A stretch of 64,000 nt of DNA from Promethearchaeota archaeon (GTDB lineage Archaea > Asgardarchaeota > Lokiarchaeia > Sigyniarchaeales > SOKP01). This document shows positions 1 through 64,000 of the stretch, piece after piece; position 1 is the stretch's first letter; each line of letters opens with the position of its first letter. The stretch is from positions 62,001 to 126,000 of the forward strand of contig JAHLWP010000005.1 in assembly GCA_019057865.1 (NCBI GenBank), given 5' to 3'. Under the pieces are notes generated by a model. The model worked only from the letters and a program-made list of their open reading frames with translations. It was not told the DNA's origin and did no database searches. Position numbers and translations under genes: made by a program.

Positions 1-1430
1 CGAATCTTTTCGCGGCCAGCATATTGTATTAGAGTTAATGGGGATACGTTTTTCATACATTCCGCTTCACATCGCCCACAACCAAGGCAAAGATCAAAAG
101 TATCTGCTAGTACAGAAAAGTCTCCCTCTTTTGCCAATCGAATACCTTCTACTAGTGGTAAATCATTAGGACAATTTCGTTGACAATTTTCACAGCCATT
201 ACATCTATATGCCATATCAATACATCCTTGTTCATCAGGTACTCCACTTTTAGCTTTTCTTATAGGTTTTACTTTTATCGCAGTTTCAGCAGCTACTTCA
301 CCTGCTTTTATTGGATCTAAAATTAAAACCCCAGGTGTTTTACCACTCACTAAATCATCAACAATTTCTTCATTTGGATCACCTGTTCTATCTGGAAGTC
401 CACCCATATTTTTTTCATTAGTAGCAATAAATGGAGCTCCAATTAATTGAGCTTGCTCAAAAGATCTTAAATTAACACATTGCTCATCAACCATCACTAC
501 ATCGGCTAAACCAGAACGGATGAAATGAAGTTGTCTTGACATTGAACCAACAATTTTTGCACCATCATAATACCTTGTTAAATCATGAGCAGTACAACAG
601 ATAGCTCCAATATCAACCTTATCCTCAATTCCTTTTTCTCTTATGTAATCAACTAACTCAATTCCTGGAGCAACATTATGCCCAATCATTAAAATTGTCG
701 CCTTGCTTGTATCCATTGTTCCCATACCTAATTCTACGATAGGAACATCTGGATCTCCCATAGGAAATCCATATGCAGCGATTTGTACCGCGTCAGAAAT
801 CTCCATACCAACAGAATCTGCTAAACCGGCTAAGAAGCTTTTAGCTTCATAATCTAAGTAATTTGATTCTTGACCAGTATGACCTGCTGCGAGCAAGTGA
901 GTTATAGTATAATGAACCCATTCCATTGCTGTTTCTAAATCCTCTAACGTTTCAGGTTTCATACCTACAACTAATCGAGTATGAGGCATCTCAACAGCAA
1001 TATTATTACCAAAATTAATGGGTACATTCCCGTATTTTTCTTTTAACCAATGTAATAAATGATCTCCATGAGCACTATGACAGGCAGCACCAATACAACA
1101 TGCAATTTCTACAATACGGCCCTGTTGGGTTTCCATATTAATTCCACATGCACCTGTCCTACCTTTTGATAGATTGCATTTACCATATGTACATAAGCAA
1201 CACATATCACATATTGGCATGTAATAAGGTTTATATCTTTCCATAAGCTTGAAAAACCATGATCTCAATGTGGGGATATTCGGAGTTGGTGTAGGACCAA
1301 GTGGTTCCCATTCAGTTTCATCTCCATAAGAAATTTTACCAGTAGTTAATTCAAATCCTTTAATTGTTCCCAGTGGTCCTTTATAAGAGTCTATTTTAAG
1401 TTTTGCTCCTTTTTTTTCCAATTTTTTCAC
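1..1430 (-). CDS. cdhA: CODH/ACS complex subunit alpha (carbon monoxide dehydrogenase), C-terminus cut by window edge
   Basis: Catalytic CO dehydrogenase subunit of the archaeal acetyl-CoA decarbonylase/synthase, which interconverts CO2 and CO for the Wood-Ljungdahl pathway. About 476 residues are visible and the frame is open to base 1, so roughly the last 40% is missing. Near residues 74-95 lies a cysteine-rich FeS-ligand segment (CDMCCLC, then C85 and C95). Near residues 423-470 are two 4Fe-4S ferredoxin motifs, CNGCENCQRNCP and CLGCGRCEAEC, typical of the archaeal CdhA insert. The GTG at 1430 is the first usual start in frame; no Shine-Dalgarno is visible, so the start is tentative. Other cdh subunits would be expected to the left of the window. 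Confidence 0.9.
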   Translation of the reverse strand, partial: MKKLEKKGAKLKIDSYKGPLGTIKGFELTTGKISYGDETEWEPLGPTPTPNIPTLRSWFFKLMERYKPYYMPICDMCCLCTYGKCNLSKGRTGACGINMETQQGRIVEIACCIGAACHSAHGDHLLHWLKEKYGNVPINFGNNIAVEMPHTRLVVGMKPETLEDLETAMEWVHYTITHLLAAGHTGQESNYLDYEAKSFLAGLADSVGMEISDAVQIAAYGFPMGDPDVPIVELGMGTMDTSKATILMIGHNVAPGIELVDYIREKGIEDKVDIGAICCTAHDLTRYYDGAKIVGSMSRQLHFIRSGLADVVMVDEQCVNLRSFEQAQLIGAPFIATNEKNMGGLPDRTGDPNEEIVDDLVSGKTPGVLILDPIKAGEVAAETAIKVKPIRKAKSGVPDEQGCIDMAYRCNGCENCQRNCPNDLPLVEGIRLAKEGDFSVLADTFDLCLGCGRCEAECMKNVSPLTLIQYAGREKI

Positions 1431-1494
1431 TTTACTTTTTTTTTTAATATTAGGTATAATCGATAATAATTAGGTTTATCTTTGATTTTATTTT

Positions 1495-1529
1495 AAATCT
1501 ATGAAATAGATTTAATTCTATGAAATAGA
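1495..1529 (-). promoter_or_regulatory. Tandem palindromes upstream of cdhA, candidate operator
   Basis: Bases 1495-1513 form a perfect palindrome with 8-bp arms around GAA (AAATCTAT-GAA-ATAGATTT). The core TCTATGAAATAGA recurs at 1517-1529, exactly 19 bp further on. The pair lies 65-100 bp upstream of the cdhA start, next to an AT-rich stretch (1484-1496) that could hold the TATA element. Two phased palindromes here suggest binding by a dimeric regulator. The regulator is unknown and the role is inferred. Confidence 0.45.
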
Positions 1530-1595
1530 CATATTTAAGAATTTAAAAGTTGATGTTTATATTCCAAAACTTAGATTTGGAAATTCCATAATTAT

Positions 1596-1617
1596 AAAAA
1601 GTGTGAAGCTTCACACT
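1596..1617 (-). terminator. Hairpin plus T-run after the V4R gene
   Basis: Bases 1600-1617 are a perfect 18-bp palindrome (AGTGTGAAGCTTCACACT). Read on the minus strand it is followed directly by five T residues, 52 bp past the stop of the upstream minus-strand gene. This has the form of an intrinsic terminator. An 18-bp perfect palindrome could equally be a protein-binding site. Confidence 0.45.
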
Positions 1618-1668
1618 AGCTTAAAAATCTGAATTCAGTAAAATGAAATTAATCTAAAAACTATAACC

Positions 1669-2265
1669 TTAAAGTGTAGAGAGAAAATCAGAAACTACTT
1701 CTTCTGAGGGTTCTGGATCGACAACAGAACTATCTAGTTCTTCACTTATGATATCAAATTGGTATGTACATTTATCAGCACCTACTAGAACACATTCAAC
1801 TTCCTGACCATCGACATCAAAATTTAAGGTTTCAAGTACCCCTTGGAAGATGCCTAAGTAAAGTAAGCATATGTTTTTAGCCATAATATTTTCTTTTTCT
1901 TGAGATGCTAAGGAGTTATTTACACCCACTAAAATTTGAGTTTTTCTGAATAGTGCCCTTAATTGACCATAACCCATTAATTCCATGGCTTCAAGAACAC
2001 CTAGAAATACATTTTTTTTAGTGAATATTTTTTCAGCGCCCCAGTCTTTATTTGAAAAGAATTTTTCCATAAAAGATCTTCCCAGAGTTTTTCCTACCCA
2101 AGTCAATATATCATCCGCATTTGTACCAGCAAATTCTGTGAATTCGATCAAATCAATAGGTCTTAACATTAACAACCTCACATCTTTCTTTTTTTCGCCG
2201 AAAAACAGCTGTCCTAATTTCTCTTCAATCATTATTTGTAATTCTTTTTTCAATATTTTTGACAT
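1669..2265 (-). CDS. V4R-domain protein (NO-signalling/TRAPP Bet3-like superfamily)
   Basis: A 198-residue soluble protein. The segment at about residues 95-170 matches the V4R fold pattern: a helix ending in LGIFQGVLETLNF, then a strand pair with a conserved cysteine (EVECVLVGADKCTYQFDI). This superfamily includes 4-vinyl reductase-type small-molecule sensors and the eukaryotic Bet3 TRAPP subunits. The N-terminal 90 residues are helical and not recognised, and the acidic tail looks disordered. It lies 125 bp downstream of a longin-like/Arf-like GTPase on the same strand, so a shared pathway is plausible. V4R membership is a pattern judgement; the ligand or partner is unknown. Confidence 0.6.
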   Translation of the reverse strand: MSKILKKELQIMIEEKLGQLFFGEKKKDVRLLMLRPIDLIEFTEFAGTNADDILTWVGKTLGRSFMEKFFSNKDWGAEKIFTKKNVFLGVLEAMELMGYGQLRALFRKTQILVGVNNSLASQEKENIMAKNICLLYLGIFQGVLETLNFDVDGQEVECVLVGADKCTYQFDIISEELDSSVVDPEPSEEVVSDFLSTL

Positions 2266-2390
2266 TACTTTTCCCTAATTAAGTATTTCATAAAGAATAT
2301 TAAGAGATTATATAATAGAAATTTAAGTGTCTAGATATTTAAATTTAATGTTTAAATTAATTGAAATCTAAAATTAAAATATTAGGATTA

Positions 2391-3446
2391 TTAAGAAGCG
2401 ACCAAGTTAAAAATATTTTGGATTACAGCATCGATATTGTATTTTGTCTTTACTGATGTGAAAAGCAATGCCCAATCTCTATTATTAATATTTTTAAAGT
2501 TAAAAAAATCAAATAATTCTTCTTTTAATTTCTCTAGTTGATTTTCCCTGCTTTTTTCTGAAGATTTAATTAAATCTGTTTTATTTCCCACTATTAGTAA
2601 AGGAATACCGGACAAATCATCTCTATTCACAATATTCCAGAATTCTTTTTTTGATTCTTCAAATCGTATTTGGTTAGCGATATCGATCATAAATACAATA
2701 ATATTTGAGTCTTGTAAGCCAATCAACCATTTTTTTCGAAAATTTTGTTGACCTGGCATATCCCAAAAAGCCAGCACCCCTTTTTCTTGTTTTTCAATAT
2801 ATTCAATATTGAATTTTCGTGTTGGAGCAAAGAAATTATCATTGAATTCACCTGTTTTTATTCTTCTTACAAGGGATGTCTTGCCAACTTCATCAATTCC
2901 AAATAAAAAGACTTTAATAAATAACTCTTGCTGATAATTATAGACGATTTTAGGAGGTTTTTCGATAATTTCATCCCCATATCTTCGAATATCAATGAAC
3001 ATCGAAATTAGCAAATTTTCTATTTCAATTTCATCATCAAAAGAATATACTGTTCCATTATTTAATAATTCACTCAATAATTCTTCAAAAATTTCTTTAT
3101 AATCATAAGGATTATCTTCTTTATCAAAAATTAAACCTATAATAATTTTTCCGTTTATACAAGAGGTATATATATTTAAATCATTAATAATTTGTGCAAC
3201 TGGCTTATCAATTTTATAATGATTTGATTTTTTGTTTAAGTCTAGGTTAGAGATCGATAAATATTTATCTTTTTTATCCTTGTTATTTAGATTTGCCTGA
3301 TCATGACCAGTAATAATCAAATTAACAAGATTTTTGTCATTGATGTTTATAATATCATTTGGATAGCTATAGATATTAAGATCTTTTAAGTCTTGAAATT
3401 TCTTCCCTTTAAATAGAAAAATGTTATGTAGCAATGAAATTTCCAA
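2391..3446 (-). CDS. Arf/Sar-like small GTPase with longin-like N-terminal domain
   Basis: A 351-residue protein whose C-terminal half (from about residue 176) is a complete small GTPase: G1 GIDEVGKTS (183-191), switch-I Thr209, G3 WDMPGQ (228-233), G4 NKTD (288-291) and G5 SVKT (331-334). The WDxxGQ form is characteristic of Arf/SRP-beta-like GTPases. Residues 1-135 alternate beta strands with an amphipathic helix (KEIFEELLSELLNN), consistent with a longin/roadblock-type domain, followed by a linker. No lipidation cysteine or transmembrane segment is seen. Expanded GTPases and longin domains are characteristic of Asgard archaea. The GTPase call is firm; the longin call is tentative. Confidence 0.85.
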   Translation of the reverse strand: MEISLLHNIFLFKGKKFQDLKDLNIYSYPNDIININDKNLVNLIITGHDQANLNNKDKKDKYLSISNLDLNKKSNHYKIDKPVAQIINDLNIYTSCINGKIIIGLIFDKEDNPYDYKEIFEELLSELLNNGTVYSFDDEIEIENLLISMFIDIRRYGDEIIEKPPKIVYNYQQELFIKVFLFGIDEVGKTSLVRRIKTGEFNDNFFAPTRKFNIEYIEKQEKGVLAFWDMPGQQNFRKKWLIGLQDSNIIVFMIDIANQIRFEESKKEFWNIVNRDDLSGIPLLIVGNKTDLIKSSEKSRENQLEKLKEELFDFFNFKNINNRDWALLFTSVKTKYNIDAVIQNIFNLVAS

Positions 3447-3617
3447 AAATTCTTAATTCCTATAAGTTTGAGAATAAAGGTTAATTAAAAAAAGTTTGGA
3501 ATCTTGCCTAATTTATAACTTTTAAAGTTTTTGGTTTAATAATTCTAGGAAGATGATTTAACTCCTTTAAAAAACCTTATTAATAGATGAATAAGAAAAA
3601 TTCAATTTAGAATTCTC

Positions 3618-5012
3618 CTATTCTTTGCTATCTTCTTCAACATCTGGAGTTTCTTGTTTATTATCAGAAGTTTTTGTTTCTGATGGAGCCTCAGATTGCG
3701 GAGTTGATTTTGATGCTACAGGTGTTCCACAGATAGGACATTTTGACCAACCTGGTCTCAAGCCGTAACCACATTTTGAGCATTCTTGCATATCCTCATC
3801 TGGTTTCCATTCTGGTATATCTAAACCACCTTGTCTTTTACTAGCAAATTCTTGTAATTCATCTTCTGTCCAAAACTCCATACCCTCAGGTAAACTGGAA
3901 CCTCTCTCTTGGACAAATTTGGTTATTTCTTCTTCCGACCAAATGGGCATATCAGGTTGAGTAGCCCTTCTTTTTTGTGCTTCTTCTGCTAACTCCTCAG
4001 CTGTCCATGCTTTAAGCTCTTGACCTCCCGGAGTTCTCACTACACCTGGTTGTTGAGGAGAAATTTGGCTAGGAGCCTGGGTACCCACAACACCTCCACT
4101 AATAGAAGGTGCATTACAACACTCAGCAGAAAACTTTAAAAGTGCTTCAAAACATTTTGAGAATTTATTTAGATCCTTCCCTTCATCAGTAACTAACATT
4201 AATGTAGTTTTATCAGCTGGCTGAGGAATAGCAATACCACACATGGCAATATCTGATTTAAGTCGCCCTGATTCTATACCAGAAGTGAGTTTTTCCATTG
4301 AGTTCGTTAAATCCTCATCTTTCATCAAAAAATCACAGATTGGATCTCCGTGTCTCTGGAAACTCTCATGGTATTTAGCTAGTTGAGTTCTTGTTATCGT
4401 TGAGTTAAGAGATCTAATAATAGCATCTACATACGGAAAAATTTGAGACTTAGGACCTTTTTGAGATCCTTCTAGCTCATAACCACCTAAATCAAGAGCT
4501 CCCGTAATAGGAGCGAATAGAGATGTTTCATTCTTCATTTTACCATAAATTATTGGTCTTGAAATAACACATTTGATTTCTCCGTAATAGGCAATAGCGT
4601 CATCAAAAAATTGAACTTTTCCATCATAGATAATTCGTGGAACACTTCGGAAAATTACATCAGCCCAAGGCATTTCTTTTACTGGAATTATTACATAACA
4701 TGTTTTATCAATTAAATCGCGCAATTTTTTAATGAAATCTTTTAACTCTTTTTTAATATTCTGATATTCTTCACTAATTAATTCTTCTTCTGCATTTTTT
4801 TCAAATTCTTTAAATTTTTCTTCATTTTTCTTGAGGTTTCCCCCAAATGATTTAACTTCTCCAATAGTATTACCTTGTAAAATAGATGTGGCATTTTCAA
4901 TAATTTTTTTCTGAAAATCGGATAACTCAGCCTCAGAACTTGAAATAAGGTAATCGTTGATATTGAATTGGATTTTATTAGCAAAGACTTCAAACAATTT
5001 CTTTTCTGACAA
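3618..5012 (-). CDS. Unrecognised protein with W-x-E-E-E repeats and C-terminal zinc ribbon
   Basis: A 464-residue protein of unknown function. Residues 1-110 are helical and charged (probably coiled coil). Residues 110-310 form a mixed alpha/beta domain with no family I recognise. Residues 330-408 carry three or four spaced copies of a short motif, W(T/S)xEEL/I followed by (A/F)xxR (AWTAEELAEEAQKR, IWSEEEITKFVQER, FWTEDELQEFASKR, then EWKPDEDMQE). A zinc ribbon follows at 411-429 (CSKCG...CPICG), then an acidic, Ser/Thr/Pro-rich tail. No signal peptide or transmembrane segment is seen. It stands alone between the GTPase and the M23 protein. Confidence 0.75.
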   Translation of the reverse strand: MSEKKLFEVFANKIQFNINDYLISSSEAELSDFQKKIIENATSILQGNTIGEVKSFGGNLKKNEEKFKEFEKNAEEELISEEYQNIKKELKDFIKKLRDLIDKTCYVIIPVKEMPWADVIFRSVPRIIYDGKVQFFDDAIAYYGEIKCVISRPIIYGKMKNETSLFAPITGALDLGGYELEGSQKGPKSQIFPYVDAIIRSLNSTITRTQLAKYHESFQRHGDPICDFLMKDEDLTNSMEKLTSGIESGRLKSDIAMCGIAIPQPADKTTLMLVTDEGKDLNKFSKCFEALLKFSAECCNAPSISGGVVGTQAPSQISPQQPGVVRTPGGQELKAWTAEELAEEAQKRRATQPDMPIWSEEEITKFVQERGSSLPEGMEFWTEDELQEFASKRQGGLDIPEWKPDEDMQECSKCGYGLRPGWSKCPICGTPVASKSTPQSEAPSETKTSDNKQETPDVEEDSKE

Positions 5013-5221
5013 TTCTTTTACCTTTTTCCTTTGCTTTTTTAATTACTTAGATATTTATAAATATAGCAATGAAAGGTATATAAAAATTTAATTGAATCTA
5101 GTTTTCTACATGTTAAGTAAAATTGAATAAATTACTCATAAGTATTTAATAGAACGCTTTAATTATTAAAAAAATTAAAAATCCGAGACTAAATCGTTTC
5201 TTAATATTCAATCTTATATCT

Positions 5222-6430
5222 CTAAGGTAAGGGAAACATTAGATAACAAATTTTAGTCCAATTTAGTCCATGGTATTCAATTAAACCCATCATTTTATTA
5301 TACGCATCAACAGAATAATATTGACAAATGGGGGCAGGACTTCCATTTTCAATAACCGCAAAATGTACATGAGCAGATGAATTCACATTGTAAAACCTAG
5401 CAATGTCCCAACCTAATTGCACCCATTCGCCCAACTCAACATGCATCATACTTGCTTGTTGTTGATAATCTAAATAACTATCAGACCAAATCTCAAATAA
5501 ATATTCAGTTGCAATAGTTATACTGTAATTTATTACTAATCGTAAGGCATATCTATCTTGTCTTCCTGTCCCTCTATCTATAAATTCAATTTTGGTAACC
5601 TGACCTGGTGCAGCTGCTAACACTTTTGAACTATCTTTAAAATAGAAATCAAATCCTAAGTGTATTTCATTCCATGGGCAAAGAACTGTATTAGAATATC
5701 CCTTTACTACCTTTGAAATTGAACCATTAAATTCAAAACTAGCTACCATATAATCTAAGGGAGTATTTTCATCATAACATAAATAAGGCCAATCTGGATG
5801 ATAAATATGAACTAATCCCATCATCCTATTATAGGCTGCTGGAGAATAATATCTGTCAAGACGAGTGCGAACATCATCTTCTATTACATCAAAATGTATA
5901 TGAGCACCTTCTCCAATTTCCAAAAATAGCGCGATTTCTTGCCCAACCTCGACCCAATCTCCTATACTAACATTTATTAAGCTTTTTTGATTTTCATGAT
6001 CACTACTTTCATTAGTCCAAGGTTCAAAATTGTAATTTACATATACGCTATGATTAAATCTTATACTAACCTCAACCATATATCTATTTTCTGTAGCTTC
6101 ACCCCAATCTTTTTCTCGAATAATGCTTACTTGCCCAGGAGCTGCTGCAAGGACTTTTGAGTCGTTAATTAAAGCAAAATCAAACCCTTCATGAGCTCTT
6201 GCCCATGGGCAACTGTTTGTCGTAGACCATGCATCATTAACCGTATAAATATATGATTCGTTTTCAAAAATGACATCCATATAATCCAGATGACCCCAAT
6301 CATATCGTTCTCCAGGATCAAAAAAGTTCTCTTCCCAAGGTGGATTTTCCAGAATTCGAGGTACAATAATAATTCCTGCAATAATTACTACAGCAACTAT
6401 AATAAGTGAAATTATACCTTTTTTTTTCAT
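5222..6430 (-). CDS. Membrane-anchored protein with two tandem M23 (LytM-like) metallopeptidase domains
   Basis: A 402-residue protein with an N-terminal hydrophobic segment (residues 4-24) that should export and anchor it. Two homologous halves follow. Each has the M23 zinc signature HxxxD (H80-D84; H257-D261), a shared LAAAPGQV strand, and the HxH motif (H177-I-H179; H354-V-H356). The two halves also share PW, AYN(R/K)MMGL and C-terminal Trp/Cys positions, so they are an internal duplication. M23 enzymes cut peptide cross-links in bacterial walls. An archaeon lacks that substrate, so the target could be bacterial wall, a surface protein, or a non-catalytic role. Confidence 0.8.
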   Translation of the reverse strand: MKKKGIISLIIVAVVIIAGIIIVPRILENPPWEENFFDPGERYDWGHLDYMDVIFENESYIYTVNDAWSTTNSCPWARAHEGFDFALINDSKVLAAAPGQVSIIREKDWGEATENRYMVEVSIRFNHSVYVNYNFEPWTNESSDHENQKSLINVSIGDWVEVGQEIALFLEIGEGAHIHFDVIEDDVRTRLDRYYSPAAYNRMMGLVHIYHPDWPYLCYDENTPLDYMVASFEFNGSISKVVKGYSNTVLCPWNEIHLGFDFYFKDSSKVLAAAPGQVTKIEFIDRGTGRQDRYALRLVINYSITIATEYLFEIWSDSYLDYQQQASMMHVELGEWVQLGWDIARFYNVNSSAHVHFAVIENGSPAPICQYYSVDAYNKMMGLIEYHGLNWTKICYLMFPLP

Positions 6431-6895
6431 AAGTGAATGAAATAAAAAGAGATTTAAAAATATATCTGCTAAAATTAAATACTCAACTAATAAGAACCGT
6501 TAAATAAAAGGTTTATTTTTCCCTTTTCTCATGAGAATAAAAGAAAAAATTATTAAGCTTTTGAGGAAAAAATCATATTAAGGTTATAATAATTTATAAT
6601 AATTATGAACAAAATTTAGTATATCTTTTAAAGAATATAAAATGTTCATCCAAACTAATCAATTAATTTGAAAAAAAATTTGATATAATATAAAATTGAT
6701 TAAAACTTTTTATACTCAAAAATAACCTCAAAATTAAGCAGAAGAAAACGTTTTTAAAAAAGTAATGCTTAAATAAGCCATTTGGGTTTAATATATTAAT
6801 CCGATAAAAAAAAATCTTTATATATTATATTATCATAAAATGTTATATATAGAAAAGTTAAGGATTATAAAAGTTAAGGTTTAAGGCGATTCAAA
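6431..6895. other. Intergenic region between divergent M23 and RHH genes
   Basis: 465 bp, very AT-rich. I see no convincing coding potential; a 16-codon ATG frame at 6531 lacks support. Two TATA-like boxes, 6817-6828 and 6842-6852, face the RHH gene, and a pair of direct repeats lies just before its start. No hairpin or RNA gene was recognised in the left 350 bp. Confidence 0.5.
6853..6879 (+). promoter_or_regulatory. Direct repeats AAAAGTTAAGG before the RHH gene, candidate autoregulatory operator
   Basis: AAAAGTTAAGG occurs at 6853-6863 and again at 6869-6879 (16-bp period), with a partial third copy TTTAAGG at 6880-6886. They sit between a TATA-like box (6842-6852) and the TTG start at 6896. 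Ribbon-helix-helix proteins commonly bind short tandem repeats over their own promoters, so autoregulation is a reasonable inference. Confidence 0.4.
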
Positions 6896-7186
6896 TTGAA
6901 GATTGTCACAGTCAATATTCCGGATTCATTTTTAGATCCAATTAAAAAATTAGTAGGGGAGAATGGCCTGTATCCCTCTAGGTCAGAATTAATTAGAGTT
7001 GCAGTTAGAGAATTTTTATTAAAAGAGCTAGCCGTAGCTAATAGGATGGCTAAGTATAAAGAAAGTGAAATTAAAGATTTTGATGAAAAAAATTACGTGA
7101 GAGTACCTATTGAGACGACTGATGAAAATGATGAACCTGTACGGGAGTTCAAAACGTACAAAATCGTAAGGCGTTTAGAATATTAG
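6896..7186 (+). CDS. Ribbon-helix-helix (CopG/NikR-type) transcriptional regulator
   Basis: A 96-residue DNA-binding protein. Residues 1-45 fit an RHH fold: beta strand KIVTVNIPDSF, helix DPIKKLVGEN, then the conserved archaeal block LYPSRSELIRVAVREFLLKEL. The remaining 45 residues are charged and contain no NikR-like metal site that I can see. The start is TTG, chosen because the strand begins immediately after it. It is monocistronic, with direct repeats just upstream that may be its own operator, and a T-rich tract (7221-7265) after it that may terminate transcription. Confidence 0.8.
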   Translation: MKIVTVNIPDSFLDPIKKLVGENGLYPSRSELIRVAVREFLLKELAVANRMAKYKESEIKDFDEKNYVRVPIETTDENDEPVREFKTYKIVRRLEY

Positions 7187-7390
7187 AGAATTTGTTAGAT
7201 GTTGCGAAATATGAGTTAAAAAGGGATTAAATATCTTTCTCCTTATTCTTTTTATTATTTTTTATAAAAAAAGGAAGGATTTGACAAATTATATGAATTT
7301 ATGAATTAATTATATTCTTTCAATTTTCATTGATTTAGTTAAAAAATTTTCAATTTGATTAATTAATTATCTAAGGTAATTCATAATGAA

Positions 7391-7399
7391 ATATATATA
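7391..7399 (+). promoter_or_regulatory. TATA box and Shine-Dalgarno of the GalT-like gene
   Basis: ATATATATA at 7391-7399 would place transcription start near 7420. The leader then contains GAAGAGG (7432-7438), followed after 8 nt by ATT at 7447. This arrangement supports initiation at the ATT rather than at the ATG 51 nt further on. Confidence 0.4.
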
Positions 7400-7446
7400 G
7401 AACTTCGGGTATATTAGAGATAGAACTATAAGAAGAGGTTTTATTA

Positions 7447-8730
7447 ATTTCAGAAAAAAAAAATAATAAAAAGCAAGAAATTTTTAAGCCTAAGTTCATG
7501 GAATGGGGCATAATTAATAAAAATAATTTTAAAGATAAAACTACATATGATATACCGATTAAGAGATGGGATCCTTTATCGACAGTAAGAATAAAATCTA
7601 AGGATTTTGGGGTTCGAAAAAAGCGTGAAAGGTATTATGGACATTATTCCTATTTAAGCCCTATTAGAGGGAAAAGACCTAAAGGTTATGATACCGTAGA
7701 AAAGAAAAGTGAATTTGAGCATTGTCCAAAAAAGATTTATGCAAGAGTAAAGGATGTGTTTATGGCAGTCACAGAAGGAAAACCTATTTATGATAATTGG
7801 GGTTATCAACTGGGTGATGGTTTCACTATAATTATAGCTGAAGATGATAAAAAGTGCGACAATCCTTTTTTAGATACTCCTCATCAAATTGAAAGAATTC
7901 CTAATTCTTGCAAAGCAATCACTTTAATTAATCGGTATCCTTCAATGGCTCGGATTATAGACCCTGAAATAGAAAAATGTATCACTGAAGAATTGCCTCC
8001 TCATCTAAAACTCGCGAGAGGGATAAACTTAGTAACTATTTCAAGAAAATTTTATCCTTCCTTATGTTTTAATTTAATTCCAGAAGAAATAATTGCTGGA
8101 ATTTTTTTATCTATGAAAACGGCAATCCTTTATTGCGTTCAAGAAGCAATAGAACGTGACTATTATGACATTCCAGTAAATCCTTTTTTTAATATAGGTA
8201 TGAAAGTAGGAGGCTCACAACCTCGCATACATAGTCAAGTATATATTGATTTGAATGGTGATGGTCATGGAAGTCGATTAGAAGGGTTTTTAAGGGCATT
8301 CAAAGAGATGGGTGAAAATTGTCATTTATGTGAAACGTCACATGGAGATACAGATCGTATTATTTTAAAAACTGAATTTTGGACTTTTTATACCACAGGA
8401 AGTCCAGTACGAAATTATCACATTCGATTTCATCCAAATGAGCACTTGAGAAGATTTTCACAATTGAAAATTAATCAAATAAATGATTTAGCAAAATCTT
8501 TAAAGATTATCTTTCAAGCAATTGACGATATAAAAATAGATAAAAATCGAAATCTTTTATTTAATAGTTGCCCTTTTGGTTATGATGCCGATTTTCATAT
8601 GTTTGGTGATATTATTCCACATGAAGTAATTGGCGGAGCAGAGATGGCAGATGATATGCGAGTTGCGAGAAAGTTGCCCCATATTGCTGCAGCTGAAATT
8701 AGAGAATCAATAATCAAGTATCTTAATTAA
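7447..8730 (+). CDS. GalT-like HIT-superfamily nucleotidyltransferase/phosphorylase
   Basis: About 427 residues with two HIT-type halves like galactose-1-phosphate uridylyltransferase and related sugar-nucleotide phosphorylases. Counted from the ATG at 7498, the first half ends in GGSQPRIHSQV (239-248), which aligns with GalT GGSxPHPHxQ: the nucleophilic His (245) and Gln are kept, but the first His is Arg. The second half has FHMFGDIIP and GGAEM. The reading frame extends 17 codons upstream of 7498 with coding-like sequence; ATT 7447 follows GAAGAGG at 8 nt spacing, so I take it as the start. It probably acts on a sugar phosphate together with the nucleotidyltransferase and glucan genes that follow. 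Confidence 0.7.
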   Translation: MSEKKNNKKQEIFKPKFMEWGIINKNNFKDKTTYDIPIKRWDPLSTVRIKSKDFGVRKKRERYYGHYSYLSPIRGKRPKGYDTVEKKSEFEHCPKKIYARVKDVFMAVTEGKPIYDNWGYQLGDGFTIIIAEDDKKCDNPFLDTPHQIERIPNSCKAITLINRYPSMARIIDPEIEKCITEELPPHLKLARGINLVTISRKFYPSLCFNLIPEEIIAGIFLSMKTAILYCVQEAIERDYYDIPVNPFFNIGMKVGGSQPRIHSQVYIDLNGDGHGSRLEGFLRAFKEMGENCHLCETSHGDTDRIILKTEFWTFYTTGSPVRNYHIRFHPNEHLRRFSQLKINQINDLAKSLKIIFQAIDDIKIDKNRNLLFNSCPFGYDADFHMFGDIIPHEVIGGAEMADDMRVARKLPHIAAAEIRESIIKYLN

Positions 8731-8841
8731 CTCAATTCTGTTTTTATTTATTGATTTAATAACTTTTTTATTTCAATTAAACTTAGATTTATATCTATTA
8801 ATTATTTAATAATATGTGAGGATTTTCTTGAGGAAATCATA

Positions 8842-9990
8842 TTGAGAGAATGGTCTGCGATAGTTTTGGCAGGTGGAAAAGGTAAACGATTAATGCCCTT
8901 AACTGCCTTGATTCCAAAACCACTTGTAAAAGTTACCAATGTCCCTATGGTAGACTATGCAATTGCACATTTAATATACGTAGATATAAAGCATATAATA
9001 CTCGCATTGGCTTATAAGGGCGAAGATTTAAAAGAATATATTAAAAAAACATGGCCACCAGATAGATTGGGAGATGTAGAATTAGAATGTGAGATACAAG
9101 ACAGTCAGGGTACCGCTGATGCTTATAGATTATTAACTGATTTTATTGACTCAGAAAATGTTGTTGTATCGATGGCGGACATAGTTACAAATCTCCCAAT
9201 GAAAGATTTCATGAAGTTCCACTCTGAAACAGAGGGATTGGCAACAATTTCTATGAAAACAGTTGAAAGTCATATTTCTCAATATGGTGTTGTTTTATTA
9301 GATAAAGATCGAAAAATTTATCTATTTTTGGAAAAACCAGCTCCAATGGAATTATATTTGAGTAGTATGGCTCAAAGAACTGATTTATTTTTGCATACAA
9401 ACATAATTAATACGGGGATTTATTGTTTTAATAAAAAAATTGGGGATATCCTTCATGAGACAGGTTTAATGGATTTTGGGGGTGAACTATTTCCATATCT
9501 CCTTGAAAACCAATATGATTTGTATGGTTTTGTAAAGAATTATTATTGGCTTGATTGTGGCAACTATCAAACCTATATGTGGGCGAATTGGGATTTACTA
9601 CGCCATTATGCCTGGCCAATCACACCCAATGGAAAAGAATATGATGGTATTTATGTTATGGGAATTATAAATTCAGGCCAAAATATTACAATTGCAAAGC
9701 CAACTTGCTTCGGTAAATTTGTTAAGTTAGAAAATCGCGTCAAAATTAAAGAACTTACATCAATAGGCAGTAATGTTACAATCGGAGAGGATACTGTAAT
9801 TGAGAAGAGTGTTATCTGGGATGAGGTGAAAATTGGTGCTGGTTGTATTATTAATGAAAGCATTATTTGTAATAATTGTGAAGTAGGAGATAATGTTGTT
9901 TTAGAGAGGGCAATAATTGCTCCAAATTGTAAAATAAGTAATGATCGCCAAATAAGAGATCAAACTCTCGAAGTTGGACAACAATTATAA
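8842..9990 (+). CDS. Sugar-1-phosphate nucleotidyltransferase with left-handed beta-helix tail
   Basis: A 382-residue enzyme that joins a nucleotide to a sugar-1-phosphate. The N-terminal Rossmann domain starts with the signature LAGGKGKRLMPLT...PKPLVKV and continues with GTADAY and the metal-binding region VVSMADIVTN. From about residue 285 the sequence shows hexapeptide-like repeats (IGSNVTIGEDTVIEKSVIWDEVKIGAGCIINES) typical of the beta-helix in GDP-mannose or UDP-GlcNAc pyrophosphorylases. The nucleotide and sugar cannot be fixed from sequence alone. The start is TTG at 8842, preceded by GAGG eight bases upstream. It ends exactly where the convergent GH57 gene ends. Confidence 0.8.
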   Translation: MREWSAIVLAGGKGKRLMPLTALIPKPLVKVTNVPMVDYAIAHLIYVDIKHIILALAYKGEDLKEYIKKTWPPDRLGDVELECEIQDSQGTADAYRLLTDFIDSENVVVSMADIVTNLPMKDFMKFHSETEGLATISMKTVESHISQYGVVLLDKDRKIYLFLEKPAPMELYLSSMAQRTDLFLHTNIINTGIYCFNKKIGDILHETGLMDFGGELFPYLLENQYDLYGFVKNYYWLDCGNYQTYMWANWDLLRHYAWPITPNGKEYDGIYVMGIINSGQNITIAKPTCFGKFVKLENRVKIKELTSIGSNVTIGEDTVIEKSVIWDEVKIGAGCIINESIICNNCEVGDNVVLERAIIAPNCKISNDRQIRDQTLEVGQQL

Positions 9991-11706
9991 TTATTTTTTA
10001 GCAAAAGGCTCGAGATCTAAAGCTTCAAATATTCCATCATTAGCTTCAAGCGTTCCTAAGAAATGCCATTCACCTTCTTCGACATTCTCACCCTTAGCAT
10101 ATGTCTCTGCCATATTGTAAAGTCTTTTAAAATTTTCATAATGTAATGCTACTCTATTTTCTGCATAGTCTCTTGCACTCCAAGTTGTTATGAGAAATTG
10201 CCAATCACTACTTTCTAATAATAGGAGTTCCCTTGCCATTTGCTTTAAAATTTTGATTAGATGGGGATCATTTGAATTTTTAAATTTAGAAATGATTTCT
10301 TCGCTCTTAGCTTCGCATTCGTATATTCTCTCCCATGTCCAGGTTGTCCACTCATTAAACCATACCCAGTGAGAAGAAGCCTGCCCCCATGACCCTTCAA
10401 TAATCTGGACAACTTTATTCGGAGGATTTGCTTCAAGATATAATCTTGTATTTGTTAGATTTATTTCGGGATCATCCTCTACCCATCTGAGAACTCTAGC
10501 TAACCACCAGTTTCCCTCAAACCACCAGTGTCCAAATAATTCTGCATCATAAGGAGCTACAATAATTCCGTTTCTCCCAAATTTACCTTTAAAAGTACGT
10601 AAAATATCTTTAATAAGATTTATATAATGGCTTGCATTTTCGTCTAGTTTACCAGGTACATCATCTGGCCAATATAACATCTTTCTTCCTAAATCTAATT
10701 TAGCTTCTGTTACTTTCCAATAGCGTAAACCCCCAGGGTAATGCTTCTTATGAAAATCAAGGTATTCTGCACAACCAGGATATCCATGTTCTCCACTCCA
10801 TACCACTATACCGGTTTTTTCATCTCTCGTAAAAAATCCAACAGGAGCAGGTGTAGATGGATCAGTAGATACTAAATATGGTTCATATTGTGATTTTTCA
10901 AATGAAGTTGGAATTTCTTCATACTGGGAAGAGAATTGCTTCCATAGTTCAGCAAGTAACGGAAATCGAGCAGCATAAACTCCTTGTGATTTTCCACCTA
11001 AAAGTAATGCTGTATCTATAAAAAAATACTTTAATCCATTTTTAGCAAGAAAATATTCTACACCAGGTCTTTCATATTCTTCTTCTGTTATAGGATTTTT
11101 CCACCGATAACCCGGGCGATAACCACACTCAGGTAACCAAGCACCTGTGGGGGCTCTTCCAAAAAGCCTTTTATAACTATCAACAGCAGTTTTATATTGA
11201 GCATCAATGGAAGTATCCTTTGAGAGGAGAGGTGCATATCCGTGAGTAGCTCCGCAGGTAATTATATCTAAAAGTCCCATATCTTGCAGATTTTTAAACG
11301 CACCTATAATATCCTTATTGTATCTATGAATAAAATTCTCCCTAACACGCTCATAAAACTCTTGCCACCATTTAGATAACTTTATTCTTCCTTCTTTATA
11401 TTTATTTTCTGTAAAATCTTCATAATCATGTAATGCTGCATTATATTTTTCATCTAAATAACCTAAAAATCCATCAATAAAAGATGGATGACTTAACATC
11501 TCACATAGCACCGGTGTAAGACCAACAGTTAATTTTGGGTGATATCCATCATCAATCAATTTGTATAATTCCATTAAAAGGGGAATATATGTTTCGGCGG
11601 CTGCCTCGTTTACCCAATCTGTACCATGGGGCCACACACCATGTCCTAAAACCCAAGGTAAATGTGCATGAAGCACAAGACTGAAAGAACCTAATGATTT
11701 AGTCAT
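9991..11706 (-). CDS. GH57 1,4-alpha-glucan branching enzyme
   Basis: A 571-residue member of glycoside hydrolase family 57, branching-enzyme type. The family motifs are in order: HAHLPWV (13-19), CGATHGYAPLL (151-161), WLPECGYRPG with nucleophile Glu193, PYDAELFGHWWFEG with acid Asp387, and the C-terminal SWGQASSHWVWFNEWTTW region. It would introduce alpha-1,6 branches into glycogen-like polymer. There is no signal peptide, so it acts in the cytosol. It converges with the nucleotidyltransferase with no bases between the stops and is divergent from the mutase homologue. Nearby GH13 and sugar-nucleotide genes support a storage-glucan role. Confidence 0.88.
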   Translation of the reverse strand: MTKSLGSFSLVLHAHLPWVLGHGVWPHGTDWVNEAAAETYIPLLMELYKLIDDGYHPKLTVGLTPVLCEMLSHPSFIDGFLGYLDEKYNAALHDYEDFTENKYKEGRIKLSKWWQEFYERVRENFIHRYNKDIIGAFKNLQDMGLLDIITCGATHGYAPLLSKDTSIDAQYKTAVDSYKRLFGRAPTGAWLPECGYRPGYRWKNPITEEEYERPGVEYFLAKNGLKYFFIDTALLLGGKSQGVYAARFPLLAELWKQFSSQYEEIPTSFEKSQYEPYLVSTDPSTPAPVGFFTRDEKTGIVVWSGEHGYPGCAEYLDFHKKHYPGGLRYWKVTEAKLDLGRKMLYWPDDVPGKLDENASHYINLIKDILRTFKGKFGRNGIIVAPYDAELFGHWWFEGNWWLARVLRWVEDDPEINLTNTRLYLEANPPNKVVQIIEGSWGQASSHWVWFNEWTTWTWERIYECEAKSEEIISKFKNSNDPHLIKILKQMARELLLLESSDWQFLITTWSARDYAENRVALHYENFKRLYNMAETYAKGENVEEGEWHFLGTLEANDGIFEALDLEPFAKK

Positions 11707-11869
11707 GTTTATTTAATTTTTAAATTATAATTATAAATTATTTAATTTTGCATCTCTTATATACTAATCATCATTCTAATATTCTTGAAAACACAAAAAA
11801 TATATATAGTAGATTTAGTATCATATACATACTCTCTATTTAACACATATTAAGAAATTCAAAAATTAT

Positions 11870-13261
11870 TTGATCAAAATGGTTAAAAATCTCAAGGACA
11901 TGATCAAAAGCGGTAGAATTGTTGGTAGAGCTAATTATGTCTTTACGCCGGAGATATCAAGTTCTATTGGCTCTATACATGGTAGCTTATTTGATCAAAA
12001 TGAATCAATTGTAATTGGGAGAGATTATCATAATGATAGTAGAATGTTAAAAAGAGCATATACTTCAGGAATTATGTCTACCGGTATTAATCTTTTAAAC
12101 TTATCGGATTGCACATTTCCTATGCTACAATTTACTATACGCCGTTTTGGTGCAAGTGGAGGAGTTTACGTTTCTGGGGGACATCTATATAGTGAAGATG
12201 TTGGGATTAGATTTGTAAATGCAGGTGGAATTGAATTAGCGCAAACAGAAATTCAAAAAATAGTTAAATCTTATAATAACTATCCAGAGAAGGTAAGAAG
12301 AGTTGAACCAAACGAAATTGGTCAAATTACAGCAATTCCGCAAACTGATGATATTTATATTAAGTCTCTGCAGCAATTTGTTAATAAGAAAAGGATAAAA
12401 AAAGCGGATTTAAGGATTGTTGTTGATTGTTCTTATGGACCTACTGGAAAAATTACTCCACTTTTACTTAATGATATAGGAGTAGAAGTTATAGCTCTAA
12501 ATACACATTATCGTGAGAGAACACAAAATCCAGTACCGAATATCAACACAATAAGAAATACGGCAAATATAGTCAAAGCATCAAACAGTCATTTAGGTAT
12601 CTGTTTTGATGTGGATGGGTCAAGAATTTTAGTAATTGATGAAAATGGTTTAGAAGTTAATTTTGAAGATTTATTAATGCTTTTTGTCTCATACGATGAA
12701 AGGATACAAAAGTCAAAAGCAAATACAATTATTACAACACCTTCCATTTCACCTATAGTAAAAAGATTTATTGAAGATAATGGTTTTCCTGTAAAGCAAG
12801 TTGAAAACCTTCCAGGAGAGATCTCTAGGCATATTAGAGAAGAACGTGCGTGTTTTGCTGCATCTGATACTTTAAAGTTTTATCTCCCAGAGTACTCTCC
12901 ATTTTCGGATGGTAATTTCATTCTTCTTAAGATTCTTGAAATAATGACTAATCAGAATGATTTACTTGGCTCTCTATCAAGAGGATTTCCCAAAGGTATA
13001 AAAATTAATAAATCAATTTCAATTTCACCTAGCTTGCTTGATAACTTTCACAATCAATTAATAAAATTAACAGAAGAACATGGTTTCAAATACCTTGATA
13101 TAATTAATGAATTAAAAATTATTGATAATGAAGTTTTTACTACAATAAAAGTTGCACTTAATAGAAGCGCTATATTATTATCCGCAGAATCTTGCGTCGA
13201 GGATACTAATGCGGCAAAAAATATGATTCAAACCTTGGAAGAGATAATAAAGAATATGTAG
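11870..13261 (+). CDS. Phosphohexomutase-family homologue lacking catalytic residues (probable pseudoenzyme)
   Basis: 463 residues with the length and fold pattern of phosphoglucomutase/phosphomannomutase, but all four hallmark sites have changed. The phospho-serine loop TASHNP is VSGGHL (101-106), so the Ser position is Gly103. The metal loop DGDADR is DVDGSR (247-252), with the third Asp replaced by Ser. No GGExSG sugar loop is found, and the C-terminal RxSGTxP phosphate loop reads NRSAILLSAES. The structural frame around each site is retained, arguing for a regulatory or scaffold role rather than decay. The start may be TTG 11870 or ATG 11879. It lies beside glucan and sugar-nucleotide genes. 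Confidence 0.75.
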   Translation: MIKMVKNLKDMIKSGRIVGRANYVFTPEISSSIGSIHGSLFDQNESIVIGRDYHNDSRMLKRAYTSGIMSTGINLLNLSDCTFPMLQFTIRRFGASGGVYVSGGHLYSEDVGIRFVNAGGIELAQTEIQKIVKSYNNYPEKVRRVEPNEIGQITAIPQTDDIYIKSLQQFVNKKRIKKADLRIVVDCSYGPTGKITPLLLNDIGVEVIALNTHYRERTQNPVPNINTIRNTANIVKASNSHLGICFDVDGSRILVIDENGLEVNFEDLLMLFVSYDERIQKSKANTIITTPSISPIVKRFIEDNGFPVKQVENLPGEISRHIREERACFAASDTLKFYLPEYSPFSDGNFILLKILEIMTNQNDLLGSLSRGFPKGIKINKSISISPSLLDNFHNQLIKLTEEHGFKYLDIINELKIIDNEVFTTIKVALNRSAILLSAESCVEDTNAAKNMIQTLEEIIKNM

Positions 13262-13384
13262 GTTTAAAAATTTTTATGACTATTCTTGTGTGTATCTTTT
13301 CTAAATGATTTAAAAATTTAAAAAACATACAAATAATTATATAATAATAATATTTTAAAAATAAAATTATAGGATGATATAACC

Positions 13385-14056
13385 TTGGCAGTTGACGTAT
13401 ATCAAATAATAATATTAGCAACATTATTCATTATTTATGGGATCTTTTTAATGTTTGATTTATTTGGAAGAAACGAAAATTATGGCTATTTAGCATATGT
13501 TGTAGCAGTTATCCCAATTAATTATCTCTGGTCTATGGGCCCAGATTATGTAATAGCGGCATATTTTATTCTCTTCATCTTATGGGATATTACATTATTA
13601 CGCGATACATTTGGGCTTTATTTTAAAAAGAATAAAGAAATTAATGAGATATTTTTATACTTGGTTCTTGGTATTCTAATACAAATAATCATTTCAGCGA
13701 TTTTACCTGAAGGAGATTCTGCTTTACAAGTTAATACTGAACAATTATGGTTTTTTTGGTTGCCTAATATTCATTCAGCAGTTTTTGAGGGAGAATCGCT
13801 CATTTTAGGCTTTAAGCTTGCAGCGAGTTTAATGGTATTACTTATAGTTGTACCATTAATTCTAGATATTAAAGATGAGGAAATCCCACTTCCTATGTTT
13901 ATTATCATCATCGCAATTTTTATCCTTCCTTTTCTCTATATTAGTTATATTTGGCTTCCTGGTCCTGAAACATTAGGGGTTTTAACATTCTTATTTTCAG
14001 TGATTCTATTTATAATCTTACTTCTAATAACTCGGAGTGGAAAAGAGACAAAATGA
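13385..14056 (+). CDS. Polytopic membrane protein of unknown function
   Basis: 223 residues with about six hydrophobic segments (near 8-27, 37-50, 57-72, 88-106, 143-163, 175-220). I recognise no family. A loop of about 25 residues (IL-PEGDSALQVNTEQLWFFW) probably faces outside. It starts at TTG 13385. The C-terminus ITRSGKETK stops at TGA 14054-14056, and a near-identical peptide-coding copy lies 60 nt downstream in the same frame, so the present stop looks like a recent truncation. Confidence 0.65.
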   Translation: MAVDVYQIIILATLFIIYGIFLMFDLFGRNENYGYLAYVVAVIPINYLWSMGPDYVIAAYFILFILWDITLLRDTFGLYFKKNKEINEIFLYLVLGILIQIIISAILPEGDSALQVNTEQLWFFWLPNIHSAVFEGESLILGFKLAASLMVLLIVVPLILDIKDEEIPLPMFIIIIAIFILPFLYISYIWLPGPETLGVLTFLFSVILFIILLLITRSGKETK

Positions 14057-14125
14057 GCAGAGATTGTAGCAAAATAACCAAAGGTTATAACACGGAGTGG
14101 TAAAGAAGTTAAATACAAAAATTAA
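14057..14125 (+). pseudogene. Decayed in-frame C-terminal extension of the membrane protein (60-nt repeat)
   Basis: Past the TGA the same frame reads AEIVAK-stop-PKVITRSGKEVKYKN-stop. The block ATAACACGGAGTGG (14087-14100) repeats ATAACTCGGAGTGG (14027-14040), exactly 60 nt or 20 codons apart. The codons for ITRSGKE differ mainly at third positions (ACT/ACA, GGA/GGT, GAG/GAA), which suggests that both copies were once translated. A T-rich tract (14127-14160) follows. Confidence 0.5.
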
Positions 14126-14233
14126 TATTTTTTATTCTTCTATTAATTTTTTATTATTATTTTTATATTTGTATAACAATAGGATATCAAATTTAGAGAA
14201 AATCTAAATTAAAATCAATAAAAAGAGAATATT

Positions 14234-15232
14234 ATGGCAAAAAAAGTAACCCAATCTGATGAAGATAGCGACGAAAAAGATAAAAACTCAAAAACTTCAT
14301 ACAGTCTCAAAGATCTTCCTGGTGTTGGAGACGCAACAATAAAGAAATTAAAAGATGCGGGAATTGTGTCTATTAGAACTCTGGCAATGTATCCACTACG
14401 AAAATTAATGGATGAAGCAGGGATAGGGGAAAAGACAGCTGAAAAAATAATTAAAGTAGCTCAAGATATCGAAAAAATGGGTTTTAAATCTGCAGATTTA
14501 ATTTGGGAAAAAAGAAGAACATTAAAGAAATTAACTACGGGAAGCCCGAATTTAGATGAATTATTAATTGGAGGTATTGAACCAGGTGCTGTTACAGAAC
14601 TTTTCGGTGAATACAGAACTGGGAAAACCCAATTAGCACATCAACTTTGTGTTAATGTACAATTTTCTTATGAACAGGGGGGTCTTGAAGGAGCGGCTTT
14701 ATATATAGATTCTGAAGGAACCTTTAGACCGGAAAGAATAATCCAGATGGCGTTAGCTAAAGATTTAGATCATAATAAAATTTTAAAAAACATCATTATC
14801 GGACGAGCTTATAATAGCGATCATCAAATTCTGCTTGTGAAAGAAGCTCCGAAAATAATTTCAGAAAAAAAAATAAAAATAATTGTAGTAGATTCATTAA
14901 TATCGCATTTTCGAAGTGAATATATTGGAAGGGGGACTCTATCAGAACGTCAACAAATTTTAAATACTCATATTCATGATTTATTAAGATTGACTGAAAT
15001 CTATGATGAATTAGCTGTTGTTTTTACTAATCAGGTTTCAGCTAGGCCTGATGTGTTTTATGGTAATCCTTTAACACACACAGGTGGGCATATTGTTGCT
15101 CATGGGGCAACTATAAGAATATTTTTAAGAAAAGGAAAAGGAGAACAGAGAATAGCTAAGGTTGTTGATGCTCCTCATATACCTGAACAAGATGCTGTAT
15201 TTTCTATAACTGAAAATGGAATTTCAGATTAA
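14234..15232 (+). CDS. radA: DNA repair and recombination protein RadA
   Basis: A 332-residue archaeal RecA/Rad51 recombinase that forms filaments on single-stranded DNA and catalyses strand exchange. After a charged N-terminus, a helix-hairpin-helix domain (DLPGVGDATIKKLKDAG, about 27-80) precedes the ATPase core. Walker A is GEYRTGKTQ (125-133) and Walker B is IIVVDS (216-221). Loop residues SERQQILNTHIHDLLRL and TNQVSARPD are typical RadA. The length matches the family. It has its own promoter region and ends 42 bp before the convergent osmC stop. Confidence 0.95.
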   Translation: MAKKVTQSDEDSDEKDKNSKTSYSLKDLPGVGDATIKKLKDAGIVSIRTLAMYPLRKLMDEAGIGEKTAEKIIKVAQDIEKMGFKSADLIWEKRRTLKKLTTGSPNLDELLIGGIEPGAVTELFGEYRTGKTQLAHQLCVNVQFSYEQGGLEGAALYIDSEGTFRPERIIQMALAKDLDHNKILKNIIIGRAYNSDHQILLVKEAPKIISEKKIKIIVVDSLISHFRSEYIGRGTLSERQQILNTHIHDLLRLTEIYDELAVVFTNQVSARPDVFYGNPLTHTGGHIVAHGATIRIFLRKGKGEQRIAKVVDAPHIPEQDAVFSITENGISD

Positions 15233-15273
15233 AATATCATCTCTCTTTAAAAGAAAATTATAAATAAAAAACA

Positions 15274-15711
15274 CTAATAATTAAGATTTACTTCCACATC
15301 AATTCCTTCTCTCACAGCTTGGGTAACAGTACAATATTGCTCAAACATTTTTCTACATTGATCTGCTCTTTTTCTGGTTTCTGGATCGTCAATTTTTACA
15401 TCAATATTGACATCAATTTTTTTAACCCTCCAAAATCCCTTTTGATTTCGAGCAATAGTTACTTCAGCTTCAGCTTTTAAATCATCTATAGTCAAATTTC
15501 TTTTCTTCAAACAAAAGATAAAACTAGCACTTAGACACCCCAATATAGCCATTCCTAACATTCTAGAGGGATTAGGACCTAACATATCCACCTCATCTTT
15601 ATGAGCTTCATCAATATAGCAATCTTTAACTTTCATTTCTCCAAGATCGCATTTAAATATCATTTCTTCTTCTAAAGTCAATCCTACTTTAGTTTTCAAT
15701 CCTTCTGTCAT
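15274..15711 (-). CDS. OsmC/Ohr family protein
   Basis: 145 residues with the OsmC fold. The two conserved redox cysteines are Cys59 (in MAILGCLSASF) and Cys127 (in EQYCTVTQAV). The family reduces organic hydroperoxides with a Cys pair or serves as a related envelope-stress protein; the precise subfamily is not resolved. It is the last gene of a minus-strand run that begins at the MEMO gene, 47 bp after the YdjM-like gene. Confidence 0.8.
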   Translation of the reverse strand: MTEGLKTKVGLTLEEEMIFKCDLGEMKVKDCYIDEAHKDEVDMLGPNPSRMLGMAILGCLSASFIFCLKKRNLTIDDLKAEAEVTIARNQKGFWRVKKIDVNIDVKIDDPETRKRADQCRKMFEQYCTVTQAVREGIDVEVNLNY

Positions 15712-15758
15712 TAAAGTTCACTTTTCATGTTTAAAAAGGTTGTATAACTCTTCTCTTT

Positions 15759-16361
15759 TTATTTCAATATTTCTTGTGATTCATTTTTTTTTAAGTTAAA
15801 GTGGCGATATAAATGGAATAATATAAATGGAAAATAGATTAATATGAGTAAGATATATGGAAATGCTAATAATGTTATAGATAAAATCATTAGAATAAAA
15901 ATTAGAACCTCTATTACCATACAAATTTTATTGTTATAATATTTTTCATCAAAAAAAGAAGCAGGATTTTTATATTTACTCAAATATTCAGATATGTTCT
16001 CAAATTCTTCTTTTGAAATTAAAAATTTGGGACCAATCTGTTTTTTTTGAAAATAAAAAAAATTTGTACCCCAATCAAGGGTATCAAGTAATACATGAAT
16101 TGAATAACCGTAACCACTTATATATAAAGCTGGCCAATCTATTATATGCCCTAAAATTATAATAATTAAACTTGGAATTATGGAATGTGTGATTAACATT
16201 CGATGATTTTCATTTTTAGCATATTTGGAAAGAAAAACATCAAAATCACTAATAAATGCAAAAAAGACTATCATAGAGAATTCAAATAAATTAAAGTTAA
16301 AATAATAATTAAGAATGGATGCTAAGATTACTCCTATTCCAAAATGAGTATTAATATGGAT
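15759..16361 (-). CDS. YdjM/DUF457-like membrane-bound metal-dependent hydrolase, non-AUG start
   Basis: About 200 residues. The family pattern is present: an N-terminal TH motif (HINTHFGIGV), SDFDVF with acidic metal ligands, NHRMLITHS and HVLLDTLDW, with hydrophobic helices and a C-terminal membrane hairpin. The first ATG (16274) would remove the conserved THFGIG helix. The frame is open back to a TGA at 16368-16370 with only ATT, ATC and ATA codons available. ATC 16361 lies 6 nt after GGTGA (16368-16372), and ATT 16355 would give MNTH. It begins 17 bp after the PfkB stop. Confidence 0.6.
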   Translation of the reverse strand: MHINTHFGIGVILASILNYYFNFNLFEFSMIVFFAFISDFDVFLSKYAKNENHRMLITHSIIPSLIIIILGHIIDWPALYISGYGYSIHVLLDTLDWGTNFFYFQKKQIGPKFLISKEEFENISEYLSKYKNPASFFDEKYYNNKICMVIEVLIFILMILSITLLAFPYILLILIYFPFILFHLYRHFNLKKNESQEILK

Positions 16362-16378
16362 TAGAATTCACCATAATT

Positions 16379-17362
16379 TTATATAATATATCTTCTTTTG
16401 TGTATTCTTTTTAAAACTTTTTCTTTTCTTTTAAAACCAGAAGGTCCTTTCTTTTCTACTAAAAAGGAAGCAGCAGCAGAAGCTAAATGAGCAGAATTCT
16501 CAATTGCGTTCCATAATTTATCGGAATGTATAAATTCATATAAAAATATCGAAAAATAGACGTCTCCAGCTCCTGTTTCATCAATAATTTTTCTAGCTTT
16601 AAAAGCCGGAATTTTCAAGGTTTTCTCTCCTTTTTTAATAAGCATTGACCCTCTCTCGCCCAGGGTCATAATGAAGATTGCATTATTATCGAATTTAAGA
16701 AAATGATTCATAACTTTATATAAATCTTCATTCTCACCTGCTAATAATTTCATTTCTTCTTCTGAACCTTTAAGGATCAATTTATCTCCAATTAAATTTA
16801 TTATTTCATCCATGTTTGAAATTATCTGTTCATCATATATATAAGCAACTTTACCATCTTCTCTAATTTTTCTAAGAAAACCCTGAAGATCTACACCTAA
16901 ATATATATTAGGAAATTGTTTCAATATTTGTGAAACATAATCAATTGAAATTTCATTACATAAGGGTACTAGAACAATAATTTCAGGCGGGTTGTCAAGA
17001 TACTCTACTGGAATATCATTAAATTTTAAATTAGGACTCCGAGATTTGAGAGTTAAGGTTCTAGAATGGTTATAATAGTCTAATACAAATTGAGTATTGT
17101 TTACCTCTGAGTATTTTATTCCTTTTAAATTAATATTTTTATGATTAATTCCATCTAGCAAAGAATAATCAAAATTTAATTTCCCTAAATGTGAAATTAT
17201 ACTAATATTAATATCTTGAGAATAAGTACTCAAGGCTAAAGAACAATATGATACACTTCCTCCCAAGCTTGGCTTATTTCTTCGTTTAAATCTTATAATT
17301 GTATCAATAGCAAAGTGTCCTGCGAAAATAATGGAGGAGGATTTTTTATTTTGAAAAGTCAT
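16379..17362 (-). CDS. PfkB-family carbohydrate/nucleoside kinase
   Basis: A 327-residue ribokinase-fold kinase. The N-terminal GG motif (KPSLGGSVSYCS) and the C-terminal ATP/anion-hole signature DETGAGDVYFSIFLYE, with the catalytic Asp in GAGD, are clear. The substrate is not identifiable. Its ATG follows the stop of the coiled-coil gene without a gap, so they are probably co-transcribed. Confidence 0.85.
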   Translation of the reverse strand: MTFQNKKSSSIIFAGHFAIDTIIRFKRRNKPSLGGSVSYCSLALSTYSQDINISIISHLGKLNFDYSLLDGINHKNINLKGIKYSEVNNTQFVLDYYNHSRTLTLKSRSPNLKFNDIPVEYLDNPPEIIVLVPLCNEISIDYVSQILKQFPNIYLGVDLQGFLRKIREDGKVAYIYDEQIISNMDEIINLIGDKLILKGSEEEMKLLAGENEDLYKVMNHFLKFDNNAIFIMTLGERGSMLIKKGEKTLKIPAFKARKIIDETGAGDVYFSIFLYEFIHSDKLWNAIENSAHLASAAASFLVEKKGPSGFKRKEKVLKRIHKRRYII

Positions 17363-18511
17363 TTATGATGATTTTAATTCTTCAATAATTTTATTCTTTT
17401 CTTCTATTGTTAACTTTAACTTATTTATTCTATTCTGCAAATCTTCAATTAAATCAGCCATTGGACCGCTAGGGATGGTTTTCTGAGCAGGTTTTAACGT
17501 TTGTAATTTTGCTATTAAAGTATCCTTCTCTTTTATTTGTTTTTGAAGATCTTTTACTTTATTTTCAATATTATTAACTAAAGTTGCTGGTTTAGTTTCT
17601 TCCGATTTTAATTTTAAAGAGTTTTGCAATTTCGAAATTTCATTTCTAAGATCTTCATTTTCTTTCTTGAGCTCTTTTATCTCATTAGGTTCTAATTGGA
17701 AACCACCTTTCTCTAAAGTCTGCTTTAATTCTGATTTTTCTTCGGTTAATTGTTTAATTATTCCTTTAGCTCGATTTAAATCAGATTGTAAATCTTGGCA
17801 AAGCAGCTCAAGAGTGGTTGATGGAGATTGAGTTGATTGTGGCGCTATTTCTGGTTCTTTAGATATTTCAACAGGAACGACATAATCTATTGGTAGACTT
17901 TTTAATTTTTCAATTAATTGTTCATTTAGAGATTCATTTTCTTCCATTAATTCATTAATTTTTATATCTTTAGCTTTGACTGATTCTTCATATTCTGTAA
18001 TAAATAATTTCTTTTTTGATAATTCTGACTGTAAATCTTCAATTAAAGCGTTAGTTACTGTTGATTCTGAATCCGATTCAATACTAGGCTTAGGTTTTGG
18101 TTGCCTTGGTGTTGAATAACTTTCTATTCTTAATTCAGCAATCTCTCTCTCTTTTTCATTTAATTCTTCGTCTTTTTCTAGAATTATTCTTTCTAAGGTT
18201 TTTACTTTTTCCTTTAGTTTGATGCTTTCTTGTTTGATAATTTCAGTCGCAGCTCCACTTCCAATCTGTCTTGGTTTTAGTTGTTCTTTTAATCTCTCAT
18301 TTTCTTCAATAGTTTCTTTAATAACTTTTTCAGTTCTACTAAGTAAATCAATGTTTTGCTTGATTTTATTTCTTAAATCTTCGTTTTCTTTTTCTACATC
18401 TTTAATTCTCTCTAAGGTATCTCCTATTACACTAGGTTTTTTCATTTCATTTTCCATCTTTTGCTTCCACAAGCCGATAAAGTCTTCTACTTTTTCATTA
18501 TCTTCTGGCAT
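17363..18511 (-). CDS. Coiled-coil protein with four repeated EDLQ modules
   Basis: 382 residues, almost entirely charged heptad helix. Four related segments carry the pattern (E/Q)DLQxxLxKxKxxIxExxxxIxEL, at about residues 155-195, 237-270, 318-345 and 355-382, separated by short Pro/Ser-rich linkers. It begins MPEDNEKVEDFIGLWKQKM. No transmembrane segment, signal or catalytic motif is seen. It is likely structural or a scaffold. It follows the MEMO gene after 39 bp and abuts the PfkB kinase. Confidence 0.75.
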   Translation of the reverse strand: MPEDNEKVEDFIGLWKQKMENEMKKPSVIGDTLERIKDVEKENEDLRNKIKQNIDLLSRTEKVIKETIEENERLKEQLKPRQIGSGAATEIIKQESIKLKEKVKTLERIILEKDEELNEKEREIAELRIESYSTPRQPKPKPSIESDSESTVTNALIEDLQSELSKKKLFITEYEESVKAKDIKINELMEENESLNEQLIEKLKSLPIDYVVPVEISKEPEIAPQSTQSPSTTLELLCQDLQSDLNRAKGIIKQLTEEKSELKQTLEKGGFQLEPNEIKELKKENEDLRNEISKLQNSLKLKSEETKPATLVNNIENKVKDLQKQIKEKDTLIAKLQTLKPAQKTIPSGPMADLIEDLQNRINKLKLTIEEKNKIIEELKSS

Positions 18512-18550
18512 TTTTCAATTATTTTACTTTAAATTATATAATTTATTTCT

Positions 18551-19438
18551 TTATTTTATAATAATTCCAGAGAAATATCCAACACAATAGCCAAGATTCT
18601 CTGTTATATCATACGAAGTATAATATTGTAAAAATTTTCCTGTTTTTGCATCTAAATTTTTATAAGTTAACATTAATGTAGTTATTGTGTGTTTACCACA
18701 TACACTTCTATAAGCAGCTTCAAAAGCTTTTTTGGGATTTATCTCTACAAATGCATCTATTAAATTTTGGTCTCTTTTCTTGAATTTTTCTACATCATTC
18801 GAGCTATTAACTTCCTCATGAGACATATCTGAGGATGCTATAATAACGATATCTTTATTAAAAGATTTTATCGATTTAGCAATATCATTTGAAATTTTTT
18901 CCAAGACTTCATAATTATCTCTGAATTTACTAGAAATTTTTATGGGGACTATTTGTACATCCTTATCATTAGCGCAATATTTAATGAATGGTAATTGAAT
19001 TTCAATATTATGCTCTCTTCCAAAGGGGTATCCTATAAATGCTGAATTATCTAAAATAATTGTTTCACTATTATCTAAAATTTTTTGGGCTAATTCTGAA
19101 TCTATTTTTAAATTTCCTAGAGGAGTTTCCCATTCACCTTCTTTCATTAAAGCTATTTTATCATACCCGATATGATCATTGCCCAATATTATAATTGTAT
19201 CAGGGATTTTTTCTTTGAATAAATTTAGATATGAAAATGCCGCACATCTTCCAGAATATGCATGACCGGCATGAGGCGAGACTGCTCCCATTATGGTTCT
19301 TGTTTCTTGACCTAAAGATTTTGGTTCTGTTCCAGGTCCAAATTTTTTATCTATAAAATATTTACTTAAATCCTTGATTAAATCTGATTTAGATCGAGGA
19401 TACCAACTTCCTGCGTGTATTGCGCGTCTAATTTCCAT
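18551..19438 (-). CDS. MEMO family protein (AmmeMemoRadiSam system protein B-like)
   Basis: 295 residues matching the MEMO1 fold, related to class III extradiol dioxygenases. The metal-site histidines and cysteine expected for the family are recognisable: PHAGHAYSGR (55-64), GNDHIG (His89) and RSVCGKHT near residue 247. GREHNIEIQLPF and SSDMSHEE are also family hallmarks. The AMMECR1 and radical-SAM partners often found with it are not in this window. Its function in archaea is unsettled. It is divergent from endA across 121 bp that contain a TATA-like TTTATATA (19491-19498). Confidence 0.88.
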   Translation of the reverse strand: MEIRRAIHAGSWYPRSKSDLIKDLSKYFIDKKFGPGTEPKSLGQETRTIMGAVSPHAGHAYSGRCAAFSYLNLFKEKIPDTIIILGNDHIGYDKIALMKEGEWETPLGNLKIDSELAQKILDNSETIILDNSAFIGYPFGREHNIEIQLPFIKYCANDKDVQIVPIKISSKFRDNYEVLEKISNDIAKSIKSFNKDIVIIASSDMSHEEVNSSNDVEKFKKRDQNLIDAFVEINPKKAFEAAYRSVCGKHTITTLMLTYKNLDAKTGKFLQYYTSYDITENLGYCVGYFSGIIIK

Positions 19439-19559
19439 TTTTAATCACAATTTTTTTGATTATTACCTATGAAATAGTTAATACTGAAATTTATATAACT
19501 TCACCTAATCATTAGAAATTTGAAAGATTTAATAAATTATTTTTAATAACTCTAGACTG

Positions 19560-20162
19560 ATGAATGAAGAAAGGGAAGCTCAAATTTCGCTTGATGACAT
19601 TAAAGAAGAAGATATCCCTAAAAAAATTCCTACAAAATTTTTAAATTCAAGAGTCATTGTTTTCAATCCTTTATTTGCTTCTTATCTTTATGTAAAAAAA
19701 AATTTCTTTGGAAGTCCTTTAGGAATAAATAAACCACGCTTAGAATATTTCTCTAAGCCTTCAGAATTGTCTTTAATTGAGGCTTACTATTTGTTGAATA
19801 AGGGTGAAATCACTATTTATAATGTTAAAGAAGATAAAGATTTAAGCCCAAATGAATTTCATGAAATTGCTAAAGAGATTCATCATAAATTTGAAGAAAA
19901 ATTTATAATATACAAAGATCTAAGAGAAAAAGGCTATATTCCTAGACCAGGACTTAAATTTGGAGCAGATTTTGTTGTGTATAAGAAAGGCCCAGGATTA
20001 GAACATTCACCTTTTATTGTTCATGTACTACCACATAATTCTAAAATTACTGCCATAGATATGGTGAGAGCTGGACGGCTGGCAACCTCTGTGAGGAAAA
20101 AGTTTGTTATCGCAAATCCGTTGACAAAATCATATTATTTCTTTGAGTGGTTCAAACCTTGA
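19560..20162 (+). CDS. endA: tRNA-splicing endonuclease EndA
   Basis: A 200-residue archaeal homotetramer-type endonuclease that excises introns from pre-tRNA. The C-terminal nuclease domain shows the probable Tyr-His-Lys triad: Tyr141 (DFVVYKKG), His149 (EHSPFIVHV) and Lys180 (VRKKFVIA). It also has the GYIPRPGLKFGADF segment that precedes it. The length suggests the single-domain alpha4 form. It is monocistronic and divergent from MEMO. Confidence 0.9.
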   Translation: MNEEREAQISLDDIKEEDIPKKIPTKFLNSRVIVFNPLFASYLYVKKNFFGSPLGINKPRLEYFSKPSELSLIEAYYLLNKGEITIYNVKEDKDLSPNEFHEIAKEIHHKFEEKFIIYKDLREKGYIPRPGLKFGADFVVYKKGPGLEHSPFIVHVLPHNSKITAIDMVRAGRLATSVRKKFVIANPLTKSYYFFEWFKP

Positions 20163-20321
20163 GAGTTAAGAGAAAGTAGTTTCATTACAATCAAGTCTAT
20201 TGTGGTTCAAACTTCAATTCTTGATTTATTTTTTCGAGAAATTCTTTTAAAATAAAAGGTTATCTGAGAACCATCATTATCTATCTTTAGAAATTAAATT
20301 TATAATGAAATATTATTTAAA

Positions 20322-21326
20322 ATGAATGAAAGTACCGAAAAGATTGAAAAAATTAAACTCTCAAAATATTTAGAAAAATATGTATCTCAAGATTTTCCTT
20401 ATAAAAATGACCTAATTGAATTAATTAAAATTATTTCCGAAGCTACAATTCCAATACGAGGATTACTTGAGAGAGGCATAACATCCCGGGAAATTCATTA
20501 TAGAATGGAAATTCCTATACCCCATGGCGATTCAATAAATATTTATGATGAGCAGCAAATTCATGAAGACATTCTCACACACTCAATAATCCTTAAAGCT
20601 TTGCAAGAAGGAGATGTAGATTTTGCATTCATTGCTTCTGAGGAGGCTGAACCTATTTTAGGTAATGGAAAATTCGGAATAACAATTGATCCTGTTGATG
20701 GTTCTTCAAATGTTGCGGTTAATAGAACAGTAGGTACAATTGTAGGAATATATTATGAAGGAAGAATACTTTGTTCATTTTATATACTTTATGGAATTTT
20801 TACAAATCTTATTCTTGCTATAGATGGAAAAGTTTCAGAATTTATTTTAGATTTAACTCCATATAGTTCAACTTTTTATCATTATGTATTTTATGGATAT
20901 TTATCCATGCCTAACAGAGAAGAGGGTGGGATTCGTGCAATGGGAGGCAATTCTTCACAATGGTCCAATAAATGCAGGAAATATAAACAATTATTAATTG
21001 AAAACCATTTTAAGGACAGATATAGCGGAAGTTTTGTTGGAGATTTTCATGCTGTTTTATATTACGGAGGCATTTATTCATACTTCCCTTGTCCAAAAGG
21101 TAAGATACGTTTGTATTATGAATGGGTTCCTCTTGCGTTTATTGCAAGAGCTTTAGGAGGAGACTTTTTAATAATTGGTGAAGGTACTCAGCTTGATGAG
21201 ACTAAGAATATGGAAGATATTGAACCTCTAACAAGAGAAAATATTCATAGAAATCATGCTATTACATGTGGAGGGCTTATCGGAAGTAAACAAGTAGTAA
21301 ATTGGTTTAAAAATATAAAATCTTAA
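20322..21326 (+). CDS. fbp: Class I fructose-1,6-bisphosphatase
   Basis: 334 residues of the Li-sensitive phosphatase superfamily, closest to class I FBPase. The metal site is SEEAE (106-110) and DPVDGSSN (123-130), followed by GTIVGIY. The class I-specific stretch RYSGSFVGDFHAVLYYGGIYSYFPCPKGKIRLYYE, split by motif, ends in the sugar-binding EWVPLAF and RALGGD. It would catalyse the gluconeogenic step to fructose-6-phosphate, feeding glmS and glucan synthesis in this window. Many archaea use the class V enzyme instead, so a class I gene is worth noting. It converges with the next gene. Confidence 0.85.
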   Translation: MNESTEKIEKIKLSKYLEKYVSQDFPYKNDLIELIKIISEATIPIRGLLERGITSREIHYRMEIPIPHGDSINIYDEQQIHEDILTHSIILKALQEGDVDFAFIASEEAEPILGNGKFGITIDPVDGSSNVAVNRTVGTIVGIYYEGRILCSFYILYGIFTNLILAIDGKVSEFILDLTPYSSTFYHYVFYGYLSMPNREEGGIRAMGGNSSQWSNKCRKYKQLLIENHFKDRYSGSFVGDFHAVLYYGGIYSYFPCPKGKIRLYYEWVPLAFIARALGGDFLIIGEGTQLDETKNMEDIEPLTRENIHRNHAITCGGLIGSKQVVNWFKNIKS

Positions 21327-21355
21327 ATAACTCTTATTTTTAACATATAAATAGC

Positions 21356-21799
21356 TTAATATTTGATCACATTGCCACATGCAGGACATTTGGTAACAAA
21401 ATTTGGAACAATAATTCCACATTTGTCACATTTACGAATTATAGGTTTTCGATACTTAAAGTTTAGATTTACTGGTTTTATTTTTCTCTCCTGAGGTTTA
21501 ATTTTTTCAGATTCTGTTTTATAAAGTTTCTTTTCTTCTTCATAACTATAAATAGATTTCTTATCTCTTTTTGGGAATAATCGGGAATAAAAACTTGCCT
21601 TAGTAGTGCTAATTAATGGTCCAAGTACAAGGATGAATGCAAAAAAGAGGATTAAGAAAGAAATTAAAGGATTTATACCGATTTTATTTAGTAGAAAATA
21701 AATATAGATAAGAATCCCAATATAAAAAATCAATATGAGAAACCGAATAATCATTCCATTCTGAGAGATTTTTCTCTCTTTATTATTAACATTTGTCAT
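21356..21799 (-). CDS. Small membrane protein with C-terminal zinc ribbon
   Basis: 147 residues. Two hydrophobic helices (about 17-35 and 40-60) are followed by a basic linker and a C-terminal zinc ribbon CDKCG...CPACG. The topology would put the ribbon in the cytosol. Function is unknown. It is 46 bp downstream of atpI on the same strand and may be the last gene of the ATPase transcript. Confidence 0.7.
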   Translation of the reverse strand: MTNVNNKERKISQNGMIIRFLILIFYIGILIYIYFLLNKIGINPLISFLILFFAFILVLGPLISTTKASFYSRLFPKRDKKSIYSYEEEKKLYKTESEKIKPQERKIKPVNLNFKYRKPIIRKCDKCGIIVPNFVTKCPACGNVIKY

Positions 21800-21845
21800 A
21801 TATTTAAATTTAATTAACTTTGAGGGATATGATTATTATTTTAAA

Positions 21846-24104
21846 TTAAAAAAATTTATTAGAGATATATTGTATTGCTTCTTCTAAATCCTCTTTAGTT
21901 TTCTTAGTCTCTATTTCTTTTTCTATTTCTTCGAATATCACATCTTTTTCAGCCTCAGTTTGAAAAATTATTACTGAAAAAATATCATCCATATAGAATG
22001 GAAAGAATTCAGTACCTGAACCTTGAAAAAATTTCGAGAAAAACTCATAAAAAGTTAATCTAATAGAGTTTATGAAAACCAGTAGACCTTCGATTAAAAT
22101 CACTACAGCATTACCAAAGATTAATCCTAAAACTCTGAAAATTTCGATAAGTATTCCTTCTCCTTGAAGTATGTCTACCATTGCTTGAATGGCGATCAAT
22201 AAAGAAATATGCGCTAATGCTAATGCTAATAATCGAATGTAAGAAGCAACATTACTCATAATAGATAATACAGTTTCAAAAGCTTCTATTGTACCTGTAC
22301 CCATCAAAACACCAAAAGATTCATCTTTTAAATAAGTTATCCCTATTAATCTCCCCAATGGCTTCATTACAATTAGTAAAATACCTGGAATCAATGTCCA
22401 GAGAATTGGATAAGGGGGTTCCATCCAAGTATAGATATCAAATCCCCAAATAAAAATCAAATAAGTTCCCCCTGATAATAGAAAAATCTTCATTAAAGAA
22501 TCTGCTATGGCAATATATTTTTGTTTTTGCTTCCAATAATTTAAAAATTGAATAAACCAACCTAAATTCAATTGGATTACGCCAATCATAATGGCTGCCT
22601 TAAAAATAATCATTACATTTTCCATAGGATTGTTTAAACTAATATTTAGGAAGGGAATTATGTATGGTTTAAGAGCCATCCCAAAAATTTCCTCTGATCC
22701 GAAAAATTCTCCATATAAAATACCACCGATAACAGCACCCCATCCGCAGTAAAATATAATCCAACTCATTTTTCGCATATTACTTTTTTTAATAAAAATT
22801 CCACCTATAATTCCCGCTATAATTAAACATAAACCATGTCCAATATCTCCGAACATTAAGCCAAATATGAGAGGAAAAGTAAAAAATAAGAAAGGAGTTG
22901 GATCAATTTCTGAATATGCTGGAGTTCCATACATTTTTGTTAAGATTTCAAAGGGTCTAAACAGGAAAAAGTTTTTCATAATAGTTGGTGCTTCATTTCT
23001 TAAATCCTCTTCTTCAATTTTTTTCTCTGCCAACTGATTATTTTGATCAGTTAATTCAATTCTTTTTAATATCTTCTTTTCTACTTCAGGTGAAATTCTT
23101 TTCTTTTCACTAATAGAATGGTCTTTTGGTATATCTATTGACTCTATTATAATTTTATCTTTAAACTTTTTGATTAAGTCTTGTTCTACATCCTTTTTTC
23201 TATTAATTGGAATAAAAAATCTAAGAACTAATCTATCAGATGATATAACTTCAAATTGATGTTCTGCCCAATTATATTCTTCAATATTTTGAATAATCTC
23301 ATCAATGGCAGCAAATTTAAGTAAATTATCATCTCTTATCTGATTTTTTTCTTTTTCATATTTTCTTAAGGTATTTTCGATCATAATTAGTTCTTTATTA
23401 AATCTAGTGAAATTTACACCCTCATTTGTCAAATACTTTTTCAATATTGGGATTTCTTCTGCATGGATAAGATTTATTCGTTCGATTAAACCTTGTTCCT
23501 TATCTTTTGGATAAATAATAAAAAACACTAATCTATCCTCTGAGAGATTATAAGTTTTATAAATGTTAGGAATTGAAGAAAAATCAAAAAGAGTTTCTAG
23601 ATTTTCTATATTCTTAGTAAAAGTTGTAAATATTTTAAATTCGAGCTGATCAAAGGTTATTAAACTATTTCTTGTAATATTTAATTTCTCTAAAATTTGA
23701 TAGCTTTTTTCTAGAAAATTTACATTCTCTAATTCAATTTTAGCTCTCGCTATATACCTGTCTAATTCGTTAATACGATTCAAGTAGAAATTAATTTCTT
23801 CAGCAGTATGGTTAATTAATTCTTTTAAATCTTTTACAGCGAAATGTGTTCTCTCATCTTTTTTAACTTTTAATTCTTGGAAATTATATGCACTAATTTG
23901 TAATTTTTTAAATAAACTGTCTAGATTTTGTCTTAGTTGCTTTATTTTTTCTAATATAGGATCTTTTTCTTTTATCTTTTTTTTAGTTTTAGACAATGGT
24001 TTTATATGTACATTATTAATTTTAGAAAGTTGATTTATTAAAAGATCTTTTAAACTGCTGTTTACAGTAATCTTCAATAAACTCATCTGACTTTTTTGCT
24101 TCAT
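21846..24104 (-). CDS. atpI: A-type ATP synthase subunit I (a-subunit)
   Basis: 752 residues, the membrane stator that carries ions past the c-ring. The N-terminal 380 residues are long coiled-coil arms with two small globular lobes. The membrane half begins near 395 with FRPFEILTKMYGTPAYSEIDPTPFLFFTFPLIFGLMFGDIGHG, a family hallmark. A conserved Arg is present in SNVASYIRLLALALAH. About seven or eight transmembrane helices can be counted. It is somewhat longer than most archaeal I subunits. It is the last ATPase gene, after atpD. Confidence 0.93.
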   Translation of the reverse strand: MKQKSQMSLLKITVNSSLKDLLINQLSKINNVHIKPLSKTKKKIKEKDPILEKIKQLRQNLDSLFKKLQISAYNFQELKVKKDERTHFAVKDLKELINHTAEEINFYLNRINELDRYIARAKIELENVNFLEKSYQILEKLNITRNSLITFDQLEFKIFTTFTKNIENLETLFDFSSIPNIYKTYNLSEDRLVFFIIYPKDKEQGLIERINLIHAEEIPILKKYLTNEGVNFTRFNKELIMIENTLRKYEKEKNQIRDDNLLKFAAIDEIIQNIEEYNWAEHQFEVISSDRLVLRFFIPINRKKDVEQDLIKKFKDKIIIESIDIPKDHSISEKKRISPEVEKKILKRIELTDQNNQLAEKKIEEEDLRNEAPTIMKNFFLFRPFEILTKMYGTPAYSEIDPTPFLFFTFPLIFGLMFGDIGHGLCLIIAGIIGGIFIKKSNMRKMSWIIFYCGWGAVIGGILYGEFFGSEEIFGMALKPYIIPFLNISLNNPMENVMIIFKAAIMIGVIQLNLGWFIQFLNYWKQKQKYIAIADSLMKIFLLSGGTYLIFIWGFDIYTWMEPPYPILWTLIPGILLIVMKPLGRLIGITYLKDESFGVLMGTGTIEAFETVLSIMSNVASYIRLLALALAHISLLIAIQAMVDILQGEGILIEIFRVLGLIFGNAVVILIEGLLVFINSIRLTFYEFFSKFFQGSGTEFFPFYMDDIFSVIIFQTEAEKDVIFEEIEKEIETKKTKEDLEEAIQYISNKFF

Positions 24105-24116
24105 AATAAATAACCT

Positions 24117-24776
24117 TTAACTCGGAATATTTCCTTTTTTATAAATCAAATCCTTAGTTTTTTTTAACCGCACAAAACTCTCTCTATCTATTTCTTCTAA
24201 TTTTCCTTTTATATCTTTGATATCAAATTCAAGTTTTGGAATTATAATATTTTTTAAACCATTTAATCGACGGTTTATTTTTTTAAAATTCATTGCATTT
24301 TTTAGTAAATAATCTTCTTTTTCTGCTAAAAGAAAAAGCCTTTCGAAAAACTCTTTTAATAGAATAATTAAATCATCTAAAAAGTGGCTTGTATATTCAA
24401 ACGAATATGCAGGTAACTGTTGTTTATGCATCAAACTATAATCTATTTTAGGATTAAAAATTCCCAATTCTTTAACATATTTAATATTAATGACGGGTTT
24501 CATTTGGATTTTAGTAATACCACTAATTAGAATAAAATCTCGTTTACCCATTTCTTTATATGTTTGATTTAATTTAATCATAGATTTTCTAAAGATTGCT
24601 AAAAATTTATTTCTACTTCGGGTATAATCAAGCCATAATTTCCTTATTTGTTGTATTAATTGTTCTCTCTTATATTCTAAAAAATTCTCACCTTTTAAAG
24701 CAAAATTTAATTTTTTTTGCAATTTTATAAGATTTGTTTTTGTAAGTCTAATTTTTCTAAAGCTGATATTTAACAC
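24117..24776 (-). CDS. atpD: A-type ATP synthase subunit D
   Basis: 219 residues, the central rotor shaft. It is an antiparallel helical hairpin starting with the typical TKTNLIKLQKKLNFALKG(E)xxLEYKREQL and ending in helices with RRLNGLKNIIIPKLEFDIKDIKGKLEEIDRESFVRLKKTK. The start is GTG at 24776, directly abutting the atpB stop. Confidence 0.92.
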   Translation of the reverse strand: MLNISFRKIRLTKTNLIKLQKKLNFALKGENFLEYKREQLIQQIRKLWLDYTRSRNKFLAIFRKSMIKLNQTYKEMGKRDFILISGITKIQMKPVINIKYVKELGIFNPKIDYSLMHKQQLPAYSFEYTSHFLDDLIILLKEFFERLFLLAEKEDYLLKNAMNFKKINRRLNGLKNIIIPKLEFDIKDIKGKLEEIDRESFVRLKKTKDLIYKKGNIPS

Positions 24777-26165
24777 CTAATCAATATAATATTTATTCAT
24801 AAAATGTTCATGTATTCTGAATAACTGACTTCTTTGCAAATCAGATAAAATTTTCCATGCTATAGATAAAGTTTGGGAAAAATTACGATTTTCATTTCTT
24901 TGCTGATTTAAAAATTTCTGCTCAAAATTGTCTCCAAATTTCAAAAGAACTTTTTGCTCAAAATTAAGTCCTTCCTCGCCAACGATTGATATAAGATCTT
25001 TTACATCGAGATAATCAGAATAGGAAGATAATAATTGAGAGCTTACATCTGCGTGATCCTCTCTTGTTGTTTTTTTACCAATAGCATCCTTCATTAGCCT
25101 TGATATTGAAGCTAAAACTTCAATTGGAGGGTATATACCTTTCTTGTTTAAATTACGATTAAGAACTAACTGCCCCTCAGTTATATAACCCGTAGTATCA
25201 GGTACGGGGTGAGTTATCGAATCCGACGGCATTGTTAAAACTGGAATTTGCGTGATTGATCCTTTTTTCCCTTTTATTTTACCAGTTCTTTCATAAATTG
25301 AAGCGAGATCAGAATATAAATACCCGGGATATCCTTTTCTACTTGGTATTTCTTCTTTAGCAGAACCCAACTCTCTTAAAGCTTCTGCATAATTGGTTAT
25401 ATCAGTTAGAACAACAAGTACATGCATTTCTTTTTCAAAAGCAAAATATTCAGCTGTTGTTAAAGCAACCCTTGGAATAATTAATCTTTCAATAACAGGA
25501 TCGTCAGCAAAATTAATAAATGAAATAATATTTTGAATATTTCCACTCTCTTTAAAGCGATTTAAGAAAAAAATTGCTTCATCTTGAATGATTCCAATTC
25601 CACAAAAAATTATTAAGAAAGGTTCCTCTGTTAATACTTTAGCTTGAGATACGATTTGAGCAACTAATTTATTATGTGGTAATCCTTGACCACTAAATAT
25701 AGGAAGTTTTTGTCCCCTTATAAGTGTGAATAAACCATCTATTGCTGATATACCTGTCTGTATTACATCTGAAGGATATTCTCTTGCATATGGATTAATT
25801 GGAGTTCCATATATATCTTTTTCAATATCTGCTATTATATCAGATTCTTTTAGAGATTTTTTAGATAAATCAATTGGTTTACCTAATGAATCAAAGACAC
25901 GTCCAAACATATCAAAATCAGATATTTTAATTTTGAAAGAATCTTCTGTAAATAAAATATTGGAATTTTCTAAAGATAAACCTTTTGTATCTTCAAATAC
26001 TTCAACAACAATTATCTCTTCATTCATTTTTAAGACTTGACCATTACGGGTTGTTCCATCATCGCTATAGATTTTAACAATCTCACCATATTTTACATCA
26101 TGATTATTTGACAAAAATAATAAAGGTCCTATAATCTCCTGTATTTTTCTATAAATGATGCTCAT
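24777..26165 (-). CDS. atpB: A-type ATP synthase subunit B
   Basis: 462 residues, the regulatory (non-catalytic) nucleotide-binding subunit of the A1 hexamer. It shows the B-type features DVIQTGISAIDGLFTLIRGQKLPIFSGQGLPHNKL, where the P-loop is replaced, plus ITNYAEALRELGSAKEEIPSRKGYPGYLYSDLASIYERTG and the ITQIPVLTMPSDSITHPVPD segment. The ATG overlaps the atpA stop by one base, so translation is probably coupled. Confidence 0.95.
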   Translation of the reverse strand: MSIIYRKIQEIIGPLLFLSNNHDVKYGEIVKIYSDDGTTRNGQVLKMNEEIIVVEVFEDTKGLSLENSNILFTEDSFKIKISDFDMFGRVFDSLGKPIDLSKKSLKESDIIADIEKDIYGTPINPYAREYPSDVIQTGISAIDGLFTLIRGQKLPIFSGQGLPHNKLVAQIVSQAKVLTEEPFLIIFCGIGIIQDEAIFFLNRFKESGNIQNIISFINFADDPVIERLIIPRVALTTAEYFAFEKEMHVLVVLTDITNYAEALRELGSAKEEIPSRKGYPGYLYSDLASIYERTGKIKGKKGSITQIPVLTMPSDSITHPVPDTTGYITEGQLVLNRNLNKKGIYPPIEVLASISRLMKDAIGKKTTREDHADVSSQLLSSYSDYLDVKDLISIVGEEGLNFEQKVLLKFGDNFEQKFLNQQRNENRNFSQTLSIAWKILSDLQRSQLFRIHEHFMNKYYID

Positions 26166-29100
26166 TACCTCTTAATACCCCCTGATGTCAATTTTAATGA
26201 TTGAATTTCTTTAAGCAATTTATCTTTAATATTTAGAATCTGATCAAAATCACTATTAGGGACTGAATGACTAACTCTCAAAATATCATTTATAACCTCA
26301 AAGTTCTTTATATCCTCGATAAAAAAGCCTTGTTTTAAAAGTTCTTTTGTTTCATCATTCAGCAAAAGAATTAATTTTATTTGTCCTAGCAATTTTTTAA
26401 TATCGGTATAATTATCAATATTATCAAATGCGTTTTGAATAAGAAAGCCTTCTCTAATTAGTCTTGATATAAAAAGTATTAATCTCTGTTCTTCTGGTAA
26501 ATTTTCTTCTCCAATTAATTGAGTGATATTTTTTAAATCAACCTCTTTTGACAATATTTCATTAACACGATTTCTACATCCAAACCAATCAATATCAATC
26601 TCAGGCCAATCAATATCTCGCTCATAATACCATTCTGAGATGTAATCAGGATAATTGGAATATGAATCAAGCCAGTTTATTGCGGGATAATGTTTTGAAT
26701 AAGCTAAGTTTGCATCTAAAGCCCAGTACGCTTGGACAAAACGCTTAGTAGTTGCAGTTACTGGTTCGCTAAAATCTCCTGCAGGAGGAGATACAGAACC
26801 AATTATTGTTAAAGAGCCTAAATTGTCTTTTCCCGAAGCACTGTTTCCAATGGTTTTTACAACACCTGCTCTTTCATAAAAACTTGATAATTTAGAAGGT
26901 AAGTATGCAGGATAACCTTCTTCTGCTGGCATTTCTTCTAATAATCCTGAAATTTCTCTTAATGATTCTGCCCATCTTGAAGTACTATCTGCCAAAACAG
27001 CAACATTATATCCCATATCTCTGTAATATTCTGCCATTGTGACTCCAGAAAAAATACTTGCTTCACGAGCGGATACTGGCATATTAGAAGTATTAGCTAT
27101 AAGTATTATTCGCTCTAATAGAGGACGTCCACTTTTTGGATCAATTATTTTAGTAAATTCTTTTAAAACATCAGCCATTTCATTACCTCTTTCTCCACAT
27201 CCGACAAACACTATTACATCCGCATTACACCATTTAGCTAAAGACTGTTGAATTACTGTGTTATGCAATATAAAGGGTGTGATTCCTCCTATAAAATTAT
27301 GTAATCCCTCAACAGTTAAATCATATACATCTATTTCTTTATTTAAAGCCTCAATTTTAACTACTTTATCAAAATATACATTCTTGCATGTTTCTATTAA
27401 ATTTTTAATATGACATAATATTTCATTATCAAATTTTTGCTTATTTTTTATTACTAGATTATATATTCTACTAAGCATTGTGAGTGATATTTTTTCGTCG
27501 GATTCAATATAATTCCGAAGTCTTATCCCCTCTACTTTTCTAAATAAATTATAACCCTCACTATCTTTTCCCTGTGATTTCAATGTGATTAACACTTGTT
27601 TATCCACGGGGATTATATCTAATCCATCAAAATGATTTATATTTTTATCAGAATATTCATACAATGGTTTAATTTTATCATATATATACACATCTTCATT
27701 TTGCATAATATTTGCTAATTTTTCTGAATGTTTTCCTTCAATATAAAAATAATATGAATTGTTCCTTTTTTTCACCCTATATAGTATTCCAAGTCTTGAA
27801 TGTAAATAACTAAGATCACTATATAATTTCTTACTGACTGTTGAAAATCCAACAGTGTACTTATGAAACCATCCATCTCCGGCAAAATAACCATTAAAAA
27901 AATGAATTAAAATATTTTCTGGCGATTTTAATAAACAGTTTGGGATAGATATTTTGTAAGTTTTATTTTCTTTTGGAATTCCTAGGAAATATAGGAATTT
28001 AACTAGTGTTGTATTCGATATTCTCATATATGGAGTCTTGTCTTCATCTTTACCGTATTTAGCTGTTAAATCAAATATCCTCTTTGATAATAACTTAAAT
28101 CTTTCTAGTATCTGTTTCGAATTATTATAAAGATAAACCCCACCATATTCTCCCTTTATATGACCATCAGCTGTGAATAACCCTAACCATTCAGCCAATT
28201 CTTTTGTTATCTTTCTTGGAAATTTAAAAGATTTTGATTGTCTTTCAGATTTTAAAAGCCTAACATCAATTGGGGGAATTCTAGCTAGTTTAGTTAATTT
28301 TTGTAGAAATTGCAAAGTAGGTTTATTTTTTCTTTGATAATACCATCTTAAGACATCATAAGACATTTCAAGTTTTTCTGCTAATTCTTTTAGAGTCATT
28401 TTATTTTTCAATAAATTAAGGACACAAACCATTTGATTTAGAGCTTTTTTGTCGACCACACGAAGCGAAATATCAAAATCATATGGATTTAATACTATTT
28501 CATGCCCAACTATATTAATCTTTCTTGGAACGGTAATAAAATCTCCAATTTTTATACTTTTTGATTCCACTCCTTGAATTTTTTTACCATTAAAAGCAAA
28601 TAATTTATGAACTGGAGTTATCTCTATTTTTCTACCTGTCCTTGTTGTTATTCTCACTAGTTTATCAGTTTTGCCCCGATATATATGTGTGGCACTCCTT
28701 TTTTCAAAATTTATCCCGTTAAATGATAAAATGTCAATTTTTTTTCTCAATCTGATAAGGGTTTCTTCTTTATTATCTAACTCAATTATACTATCTTGTT
28801 TGCAATATCTTTTGAAAAGTTCCTTTATTTCTACAATCCCCCCATTAGATATAAGTATTGGTGTTTCTCCTGTAATACACTTTCCTGTTCCAAAACCTCC
28901 AGGCACAGCAACAGTACCACCCATTGCTATAGGAAACAATAAATCAATAGTTCTTATTCCTGTGTATAATGGTTGGTTGGGAGAAATTCTATTCAAATAA
29001 GGTCTATTTGTAGTTACTGGCCATTTCTGCATCATGTTTAATGCTACTTCATTCTTCCCATTCTTTAACCTGTAAATTTCATCAATGATAGTACAGTCCC

Positions 29101-29632
29101 CCTCATCTACTATATATGATAGAATACCAGAATGTCGAGGAGGAATCATTATTTTATGTTCAATTAATGGTGTTTCTTGTACAGTACCAACAACATCTCC
29201 ACCAGATAATTTCTCATTTAATTTACTTGTTGGTATAAAATGCCATTTTTTTTTCCTCGATAATGAAGGAATTTCAATACCTCTCTCCATAAAACCTAGA
29301 CCCTTTGAATTTATGAATATTTCTTTCAGTGGTCTTTGAATTCCATCAAAAATATTTGACAGTAGGCCAGGAGCTAATTCCATAGATAGTGGTTCATGAA
29401 GATTTATAACTTTTTCAAATAACTTTAAATTATATAAATTTTCAAAACATTGAGCAACAACATGATCTGAATGAATATGTATCACTTCACCGATAATACC
29501 ATGCGAAGCAATTTTTATTAAGTCATGAAGTTTTATTTGATGCTCCAATCCTTTTATTTCAATTAATGAACCATTGATCGCAGATATATAACCTATATCA
29601 CTATTCTTTAAATTTTTGTTAGATTCTGTCAT
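26165..29632 (-). CDS. atpA: A-type ATP synthase catalytic subunit A, interrupted by an intein
   Basis: A 1155-residue precursor. Residues 1-251 and 792-1155 together make a 615-residue catalytic A subunit, near normal length. The P-loop PGGFGTGK ends at Lys251 and its Thr is residue 792, so the intein splits the nucleotide-binding loop and must be spliced out for activity. C-extein hallmarks are CGERGNEMADVL, NTSNMPVSAREAS and ADSTSRWAESLREISGLLEEMPAEEGYP. The start overlaps atpE by 14 nt and the end overlaps atpB. Both extein frames are intact. Confidence 0.96.
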   Translation of the reverse strand: MTESNKNLKNSDIGYISAINGSLIEIKGLEHQIKLHDLIKIASHGIIGEVIHIHSDHVVAQCFENLYNLKLFEKVINLHEPLSMELAPGLLSNIFDGIQRPLKEIFINSKGLGFMERGIEIPSLSRKKKWHFIPTSKLNEKLSGGDVVGTVQETPLIEHKIMIPPRHSGILSYIVDEGDCTIIDEIYRLKNGKNEVALNMMQKWPVTTNRPYLNRISPNQPLYTGIRTIDLLFPIAMGGTVAVPGGFGTGKCITGETPILISNGGIVEIKELFKRYCKQDSIIELDNKEETLIRLRKKIDILSFNGINFEKRSATHIYRGKTDKLVRITTRTGRKIEITPVHKLFAFNGKKIQGVESKSIKIGDFITVPRKINIVGHEIVLNPYDFDISLRVVDKKALNQMVCVLNLLKNKMTLKELAEKLEMSYDVLRWYYQRKNKPTLQFLQKLTKLARIPPIDVRLLKSERQSKSFKFPRKITKELAEWLGLFTADGHIKGEYGGVYLYNNSKQILERFKLLSKRIFDLTAKYGKDEDKTPYMRISNTTLVKFLYFLGIPKENKTYKISIPNCLLKSPENILIHFFNGYFAGDGWFHKYTVGFSTVSKKLYSDLSYLHSRLGILYRVKKRNNSYYFYIEGKHSEKLANIMQNEDVYIYDKIKPLYEYSDKNINHFDGLDIIPVDKQVLITLKSQGKDSEGYNLFRKVEGIRLRNYIESDEKISLTMLSRIYNLVIKNKQKFDNEILCHIKNLIETCKNVYFDKVVKIEALNKEIDVYDLTVEGLHNFIGGITPFILHNTVIQQSLAKWCNADVIVFVGCGERGNEMADVLKEFTKIIDPKSGRPLLERIILIANTSNMPVSAREASIFSGVTMAEYYRDMGYNVAVLADSTSRWAESLREISGLLEEMPAEEGYPAYLPSKLSSFYERAGVVKTIGNSASGKDNLGSLTIIGSVSPPAGDFSEPVTATTKRFVQAYWALDANLAYSKHYPAINWLDSYSNYPDYISEWYYERDIDWPEIDIDWFGCRNRVNEILSKEVDLKNITQLIGEENLPEEQRLILFISRLIREGFLIQNAFDNIDNYTDIKKLLGQIKLILLLNDETKELLKQGFFIEDIKNFEVINDILRVSHSVPNSDFDQILNIKDKLLKEIQSLKLTSGGIKR
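27260..28879 (-). mobile_element. AtpA (VMA) intein with LAGLIDADG homing endonuclease
   Basis: 540 residues in frame inside atpA (precursor 252-791). Splicing residues are complete: Cys1 in CITGETPILI, block B ITRTGRKIEITPVH, and the C-terminal HN before Thr+1. The central part has two dodecapeptide motifs, LGLFTADGHI and FNGYFAGDGW, each with an acidic residue, so the endonuclease may be active. An HTH-like region (LKELAEKLEMSYDVLRWYYQRKNKP) precedes it. The insertion point, between Lys and Thr of the P-loop, is the VMA-b site known from Pyrococcus and Thermoplasma. Confidence 0.93.
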
Positions 29633-30341
29633 ATTCTCTTAAAAATTCATCAATATCAAGTTTTTTCTTTTGAATAAATTGCTCAAAATCTTTTTCTAAG
29701 TTTTTAACCTCAGATTCGCTGAAAACTCTTGAAAATTCTATTTCAATTAGAGAAGATTTTTTACTAATTAAATTATCAATTGAATAATCATAAAGAATAT
29801 CTTCATTTGGATTGATTACCTTGAACCCTCCAATAAAATCAGTAGTAGTTTTTGTAATCCCTACTTCATTCTTAAATATGTCCTCTATTTTAGCAAAATT
29901 TTCATTAAAATAATTAAAATCTGTGTTATTTAATAATATAGTAACTCTTGGTGGTTTATCGATAATAGGACTAACTTCTTTAATTAATAGAATTAAAGAA
30001 GTAATATAATAAGAGTACTCTTTATCTATTTTTTCTTTTATTAAGTTTTTCAAACTAATTTTTAATTCTTTGATTAATCTTTTCTTTAGATTTAAAATAC
30101 TTTCTTTTATATTTAAAAGTGTTTGGGATAATGCATTGTTTAAAAATTGATTATGTGTTTCAATAAATTGATCCCTTAATCTTTTAGAACTCTCAATATT
30201 TCTCTCAATATGTCTTTTTTTAATCTCTGCCTTTTGTAAAAGCATTTTCTGATTTATATCTTTAATTTCCTGTTGAGCTTTATTAATTAAATATAAACCT
30301 AATTTGCCAAATTGTTCTTTTAGTTCCTTATCTTCTGAAAT
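29619..30341 (-). CDS. atpE: A-type ATP synthase subunit E, probable AUU start
   Basis: Peripheral stalk subunit: a long N-terminal helix followed by a small alpha/beta domain (from about residue 135) with IGGFKVINPNEDILYDYSIDNLI, as in the family. The first ATG (30245) would leave a 110-bp gap after atpF in an otherwise overlapping operon. The frame is open to a TAA at 30345-30347, the intervening 32 codons read as amphipathic helix (SEDKELKEQFGKLG...), and ATT 30341 is the first usable codon. The alternative is initiation at ATG 30245 (208 residues, a usual family length). Confidence 0.75.
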   Translation of the reverse strand: MSEDKELKEQFGKLGLYLINKAQQEIKDINQKMLLQKAEIKKRHIERNIESSKRLRDQFIETHNQFLNNALSQTLLNIKESILNLKKRLIKELKISLKNLIKEKIDKEYSYYITSLILLIKEVSPIIDKPPRVTILLNNTDFNYFNENFAKIEDIFKNEVGITKTTTDFIGGFKVINPNEDILYDYSIDNLISKKSSLIEIEFSRVFSESEVKNLEKDFEQFIQKKKLDIDEFLREYDRI

Positions 30342-30355
30342 TTTTTATCATCTAT

Positions 30356-30676
30356 TTAAGATATTAATTTTCCTATAATTTTAAGAATTTTATTTAATAG
30401 AACATCTTCTTTTTCAATATTGGTTTCAAATAAATCTGGAAGGAAAAAAATAAATGGTCTTCGATTGTTTAATTTAAAATCAATTAAAAATTCAGTAACA
30501 TCACCTGGTAAGTCAATTGCTATAATGATCATCCCTATAGTAGGCTTTTTTATTAAATCATTAAATAATTGCATAAAATCATTAGCATTTTCGACAGTGG
30601 TCCCTTCAATTCCTAAGAGACCTAGCATTAATACGATCTCATCGTAACCTAGTACATGAATTTTCTGATCAACCAT
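30356..30676 (-). CDS. atpF: A-type ATP synthase subunit F
   Basis: 106 residues of the small central-stalk subunit with a CheY-like fold. It starts VDQKIHVLGYDEIVLMLGLLGIEG, the usual GDxDxVxGFxLaGi-type opening, and ends with an alternating beta/alpha pattern. The ATG at 30676 overlaps the TGA of the preceding gene; a TTG one codon earlier is possible. Position between the G/H-like and E genes supports the call. Confidence 0.82.
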   Translation of the reverse strand: MVDQKIHVLGYDEIVLMLGLLGIEGTTVENANDFMQLFNDLIKKPTIGMIIIAIDLPGDVTEFLIDFKLNNRRPFIFFLPDLFETNIEKEDVLLNKILKIIGKLIS

Positions 30677-30981
30677 CAAAATCCTATCTTATCATTAATT
30701 AGATTTAATAATTTTTCATTATGCTTTTTAAATTTTATTTCAATATTATTGATAATTTTTCCCAATTCATCCTCGAGATTTTTGATTTCTTCTTTTACTG
30801 CTTCGGATAGATTTTTTAATGATGAATTGATAATTTCTCTTTTACTCTTCAATGATAATTCAATTTGCTTCTCTTGTTCTTCAGTTAAGATCTGAATTTC
30901 TTTTAAGCTTTCTTGTTTAGCTTTTTCAATTAAATTCTTGTAAATTTTCTCTATTTCCTCTGTCCATTTAAATATTTCCAT
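30676..30981 (-). CDS. A-type ATP synthase subunit G/H-like (peripheral stalk)
   Basis: 101 residues, predicted as one continuous helix rich in Glu and Lys (EKAKQESLKEIQILTEEQEKQIELSLKSKREI), as expected for the stalk partner of subunit E. Sequence alone is weak, since any coiled coil looks alike. The position inside the ATPase operon, with 14-nt overlap to atpC and direct overlap to atpF, makes the assignment likely. Confidence 0.72.
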   Translation of the reverse strand: MEIFKWTEEIEKIYKNLIEKAKQESLKEIQILTEEQEKQIELSLKSKREIINSSLKNLSEAVKEEIKNLEDELGKIINNIEIKFKKHNEKLLNLINDKIGF

Positions 30982-32053
30982 ATCTATCTTCTAATATCTC
31001 ATACTTACCATGTAATAATTTAATAATATTAGGCATTATATCAAAAATTATTTCTTTTTCTTTTTTTAATATTAATTCTAATATCCTATATATAGTCAAA
31101 TAACTAATATTATCAATCTTTACTTGGAATTTCTTAAAATAATAATTTTGGTATAACCCTTCAAGCGACCATTTTAAATGCCTTTCTTTCAACACTATTG
31201 GTATAAAAAGTATTTTTAATTCATCAATTTTTCTTAAATATTCTTCAAGCTTTACAAAAAATTCATTAGCGTTTTTTGAATTTAATAAAATTTTAATTTT
31301 CTCTTCATTAAGAAATAAATAATTCTCTATCAAAAATTGTGATAATAAGTTTTTATCTATTTTATTTCTAATGCCCCTATAAATCATATTTAGATTATAA
31401 ATTTCAGTTTTATAATCAATAAAAAGAGTTATCATCGCTTTTTCTTGTTTTTTGTAAATTATTTTGCTTTTTATTAAATCTTCATAGTATAACCGGTCTA
31501 AAAAGGCTTCTAAAACAAAAATTTCATCGTTTTTTCTAAAATAGAGAATTCCCTCTCGTATAGCCCTATAATATTTCGTATTCTTAAAAAAAAATTGAAT
31601 CTCATCTAAGGAGGTCATTTCGAGCAAATCATTTATAAAATCAGTTTTTTCTAAATAATCTTCAACTAAAAAATTGATATTTTTTTCTTTATCTCTTCTA
31701 CTCTTTCCAATTATCGATCCAATAATAATTTCTAAAATATTTTTAATCTCATACTTTAAAAGAAAAGCTTTTAAAAACTTTCTCATATGTTCAGGTGAAT
31801 AGTATAAAATTCTCCCAATTAATTTGATATAAATATGAAACAAAGCTTTTTCAATGTCTGAGATAGTTTCTTTTGTTATATTGATATCCGGGTAATAAGG
31901 TTTAATATAATCTATAAAATCTTTAATTTTATTTATTTCCCTTAATTTTCTTAATGAGTTATCATCCATTATTAATTGTTTTAATAATGTTATTTTAACA
32001 AAAAGATACTCATAGGTCGATAAAAATCGTATAACACTCGTAAAGAACACCAA
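30968..32053 (-). CDS. atpC: A-type ATP synthase subunit C
   Basis: 361 residues, all-helical, linking the central shaft to the membrane ring. The N-terminus (STYEYLFVKITLLKQLI) fits the YxYxxxRvrxxxxxLL opening of the family, and NILEIIIGSIIGKSRRDKE corresponds to the conserved central helix. Overall similarity is low and the assignment relies on operon position and fold pattern. A second ATG at 31969 would remove the conserved opening, so I keep 32053. The gap to atpK is 25 bp. Confidence 0.75.
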   Translation of the reverse strand: MVFFTSVIRFLSTYEYLFVKITLLKQLIMDDNSLRKLREINKIKDFIDYIKPYYPDINITKETISDIEKALFHIYIKLIGRILYYSPEHMRKFLKAFLLKYEIKNILEIIIGSIIGKSRRDKEKNINFLVEDYLEKTDFINDLLEMTSLDEIQFFFKNTKYYRAIREGILYFRKNDEIFVLEAFLDRLYYEDLIKSKIIYKKQEKAMITLFIDYKTEIYNLNMIYRGIRNKIDKNLLSQFLIENYLFLNEEKIKILLNSKNANEFFVKLEEYLRKIDELKILFIPIVLKERHLKWSLEGLYQNYYFKKFQVKIDNISYLTIYRILELILKKEKEIIFDIMPNIIKLLHGKYEILEDRYGNI

Positions 32054-32078
32054 AAATAAATTGATAAAACACTCTATA

Positions 32079-32459
32079 TTAAACGGGGGGGCTTGGAATT
32101 TTGGTCCATAATAGTATAGCTACAATTAGTCCATAAACTGCTAATGCTTCTGCTAATGCCACGACTAAAAAAGCTTTAAAAAAGGATTCTTCACGTTCTG
32201 CAAGTGATGATATTGCTGCAGTACCTACTGTTTTTATTGCCCACGCACTTCCTATAACTGAGAAACCAACCGAAAGTGCTGCCGAGAGAGCTAAAGCGAT
32301 AGTAGTCGGAGAGTTAAAGTATTCAATTGGTTCAGCTTGAGCAGAAGCAAATGATATCAATCCATCAACAGAAAAGAATACAGTTAATACTAGTATTATT
32401 TGAAACAAGCCAAGTAATAAGTAAAATTTTTTTTTACTATTCATTTTATTCACATTCAC
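32079..32459 (-). CDS. atpK: A-type ATP synthase subunit K (proteolipid c-ring)
   Basis: 126 residues with three hydrophobic helices. The first (about 12-38) resembles a signal or extra transmembrane helix. The last two form the classic c-hairpin (TTIALALSAALSVGFSVIGSAWAIKTVG...ISSLAERE...AFLVVALAEALAVYGLIVAILL). The ion-binding Glu is in ALAEALAVYG. It starts at GTG 32459; ATG 32444 is an alternative. It is the first gene of the ATPase operon. Confidence 0.9.
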   Translation of the reverse strand: MNVNKMNSKKKFYLLLGLFQIILVLTVFFSVDGLISFASAQAEPIEYFNSPTTIALALSAALSVGFSVIGSAWAIKTVGTAAISSLAEREESFFKAFLVVALAEALAVYGLIVAILLWTKIPSPPV

Positions 32460-32565
32460 TAATTTATGTAGTAAAATTAAATATCTTATAGAAAAAAAGG
32501 AAATCTTGCGTAAAAAGATTTCGAGATTTTTTATTATTAATTTAATTAATAAAAAGCTGAATAAT

Positions 32566-33204
32566 TTATTGATAAAGCAAGACTCTTATTAAATCTGTGA
32601 GAAAATGAATTCTATCTGCTAGCTGTTCAAGTAAAACGATACTATCACGAATTCTGAGGAGATTCCTTATATCTAAATCCTCATTAGAGTATAAATATTC
32701 AAGGAATTGCCTATAAATCGTATCAATTTCATTTTCAATTTCATGTATTTTAGTAGTGTTATCAAACACTGCTTCACGCTTATCTCTTAAGTTTTTTATC
32801 GTTGTTTTTAAAACAGCTGCCATTTCAATTATTTTATTAATCAATTTATTATATCTTTTCTTAATTTCTTTATCTAGTTTCCCATCAAATTTAATTTTAG
32901 GAAGCATATCAACAAATTCAAGAGGGTAGTTAATCAAATTGTCCATTCTTAAGACTAAAGTCATATAATCTCCGACCCCTTGAGCTTCTGCCTCTGAAAA
33001 TTCTTTAATTAATTGAATTTTAATTGAATCTCCATCTTCTTCAGATAATTGCATTTTATTTTTCTTTTTTTCTAAATTATCTTTATTAGACTCATAATCT
33101 TCCGCCCAAGTGGTAAAATATACTGCCATATCACTAATAACCGTATAAATTATTCTAGAATGCTCAATAAGCCTAGTTATGATTTCTTCTTTAATTTTAT
33201 TCAT
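32566..33204 (-). CDS. DUF47/PhoU-like protein
   Basis: 212 residues, all-helical, with the PhoU-related DUF47 pattern, including KIHEIENEIDTIYRQFLEYLYS and LLRIRDSIVLLEQLADRIHFLTDLIRVLL. Members usually regulate a neighbouring phosphate (Pit) transporter. No such transporter is present here; the adjacent genes are the ATPase proteolipid and two VIT-like membrane proteins. Regulatory link to these is only inferred from position. Confidence 0.75.
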   Translation of the reverse strand: MNKIKEEIITRLIEHSRIIYTVISDMAVYFTTWAEDYESNKDNLEKKKNKMQLSEEDGDSIKIQLIKEFSEAEAQGVGDYMTLVLRMDNLINYPLEFVDMLPKIKFDGKLDKEIKKRYNKLINKIIEMAAVLKTTIKNLRDKREAVFDNTTKIHEIENEIDTIYRQFLEYLYSNEDLDIRNLLRIRDSIVLLEQLADRIHFLTDLIRVLLYQ

Positions 33205-33373
33205 ATTATTATAGTATCAAGTTTTTTATTTTTAAATATAATATATAAAAGAAACATTAAAAAAAATAGTTTTTATTTCTGAATTATATTAAATTTATAT
33301 AGATAATATTATAATATTCTATTATAAAGGTTATAATACAATCTAATAACTTCTTCATAAAAGGTAAAAAAAA

Positions 33374-34096
33374 ATACTGTCTGAAATTAGAAAAAGGATT
33401 AATACTTATAACCAAATAACAAATTTCAGTGAAATTGCACGTAGATATTTTATTAATAATTTTTACGATGGGGCATTAACAGTTTTAGGAATCATCTTAG
33501 GATTCTTTGTGGTAGTGCTTAAAAACCCTCATCAACCTACTATTCCTTCTTTATACATTGCATTACCAGGACTTGGAACCTCAATATCAATGTTTATTTC
33601 AGGAGTATCTGGATCTTATCTTTCTGAGGGAGCTGAACTAAGTAAAAAGCGTGCTGATTTAAATATGGCAATGGGTATAATCGAAAGTGAGACTATAGAA
33701 GAAGATCTTGATATAAAAAAGCAAGAAGAGGAATTAAAAAAAGCAATGTTAAGTAAAGTAAAAATAAAAGTTAATAAAAGTGAAGGTAAAAAAAGAAGAG
33801 TAAAAAAAACAATTCATGAAAAAGCTCAGAATTTCGCAGGGAAATTTGTTGCTTTAGTAAATGGTTTTGCACCACTTTTAGGAGGTTTAATTCCTTTAAT
33901 TCCCTTTGTATTTGTAAATAATGCAAATTTCATGACATTTATTTATTCATTTATAATTATATTCTTGTGTATTGTTTTATTAGGAATATTTTTGGGAAGA
34001 ATTTCAAATGTATCGATTATAAAAAATATTCTACAAATGTTATTTGCCTTTATAGCTACAATGATTGTTGTTATAATTTTCTTGGGGATCTTTTAG
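33374..34096 (+). CDS. VIT1/CCC1-like membrane protein, copy 1, non-AUG start
   Basis: About 240 residues. The N-terminus reads SEIARRYFINNFYDGALTVLGIILGFF, aligned with SEIARR-type DGALT openings of the second copy, so translation must begin well before the first GTG (33509). The frame is open from a TAA at 33365-33367, and only ATA 33374 or CTG 33377 can start it; AAAGGT (33360-33365) lies 8 nt before the ATA. Roughly five transmembrane helices flank a charged cytoplasmic loop. VIT/CCC1 relatives move Fe2+ or Mn2+; transport here is inferred. Confidence 0.65.
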   Translation: MLSEIRKRINTYNQITNFSEIARRYFINNFYDGALTVLGIILGFFVVVLKNPHQPTIPSLYIALPGLGTSISMFISGVSGSYLSEGAELSKKRADLNMAMGIIESETIEEDLDIKKQEEELKKAMLSKVKIKVNKSEGKKRRVKKTIHEKAQNFAGKFVALVNGFAPLLGGLIPLIPFVFVNNANFMTFIYSFIIIFLCIVLLGIFLGRISNVSIIKNILQMLFAFIATMIVVIIFLGIF

Positions 34097-34220
34097 ATAC
34101 ATTAAATAGATTTTAATAATATTCGAATTTTTCGACTTTAACTTAATAATTATAATATGGAGAAGATTGAATTAAATGATTTTTAAAAATATATTCAAAA
34201 ATTGGTGAAAGTATTCAGAA

Positions 34221-34856
34221 ATGTCTGATTTGGGAGAAATTGCTAGAAGAAAATTTTTTAACAGTTGTTTTGATGGAGCTCTAACTTGTGCAGGTATCGT
34301 TAGCGGGTTTTTTATTATGTTCTTGAGTGAACCTACAAGAAATGTTCCTAATACAGTAATTATTACAGGATTTGCTACAGCACTAGCTATTGGAATAAGT
34401 GGTTTATGGGGTGCTTTTCTTTCTGAAGAAGCTGAACGTAAAAAGAAAATTACAGATATGAAAAAAGAGATGGCAATAATTGAGACTGATGATGAGGAAA
34501 CAATAGATCATTCAGAGAATAATATTAAAAAAACAAAAAAGAAGAAAAAGAAGAAAATAAAGCCTACTTTACTTGAAAGAGCAGAATATTTTGCTACAAT
34601 TGTAGCTTCTTTGGTTGATGGAGGTGCACCAGTTCTAGGATCTTCTCTTCCATTAGTTCCATTTTTCTTCGGTACAGTATTAACACCTATACATTTTATA
34701 ATCTCATATATTGTATTAGTAGGCTTGCTTGTATATCTAGGAGTTTTTCTAGGAAAAATATCCGGGGGAGGACGAGTTAGATATGCAATACATCTAGTTA
34801 CCGCTGGTGTCGTGACACTTATTGTATCTATATTACTAGGTAAAATTGCAGGATAA
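34221..34856 (+). CDS. VIT1/CCC1-like membrane protein, copy 2
   Basis: 211 residues with an ATG start. The first helix carries FDGALTCAGIVSGFF, then GISGLWGAFLSEEAERKKK, a lysine-rich cytoplasmic loop, and ERAEYFATIVASLVDGGAPVLGSSLPLVPFFFG. The acidic residues in the loop and helix starts resemble those of CCC1/VIT-type metal transporters. It is a diverged tandem duplicate of the preceding gene (same order of motifs, 125 bp apart), so the pair may form a heteromer. Confidence 0.72.
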   Translation: MSDLGEIARRKFFNSCFDGALTCAGIVSGFFIMFLSEPTRNVPNTVIITGFATALAIGISGLWGAFLSEEAERKKKITDMKKEMAIIETDDEETIDHSENNIKKTKKKKKKKIKPTLLERAEYFATIVASLVDGGAPVLGSSLPLVPFFFGTVLTPIHFIISYIVLVGLLVYLGVFLGKISGGGRVRYAIHLVTAGVVTLIVSILLGKIAG

Positions 34857-34931
34857 GTTTTATTCTATTATCAAAAATTTTATTTTCTGGATTTCATTTT
34901 TATATGTAAAAAAAACAAAGGAACAGATCAA

Positions 34932-35708
34932 ATGCATTTTATTGGGATAGATATTGGGTCATTGGCGACAAAAATAGTCTTATTGAATAATAGTGATTTA
35001 ATCGACTATCGAACAGAACGATCTACATTTGATTTCAAAAGAATAGGACATAATTTATTTAAGGAGCTTTTAGAAAAGAATAACTTAAAAAAAGATGATG
35101 TTTTTGTTATGAGCACTGGCTATGGAAGAAATACAATAGATATTGCGGATGACCGAATTACTGAGATTACTGCTCATGCTCGTGGAGGGCAATTTTTCTT
35201 TCCAGATGCTCACTCGGTTATAGATATAGGGGGGCAAGATAGTAAGGCTATTGTTATGTCTCAGAAAACTGGGAATGTAATTGATTTTCAAATGAATGAT
35301 AAATGCGCAGCAGGAACTGGAAGGTTTCTTGAAGTCATGGCACATGCATTAGAGGTCCCAATTAATAAATTTGGAGACTTATCCTTGAATTCAACTAAAC
35401 CTGCCGCTATTAGTTCTACATGTACTGTTTTTGCAGAGAGTGAAGTTATCAGTCTTTTTGCTAGAGGAGCCTCTAAGCAAGACATAGCAAGTGGAATTCA
35501 TAAATCCATAGCAAGAAGAGTTGCAGGTATGGCAAAACGTATTGGGGTTGGACCTAAACTAGTTTTTTGTGGTGGAGTCGCTAAAAATCCTGCGGTTAAA
35601 AAATATTTAGAAGAAGAACTAGGATTCGAGATAGTTAGTCCAAAATACCCTCAATTAACAGGGGCTATTGGAGCTGCTTTAATAGCTCAAGAAAATCAAA
35701 GTAATTAA
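34932..35708 (+). CDS. 2-hydroxyacyl-CoA dehydratase activator (HgdC/BadG-type ATPase)
   Basis: 258 residues of the ASKHA-fold, 4Fe-4S archerase. Phosphate-binding GIDIGSLATK (5-14) and DIGGQDSK are clear, and the two cysteines that hold the bridging cluster are Cys125 (DKCAAGTGRF) and Cys164 (STCTVFAESE). It drives ATP-dependent, low-potential electron transfer to a dehydratase or benzoyl-CoA reductase. The two genes downstream encode the likely acceptor. Confidence 0.92.
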   Translation: MHFIGIDIGSLATKIVLLNNSDLIDYRTERSTFDFKRIGHNLFKELLEKNNLKKDDVFVMSTGYGRNTIDIADDRITEITAHARGGQFFFPDAHSVIDIGGQDSKAIVMSQKTGNVIDFQMNDKCAAGTGRFLEVMAHALEVPINKFGDLSLNSTKPAAISSTCTVFAESEVISLFARGASKQDIASGIHKSIARRVAGMAKRIGVGPKLVFCGGVAKNPAVKKYLEEELGFEIVSPKYPQLTGAIGAALIAQENQSN

Positions 35709-35819
35709 ACATTATTTGATTTTAAAATTATTATAATACTCATTATTTTTTTAATCAGTAACTTTTTTGAAGAATTACCTCTTTTTTGATAAATAATTCA
35801 ATAATTTTTAGATAATACA

Positions 35820-36956
35820 ATGGATGATTTAGAAATATTATCAGAATATTCATTATATCTCAAAGATAAAAAAGAAGAAGGAAAAAAAGTAATTGGATTC
35901 ATTGCTCATGATAATATACCTGAAGAATTAATAGATGCTGCTGGATTTATTCCATTGAGAATGATATTTGCAGGAAATGATGAATTGATGAATGCTAGTC
36001 ATGATTACCTACCACCTTCGACTTGTGCATTTGCCCAATCTTCCATTGGATTGTTCTCATTAAAACCAAGCCAATTTAATTTTTTAAATTTATTAGAATA
36101 CTTTATTGTATCAAACCATTGCGTATCTGATATATGTGCTTCTGAAATAATCTCAAGATATTTTAATATCCCACGATTAAACTTCTATATTTCATATACT
36201 AAGAATGATAATAGTTTAAAATATTTTAAATTAGAATTAATGGATTTGAAGCAACAGCTTGAAAAAATAAGGGGGAGCGAAATACCAAGTGAAGACTTGA
36301 GGGAGAGTATAATAAAATATAATAAGTTTAAGAAAAGACTTCTAGAAATAAATAATTTAAATATTAAGAGTTCCGAAAAGTTAAGGATATTCCAAATAGC
36401 AATGTTAATTGGTCCCGAATTTCTCCCTAAATTAGATGAGATTCTACATGAATTTAGAGAAAAAACACCTCAAGAACCTAATAAAACAAAGGATCTAATT
36501 GTTACCGGATGTTCAATATTTATAAATGATTTTCTAATTGATTTAATAGAAGAAAGTGGAGGAAATGTTGCTTTTTTTGATACTTGGATTGGAAACAGTT
36601 ATTTATCACAAACTTTTGAAGAGGAGAAATTAAATTCAGAACTAGATCCTTTAGATCTATTAGTTCATAGATTTAAAAACAATATTTATGGAGATCATTC
36701 TGTCCCTAATTACTTAGAATTAAAAATTTCCCAAATTGAAAAGATTTATCACGATTACAAGCAGAAAACTGGAAAGAAATTAGGAGTTATAAATCATATT
36801 ATTAAATTTTGTGATCACATTTCAATTATGTCTGCTCATTTTAAAAATCAATTACAAGAAAAAGGGATTCGCGTTTTAAATTTAGAAAGAGATTATTCAA
36901 GAGCTAATCGAGGTCAATTATCTACTCGAATAGAAGCATTCATGGAGATGTTGTAA
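35820..36956 (+). CDS. 2-hydroxyacyl-CoA dehydratase small subunit-like (HgdB/BcrC family)
   Basis: 378 residues. The family opening IGFIAHDNIPEELIDAAGFIPLRM is present. Candidate cluster cysteines are in PPSTCAFAQSS, SNHCVSDICAS and IKFCDH, and the protein ends with the family helix GQLSTRIEAFMEML. It is likely a Fe-S subunit that receives electrons from the upstream activator. The ATG of the next gene follows 2 bp after its stop, so the two products probably form a heterodimer. Confidence 0.8.
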   Translation: MDDLEILSEYSLYLKDKKEEGKKVIGFIAHDNIPEELIDAAGFIPLRMIFAGNDELMNASHDYLPPSTCAFAQSSIGLFSLKPSQFNFLNLLEYFIVSNHCVSDICASEIISRYFNIPRLNFYISYTKNDNSLKYFKLELMDLKQQLEKIRGSEIPSEDLRESIIKYNKFKKRLLEINNLNIKSSEKLRIFQIAMLIGPEFLPKLDEILHEFREKTPQEPNKTKDLIVTGCSIFINDFLIDLIEESGGNVAFFDTWIGNSYLSQTFEEEKLNSELDPLDLLVHRFKNNIYGDHSVPNYLELKISQIEKIYHDYKQKTGKKLGVINHIIKFCDHISIMSAHFKNQLQEKGIRVLNLERDYSRANRGQLSTRIEAFMEML

Positions 36957-36958
36957 AA

Positions 36959-38317
36959 ATGAGTTTAATAGCTGATGATATCATTCAATTCTCATCTGTA
37001 TTAAGAATTGCTTACAATCTATTAGCAGGAAGAGACTATTTAAAGAGAAAGAAGTTCCGGGAAAAGAAAAAATTAATATCAGTTGCTCTACCCTTTTCAG
37101 ATTTAATCTATGGATTTCCTGATTTAGTCCCTGTTTTTCCGATAAGGATGCATGCCTTTAAAATCCATAAATATCTCACATATCTCTCTTTAGGCTCTGA
37201 TATTTTTGGGTGGAAGCGTGTTTCTAAATTTTTAAGCTTTGTAAAAAATCTTGGAATTAGTGAAGCAAGTAGAATCATCGAAGAAATCATTGGTGATGTG
37301 ATAGATACTGTTAATGATAAATATAATGAAATGTATGACCTTGGAATAGAAAGTGGCATTCCGAATGATTTTTGTTATGGAATAAAGTCTCTCTATGGTA
37401 TGCATGTGAGTAAGGGAAAGAATGTAGAAGCTACTTTGAATTACACAATTCGATGCAGTGCATGGAATAAGTATTTAGAATCCTTGAAAACGATTAAAAA
37501 TCCTGCTAAACAGGTCTGGATTGACATTCCTCCGAGAAACATTGGTAATGCCTTAGAATTATTAACAGAAAATATTTATGATGCTATTAGAGAATTAGAA
37601 AAGATAAGTGGAAATAATTATGATAAAAATATTTTGCGAAATCATTTTCAAGTAGCCAATGAAATAAGGAAATATTACAAAACAATTCTATATGAAATAA
37701 GCACATCTGATTTTTATCCCTGTAATCCTGCCACATTTAGTGAAATATTAGTAATTTTAAATAATAGTTTTCAAGATTATAATTCCAATGCAAATCGATA
37801 TAGAGATAACATGTCATCATTAGTAAATGAAATGAAAGAGAGAATTAGAAATAAAATTGGAATGGACGTAAGTAAAATGCCACGAATCCTAGTTACACCC
37901 ATGTTTGGTGGTTGGGAACCAAAAAGCCATGAAATAATCTATGAATTAGGGGGTCGGGCATTATATGCTGATTGGGACATGCTATTACTCTTGGAAGAAA
38001 TACCTATCTCAAAATTCTCGGATCCTGTAGAAGCATATGCTCAATTTCTATTGAATGCTACTAAGACAGGAATCGGGTGTGACAATGACACCCTTACAGA
38101 TTCTTACATAAGATTGGCTAAACAATTAAAAGCTGAAGGTCTTGTTTTTATTCAATTATTTGGTTGCCATTCAATTTCAAATTGCTATGCAATGCTTAAA
38201 GAAAAAATTCGCAGAGACCTAGAAATTCCGAGCATTGCTTTAACATTTAATAAAATTGGAGAGAATGTAGAGCAAGTTAAAACGCGCTTAGGAGCTTTTA
38301 TGGAGATGTTTAATTAA
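36959..38317 (+). CDS. 2-hydroxyacyl-CoA dehydratase large subunit-like (HgdA/BcrB family), copy 1
   Basis: 452 residues. Conserved blocks are FYPCNPATFSEIL, MPRILVTPMFGGWEPKSHEIIYELGGR, LFGCHSISNCY and the end GENVEQVKTRLGAFMEMF. Cysteines at DFCYG, IRCSAW, FYPCN, IGCD and FGCHS are shared with the copy at 42728. The substrate (2-hydroxyacyl-CoA, aromatic CoA ester or other) cannot be assigned from sequence. It forms a unit with the small-subunit gene. Confidence 0.8.
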   Translation: MSLIADDIIQFSSVLRIAYNLLAGRDYLKRKKFREKKKLISVALPFSDLIYGFPDLVPVFPIRMHAFKIHKYLTYLSLGSDIFGWKRVSKFLSFVKNLGISEASRIIEEIIGDVIDTVNDKYNEMYDLGIESGIPNDFCYGIKSLYGMHVSKGKNVEATLNYTIRCSAWNKYLESLKTIKNPAKQVWIDIPPRNIGNALELLTENIYDAIRELEKISGNNYDKNILRNHFQVANEIRKYYKTILYEISTSDFYPCNPATFSEILVILNNSFQDYNSNANRYRDNMSSLVNEMKERIRNKIGMDVSKMPRILVTPMFGGWEPKSHEIIYELGGRALYADWDMLLLLEEIPISKFSDPVEAYAQFLLNATKTGIGCDNDTLTDSYIRLAKQLKAEGLVFIQLFGCHSISNCYAMLKEKIRRDLEIPSIALTFNKIGENVEQVKTRLGAFMEMFN

Positions 38318-38381
38318 ATTCACAAAAATAGTAAATGTAAACTCTGATTAACTAGGAAAAAAATGAAAGATAAGGAATAAA

Positions 38382-38723
38382 ATAAAATATGATAAGCTTT
38401 TTGTGTATGGTACATTGCAGCATGGACAAAGCAGACATTACATTCTCCAACATTTGAAGTTTGAAAAAGCTGTATTACCAAAGTATAGAAAAGTTTCTCC
38501 CCCCTCCTTAGGATTTCCATTCATTATACGTGATGAAAACTCACAAGTGAATGGTGAAATTTATTACGGTCTAGATGATGAATTATTTCAATCATTAGAT
38601 CTTATTGAAGGAGAAGGTTCTTTATATCACAGAATTTTAGTAAAAGTGAAACCACAAAATAGACAGGAAATAGAATGCTTTGTTTATTATCCTGATAAAA
38701 GACTTATTAATAGTTATTTATAA
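38382..38723 (+). CDS. GGCT-like (gamma-glutamylcyclotransferase fold) protein, non-AUG start
   Basis: About 113 residues. The family begins with a strand KLFVYGTL that forms the substrate loop, and the same words appear here as DKLFVYGTLQHG. The glutamate near the active site is in DLIEGEGSLYHR. GTG 38403 lies inside that strand, so initiation must be upstream. After a TGA at 38364-38366 the only candidates are ATA codons, and ATA 38382 follows AAGGA (38372-38376) by 5 nt. The role may be gamma-glutamyl amine or peptide turnover, matching the adjacent GATase-like gene. Confidence 0.65.
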   Translation: MKYDKLFVYGTLQHGQSRHYILQHLKFEKAVLPKYRKVSPPSLGFPFIIRDENSQVNGEIYYGLDDELFQSLDLIEGEGSLYHRILVKVKPQNRQEIECFVYYPDKRLINSYL

Positions 38724-38726
38724 TTA

Positions 38727-39485
38727 ATGTGGGGATTTATTATGGAAGAGAGAAATGAAATTAATAACGTAGAAAAAAAAAAGATAAGTCTTATTGATAA
38801 TTATCCAATTGGTTTTCCGACAGACAGGATTTCGAGAATCGAATCGATTTTAAATGAGAGTATTGCTAATATTAAGGTTGAGACAGTAAATTTTTCTAAA
38901 TTAAGTTTAAAAAATCTAGAGGATTGTATTGGTATAATTTTATCTGGCTCCATTTTAAACGTTTCTGATTTCTATTATAATGACAGATTGAGAGATTATT
39001 TCAAACAAGAATTAGAATTAATAAGATATTTTAACCAAATACCGATTTTAGGAGTTTGTTTTGGATTTCATATTACAGCGTATGCATTTGGTGGCCAAGT
39101 ATGCAGGATGCGGATACCTGGTTTATTAGGAGGAAAAATTATATTTATTCTATTAAAGGAAACTGATGATTTGATAACAAAAAAAAACATACCTGTTGAT
39201 ATATTCCACAGGGATTTTGTCTCTCCAAATGATTCAAAAATTCAAAATTCTTTTGAAATAAATTGTACAACGAGAATAAAAGGATATAAATTAATACAAT
39301 ATATTCGACATAAAGAAAGACCTATTTTTGGTATCCAATTTCACCCCGAAACTCATGAATCTTATCATTTTCGCTCAAGTATTTACGATGAGAGGATAAT
39401 TGCTAAGACAATAGAAATCGGACAAGAAGTTATTAATAATTTTGCATGGCTTAGTCTACATAAGCATAATTCCAAAAATCTATAG
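38727..39485 (+). CDS. Class I glutamine amidotransferase-like protein
   Basis: 252 residues with a GMP-synthase-type GATase fold. The nucleophile elbow is GVCFGFH (Cys111), and the His-Glu pair is FGIQFHPETHE (His206, Glu208), so the catalytic triad is complete. There is no synthetase domain, so it may be a gamma-glutamyl hydrolase or partner of an unidentified synthetase. It begins 3 bp after the GGCT gene. A second ATG at 38742, behind GGGG, is an alternative start. Confidence 0.75.
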   Translation: MWGFIMEERNEINNVEKKKISLIDNYPIGFPTDRISRIESILNESIANIKVETVNFSKLSLKNLEDCIGIILSGSILNVSDFYYNDRLRDYFKQELELIRYFNQIPILGVCFGFHITAYAFGGQVCRMRIPGLLGGKIIFILLKETDDLITKKNIPVDIFHRDFVSPNDSKIQNSFEINCTTRIKGYKLIQYIRHKERPIFGIQFHPETHESYHFRSSIYDERIIAKTIEIGQEVINNFAWLSLHKHNSKNL

Positions 39486-39661
39486 AAAGAATGGTTATTA
39501 TGATTAATATATTTAATGGTAATTTCAATTTTTTGTATTAAAGGATAAAAAACAAGATTATCCTATGGAATAGACATTATTCGACTAATTTATTGAGAGT
39601 AAAAGATTATTTTTTTATTTCATTTTAAGTTCCAAATTAAAAAATAGATTCAATTTTTATC

Positions 39662-40669
39662 TTATGCTAAAATTGATTCATAGACCTTAATATAATCGTC
39701 AACCATTCTTTCAACAGTAAATTTTTTTTCAACCCATCTTCGACATTCTGCACGATCAATAATATCAATTTTTTTTAATGCCGTAATTGCCTCTTCAATA
39801 GAATTGACTAAAAATCCAGTTTTTCCATTTACGATTACTTCAGACATACTCCCTTTATTAAAAGAAATAACAGGTGTTCCACAAGCCATTGCTTCCACAA
39901 CCGACAAACCAAATGCCTCGGGAATATTAATAGGGTTCAATAAGGCATAGCCTCCGCCTAATAACTCATCCCTCTTCTTCGGACCAGCAATACCAACGTA
40001 TTTTATTAGATCATTATTAAGAAAGGGTTCTACTTCTTTTTGAAAATAAGCTTTATCTTGTATAATCCCTGCCAAGATTAATTTCATTCCCACTTTACGT
40101 GCTATATCAATAGCTTCTTTAGTACCTTTATCATGATGTATTCGCCCAAAAAATATTAAATAATCTTTTGATTTTGATTTAAAAGTAAATTGGTTCAAAT
40201 CTATACCATGATATACTGTAGCAATATAATCCAAGTCTGGAATCCTAGCGGCATTGCTAATAGAAACATAATAGCTCTGATTATTATATTTTTTATAAAC
40301 TGGTAAAATTTTGGGAGATGAGATGCCATGGATTGTTGTTAAAACAGGAGTAGAAGTCATCTTCATATAAGTTAGGGGTAGGAAATCAAAATGATTATGA
40401 ATGATATCAAAATCATCTCCCTTTTCGAACACTTCAGATATATGTAAGCATTCCCAAACTTTTGCTATTAATTTATCATCTTCTTCATAGCCATGAGGAG
40501 AGACTCCTTCAAGATGTGCCTTAGTAATTGAATTTTTTGTTGCAAATAAGGTGACTTCAATTCCTTTCTTAACAAGACCTTCAGTTAATAAAGAAACTAC
40601 ATATTCCCATGGGCCATAGGAACGAGGAGGGGTACGCCATGCAATGGGAGCGAGCATTGCTATGTGCAT
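39662..40669 (-). CDS. GT4-family glycosyltransferase
   Basis: 335 residues with a complete GT-B fold. The N-terminal acceptor domain starts MHIAMLAPIAWRTPPRSYGPWE, and the donor domain has the E-x7-E motif PEAFGLSVVEAMACGTPVIS, typical of family 4 retaining enzymes. Donor and acceptor are unknown. It is the last gene of an operon with GH130 and a half-glycosyltransferase, and begins 2 bp after the GH130 stop. Confidence 0.87.
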   Translation of the reverse strand: MHIAMLAPIAWRTPPRSYGPWEYVVSLLTEGLVKKGIEVTLFATKNSITKAHLEGVSPHGYEEDDKLIAKVWECLHISEVFEKGDDFDIIHNHFDFLPLTYMKMTSTPVLTTIHGISSPKILPVYKKYNNQSYYVSISNAARIPDLDYIATVYHGIDLNQFTFKSKSKDYLIFFGRIHHDKGTKEAIDIARKVGMKLILAGIIQDKAYFQKEVEPFLNNDLIKYVGIAGPKKRDELLGGGYALLNPINIPEAFGLSVVEAMACGTPVISFNKGSMSEVIVNGKTGFLVNSIEEAITALKKIDIIDRAECRRWVEKKFTVERMVDDYIKVYESILA

Positions 40670-40671
40670 AA

Positions 40672-41643
40672 TTACCCTCCTGATAAGGAATTATGCTCTT
40701 TAAGCCATTCAAGAAGTTCTGAAAGATTAGCTCTTGCTAAACCAATACAACTATCAGCACATCCATAATAAAGTAAGACATCATCATTTTTTTGAATCCA
40801 GCCACATGGAAAAACTACTTTATCAACATCACCAAATATCTCATAAGATTCTTTTGGAGAAAAAACCCATTCATCAGATCTGGCAATTACATTGCGAGGA
40901 TCTTTTAAATCTAAAAGTGCAAGCCCTAACCGATATATAATGCCACTAGCAGTAGATTTAACTCCATGGTAAAGAATTAACCAACCCTCGTCAGTTCTCA
41001 AAGGTGGGGGTGATATACCAATTTTTTTTGCATCCCACCAGCTACCTCTCCTAGCTTTAATAAGAACCTGATGCTCCCCCCAATGTTTAAGATTTGGAGA
41101 AAAAGCAATCCAAATATGAGCCCCAGTACCAGGCATTTTGGCAACTGGTCGATGAATCATTGCCCAGCGCCCATTATAGCGAATTGGAAATAATGCAGCA
41201 TCTTTATTTTCAGGTGGCATCACAGGACCATAACGAGTAAAATTTTGAAAGTCTGAAGTAGTTATCAACGAAACTAAAGGTCCGCCCTCTGAATAAGCTG
41301 TGTATGTAATAGCTAATAATCTTTTTTCCTCTAAAAAAACAATTCTCGGGTCTTCAATTCCCCAAATTTCTTCCGGGTATGTCTCTGGGTTGGGCAATAT
41401 AGTTGGTTGAGAATCAATTTCCCAATTGCTTATACCATTTTTGCTTCGTGCTAATGTTAGATGGGATATACCACGTCTATCTTCAACTCGCATTAATAAA
41501 AAAATTTTATCATCCAATTTTATTGCTCCTGCATTGAATACTGAATTTGCCATATAGGGAATATCATTTATTGAAATAATGGGATTTTGTGGATCCCGAT
41601 GAAAAAGTTCTTTTATCATATTGCTTTTTATTTTTCTCACCAA
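40672..41643 (-). CDS. GH130-family beta-mannoside phosphorylase/hydrolase
   Basis: 323 residues of five-bladed beta-propeller type. GH130 features are NPIISINDIPYMANSVFNAGAIKLDDKIFLLMRVED, the acid DPR motif in WGIEDPRIVF, KDAALFPIRYNGRWAMIHRP, and the C-terminal YYGCADSCIGLA. These enzymes phosphorolyse or hydrolyse beta-mannosides, which links the operon to a mannose-containing glycan. The first in-frame start is TTG 41643; ATG 41619 gives the more usual MIKELFHR opening. Confidence 0.85.
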   Translation of the reverse strand: MVRKIKSNMIKELFHRDPQNPIISINDIPYMANSVFNAGAIKLDDKIFLLMRVEDRRGISHLTLARSKNGISNWEIDSQPTILPNPETYPEEIWGIEDPRIVFLEEKRLLAITYTAYSEGGPLVSLITTSDFQNFTRYGPVMPPENKDAALFPIRYNGRWAMIHRPVAKMPGTGAHIWIAFSPNLKHWGEHQVLIKARRGSWWDAKKIGISPPPLRTDEGWLILYHGVKSTASGIIYRLGLALLDLKDPRNVIARSDEWVFSPKESYEIFGDVDKVVFPCGWIQKNDDVLLYYGCADSCIGLARANLSELLEWLKEHNSLSGG

Positions 41644-42291
41644 TTAGAATTCTGGTTCTAATACTACAGGTTTTCCAGAGATTTTAGCATTTCGTGCTAA
41701 ATCATAAGCCTGATTATACTTATCAGCAATTATTTCCCATGAAACAACCTCATCAAGATAGTGCTTTAAATTTTCACCAAGTGACATTCTAAGATTTTCA
41801 TCACATGCTAATCTAATTACATTTTTCTTTAACATTTTCTTAGTTGTAAATAATAAACCACCACCACTTTCTAAAGTTTGCGCAGTTAATCCTTCCATTG
41901 GAGCTGTTGTTATATATGGTTTATTCAGAGATATTATCCTTGCTAATGTTCCAGATTGAGTTTCATCAATAGTTGGTAATATAATGAAATCACATATTCC
42001 CATCACTTTATAATAGATATCTCCTCTAGGGATAAATTCATAATAATGTGCTATCCCCTTGCTTTGAAGATCAAGAACATCAGACTTCCACATTATATAA
42101 TCACGTTGATGATTTGGATCACGTATAGTACCAGCTGCAAATAAATTCCATTTTTGACCACATTTTTTTTTAATTTCTTCATTTCTCTTTAGATTTCTTT
42201 TATTTATATATTTAGAAGATAAAATTTCAAGATTATTTAGATTCTTATCTAATTTCTCATTTATTTCTGCTTTTCTATTTTCATTTTTCAA
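41644..42291 (-). CDS. Stand-alone C-terminal half of a GT-B glycosyltransferase
   Basis: 215 residues. After a charged N-terminal 50, the sequence matches only the nucleotide-sugar-binding half of a GT4-like enzyme: YKVMGICDFIILPTIDETQSGTLARIISLNKPYITTA, then SGGGLLFTT and a C-terminal helix. There is no acceptor domain. A strong GGTGG (42296-42303 region) sits 5 nt before the TTG start, and the operon continues directly into GH130, so the gene looks intact rather than truncated. It may pair with another chain or serve as a regulator. Confidence 0.65.
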   Translation of the reverse strand: MKNENRKAEINEKLDKNLNNLEILSSKYINKRNLKRNEEIKKKCGQKWNLFAAGTIRDPNHQRDYIMWKSDVLDLQSKGIAHYYEFIPRGDIYYKVMGICDFIILPTIDETQSGTLARIISLNKPYITTAPMEGLTAQTLESGGGLLFTTKKMLKKNVIRLACDENLRMSLGENLKHYLDEVVSWEIIADKYNQAYDLARNAKISGKPVVLEPEF

Positions 42292-42727
42292 AATACCACC
42301 TTTGATCTGTCTTTAAATCCTAAGAATGTTAAATCTGAAAATTATTTCATTATATGGGAAGAATTTATTTCATAATTGGCTTGAATGAAATTCTTATTTT
42401 TAACATTCAATTTAAATTAAAAAAATGATTAAGATAAAAGGATATCAAATTATTTACTTTTCTTTTATAATAATATAATTCAAAATATTTAATTTTTACC
42501 TTAAAGAAGTAGTAATTTTTGATTAATATTTTAAACACCTAATGGGTCTTATTGAATTTTTTTTTAAAAAACTAATCATTTCGATTTTTTCTGGTATTCT
42601 TAATAATTTGAATAATATATCAACTCTAAAATAATTCTAATAAATTTTAAAACAAAATCTTGATTTTTCTTAAATGACAATTCTAAAATATCAATAAGAA
42701 TTTTGTTGTTCTAGGAGTTTATAAAAA
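42292..42727. other. Divergent intergenic region
   Basis: 436 bp, about 80% A+T. No coding signal or RNA was seen. At the right end AGGAG (42714-42718) is the ribosome binding site for the dehydratase-like gene at 42728. At the left end AAAGGTGG serves the half-glycosyltransferase. Confidence 0.5.
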
Positions 42728-44077
42728 ATGAGTATTTACGCCGACGATGTTATAAGTTTTACATCAGTTTTAAAGATGTCTTATAATTTTTTAACGGGTA
42801 GAGATTATTTAACAAAGAGAAAACAAAAAGAGAAAAAGAAACTAATTTCTGTTGCATTAGGTTTTCCAGATTTAGTTTTTGCTGCTAATGCAATACCTGT
42901 ATTTCCCATAAGAATGGAGAAATTCAAAATTAATTTATATTTGATGGCATTAAATTCTGCCACAAGCTTATTTGGTTGGGATCTTACAACAAAAATTTTA
43001 GGGATCGCAAGGCAATTAGACTTTTTAAAGGTAGTTGAAAAGGTATTAGATGATGTTGTTAACTCAATTAATGAAAAATATAATGAAATGTATGATTTAG
43101 GAGTTAAGAATGGAGGCCCTTCTGACTTATGTTATGGTGTAAATGCTCTCTATGGAATGCATAAATCAAGGGGATCTGTTTTAGATGGGAACTTAAATTT
43201 TGCCATGCGTTGCGGTGAGTGGAATAAATTCTCAGAATCATTGCAAACAATAGTTCCTAATCAAATTTGGGTTAATATTCCTCCAAGAGAAATAGAAAAT
43301 GAAGATAAAGCATTAGAAATTATGGTAAATAATGTCAAAAAAGCAATATCAGAATTAGAGGGTATAACAGGGAATTATATTACTGATAATAGTTTAAAAA
43401 AACAATTTCGAATAGGTAATCAAGTTAAAAGGTTTTATAAAACAATTTTATATGAAATATGTTCATCTGATTTTTATCCTTGTAATCCCGCTACTTTTGC
43501 TGAAATATTAGCTTTATTAACAATTTCCTTCCAAGATTACAATTCTAATGCACAAAGATATTTAGAAAATATGAGTCAATTAGTTACTGAAATGCGGGAA
43601 AGAATAAAAAAAGGGATAGGGATGGATGTATCTGACATGCCACGTATCTTAATAACCCCTATGTTTGGAGGCTGGGAACCAGAAACTCATGAAATAATAT
43701 ATGAATTAGGTGGCAGGGTTATTTACGCGGATTGGGAAATCTTGGGGCTGTTAGAAGAAATACTAGTATCAAATGATTCGGATCCTATCGAGAATTATGC
43801 TAAATTCCTTTTGAGAGCTTCAAAAAAAGGAATAGGATGCAATATTAATAATTTAAAAAATTCTTATCTGAAAGCCGCTAAGCAAATGAAAGTTGATGGT
43901 TTAATTTTTAATGAAGTATATGGATGTCCTTCTATATCTAACAATTATGACATCTTAAGAGAGGAAATCAAAACTGAACTTGATATTCCTGCAATTGTTA
44001 TTAATTTTAGAAAAATTGGTGAAAATGTTGAACTTGTGAAATCACAACTTAGAACCTACATGGAAGTATTCAAGTAA
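42728..44077 (+). CDS. 2-hydroxyacyl-CoA dehydratase large subunit-like (HgdA/BcrB family), copy 2
   Basis: 449 residues, a clear full-length paralogue of the protein at 36959. Blocks FYPCNPATFAEIL, MPRILITPMFGGWEPETHEIIYELGGR and GENVELVKSQLRTYMEVF are nearly identical, while residues 60-130 and 180-230 diverge. All five shared cysteine positions are kept. It has no adjacent small subunit, so it may exchange with copy 1 in the same complex or act on a different substrate. A strong AGGAG precedes the ATG. Confidence 0.8.
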   Translation: MSIYADDVISFTSVLKMSYNFLTGRDYLTKRKQKEKKKLISVALGFPDLVFAANAIPVFPIRMEKFKINLYLMALNSATSLFGWDLTTKILGIARQLDFLKVVEKVLDDVVNSINEKYNEMYDLGVKNGGPSDLCYGVNALYGMHKSRGSVLDGNLNFAMRCGEWNKFSESLQTIVPNQIWVNIPPREIENEDKALEIMVNNVKKAISELEGITGNYITDNSLKKQFRIGNQVKRFYKTILYEICSSDFYPCNPATFAEILALLTISFQDYNSNAQRYLENMSQLVTEMRERIKKGIGMDVSDMPRILITPMFGGWEPETHEIIYELGGRVIYADWEILGLLEEILVSNDSDPIENYAKFLLRASKKGIGCNINNLKNSYLKAAKQMKVDGLIFNEVYGCPSISNNYDILREEIKTELDIPAIVINFRKIGENVELVKSQLRTYMEVFK

Positions 44078-44116
44078 AATTTACCCAAAATATAGAAAGA
44101 GAATAAATCAAAATAC

Positions 44117-44707
44117 TTATTTTTTAAATAAATCAGAAGGTCTGATAAGATGAGGTTCCTCTTCCTCTTCTTTCTTCTTTTTATCTTTTTTCTTACCAGG
44201 TACATGTCCATAAACCTCAGTTGCGGGTGTTGGTGCAGGGGCTGGTGGTGTTGATGACATCGTTGTTGCAATAGGAGGTGTAATACTTATGCCTGCAGTT
44301 ATAGGTTCTGGTTGTTGACCTACACTTATTTTTTGATGCATTATAGGTGCTATACTAGTACCTTTCAATCCTTTTAATTCAGTTAATACTTTTTCTAAAT
44401 TCATTGATTGTACGCTTTTATTCATAGTATCCATAATTTCTTTTAAAGATTTTGATGTTTCTCTCAAACCCTTTGGACTAATTCCTGCAAGTAAAGAATC
44501 CAGATTTGCACTTATGCTTTCATTTAGCTCTTTTAAGGAATCTATAACTGTATTCCAATGTTTATTCATTTGGGATTCGATAACGCCAATCATTTTGATT
44601 GTCTGGTTCATAAAATCAACATGACTAGCATAGCGTTCTTCATCCTTCGCCCGAAGGTCAGATATCAGCATTATTAACTTTCTTAGAGCTTCTTTTTCTT
44701 CACTCAT
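44117..44707 (-). CDS. Coiled-coil protein with proline-rich linker and charged tail
   Basis: 196 residues. The first 120 are helical with hydrophobic heptads (EALRKLIMLISDLRAKDEERYASHVDFMNQ), followed by a Pro/Thr/Ala-rich linker and a KKKDKKKKEEEEEP segment ending in HLIRPSDLFKK. No catalytic motif or membrane helix is seen. The short tail after the charged run may be a binding peptide. Function is unknown; it is convergent with the dehydratase-like gene. Confidence 0.65.
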   Translation of the reverse strand: MSEEKEALRKLIMLISDLRAKDEERYASHVDFMNQTIKMIGVIESQMNKHWNTVIDSLKELNESISANLDSLLAGISPKGLRETSKSLKEIMDTMNKSVQSMNLEKVLTELKGLKGTSIAPIMHQKISVGQQPEPITAGISITPPIATTMSSTPPAPAPTPATEVYGHVPGKKKDKKKKEEEEEPHLIRPSDLFKK

Positions 44708-44843
44708 TTTTAGGGAATTTTCTTTTTATTTTTCTTTATTATAATTATGATTACATAAAAATTTATATATATTTATTTTATAAGGAAAAGAATATAAACT
44801 ATATTTATCAAGATAATAAATTTGAATTAGGCGCAATATAAGA

Positions 44844-46334
44844 ATGCTTTTTAAAGAATTTGAATGGCCTAAAAATCCAAAAATTTATGAAATTAACACT
44901 TGGCCATGGCTTAAGTATTTATCAGAAACTTATAATATTTCCATTAATTTGAAGAATATTCCTAACGAAGTATTTAATCAAGAAATAAAATTTTTTGATG
45001 CTATTTGGCTAATGGGAGTATGGGAACGTAGTCCTGCTGGAAGGAGAATTGCTCTTGAGCGTCAAGATTTACAGAACGAATATCATAAAGTTTTACATGA
45101 TTTTGGTGAAAATGATGTTGTAGGATCACCTTATTCTGTTTATTATTATCATATTGATGCTAATCTTGGTGGGATTGATGGTTTAACTGAGTTTCGTAAA
45201 CAATTGCAAGAACATAGCATCCGTTTAATATTGGATTATGTTCCTAATCACGTTTCTATTGATCATCTCTGGATTTTAGAAAAATCAGATGTTTTTATTA
45301 CTGGAACTTTAGAGGATCTAATGACTAAGCCGAATGGATTTTTTTCTGTAGGGGAAATAGTGTATGCTAATGGTCGAGATCCTTATTTTGACCCATGGAC
45401 AGATACTGTCCAGATTAATGCATTTTCTCTTGAAGCTCGTAAAAAAGCAATCAATACGTTATTGAGTATCGCTGAATTATGTGATGGTGTTCGTTGTGAT
45501 ATGGCAATGCTTATGACTAATAATGTATTTAAAAAGACTTGGGGTGAAAAAGCTGGAACTCCACTTGAAAAAGAATTTTGGAAGGAAGTCATTCCGGCAG
45601 TAAAACAAAAGTTTCCAAATTTCTTATTTATAGCAGAGGTGTATTGGGATATGGAATGGGACCTTATACAACAAGGGTTTGATTATTGCTATGATAAAAA
45701 ACTCTATGACAGGTTAGCTCATGAGACCATAAACACAGTTAGAGAACATCTCAAAGCAGAATGGGATTATCAGAGTAAATTAGTTCGATTCATAGAAAAT
45801 CATGATGAGCCTAGAGCTATAGAAAAGTTTGGAGAAGAACGATCAAAGGCGGCAGCTATTATAGCATTAAATTTGCCAGGAGCAAGATTAATATATGAAG
45901 GTCAAACTCGTGGTTATAAAATAAAATTACCTGTTCAATTAGGAAGGAGGTCATTCGAAGAAGAAAATGCAAAGCTTCTTGAATTTTACCAAAATTTATT
46001 AAATATCATACCTGGAAGAGAATTTGAAAAAGCAAATTGGTCCCTCTGTAAAGTTGAACCTGTTATTATTGATGACCCCTCTTATCAAAATATAATTTCT
46101 TATCTCTGTTGGTATAACGATATTTTTCGACTTATTGTGGTTAACTATAGTCCATTTCATGTAAAAGCACATATCAGACTTAAGCAAATAGAATTTAACA
46201 TTGAGAATTGGAATTTTACAGATTTACTTCATCAGAAAACTTATAGTTATAAAGGGGAAGACTTAGATGAATTTGGCTTATATATAGATTTAAACCCCTG
46301 GAATGGTCATATCTTTGATATCAAAAGAGAGTAA
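44844..46334 (+). CDS. GH13-family alpha-amylase-like enzyme
   Basis: 496 residues with the four GH13 regions in order: DYVPNH (131-136), GVRCD with nucleophile Asp219, FIAEVYW with acid Glu265, and ENHDEPRA with Asp321. The (beta/alpha)8 barrel is followed by a short beta domain (FRLIVVNYSPFHVKAHIRL). No signal peptide is present, so it acts inside the cell on glucan or a glucosyl compound. The start is consistent with a TATA box at 44761-44771 or 44798-44807. It is convergent with glmS. Confidence 0.87.
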   Translation: MLFKEFEWPKNPKIYEINTWPWLKYLSETYNISINLKNIPNEVFNQEIKFFDAIWLMGVWERSPAGRRIALERQDLQNEYHKVLHDFGENDVVGSPYSVYYYHIDANLGGIDGLTEFRKQLQEHSIRLILDYVPNHVSIDHLWILEKSDVFITGTLEDLMTKPNGFFSVGEIVYANGRDPYFDPWTDTVQINAFSLEARKKAINTLLSIAELCDGVRCDMAMLMTNNVFKKTWGEKAGTPLEKEFWKEVIPAVKQKFPNFLFIAEVYWDMEWDLIQQGFDYCYDKKLYDRLAHETINTVREHLKAEWDYQSKLVRFIENHDEPRAIEKFGEERSKAAAIIALNLPGARLIYEGQTRGYKIKLPVQLGRRSFEEENAKLLEFYQNLLNIIPGREFEKANWSLCKVEPVIIDDPSYQNIISYLCWYNDIFRLIVVNYSPFHVKAHIRLKQIEFNIENWNFTDLLHQKTYSYKGEDLDEFGLYIDLNPWNGHIFDIKRE

Positions 46335-46343
46335 TACTTATTA

Positions 46344-48194
46344 TTAATGTACAGTTACTGTTTTACTTAAGTTCAATGGTTTATCAGGATCTAGTCCGTG
46401 AGATAAAGCGGTATAATAAGCCAATAACTGTAAAGCAGGGATAAAAGTTATTGGGCTAAAGAGATTATGGTATTTATCTCCTGGTTGTGGAATTCGAATT
46501 GTTAGGTCACTCAATTCTGTTATTTTTTCATCACTTTCTACAACTAATGAAATGATTTTACCTCCCCTTGCCTTAAATTCCATAACATTACCTATTAATC
46601 TTTCATAAGTTTCATCGGGTGGTGCAATAAATATTATTGGAAAACCATCTCTAACGAGAGATATTGGTCCATGTTTTGCATGAGCCGCCGAATAGCCTTC
46701 TATGAAGCGACATGCTATTTCTTTTAATTTTAGTCCCCCTTCTTTAGCAGTAGCAATAGATATACCTCGTGCCAAAAAAAAGAAGTTGTGTTCTTTGTCT
46801 AAATATCTAATAATTTTTTTTACAGAATCTACTTTAGTTTCCAGAAATTCTTCTATTATTGATGGAGTTGAGTTTAATGCTTCATAATATTTTTTTATCT
46901 CCTCAAATAATTCTATTTTTCGTAATTTGGCTATTTCTAAGCCAATCAATGCTAAAGTTAATACTTGAGTACAATAAGTTTTTGTAGCAGCAACCCCGAT
47001 TTCAGGTCCGGCACGAGTAACAATCACATGATCTGAGTATCTAGTAATAGTTGATCCTACAACATTCGTTATTGATAATATTTTTACACCTTTCTTTCTT
47101 TTTGCCCACCGAATTGCATCAATTGTATCTATAGTTTCTCCAGATTGAGAGAGTGCAATAACTACGGAATTTTCTCTTAAACATTCTGCTAATTCGTTCT
47201 TAAATTCAGAACATTCAACTGCGTGAATATATTTTCCCAAAAATTTAGTAATAATGTATTTCCCAGCTAATGAAGCATAAAATGATGTACCGGCTGCTGT
47301 GATATAAATATTACTTGCTGACCATAACTCATTAGCAAAATTTATTATTTGATCTTTATGAATCTTCATAGTGCGCCTAAGTGCCATGGGTTCTTCATAA
47401 ATCTCTTTTAACATAAAATGTTCATACCCTCCTTTTTCAGCAGCATCAATACTCCATTCAATCTCTTGTATTTCTTTTTCAATTCTTGTATCATCATTAA
47501 TATTAAAGAATGAAACTTTTCCAGCTTCTAATTTAGCCAATTCATCATCATCCATAATGTAACAATACCTTGTTAAGGGTAGAAAAGCTGGAATATCTGA
47601 AGCACAATAAGTTGCTCGATCTTGATCAATTCCAATAACTAAGGGAGATCCTTTTCGAGCAACAAATATTAAATCCGGACTTTTAGCATAACAAATAGCT
47701 ATTGCATAAGCTCCGCGGCATCGTTTTAAAGCGCGAATAACAGCATCTTTAAAATTTAATCCATCTTTTATAAAATCTTCAATTAAATGTGGAATTATCT
47801 CGGTATCTGTGTCAGATTTAAAGATATGGCCTTTGCCAGTTAATTCTTTTCTCAATTCTATAAAATTATCTATTATTCCATTATGAACAATAGCTATTTC
47901 TCCCGAACAATCTAAATGTGGATGACTATTATTTTTCGTAGGTGCGCCATGAGTTGCCCATCTTGTATGAGCAAGTGCAAGTTTAGAACCATTTGGAAAA
48001 TCTTTTAAATTTATTTTTTTCTGAATCTCATCAATTCTACCAGATTCTTTCTTAACATATAATTTGGAATTATATTGAGTAACTATTCCACAAGAATCAT
48101 AACCTCGATATTCTAAACGTTTAATACCTTCAAAAGCAATTTTTCCAACCGATATATCTTTTTGATTTGTGATTACACCAAATATCCCACACAT
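46344..48194 (-). CDS. glmS: Glutamine-fructose-6-phosphate aminotransferase (isomerising)
   Basis: 616 residues, the standard length. The N-terminal nucleophile is Cys2 (MCGIFGVI), with HTRWATHGAPTKNNSHPH and HNGIIDNFIELR. Two SIS domains follow, with TAAGTSFYASLAGKY, SQSGETIDTIDAI and the KLKEI...GYSAAHAKHGP signature. It ends SKTVTVH, close to the conserved SVTVE end. It makes glucosamine-6-phosphate. It is divergent from the nagB-like gene and near glmM. Confidence 0.95.
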   Translation of the reverse strand: MCGIFGVITNQKDISVGKIAFEGIKRLEYRGYDSCGIVTQYNSKLYVKKESGRIDEIQKKINLKDFPNGSKLALAHTRWATHGAPTKNNSHPHLDCSGEIAIVHNGIIDNFIELRKELTGKGHIFKSDTDTEIIPHLIEDFIKDGLNFKDAVIRALKRCRGAYAIAICYAKSPDLIFVARKGSPLVIGIDQDRATYCASDIPAFLPLTRYCYIMDDDELAKLEAGKVSFFNINDDTRIEKEIQEIEWSIDAAEKGGYEHFMLKEIYEEPMALRRTMKIHKDQIINFANELWSASNIYITAAGTSFYASLAGKYIITKFLGKYIHAVECSEFKNELAECLRENSVVIALSQSGETIDTIDAIRWAKRKKGVKILSITNVVGSTITRYSDHVIVTRAGPEIGVAATKTYCTQVLTLALIGLEIAKLRKIELFEEIKKYYEALNSTPSIIEEFLETKVDSVKKIIRYLDKEHNFFFLARGISIATAKEGGLKLKEIACRFIEGYSAAHAKHGPISLVRDGFPIIFIAPPDETYERLIGNVMEFKARGGKIISLVVESDEKITELSDLTIRIPQPGDKYHNLFSPITFIPALQLLAYYTALSHGLDPDKPLNLSKTVTVH

Positions 48195-48407
48195 AGTAAA
48201 AAGATAATTTTTTTTGTTTAAAAATAAAAAAGAATCAAAATTATATTAACATTACTAAATATATAATAACATAATTAATGTAGATAATATATATAGTAGC
48301 TAATTTAATTCTTTTTATTGATATAACTAATATAATTAAGTTTTTAAAGAAATGACTCTTTTTAGTTTTGAAAAAACATTCAATTTTAGGTTTTAAATGA
48401 GATAATA

Positions 48408-49367
48408 ATGACCATAAAGGTATTAATCACTAAGAATTTTAACCATATGAGTGAAGTAGCAGCTAATATAGTCAAAGAAGAAATTATAAAAGTATTAAAA
48501 AATAAAAAGGAATTTGTTTTGGGATTAGCTACAGGAAATTCACCTACAGGATTGTATAAAAATTTAGCAAAAATGATGAATAATGGTGAGATTGACAGCT
48601 CTAAAATACGGAGTTTTAACCTTGATGAATATGTGGGACTTCCAGGTGAAAATGTTCAACAACGCACAATACATCCAGAGAGTTATTCTTATTTTATGAT
48701 ACAAGAATTATTTGGACTTCTTAATAAGAAATTTATCGAAACATCTGTACCTTTTGGTTGTTTAATTGATCAAAAAAGGTTTATTAAAGAGCTTAAGGCC
48801 CATCCTGATGATTGGAGTGAACTGGGGGTTGATGCGGGTAAATCAATTGTAATTAAAGATAATGCTGCTTCAGAATACTTACGATGGGTTCGAAAGACAG
48901 TTCAAGAAGAATATATTCAGAAAATTGAGAATGCTGGAGGTATAGATTTACAGATTATAGGGGTTGGAGGGCGTGGACATGTAGCATTTCATGAATCTGG
49001 AATCCCTTTTGAAGGTAGTAAAGTCTTAATAGTAAAACTTGATGAAAATACTATGACTAATGCCCTAACTGATGGACATTTTCCCTCAAAAGAAGAATCG
49101 CCATGGTATGCAATCAGTATGGGTGCTGAATTAGTTTATAGAGCAAAAACAGTTTTACTTTTAGCTAATGGAGAACGAAAGATGGATCCCATTACTAAAT
49201 CATTATTAAATGACCCAACTCCAGAAGTACCTATATCCTATGGTCAAATCTACTCAGAAAAGGGTGGCAATTTAATTTATGTAATTGATAAAATTGCGGG
49301 TAAAAAACTTCTTGCAAATAAAATGCTGCTAGAGGAAAAGGGTATAGAAATTCAAAACTTAGAATAA
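48408..49367 (+). CDS. NagB-family glucosamine-6-phosphate deaminase-like protein with altered active site
   Basis: 319 residues, longer than the usual 240-270. Family features are GLATGNSPTGLY (39-50) and NLDEYVGL with Asp73. The active-site loop reads GVGGRGHVAFHESG (185-198), where the usual GxGxDGHxxFNEPG has Asp changed to Arg189; His191 and Glu196 are kept. An insertion of about 50 residues (near 130-178) contains a short helix. The deaminase reaction opposes GlmS, encoded divergently. With the Asp missing the activity may differ. Confidence 0.8.
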   Translation: MTIKVLITKNFNHMSEVAANIVKEEIIKVLKNKKEFVLGLATGNSPTGLYKNLAKMMNNGEIDSSKIRSFNLDEYVGLPGENVQQRTIHPESYSYFMIQELFGLLNKKFIETSVPFGCLIDQKRFIKELKAHPDDWSELGVDAGKSIVIKDNAASEYLRWVRKTVQEEYIQKIENAGGIDLQIIGVGGRGHVAFHESGIPFEGSKVLIVKLDENTMTNALTDGHFPSKEESPWYAISMGAELVYRAKTVLLLANGERKMDPITKSLLNDPTPEVPISYGQIYSEKGGNLIYVIDKIAGKKLLANKMLLEEKGIEIQNLE

Positions 49368-49378
49368 ATTTATTTAGA

Positions 49379-50827
49379 TTAAAGATAAATTAAATTTAAT
49401 TTTTCCATCCTTTCTTTAGCTAGTTCATTAATTTTTTTTGTGGATTCCAAATCAACACTTGATTCACCCGAAATTCTTAAATATGGACTTGTACCTGAGC
49501 GTCTTATTAAAATCCATCCATCATTAAAATCAAATCTTACACCATCCATTTTATTAATATTCTCCAATTTTTTTCCTTGAGAGCCTAATAATTCCTGTAT
49601 TTCATCAATAATTTTTTGATTAATCTCATCAGTAAAAGGGATATCCTTCTTTAATTTAAAGTTGCTTCTGTAATAAGGATATTCGGGGATATCTTTCAAC
49701 AATTCTCTTAATTCTTTTCCAGTTTCAGCTTTCATTCTTAAGACTTTTGCAATAGTCGCTATGGAATCTGGGCCTAAGTGTGTGCTTGGCCATATATACG
49801 TTCCCGACGTTTCTCCCCCCAAAAATCCATTATATTCTTTTAGTGCTTGGGCAACTTTTATATCCCCAACTTCAGTATAAATCACTTTACAATCAAAAGG
49901 TTTTAAGGCATCTGCTAATAAACGGGATGAGTTTACTGCTGTTGTAACTATTCTATTTTCTTTAGGTATCTTTTCTTTATTTCGATTTAAATAATCAACT
50001 GCCATTAATGCTAAAAGACGGATTGGATCCACTATATCTCCTCCCTCATCTATAAAAACAACTCTATCTGCATCTCCATCAAGAGCAATTCCAATTTCCC
50101 CTTTTTCGGAAATATTTATGTATTTAGATAATTGAGTCAGATTTTCTTTACTCGGTTCACTAAGTCTTCCAGGGAATGAACCATCCATATTTCCGTTTAT
50201 AATAAACATTGAACAATTGTAAATATGAAGTAATTTAGGAACTATCTCACAGCTAGCCCCATTTCCAGGATCAACAATAACATTTAATGAACTTCCATCA
50301 AACATTACACGATTAATTACGTCCTTAATATGTATATCGTTAATATCATCAATTGTTGTAACCTTTCCAACGCCATCCCATTCAATTTTTATAAAGTCTT
50401 TCTCATTATAGATTCGCTCAATATCTTCTTCTTGTTCTTCAATATATCCCATTCCAGATGGGTTCCAGAATTTTAACCCAATATATTCTGGAGTATTATG
50501 GGATGCTGTAATCATTACTCCAGCATCAGCTCTTAGAAATTTTAAAGACATAGCTAATGTGGGGGTTGGAACAATCCCTATATTCTTTACATTACATCCT
50601 GTGCTGATTACTCCTGAAATAAATGCGTATTCAATGGGTAAAGCTGGTATACGAATATCTTTCGCAATAACTACAACTGCATCCCCTTTTAGATATGTAC
50701 CTAATGCAAGACCAACATCTAAAGCCATTTGAGGTGTTAGCATAATCTCAGTATTATCATAATTACTAAAAACCCGTCTAATTCCAGAGGTACCAAAAAT
50801 TGGTATTTTTGGACTCAATAAAATCAA
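49379..50827 (-). CDS. glmM: Phosphoglucosamine mutase / phosphohexomutase
   Basis: 482 residues with all catalytic loops: IFGTSGIRR near the start, TASHNTPEYIG with phospho-Ser109, metal loop DGDADR (250-255), sugar loop GGETSG (337-342), and phosphate loop RRSGTSPYLRISGE (442 onwards). Placement beside glmS and the nagB-like gene favours glucosamine-6-P to glucosamine-1-P, but archaeal members can also use mannose or glucose. It is convergent with nagB and gives a reference for the degenerate paralogue at 11870. Confidence 0.88.
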   Translation of the reverse strand: MILLSPKIPIFGTSGIRRVFSNYDNTEIMLTPQMALDVGLALGTYLKGDAVVVIAKDIRIPALPIEYAFISGVISTGCNVKNIGIVPTPTLAMSLKFLRADAGVMITASHNTPEYIGLKFWNPSGMGYIEEQEEDIERIYNEKDFIKIEWDGVGKVTTIDDINDIHIKDVINRVMFDGSSLNVIVDPGNGASCEIVPKLLHIYNCSMFIINGNMDGSFPGRLSEPSKENLTQLSKYINISEKGEIGIALDGDADRVVFIDEGGDIVDPIRLLALMAVDYLNRNKEKIPKENRIVTTAVNSSRLLADALKPFDCKVIYTEVGDIKVAQALKEYNGFLGGETSGTYIWPSTHLGPDSIATIAKVLRMKAETGKELRELLKDIPEYPYYRSNFKLKKDIPFTDEINQKIIDEIQELLGSQGKKLENINKMDGVRFDFNDGWILIRRSGTSPYLRISGESSVDLESTKKINELAKERMEKLNLIYL

Positions 50828-50927
50828 TCCTCATTTACTATTAAAATTAAATTAATAAAGAATATTTTAGTTTATATACAGCAATTGAATATAAGATAAA
50901 GAAGGATTATTGCTTTTTATATTTAAT

Positions 50928-50952
50928 TTCTGATTTTTTTCATAAATCAGAA
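50928..50952. promoter_or_regulatory. Perfect 9-bp inverted repeat between glmM and the orphan gene
   Basis: TTCTGATTT (50928-50936) and AAATCAGAA (50944-50952) form a 9-bp stem with a 7-nt loop, in the divergent region about 100-125 bp before the glmM start and 155 bp before 51108. It could be an operator. It is too far from any gene end to be a terminator. Confidence 0.35.
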
Positions 50953-51107
50953 TATCTAATTAGGCTAGTTCAATAAAATAAGCACTAAAATAAATTTTAA
51001 ATTTAAAATGCTTATATTCGATTAGAAAAGGAAAAGTATTAATTTTTTTAAAGATACTCTTTAAATAAGAAAAAACAAAGTTATCGCAACACTATTCCTA
51101 ATATAAA

Positions 51108-52586
51108 ATGATATTTCAAGGCTTATTTAACATTTTAGACTTATACTTTAATGATATTGATCTTTTTTACAATAATATTGATAAATATTTTTTTAATAAA
51201 ATTGACAATTCTTTTAGTGATTATAAAATTGTAGAAGGTAATTTAAACCAAGCTCTCGAAGATCTCACTTCATTTCTCATAAAAGAATTTATTGAATTAG
51301 GTTTTGAACAAATAGAGATTGAAAATGAATTTTTGGATCCTTTTTTAGAAATAAGAAAAGAAGACAAAGAAAATTTAACTAGTATTAGAGATCTTTATGA
51401 AAAAAAAGTAGCTCCAATAGTTTATGAGATTCTTTTAGAAAAAATCGTTGATTATCTTGTGGATATAAAAGTAACACCTCTTATGTTAAAAGCTAAGTCA
51501 AAAGGATTTCTAACAATTGAAATTATTATGGAATTGAGAAATTTAAAAGATATCCTTAAACGTTCACCTGAAAAAATGGAGAATTTAAGAAAATACATTC
51601 AAATCAGAGAAAAAATTATTGCTAAACTTAGGGAAGAAAAAAAAAAAATAGAAAGTTTAGAAGATTTAGAAAATCCTCAAGATAAACTCCAATTAATGTA
51701 TTTAATTTATAGAATAATTGATTTTTTTCATTTACAAAAAAGATTTGACTTTTCTCACATTAAAGAATATCTTAAAAATAATGTAGATGAATGGTTAATT
51801 GATGTCCCTTTAATTACTCTAAAAAATCCTGATATATATTTCTGCGGTATTTACCTAGCTAAACAATTCAATGTTGATCTTGATAAGGAAAAAGTAAATC
51901 AGTTTTTGTTAAAATTATATGAAGAAGCTGTAGATGAATATGAAGTACCCCTTATTGAAGCTACAGATGGAGTATATTATTACCTTAAATCTACAGATTT
52001 AATGGAACTATGGTTAAACAAAGATCAAATTAATAATATTATATTTATAGACCCCAAATATTTCCAATCTAATTATTTGAAAGATTTTGAAACCTCACAA
52101 TTGGTCGTAATCTTAAAACTCTATAAATATCTGGAAGCTAAATTATTAGATCACGATATAAAAGCTATAACTGATGAAATAGAATTACGTGTCACTTCTG
52201 AAGGGATAAAACAATTCAGAGATGGTTTTATATCTTCTGAAGCTACTTATTATGTTTTATTTTGTAATTATATGAGAAACACCCTTGAAAAACTGAAGGA
52301 TTATGCTCTTTTAGATAATATTGTTTCAAGAATTTATAGAAATCTAGAACTAATAGATTTCTCAGTAGATACAAATTATGATTTGGTAAGTGAATTATTT
52401 TACTCAGTTGAGAGTTTAAAATTATTTAATTGTATAGAAACCAAACAAATGATAATTCATCTTGCTAAATTTCTATTTCCACAAGAAATTGTTAAGAAGA
52501 TATCAAGTAGTGAAGAAATAATTTGTACTACAGCAAGATTTAGGCATTTGAAAGTAAATAAGATAACAGGAGAGACTATTTATTAA
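51108..52586 (+). CDS. Unrecognised helical protein
   Basis: 492 residues, mostly helical. The first 220 are charged helices, including KYIQIREKIIAKLREEKKKIESL. The second half (about 230-480) has repeated helix pairs with aromatic and acidic turns (DIYFCGIYLAKQF, ATDGVYYYLKSTDLMEL, SSEATYYVLFCNYM, DYDLVSELFYSVESLKLF). This is loosely reminiscent of the alpha/alpha-toroid fold of prenyltransferase beta subunits, though no zinc ligands can be assigned. No signal or membrane segment is seen. Function is unknown. Confidence 0.65.
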   Translation: MIFQGLFNILDLYFNDIDLFYNNIDKYFFNKIDNSFSDYKIVEGNLNQALEDLTSFLIKEFIELGFEQIEIENEFLDPFLEIRKEDKENLTSIRDLYEKKVAPIVYEILLEKIVDYLVDIKVTPLMLKAKSKGFLTIEIIMELRNLKDILKRSPEKMENLRKYIQIREKIIAKLREEKKKIESLEDLENPQDKLQLMYLIYRIIDFFHLQKRFDFSHIKEYLKNNVDEWLIDVPLITLKNPDIYFCGIYLAKQFNVDLDKEKVNQFLLKLYEEAVDEYEVPLIEATDGVYYYLKSTDLMELWLNKDQINNIIFIDPKYFQSNYLKDFETSQLVVILKLYKYLEAKLLDHDIKAITDEIELRVTSEGIKQFRDGFISSEATYYVLFCNYMRNTLEKLKDYALLDNIVSRIYRNLELIDFSVDTNYDLVSELFYSVESLKLFNCIETKQMIIHLAKFLFPQEIVKKISSSEEIICTTARFRHLKVNKITGETIY

Positions 52587-52705
52587 TTAAAGATCACACA
52601 TGAAATCTTCTTGAAAAAAATATAGTAAACTTCTTTTAGAAAATAATAATTTTAAATTAAATCTAATCATTTAAGTAAGATAATAATAAGACCAATTGAT
52701 TACTC

Positions 52706-54184
52706 ATGGATTTTAAAAATTTTGAACTTATTTATAAAGAAAATAGACATGAAATTAAAGATAAGCAAGCAATAGAATCAAAATTAAACGAAATTGTAGG
52801 AGAAAGTAATGTTTCAACAAAAGATATTGATATATTGGCTTATACTAAGGATACTACGCTTCTAACATTCAATTGGACAATCGAAGGAAAAATAGCAGGA
52901 TTGCCAGATTTCATAACGTGGCCAGAAACTGTTGATCATATATCTGAAATTTTAAGGCTTGCAAATAAAGAAAAGATCCCAATTATACCTTTTGCTGAAG
53001 GATCTGGAGTGGTGGGAGGAGCAATACCCATTCATGGTGGAATTATTATTGATATGAAAAAATTTAATAAAATTCTTGATATAAATGATAAGAATTTAAC
53101 GGTAACAGCTCAAACTGGTATTAATGGTATGAATTTAGAACGGTATTTAAATGCTAAAGGTTATACTGCTGGTCATATACCCCAATCTCTCTATATTTCC
53201 TCTTTAGGTGGATGGATTGCACACCGTGCGGCGGGTCAATTCAGTACAAAATATGGAAAGATTGAAGATATTGTTTTAGGAATGGAAGTTATTTTACCTC
53301 AAGGAGAAATTATTAATCTTAAAACAATTCCCAGAGCCTCAACAGGACCTCAACTTGATAAATTATTTATTGGTGGAGAAGGTACGCTAGGAATAATTAC
53401 TAAAGCAACATTAAAAATTTGGCCTTATCCTGAAAAACGAGCTTTAATATCGTATGCTTTTCCTACAATTGAAAATTCATTTGAAGCAATAAGACAAATC
53501 TTAAGAGTTCAAATTTATCCCGCAGTTATAAGAATCTATGATCAATTTGAAACTGAAAGACATTTTCCAGATGTTGAACAAGCAAAAGATAAAGTTATGG
53601 TTATATTTGTATGCGAAGGAAATTCAAAACTCGTTGATTTAGAAGAATCGATTACTAGGGAAAAATGTGAAAATATATTAGGCGTAGATTGCGGTGAACA
53701 TCCAGTAGAACATTGGTTTGAAACTAGATTTAGAGTAACAGAGACGTCTATGCTGCCTACATATAAAATTGTATTTGATACTCTTGAAGTAGCTTCTTTA
53801 TGGGAAAATGCCCCAGATATTTATCATTCTGTTTTAGAAGCAATGGATAAAGTAAAAGGAAATTTAATGATCACTGCTCATATTTCACATTTTTATCCAA
53901 ATGGAGTAGGTATTTACTTTTCATTTGGCGGAGTACCACAGAAAGGAAAAACTGATTTAGAATTTTATCAAGAATGTTGGGATACTACAATTAAAGCTGT
54001 ATTGGATGGTGGTGGTTCAATTGCCCATCATCATGGAATAGGGATTAATAGAGCACATTGGATGGATGATGAATGGGGAAAATCAATGAAGGTAATGAGA
54101 GATATTAAAAATTTACTTGATCCTAACAATATACTCAATCCCGGTAAAATTTATGTGAATACTTGGAAAAGAGGTGAAAATTAA
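52706..54184 (+). CDS. FAD-linked oxidase, alkylglycerone-phosphate synthase/GlcD-like
   Basis: 492 residues. The FAD-binding PCMH region starts at LPDFITWPETVDHISEILRLA, with IPFAEGSGVVGGAIP and the diagnostic SSLGGWIAHRAAGQFSTKYGKIEDIVLGMEVILPQG, split across the pyrophosphate loop. The C-terminal motif GGSIAHHHGIGINR has three consecutive histidines as in AGPS, whereas GlcD/lactate dehydrogenases have a single His (GEHGIG). The next gene, one-base overlap, encodes a CCG-type Fe-S protein as in glycolate oxidase. It may therefore oxidise a glycerol-phosphate-like substrate, or act in ether-lipid chemistry. Confidence 0.75.
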   Translation: MDFKNFELIYKENRHEIKDKQAIESKLNEIVGESNVSTKDIDILAYTKDTTLLTFNWTIEGKIAGLPDFITWPETVDHISEILRLANKEKIPIIPFAEGSGVVGGAIPIHGGIIIDMKKFNKILDINDKNLTVTAQTGINGMNLERYLNAKGYTAGHIPQSLYISSLGGWIAHRAAGQFSTKYGKIEDIVLGMEVILPQGEIINLKTIPRASTGPQLDKLFIGGEGTLGIITKATLKIWPYPEKRALISYAFPTIENSFEAIRQILRVQIYPAVIRIYDQFETERHFPDVEQAKDKVMVIFVCEGNSKLVDLEESITREKCENILGVDCGEHPVEHWFETRFRVTETSMLPTYKIVFDTLEVASLWENAPDIYHSVLEAMDKVKGNLMITAHISHFYPNGVGIYFSFGGVPQKGKTDLEFYQECWDTTIKAVLDGGGSIAHHHGIGINRAHWMDDEWGKSMKVMRDIKNLLDPNNILNPGKIYVNTWKRGEN

Positions 54185-55458
54185 TGGGTGTCTTTGAAAC
54201 GTTAAAGAAATACAAATGGATGGTTCCCCTTATTGAAAAAGCGGATAGGATTACCAAATCTACATTATTGAAAAATTTTCGTCTAAAAAAGAAGAATTTC
54301 TATCCAGAAGGAGAATATAAAGCAGATATAGACAATTTAATTAAATGTATGCTTTGCGTTAACCTTTGCAGGTTTGACTGCCAAACTCTTCAAGCATCAC
54401 AATCCGAAACGATGAGTCCTGGTTATAAAGCTAGAATTGGCTATTATTTAACAATGGGAAAAATAGATCCTACAAAAGAGGAAAATAAGGATTTTATAGA
54501 CCTTATGTACAAATGTACTAATGAAGAGAGTTGTAAAGTTTGGTGCCCTTTTGATTTTTCAGTAGTATCTCTATTAGAAACTGTCAGAGATGACTTAAAT
54601 GATAAAGGATTAATGCCAGAATATTGCAAACAGCAGATAGATAAGTTAAATAAGACAAATACAATAGAGGATTATAATATTTATGAAACTTATAAGGAAA
54701 AGGGGATAGATAATATTGAAACAGATGGAAATGATGAAGTTTATTATTATATTGGCTGTGAAATGATGAAATTTCCAGAGGTTGTTAAAGCAAATATAGA
54801 AATCCTGAAAAAAGCAGGAATAAAATTCTCGACTAATTTGGAAAAGAGAGTATGTTGTGGAGGTCCTGCTTTTAATATTAGAGATTTAGAGACAGGAAAA
54901 AGGTTTGCCAATAAAAATAAGGAATCAATTGAGAGCACTGGTGCTAAAATTGTCGTTTCAGATTGCCCAGGCTGCGTGTTAACTTTAACTGAAAGATATA
55001 ATAAAGCGGGAATTGATATTGAAGTAAGAATTGTTCATATAGTTGAATATATTAACCATTTAATTAGTGATGGTAAATTAAAATTTGAAAAGGAAATTTC
55101 AGAGAAATTTAAAACAATTACAATTCATGATCCTTGTCTAATCTCAAGGACCCTGAATGATACTACTTCTATAAGGGAGATTTTAAATCAAATTCCGGGG
55201 CTTAAAATTGTCGAGCCAATCTATAACAAAGAGTACGTTCATTGTTGTGGTTGGAGTGGAACAGTTCATTGGGCAGATAAAGAGATTGCAATTAATGAAG
55301 CTAAGAACAGAGTAAAAGAATTAAAAGAGACAGGGTCTAACATCTTCTTAACCGCATGTCCTCTCTGCGAATTAGGTCTAGCTTATGGAATAAATGAAAC
55401 AGAAAAAGAAAAATATAAAATATTGGATATATCTGAATTAATAATAAAAGTAATATAA
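54184..55458 (+). CDS. Fe-S oxidoreductase with two CCG domains (GlcF/GlpC/HdrD-like)
   Basis: 424 residues. N-terminal 4Fe-4S ligands are CMLCVNLCRFDC and CTNEESCKVWCP (around residues 56-120). Two cysteine-rich CCG domains follow: YIGCEMM...KRVCCGGPAFN...SDCPGC and HDPCLISR...HCCGWSG...TACPLC. The CCG domains usually carry electrons from a flavoprotein to quinone, heterodisulfide or ferredoxin. Translation is coupled to the FAD gene (TAATG overlap), so they likely form one enzyme. Confidence 0.85.
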   Translation: MGVFETLKKYKWMVPLIEKADRITKSTLLKNFRLKKKNFYPEGEYKADIDNLIKCMLCVNLCRFDCQTLQASQSETMSPGYKARIGYYLTMGKIDPTKEENKDFIDLMYKCTNEESCKVWCPFDFSVVSLLETVRDDLNDKGLMPEYCKQQIDKLNKTNTIEDYNIYETYKEKGIDNIETDGNDEVYYYIGCEMMKFPEVVKANIEILKKAGIKFSTNLEKRVCCGGPAFNIRDLETGKRFANKNKESIESTGAKIVVSDCPGCVLTLTERYNKAGIDIEVRIVHIVEYINHLISDGKLKFEKEISEKFKTITIHDPCLISRTLNDTTSIREILNQIPGLKIVEPIYNKEYVHCCGWSGTVHWADKEIAINEAKNRVKELKETGSNIFLTACPLCELGLAYGINETEKEKYKILDISELIIKVI

Positions 55459-55496
55459 AAAAATAATAAGTATATACATTTCTATAGAGTGATGAT

Positions 55497-56957
55497 ATGA
55501 GTGAATTAATGTGTGTGTTTGATATTGGAACTACAGGAGCAAGAACGATTATTTTTGACATTAACGGTAAAGAAATTATACGTGCTTATGAGGAATATCC
55601 CGTTGTGAAACAACCTGTTGGTATTTCAGAACAAGATCCTGCAATTTGGTGGAATGCAATTAAGAAAACTTGTAATTATGTTTCTCAAAAAGTCAATGTC
55701 AATGATATTGTTGGTATTTCTGCTGCTTTTCTTAGACAAACAATGACATTTCTAGATGATAAAGGAATTCCATTACATCCTGCCTTAACATGGATGGATG
55801 AAAGAGAAGAATCAAGCGCTAAGGATTGGGTTGATGAAGAAGGTGCCTTCAGAAGAGCAATGCCTAAAATTTTATGGATGAAAAAGAATAAATCTGAAAT
55901 TTTCGATAAAGTTTCGAAAATTGCTTTTGTTGATACTTATATTATGAATAAATTATGCGAAAACCTTGTAACTGATCCTACTAATGGATATTGGGGAATA
56001 CTTAATTTACAAACGCTAAAATGGGATGTAAATTTAGCAGAAGCCTATGAAGTTCCATTAGATTTATGGCCTGATTTACGTTTTCCTGGAGAAGTTCTTG
56101 GTGAGCTCACTAGTGATTCTGCGAAAGAATTGGGCTTACCAAATAACATTCCAGTGATAATGGGGAGCGGAGATCAACAATGTGCTGCTTTAGGATTAGG
56201 GGTCCTTGAAACAGGTCAAGCAAAAATCACTATGGGCACTGGAACTTTCGTTGATTATGTTGTGGATAAACCGATTATACCAGCCGGAGATATTCCTATA
56301 TTTTCTATACCAACACCAATCAAAGGAAAATGGAATCTTGAAGGTTCAATGCCAGGTACTGGAACAGCCATGAAATGGTTTAAAGACAATTTTTCTCAAT
56401 TACAAATTAAAGAAAGTCTTGAGAAACAGATAAACGTTTATGATATGCTAGCAAATGAGGCGGCGAATGTACGACCTGGAAGTGAAGGCTTACTTTTTCT
56501 ACCTTTATACATGTACAGAAAAGGTGCAATTCACGGTCTTGGATGGAATCATACTAGAGCACATATGATCCGGGCAATTATGGAGTCTGCTGCTCTTAGT
56601 GCTCAGATGTATCTCCAAATGTTAGAGGCAATGGGGGGTGCAAAAGTCTCAGAAGTTAAAGCAGACGGAGGAGCGATGAATAGTCAATTATGGGCACAAA
56701 TCTTAGCAGATATAACATCAAAAAAAATTCTAATACCTGAAGTAAAAGATGGTGCTGCTATGGGTGCCGCAATTTTGGGTTTTTATGGTATTAAGAAATA
56801 TGAAAGTTTTGAGAAAGCAGTTAATAACATGGTAAGATTTACTGATGTTAAGGAACCTATAAAACAAAATGTCAAGATTTATAAAAAATTGAATAGGATT
56901 TTCATGCCTCCCTTATTAGAGTTATATGAGAAAAAGAGAATCACAAAAGATTTATAA
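55497..56957 (+). CDS. FGGY-family carbohydrate kinase (glycerol/xylulose kinase type)
   Basis: 486 residues with the ASKHA fold: phosphate-1 DIGTTGARTIIFDINGK, GISAAFLRQTMTFLDDKGIPLHPALTWMDERE, phosphate-2 ITMGTGTFVDYV, and adenosine motif GGAMNSQLWAQILADITSKKI...DGAAMGAAILG. The FGGY subfamily is not settled: the QRETT/TRA signature of glycerol kinase is replaced by FLRQTM. Being 38 bp after the flavoprotein/Fe-S pair, glycerol to glycerol-3-phosphate is an attractive guess, but a sugar substrate is equally possible. Confidence 0.82.
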   Translation: MSELMCVFDIGTTGARTIIFDINGKEIIRAYEEYPVVKQPVGISEQDPAIWWNAIKKTCNYVSQKVNVNDIVGISAAFLRQTMTFLDDKGIPLHPALTWMDEREESSAKDWVDEEGAFRRAMPKILWMKKNKSEIFDKVSKIAFVDTYIMNKLCENLVTDPTNGYWGILNLQTLKWDVNLAEAYEVPLDLWPDLRFPGEVLGELTSDSAKELGLPNNIPVIMGSGDQQCAALGLGVLETGQAKITMGTGTFVDYVVDKPIIPAGDIPIFSIPTPIKGKWNLEGSMPGTGTAMKWFKDNFSQLQIKESLEKQINVYDMLANEAANVRPGSEGLLFLPLYMYRKGAIHGLGWNHTRAHMIRAIMESAALSAQMYLQMLEAMGGAKVSEVKADGGAMNSQLWAQILADITSKKILIPEVKDGAAMGAAILGFYGIKKYESFEKAVNNMVRFTDVKEPIKQNVKIYKKLNRIFMPPLLELYEKKRITKDL

Positions 56958-56985
56958 TTTTTTATCTTTTTTTTGTTTATTTTAA
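56958..56985 (+). terminator. T-rich tract after the FGGY kinase
   Basis: Immediately after the stop the sequence is mostly T with runs of six and eight. Oligo-T tracts on the coding strand act as terminators in archaea. This probably ends the flavoprotein/Fe-S/kinase transcript. Confidence 0.35.
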
Positions 56986-57074
56986 GTTTTGATAAGTTAC
57001 TTTCAAATTTAGAAAAGTATTTTTTGAATCTTTTATTTCAAAAATTATAGAATATCAAACAATTTATAGCTCAC

Positions 57075-57902
57075 ATGCCTTATTTTGTGAATAGAGAGGG
57101 ATACCGACTTTATTATGAAGATATTAACTCTTCATCAAAAATGTGTACTATAATTATGCTTCATGGTTTCGCCTCGTCAGCATCTTTCTTTAAAGCCCAA
57201 ATAAAAATTTTAAAAGATAATTATCGGATAATTGCGTTTGATGCTTTAGGGCATGGGAGAAGTGATCATCCAAAAAAGTTGCATCTTTCAAAAAATATAA
57301 GACATGAAATTATCAGAGATTTAGAGGATTTATTAAAATATTTAGGAGTTAAAGAGAAGTATGGGATAATTGGGCATTCTCTCGTAGGAGGGATGATAGC
57401 TCAATTGATTTGCATGAAACATCCTGAAGATATCAAATTTCTCATTTTATTAAATTCTGGTTATATAATGATCGATAACGTAATTCGAAATATTTTTTAC
57501 AATTTACTCCCTTATTCTATTCGTATGAGTTTTTTGGATGTAGTAGCAAATTCAGTTGAAAAAGTTTTAGATAGAATCATTCCTTTTATTATAACTGCAT
57601 TATCAGATTCTTTAGTTGGTACAAAATTAACCAAAGACGAGTTATATATGAAAATTGAAGAGCAAATCTTTGGAATGATAAATGAAATAAATGAATATGA
57701 TCCCTCAAGTATTACATGCCCAACTCTTATAATTGGAGGGAGACTTGATAACTTTGCTCCTGGAGCGATGTCAGAAGAACTTCATAAAAAAATTAAAAAT
57801 TCTCAATTAGAAATTATTGATATGGCAGGTCATTTCGCTCCTGCTCAACGAAAAGAGATAGTTAATGAATTAATATGTAATTTTATTAGAAGTTTTAAGT
57901 GA
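57075..57902 (+). CDS. Alpha/beta hydrolase
   Basis: 275 residues. The oxyanion HGF (30-32), nucleophile elbow GHSLVG with Ser102, Asp in GRLDNFAP and His in GHFAPAQRKE complete the triad. A helical lid of about 60 residues (residues 140-205) covers the site. No signal peptide is present. The substrate is unknown; lipid or ester hydrolysis is typical. Confidence 0.82.
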   Translation: MPYFVNREGYRLYYEDINSSSKMCTIIMLHGFASSASFFKAQIKILKDNYRIIAFDALGHGRSDHPKKLHLSKNIRHEIIRDLEDLLKYLGVKEKYGIIGHSLVGGMIAQLICMKHPEDIKFLILLNSGYIMIDNVIRNIFYNLLPYSIRMSFLDVVANSVEKVLDRIIPFIITALSDSLVGTKLTKDELYMKIEEQIFGMINEINEYDPSSITCPTLIIGGRLDNFAPGAMSEELHKKIKNSQLEIIDMAGHFAPAQRKEIVNELICNFIRSFK

Positions 57903-57947
57903 TTAATTAATATTAATTCGGTTAATAAATAAGAGATTGATTTTAAA

Positions 57948-58313
57948 ATGGATGAAATTCATGATCAAAATACGCTCGTTTCATTTTTTAAAAAGGAAGT
58001 GAATAATTTCGTGAATAGCCGTAATTGGACAAAATACCATACACCAAAGAATTTAATTCAAGCTTTAATGATTGAAGCAGCAGAACTATCTCAGTGTTTA
58101 TTATTCAAGGAGGATAAAATTGAACATATCTTAAAAGATGAAACTCTATTAACTAACATATCTGACGAAATTGCGGATATTTTTATCTATTTAATTAGTA
58201 TTGTTAACGTTTTGGGTTTAGATTTAACTAAAGCGTTTATAGGGAAAATGGAAAAAAACAAAAAAAAGTATTCCGTTAAAGAGTTTAATAATGGGAAGTA
58301 TTATAAAAAGTAA
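57948..58313 (+). CDS. MazG-like nucleotide pyrophosphohydrolase
   Basis: 121 residues, all-alpha. The metal-binding motif of the dCTPase/MazG group is present: EAAELSQCLLF (42-52) and DEIADIFIYL, with the end KMEKNKKKYSVKEF forming the basic helix. It hydrolyses an NTP or dNTP, possibly a modified one, to NMP and PPi. It lies 45 bp after the hydrolase and 80 bp before purC. Confidence 0.82.
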   Translation: MDEIHDQNTLVSFFKKEVNNFVNSRNWTKYHTPKNLIQALMIEAAELSQCLLFKEDKIEHILKDETLLTNISDEIADIFIYLISIVNVLGLDLTKAFIGKMEKNKKKYSVKEFNNGKYYKK

Positions 58314-58393
58314 ATTAGGTTAACCGATTTATAATTTTTTTATTTTATTATTAATAAAAAGATTTTTTATGGCTTTTTCTATTATTTATTATC

Positions 58394-59371
58394 ATGCCAG
58401 AGGAAAATATTGAAAATATTATTAAGGAGCAACTAGAATTTACATTAAAAGAAACAAAATTTCCTTCTTTAGGAAAATTATATAGAGGAAAGGTCCGTGA
58501 TAACTATATAAAGGAAGATATTAGGATAATTATTGCAACTGATAGACTGAGTGCATTTGATCGTGTTATTACTACTATCCCTTTTAAAGGTCAGATGTTA
58601 AATCAGGTTTCTTCGTTCTGGTTTGAAAAAACAAAAGATTTAGTAAAAAATCATATCATTGAAGTTCCAGATCCTAATGTTTCAGTTGTTCACCAATGTC
58701 AAACACTCCCAATTGAAATAATTGTTAGAGCCTATCTTACTGGTACAGCATGGCGTAATTATTTAAAAGGAGAATCTACTTCGGGAATTCTAATTCCTAA
58801 AGGGATGAGAAAAAATCAAAAATTGGATGAAATCTTAATCACACCTTCAACTAAAGCAGAAACTGGGCATGACATTTACATCTCGAAAGAATTCATTATA
58901 AAAGAAAAAATAGTTAGTAAAGAAATCTATGAACAAATGGAAGATGCCGCTATGAAACTATTTAAATTTGGTCAAAATTACTGTAAGAAGAATGGACTGA
59001 TTCTAGTTGATACTAAATATGAATTCGGAGTAAAAGATAACGAATTAATTGTAATAGATGAAATTCATACACAGGATTCTTCACGATTCTGGATACTCGA
59101 TTCATATGATAAAAAGTTTGAAGAAAATAAAGAACCAGATATATTGGATAAAGAGATATTTAGAGGGTGGTTAATGGAAACATATCCAGAAATTTTCCCT
59201 GATATCAAACCAGATGAAAATATTCCTCCTATAACAGATGAAATTAAAATAGAATTAGCAAAAAGGTATATGAAAAGCTATGAAAAGATTACTGGGATAA
59301 AATTTAAAGCCGAAATTTCCGAAGTAAACAATAGAATATATGAAAATTTGAAAAAAGCTAATTATTTATAG
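58394..59371 (+). CDS. purC: Phosphoribosylaminoimidazole-succinocarboxamide synthase (SAICAR synthetase)
   Basis: 325 residues, the longer form of SAICAR synthetase (like yeast Ade1). Motifs are YRGKVRDNY, TDRLSAFDRVITTIPFKGQMLNQVSSFWF, RAYLTGTAWRNYLKGES, ETGHDIYIS, LVDTKYEFG and IDEIHTQDSSRFW. It catalyses ATP-dependent addition of aspartate to CAIR in purine synthesis, the step before PurB. It precedes purSQL by 450 bp, separated by a small membrane protein gene. Confidence 0.95.
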   Translation: MPEENIENIIKEQLEFTLKETKFPSLGKLYRGKVRDNYIKEDIRIIIATDRLSAFDRVITTIPFKGQMLNQVSSFWFEKTKDLVKNHIIEVPDPNVSVVHQCQTLPIEIIVRAYLTGTAWRNYLKGESTSGILIPKGMRKNQKLDEILITPSTKAETGHDIYISKEFIIKEKIVSKEIYEQMEDAAMKLFKFGQNYCKKNGLILVDTKYEFGVKDNELIVIDEIHTQDSSRFWILDSYDKKFEENKEPDILDKEIFRGWLMETYPEIFPDIKPDENIPPITDEIKIELAKRYMKSYEKITGIKFKAEISEVNNRIYENLKKANYL

Positions 59372-59417
59372 AATTTAAGAAAAATTTATATAATAATCAG
59401 TAGTATTTTTTCTTATA

Positions 59418-59621
59418 ATGTTAAATTTAATTCTTTTATTTATTGATTTTGTCTTATTTATTCTAAGTTTTATATTTGCTATAATTGACATTAAATCTTA
59501 TACTAAAGATGAAAAAAAAGAGATAGATATGAAAAAATTACCTAAGTTTAGCAAATATAGTTTACTGTGTGGTCTTTTAGCTTTAATATTAATGATAATA
59601 GTTAGTATTAGCTATATCTAA
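59418..59621 (+). CDS. Small two-helix membrane protein
   Basis: 67 residues with two hydrophobic stretches (2-25 and 47-66) flanking a charged loop, KSYTKDEKKEIDMKKLPKFSKY. ATG start, 46 bp after purC. No homologue is recognised. The short open frame between purC and purS is hydrophobic enough to be genuine, though chance cannot be excluded. Confidence 0.5.
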   Translation: MLNLILLFIDFVLFILSFIFAIIDIKSYTKDEKKEIDMKKLPKFSKYSLLCGLLALILMIIVSISYI

Positions 59622-59746
59622 GATTTACTATTATAATGAAATGCAAAAAAATATCCACTAAATTTTTCCTTAAATCATCTTTTCTAACAATATTTAAGTA
59701 ATTGTAGAGGGCAAAAACTTAAAATAAATCAAAAAATAACAAGCTC

Positions 59747-59762
59747 TTGTCGTTTTTGTCGA
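59747..59762 (+). promoter_or_regulatory. TTGTCG direct repeat upstream of purS
   Basis: TTGTCG at 59747-59752 recurs at 59756-59761 (spacing 9 bp), about 35-50 bp upstream of the purS TATA box. C and G residues are scarce in this intergenic region, so the repeat stands out. It may be a binding site for a purine regulator or a promoter activator. Inferred only. Confidence 0.3.
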
Positions 59763-59795
59763 TGAGAATTATTTTTAAATTAATAAGAATTAATA

Positions 59796-59805
59796 AAAAT
59801 ATATA
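59796..59805 (+). promoter_or_regulatory. TATA box of the purSQL operon
   Basis: AAAATATATA ends 18 bp before the purS ATG (59824). Archaeal transcription starts about 22-27 bp after the TATA centre, which would put the RNA start at or next to the ATG, so purS mRNA is probably leaderless. Confidence 0.45.
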
Positions 59806-59823
59806 CAACCTCTTTTTTCATAA

Positions 59824-60093
59824 ATGGATCGTCAAGAATTTCAAGTAGAAATAACATTAATGAATAAACCAGCAGCTAGAGATCCAGTTGGCGAAACTAT
59901 TCAAAAAGACCTTTTGGCTAAAAAAGGGTATGATATAGTATTTAATGTTCGTTCAGGACAATTTTTGCAAATTAATCTTAAAGCTGCTGATGAGAATGAA
60001 GCTAAAAAAATTGTAGAAAAAATGTGTAATGATCTACGAATTTTCAATCCAGTTACACAAAACCTAACTATTTTAAAAGTATCGAAATCATGA
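59824..60093 (+). CDS. purS: Phosphoribosylformylglycinamidine synthase subunit PurS
   Basis: 89 residues, the expected size for PurS, the small bridging subunit of the three-part FGAM synthase. It has the pattern (V)EITLMNKPAARDPVGETIQKDLLAKKGYD, ending in NPVTQNLTILKV. It overlaps purQ by 4 bp (ATGA), so the two are translationally coupled. Confidence 0.92.
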   Translation: MDRQEFQVEITLMNKPAARDPVGETIQKDLLAKKGYDIVFNVRSGQFLQINLKAADENEAKKIVEKMCNDLRIFNPVTQNLTILKVSKS

Positions 60094-60803
60094 CTGTTAA
60101 AATAGCTGTAATTCAGTTTGCTGGAAGCAATTGTGATTTAGATACGATACATATTTTAAACAATGTTGTTGATGATATCGAAGCAGATTTAGTCTGGCAT
60201 AATCTTTTTAAGGAAACTAAATATGATGGAGTAATTTTACCTGGAGGATTTGCGTTTGGAGATTATTTAAGAGCAGGAATTATTGCTGCCCATAGTCCTG
60301 CAATTGACGAGGCAAGAGTGATGTTAGATGATGGAAGACCTGTAATAGGTATTTGTAATGGATTTCAGATATTAACAGAAGCTCAGTTCCTTCCAGGTGC
60401 TTTATTAAGAAATGATTCTTTAAAATTTATTTGCAAATGGGTAAATCTAAAAGTAGAAAACAATTCAACAGCATTGTCCAATAAAATGAATATAAATGAT
60501 GTTCTTGCCATACCTATTGCCCATGCAGAAGGGCGATATTATACTGATAATTTAAAAGAATTAGAAGAAAATAACCAGATTGTTTTTAGATACTCTACTG
60601 AACAAGGAAAATTAACTAAAGATGCAAACCCTAATGGATCCTTAGAAAATATTGCGGGGATTTGTAATTTAGAACAAAATTGTGTTGGTTTTATGCCTCA
60701 TCCAGAACGTGCGTCAGAAGCCATTCTAAGTCCAAAAAAAACAACTCATGGAAAACTTTTTTTTGATTCTATAGTTGAATTTATAAAGCGGAGGGTGTCT
60801 TAA
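60090..60803 (+). CDS. purQ: Phosphoribosylformylglycinamidine synthase subunit PurQ (glutaminase)
   Basis: 237 residues. Class I GATase with nucleophile Cys89 (GICNGFQ), the family FGDYLRAGIIAAHSPA, and the His-Glu pair MPHPERASE. It supplies ammonia to PurL. The stop overlaps the purL ATG by one base (TAATG). Confidence 0.96.
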   Translation: MTVKIAVIQFAGSNCDLDTIHILNNVVDDIEADLVWHNLFKETKYDGVILPGGFAFGDYLRAGIIAAHSPAIDEARVMLDDGRPVIGICNGFQILTEAQFLPGALLRNDSLKFICKWVNLKVENNSTALSNKMNINDVLAIPIAHAEGRYYTDNLKELEENNQIVFRYSTEQGKLTKDANPNGSLENIAGICNLEQNCVGFMPHPERASEAILSPKKTTHGKLFFDSIVEFIKRRVS

Positions 60804-63049
60804 TGACAAGGGTAATTCTTAATGGAGAAGAAGTAGACATAGAGATGAATAAGGGAGATTTCGAAAAAGTAAAAGAGTTATTAGATAAAGAGCCAAATAT
60901 TACTGAATTGGGCATGTTTGATATTATGTGGAGTGAACATTGTTCTTACAAATCATCTCGCCCAAAATTAAAAAATTTTGAAGATGCTGAAGAAAATTAT
61001 GATTATGTGCTAGCTGGTCCTGGCCAAGATGCGGGGGTTATAGACATTGGAGATGGTTATGCTTTAGCATTTCGAATTGAATCTCATAATCATCCTTCTG
61101 CAATTGAACCATATCATGGAGCTGCTACAGGAATTGGTGGGATAATAAGAGATATACTATGTATGGGTGTTAGACCAATAGCATTATTGGACCCTTTAAG
61201 ATTTGGTCCACTAAAAAACAATCCCCACTCTCAATGGCTATTTAAATATGTTGTAAAAGGGATTGCTGATTATGGCAACTGTACAGGAATCCCGACTATT
61301 GGGGGTGAAGTAGAATTTGATGAGAGTTTTGAGAGTAATTGTTTAGTAAATGTTGCCTGTATTGGATTAGGGACAATCGAAGATTTTAAGCATGCTCCAA
61401 GCAGAGCATACAACCCTGGTGATTATGTAATCCTTATGGGAGGATCTACAGGTAGAGACGGAATTCATGGAGTAACATTTGCTTCTCGCACACTAACAGA
61501 GATGTCCGAAGCAGATAGACCAGCAGTCCAAATTGGTGATCCGTTTACTAAAAAAATGATTATTGAAGCAACTTTAGAAGCGATAAAAACAGGATATGTA
61601 AGAGGTTTAAAAGATCTTGGTGGGGGCGGACTTACCTGTGCAACAAGTGAATTAACTGGTGATGGAAATACTGGAGCAAAAGTAGATTTAAGAAAAGTTT
61701 TTACTAGAGAACCAGGAATGAATTCTTATGAAATTATGCTTTCTGAATCACAGGAACGAATGGCTTTCGTAGTTAAACCTGAGGGATTAGAGACTGTTCT
61801 TGATGTATTTAGAAAATATGAAATGAATTTTGCTGTAATTGGTAGAACAGACGATTCAAAAATTCTCAAAGTATATGATGGAGATAATCTTGCTGTAAGT
61901 ATACCTTCCAAGGCACTTTCCGAATCACCTACTTTTAAAAGGGAAGAAAAACGACCAGACTACTTAGATGAATTACTCTCCCAGAAAACTCCTAAATCAA
62001 TTTTAGGTTTAGATGAAATAATTTATACGTTAATTGCTTCAGAAAATATTTGTAGCAAGGAATGGGTCTATAGGCAATATGATCATGAAGTTGGAATTAG
62101 ATCAGTTGTAAAATGTGGTGAGGGAGATTCAGGAGTTCTCAGAATAATTGGTACAGATAAATTCATAGCTGCAAGTGTCGGTGTAAATTCGAAGCAATGT
62201 TTTTTGGATCCATATGAAGGTGCCAAAGGAGGGTTAGTTGAAGTATGTGGAAATATAATTGCAGATGGGGCAAAGCCAATGGCAATGGTAAACTGTTGTA
62301 ACTTTGGAAATCCTGAAATACCTGAATCATTTTGGTATTTTTCTCAAGCTGTTGATGGAATGAATGATTTTTGTAGAGACTTGAGGATTCCAATAATAGG
62401 TGGAAATGTTTCTTTCTATAACGAGGACGAAGTAAAGAAAACCGCAATTAAAGCAACACCGATGATAATGATCGTTGGAGTAATAGAGGGTGAAGACAAG
62501 ATTATTACTCTACCATTCAAAAAAGCGGGTAATGATTTGTTTCTAATTGGTGAAACTGCAGCAGAATTAGGAGGATCTGAATATCACTCTGTAATTTATA
62601 ATCTAGAAGGTGGTATACCTCCTAAGGTAAATGATAAAAAAGTAAAAGCAACTTGGGATTTCCTTTTTGATTTATATAAAAATGACCTTGTAAAAGCAAA
62701 TCATGATGTAAATAAAGGTGGGTTCATCATTACAATAGCTGAAATGTGCTTTAAGAATAATTTGGGAGCTGAACTGAAACTAAAAGGATGTTATGATGAA
62801 AATTTAAGAGATGATGAATTTCTATTTAGTGAATCTGTTGGGAGATTTATTATTGAAACCGACCCTAAAGATTATAAGATCATAATTAAGAAAGCAGAAA
62901 AGTTCGGTGTAGATTTAAAGAAAATTGGTGTTTTAATTCCAAAACCAGAAATTATTATTAAGGGTTTGAAGTTAAAAGATTTAAAACTCGATGTTAAAAA
63001 ACTGAAAAATTTATATGACTCAACCATCCCTAACTTAATGGAAATTTAA
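60803..63049 (+). CDS. purL: Phosphoribosylformylglycinamidine synthase subunit PurL
   Basis: 748 residues, the short archaeal/Gram-positive form. Near the N-terminus MWSEHCSYKSSRP carries the catalytic His46. ATP-binding segments include AFRIESHNHPSAIEPYHGAATGIGG, VNKGGF and LKDLGGGGLTCATSEL. It completes FGAM synthase with PurS and PurQ. No frame damage is seen. Confidence 0.96.
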   Translation: MTRVILNGEEVDIEMNKGDFEKVKELLDKEPNITELGMFDIMWSEHCSYKSSRPKLKNFEDAEENYDYVLAGPGQDAGVIDIGDGYALAFRIESHNHPSAIEPYHGAATGIGGIIRDILCMGVRPIALLDPLRFGPLKNNPHSQWLFKYVVKGIADYGNCTGIPTIGGEVEFDESFESNCLVNVACIGLGTIEDFKHAPSRAYNPGDYVILMGGSTGRDGIHGVTFASRTLTEMSEADRPAVQIGDPFTKKMIIEATLEAIKTGYVRGLKDLGGGGLTCATSELTGDGNTGAKVDLRKVFTREPGMNSYEIMLSESQERMAFVVKPEGLETVLDVFRKYEMNFAVIGRTDDSKILKVYDGDNLAVSIPSKALSESPTFKREEKRPDYLDELLSQKTPKSILGLDEIIYTLIASENICSKEWVYRQYDHEVGIRSVVKCGEGDSGVLRIIGTDKFIAASVGVNSKQCFLDPYEGAKGGLVEVCGNIIADGAKPMAMVNCCNFGNPEIPESFWYFSQAVDGMNDFCRDLRIPIIGGNVSFYNEDEVKKTAIKATPMIMIVGVIEGEDKIITLPFKKAGNDLFLIGETAAELGGSEYHSVIYNLEGGIPPKVNDKKVKATWDFLFDLYKNDLVKANHDVNKGGFIITIAEMCFKNNLGAELKLKGCYDENLRDDEFLFSESVGRFIIETDPKDYKIIIKKAEKFGVDLKKIGVLIPKPEIIIKGLKLKDLKLDVKKLKNLYDSTIPNLMEI

Positions 63050-63269
63050 AATCATAGCTGAGGTCATATTATCTACCAACAAAATTATATAATTTGTGGT
63101 GAGGATGCATTAATAAAATTTTGGACTTTAGACAATTAGATTTAATGAAGACAATTAATAAACACTAATAATTGCATCTACTTTTTTTTTTAAAACCATA
63201 AATTTGAAATATTTTCATAATTTTATATAATAAAAGTAGCTTAAAAATAGGATATTAGGTATCTTTATA

Positions 63270-63464
63270 ATGGTTCGTTGTAGGGCATGTATTAAATGTA
63301 GACAATATATCGTTATCCACCCAGATAATCCTATCAATCAGCTTGAGATAAAAAGGTTTGAAAAGAAACACTTACGCCATACGATTATGACAGTAGATCT
63401 CAATGAAATAAAAGGAATCTATGATCCCTTTAAAAATAATGGAGCAGAAAAAACCTCTTTATGA
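63270..63464 (+). CDS. Small conserved-looking protein with a CRACIKC motif
   Basis: 64 residues. MVRCRACIKCRQYIVIHPDNPINQLEIKRFEKKHLRHTIMTVDL, split by motif, has a Cys-x2-Cys-x2-Cys arrangement and a C-terminal His/Thr strand that resemble small archaeal metal-binding proteins. It has an ATG start and no overlap with neighbours. Function is unknown. Confidence 0.6.
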   Translation: MVRCRACIKCRQYIVIHPDNPINQLEIKRFEKKHLRHTIMTVDLNEIKGIYDPFKNNGAEKTSL

Positions 63465-63536
63465 ATTAAATTATTAAAAAGTAATAAAAAAGAAAAAAAG
63501 ATTTAATTTAATTATAATTTTACTAATTCTATTTAA

Positions 63537-64000
63537 TTATTGCTCAATTTTAGTACCGCACCACTTACAGAATTTATCTTTCTCCAGAAACTTGCTTCCA
63601 CAATAGGAACATGTTTTTGACATTGCTGGTGTAGTAACTGAAGGAGTACCAAGTTGCCTTCCTTGTATTTTACCCCCACAATTTGGACAGAATTGGGCAT
63701 CTGGTGAATGAGTTGTACCACAACGAATACATTTATAAGTAGGGGGGGGTGCTTTTTGAGTAGGAGTTGTTGGAGTTAAAGGTTTAGTGGGCATTGAAGG
63801 TTCGGTTGGTGCTGCAGGTTTAGGAGGGGCTTTACTTTTCAATTTTTTTTGACCTTTTCTAGCAATAACAGCAGCTATTATTAATATGACAACTATAACT
63901 GTGATAATTATCAATATTGGGCTAACTTCTAACCATCTATCAATTGATGTTATACCAGTATCATAACTTACATCAAAAGTGATTAAAGTAGATTCTTCTG
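63537..64000 (-). CDS. Membrane protein with cytoplasmic zinc ribbons, N-terminus beyond window edge
   Basis: About 153 visible residues. The frame does not begin at TTG 63914, since it stays open to the window end (EESTLITFDVSYDTG..., then SIDRWLEVSP). This gives an outer domain, a transmembrane helix (ILIIITVIVVILIIAAVIA), a Pro/Thr-rich linker, and two zinc ribbons CIRCG...CPNCG and CSYCG...CKWCG. The full protein is probably a type I membrane protein with an extracellular domain to the right of the window. Related ribbons are found in the proteins at 3618 and 21356. Confidence 0.7.
   Translation of the reverse strand, partial: EESTLITFDVSYDTGITSIDRWLEVSPILIIITVIVVILIIAAVIARKGQKKLKSKAPPKPAAPTEPSMPTKPLTPTTPTQKAPPPTYKCIRCGTTHSPDAQFCPNCGGKIQGRQLGTPSVTTPAMSKTCSYCGSKFLEKDKFCKWCGTKIEQ

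Follow-up and report, generated by a model that had tools for sequence, protein, structure and literature searches.

Prokaryotic non-AUG start codons beyond GUG and UUG are regarded as isolated oddities. The bacterial infC gene, encoding IF3, has an AUU start through which IF3 limits its own synthesis (Butler et al. 1987, cited in PMC9845219), and eukaryotic eIF1 is autoregulated by the poor context of its AUG (Ivanov et al. 2010, cited in PMC6237735). AUU and CUG starts are rare in prokaryotes, where one of 61,358 ancestral AUG starts turned into AUU (Belinky et al. 2017, PMC5622118). In chloroplasts particular genes have conserved non-AUG starts that have been read as translational regulation (PMC9845219). 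We found no report of conserved near-cognate starts in Asgard archaea in the open-access literature.

We have analyzed a window of 64,000 nucleotides (the whole stretch of DNA under study) on contig C71 of a metagenome-assembled genome (MAG) of 87 contigs and 4.26 Mb, with a G+C content of 29.7%. Comparison with related genomes suggests that in this Lokiarchaeia lineage a small set of genes, including a GalT-like gene, is very probably translated from the near-cognate codons AUU, AUA, AUC and ACG. The 3′ end of 16S rRNA in the same genome is GGATCACCTCCT, and the Shine-Dalgarno (SD) consensus is therefore AGGAGGTGAT. A comparison of 55 gene families over 16 syntenic blocks brought to light the starts of atpD, atpC and an OsmC-like gene described below. 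A strong SD was counted where at least five nucleotides matched at the proper spacing. Strong SDs are scarce, being found at 31 of 327 ATG starts defined by orthologs. Over six families they precede 49/69 near-cognate rows compared with those 31/327 ATG rows, a comparison between phylogenetically related rows for which the p value is only indicative. Elements complementary to the 16S 3′ end stand at the proper spacing before the near-cognate starts, that of atpE being weak.

The GalT-like gene (CDS 7447-8730, forward strand) encodes a protein with a weak PDB match to galactose-1-phosphate uridylyltransferases. A sequence-only reading of this DNA had placed its start at ATT 7447. ATT is found there (7447-7449) in all 15 aligned genomes, each of which also has GAGG(T) ahead of it. 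The window has the SD GAGGT at 7435-7439 on the forward strand, 7 nt 5′ of the ATT and complementary to the 3′ end of 16S rRNA. At least five nucleotides of SD are present in 14/15 genomes and at least four in 15/15, and within the genus the order is GAGGT, then 6-8 nt, then ATT, so that the spacing is nearly constant. A TAA at 7429-7431 closes the frame upstream, and the next canonical codon is ATG 7498. The frame is open between the ATT and this internal ATG across the aligned genomes of the genus, with changes of length that are multiples of three. In L010 and L013 a TAG lies just 3′ of the SD, leaving the ATT as the sole plausible start there. With no usable ATG, GTG or TTG behind the SD, the AUU start is genuine as judged by comparative evidence. 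Translation might alternatively begin at the first downstream ATG, GTG or TTG in all these genes, the conservation upstream having some other cause. The internal ATG 7498 of the GalT-like gene would fit such a start, as it is universally conserved (KF-ATG-EWGII). In some other genera (G020 and G026) an ATG lies upstream of this internal ATG. The SD precedes the near-cognate codon, and the evidence from the genes described below makes a downstream start very improbable.

Three V-type ATPase subunit genes, all on the reverse strand, also have near-cognate starts. That of atpD (subunit D, PF01813; CDS 24117-24767) is ATC at 24765-24767, behind an SD AGGTG at 24774-24778. The aligned codon is ATA in seven, ATC in four and ATT in two of 13 genomes, and ATG in none. 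In the alignment to the NCBIfam model V_ATPase_subD, residue 4 counted from the ATC corresponds to model position 2, and a downstream start would remove the conserved N-terminus. atpE (subunit E, PF01991; CDS 29619-30341) has ATT at 30339-30341, preceded by a weak SD-like GATGAT at 30347-30352. The proposal that it starts at ATT 30341 is borne out by ATT in 11/13 genomes and ATA in the other two, and by G020, which has ATG TCA GAA in place of ATT TCA GAA. There is no canonical codon in frame ahead of the conserved core of atpE, which again argues against a downstream start. The remaining gene, atpC (subunit C, PF01992; CDS 30968-32041), has ACG at 32039-32041 behind an SD GGTG at 32048-32051. 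A wider search gave 29 loci in the same family, with ACG in 27, ATG in one and TTG in one, and the architecture is ACG AGT/AGC behind GGTGA. Within genus g2 the same codon is ATG in G033 and ACG in G019. The ACG of atpC and the ATC of atpD were not among the five starts listed by the sequence-only reading. In the same window, V/A-type ATPase subunit A (26165-29632, reverse strand; 1155 aa) contains an intein with LAGLIDADG domains (PF14890 and PF14528).

The retention of ACG in atpC can be compared with that at internal threonine codons. ACG makes up 5.5% of Thr codons in the window's own genome, and where a conserved internal Thr column has ACG in this genome it is kept in 12% of relatives. 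The 27/29 ACG of atpC is therefore unlike internal Thr, where ACA or ACT would be expected, and by this control the near-cognate start pattern exceeds chance.

The gene for aIF1 (SUI1, PF01253) is present in the same genome, outside the window. Its start codon is ATT in all 14 readable genomes of the genus, with no canonical codon in frame. The ATT directly precedes KDDDICPIC and follows a conserved leader, AAGGTTGTGA. As for atpE, the lack of any in-frame canonical codon ahead of the conserved core disfavors a downstream start. Across the rest of the family the codon is ATT, ATC or ATA. G022 has ATC; in the g7 species ATA is likely, within the same architecture, and a GTG lies upstream in 4/5. 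Three genomes from other families of the same class (G051, G053 and G054) have no canonical codons and ATA is again likely. More distant Asgard genomes have ATG (G041, G047 and G056), GTG (G055) or TTG (G052). Divergent copies of the gene in three g2 genomes have GAGGTGA, 8 nt and then ATT, which supports reading the aIF1 leader as an SD. Over 18 genomes this leader hardly changes, in contrast to the 9 nt that follow it, which are variable (L301:9876-10214 plus upstream); such conservation goes beyond the needs of an ordinary SD. A search for SUI1 gave no match in G002, G011, G012 and G015, some of which are 94-97% complete, reflecting either loss or an assembly gap.

In other families the start codon changes more freely. 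The YdjM-like gene (CDS 15759-16361, reverse strand) has ATC at 16359-16361 behind an SD GGTGA at 16368-16372. The expectation of a non-AUG start held for ATC 16361, where 8 of 14 genomes have ATG, four have ATA and two have ATC; the other candidate, ATT 16355, was rejected as the orthologs place the start at 16361. A strong SD is found in 5/6 near-cognate rows compared with 0/8 ATG rows (Fisher p = 0.003). The OsmC-like family, absent from the sequence-only reading, has ATG at 15709-15711 (reverse strand) in the window's genome. The aligned codon in 14 genomes is ATT in nine, behind AGGTGA, and ATG in three; G005 has TTG. The first VIT1 gene (CDS 33374-34096, forward strand; PF01988) starts at ATA 33374-33376, or at CTG 33377, behind an SD AAGGT at 33361-33365. 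As had been suggested, it is without a canonical start, here in its own genome and in G005 only, both reading AAGGT and then ATA CTG. Other relatives have an ATG nearby. For atpC (G033), atpE (G020), the YdjM-like gene and the OsmC-like gene, close relatives thus have ATG exactly at the near-cognate codon, which is not expected if translation began downstream.

These shifts would also fit a neutral relaxation throughout the lineage, in which any codon with a single mismatch suffices behind an SD and the starts drift in an AT-rich genome with no regulatory meaning. Codon identity moves freely in the YdjM-like, OsmC and VIT1 genes, and among ATA, ATC and ATT in atpD. However, the ATT of the GalT-like gene (15/15), the ACG of atpC (27/29) and the ATT of aIF1 (14/14) all stay one mutation short of AUG. 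Where a conserved Ile column has an internal ATT, an average of just 60% of relatives keep it; some such columns keep ATT fully, so that this control is suggestive. Purely neutral drift is possible, but we consider it unlikely. That several starts are kept across genus or family without drifting to AUG points instead to gene-specific retention.

The GGCT-like gene behaves differently. An ATA start at 38382-38384 (forward strand) had been proposed, but the codon is confined to the window's own genome and the relatives start at in-frame ATGs farther upstream. With no ortholog support this candidate was set aside. A frameshift, or a one-base indel beside an out-of-frame ATG, explains it equally well. 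The idea that assembly or read errors have removed ATG starts draws on this gene, and superficially on atpE, as both have an out-of-frame ATG beside runs of A where one indel restores ATG. Since the same codons recur in separately assembled MAGs from many species, miscalled reads are refuted for the conserved cases. The likelihood of such errors as a general explanation is negligible, and it survives for the GGCT-like gene alone. Of the five non-AUG starts of the sequence-only reading, the four others are upheld by their orthologs.

Near-cognate codons might also be converted to AUG by RNA editing, C-to-U on ACG or A-to-I on AUA. Editing of ACG to AUG is known in chloroplasts, as mentioned in PMC9845219. 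Yet AUU and AUC starts share the same architecture and no common editing converts them to AUG, so that this explanation is scarcely credible. To our knowledge editing of start codons is undescribed in archaea. Direct initiation at the near-cognate codons is the reading that we retain.

The genes concerned are few. A survey of 577 kb of the window's own genome, with 477 large ORFs, gave three SD-led candidates in addition to the six comparative cases, together about 2% of the ORFs. Two candidates lie behind GAGGTG, a response regulator with ATA (G000:C12:5117-5485, forward strand) and a ferredoxin with ATT (G000:C3:74126-74851, reverse strand); the third is an unknown gene with ATT. The rate is higher on C71 because three of the genes share one ATPase operon. 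A blind scan of the genome found an SD of at least six nucleotides before 4/736 near-cognate codons compared with 16/2996 other codons, hence no enrichment, in a test blunted by many matches in the latter class lying one codon ahead of an ATG. The trait is therefore gene-specific, and the case rests on comparison of orthologs. ATG is by far the commonest start, with near-cognate codons in a few per cent of genes or fewer. Globally relaxed initiation was accordingly dropped as a general claim, and the earlier suggestion of relaxed start selection does not fit starts that are mostly SD-led and in several cases conserved without drift to AUG. The second codon encodes Ser in 7/11 near-cognate genes (ATT-TCN, ACG-AGY and ATH-AGY; the set includes G000:C3:74126-74851 and G000:C15:4304-4792, both reverse strand) compared with 17-28% of ATG genes, which may reflect N-terminal processing or an effect of context.

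We propose that in most of the near-cognate genes the 30S subunit would be positioned by an SD, a variant of GAGGTGA lying roughly 6-9 nt before the start. Pairing of this SD with the anti-SD would hold the subunit long enough for the initiator tRNA to accept one codon mismatch, and the first residue would presumably be Met. atpE, with its weak SD-like element, would be an exception. An initiator tRNA with an altered anticodon was sought, but the initiator was not recognized among 28 tRNA matches in the window's own genome. Many of these matches (loci L282-L299) are longer than 100 nt or unseen by ARAGORN, suggesting introns at odd positions. In the YdjM-like, OsmC and VIT1 genes the start probably drifts between AUG and near-cognate codons. 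In the GalT-like gene, atpC, atpD, atpE and aIF1 many species keep a non-AUG codon. The likeliest reason is that the amount of product is set by the weakness of the start, and such weak starts would then be under selection. aIF1 is by known biochemistry the factor that destabilizes mismatched start complexes (PMC6237735). Conserved weak starts would report the level of aIF1, which may thereby control the near-cognate genes, and the AUU of its own gene would complete a feedback circuit like that of infC. By that analogy autoregulation of aIF1 is plausible. We suggest tentatively, as a possibility rather than an expectation, that aIF1 autoregulates through its AUU and that its level sets the near-cognate SD-led genes, including those for V-type ATPase subunits C, D and E.

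Probable near-cognate starts, ACG included, are conserved in core genes throughout one family of the Asgard archaea, which of all known organisms stand closest to the eukaryotes. Gene callers that accept only ATG, GTG or TTG would shorten or miss proteins such as atpE and aIF1. That the near-cognate genes are SD-led and the AUG genes SD-poor has a bearing on the trade-off between SD pairing and codon recognition. A non-AUG start in aIF1 would extend to archaea the self-limitation of fidelity factors by poor start sites. If the proposal is true, aIF1 would join IF3 and eIF1 as a third case, this one archaeal, of feedback on start-codon fidelity.

The starts described here belong to the same codon class as those in the set of Belinky et al. 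2017, but involve entire gene families, include ACG and are conserved across an archaeal family. The chloroplast starts are used by another ribosome and depend partly on RNA editing, whereas these are in an archaeon. Further parallels are with infC and eIF1. As with infC, a factor that safeguards fidelity by selecting against non-AUG codons would itself be encoded with an AUU start kept across species; IF3 is however unrelated to aIF1, which is the archaeal homolog of eIF1 and has another conserved leader, and autocontrol of aIF1 is suggested by analogy. With eukaryotic eIF1 the factor is homologous and its gene likewise has a poor initiation site, but in eukaryotes this is an AUG in poor context under scanning, and in aIF1 it appears to be a codon other than AUG that follows an SD-like leader.
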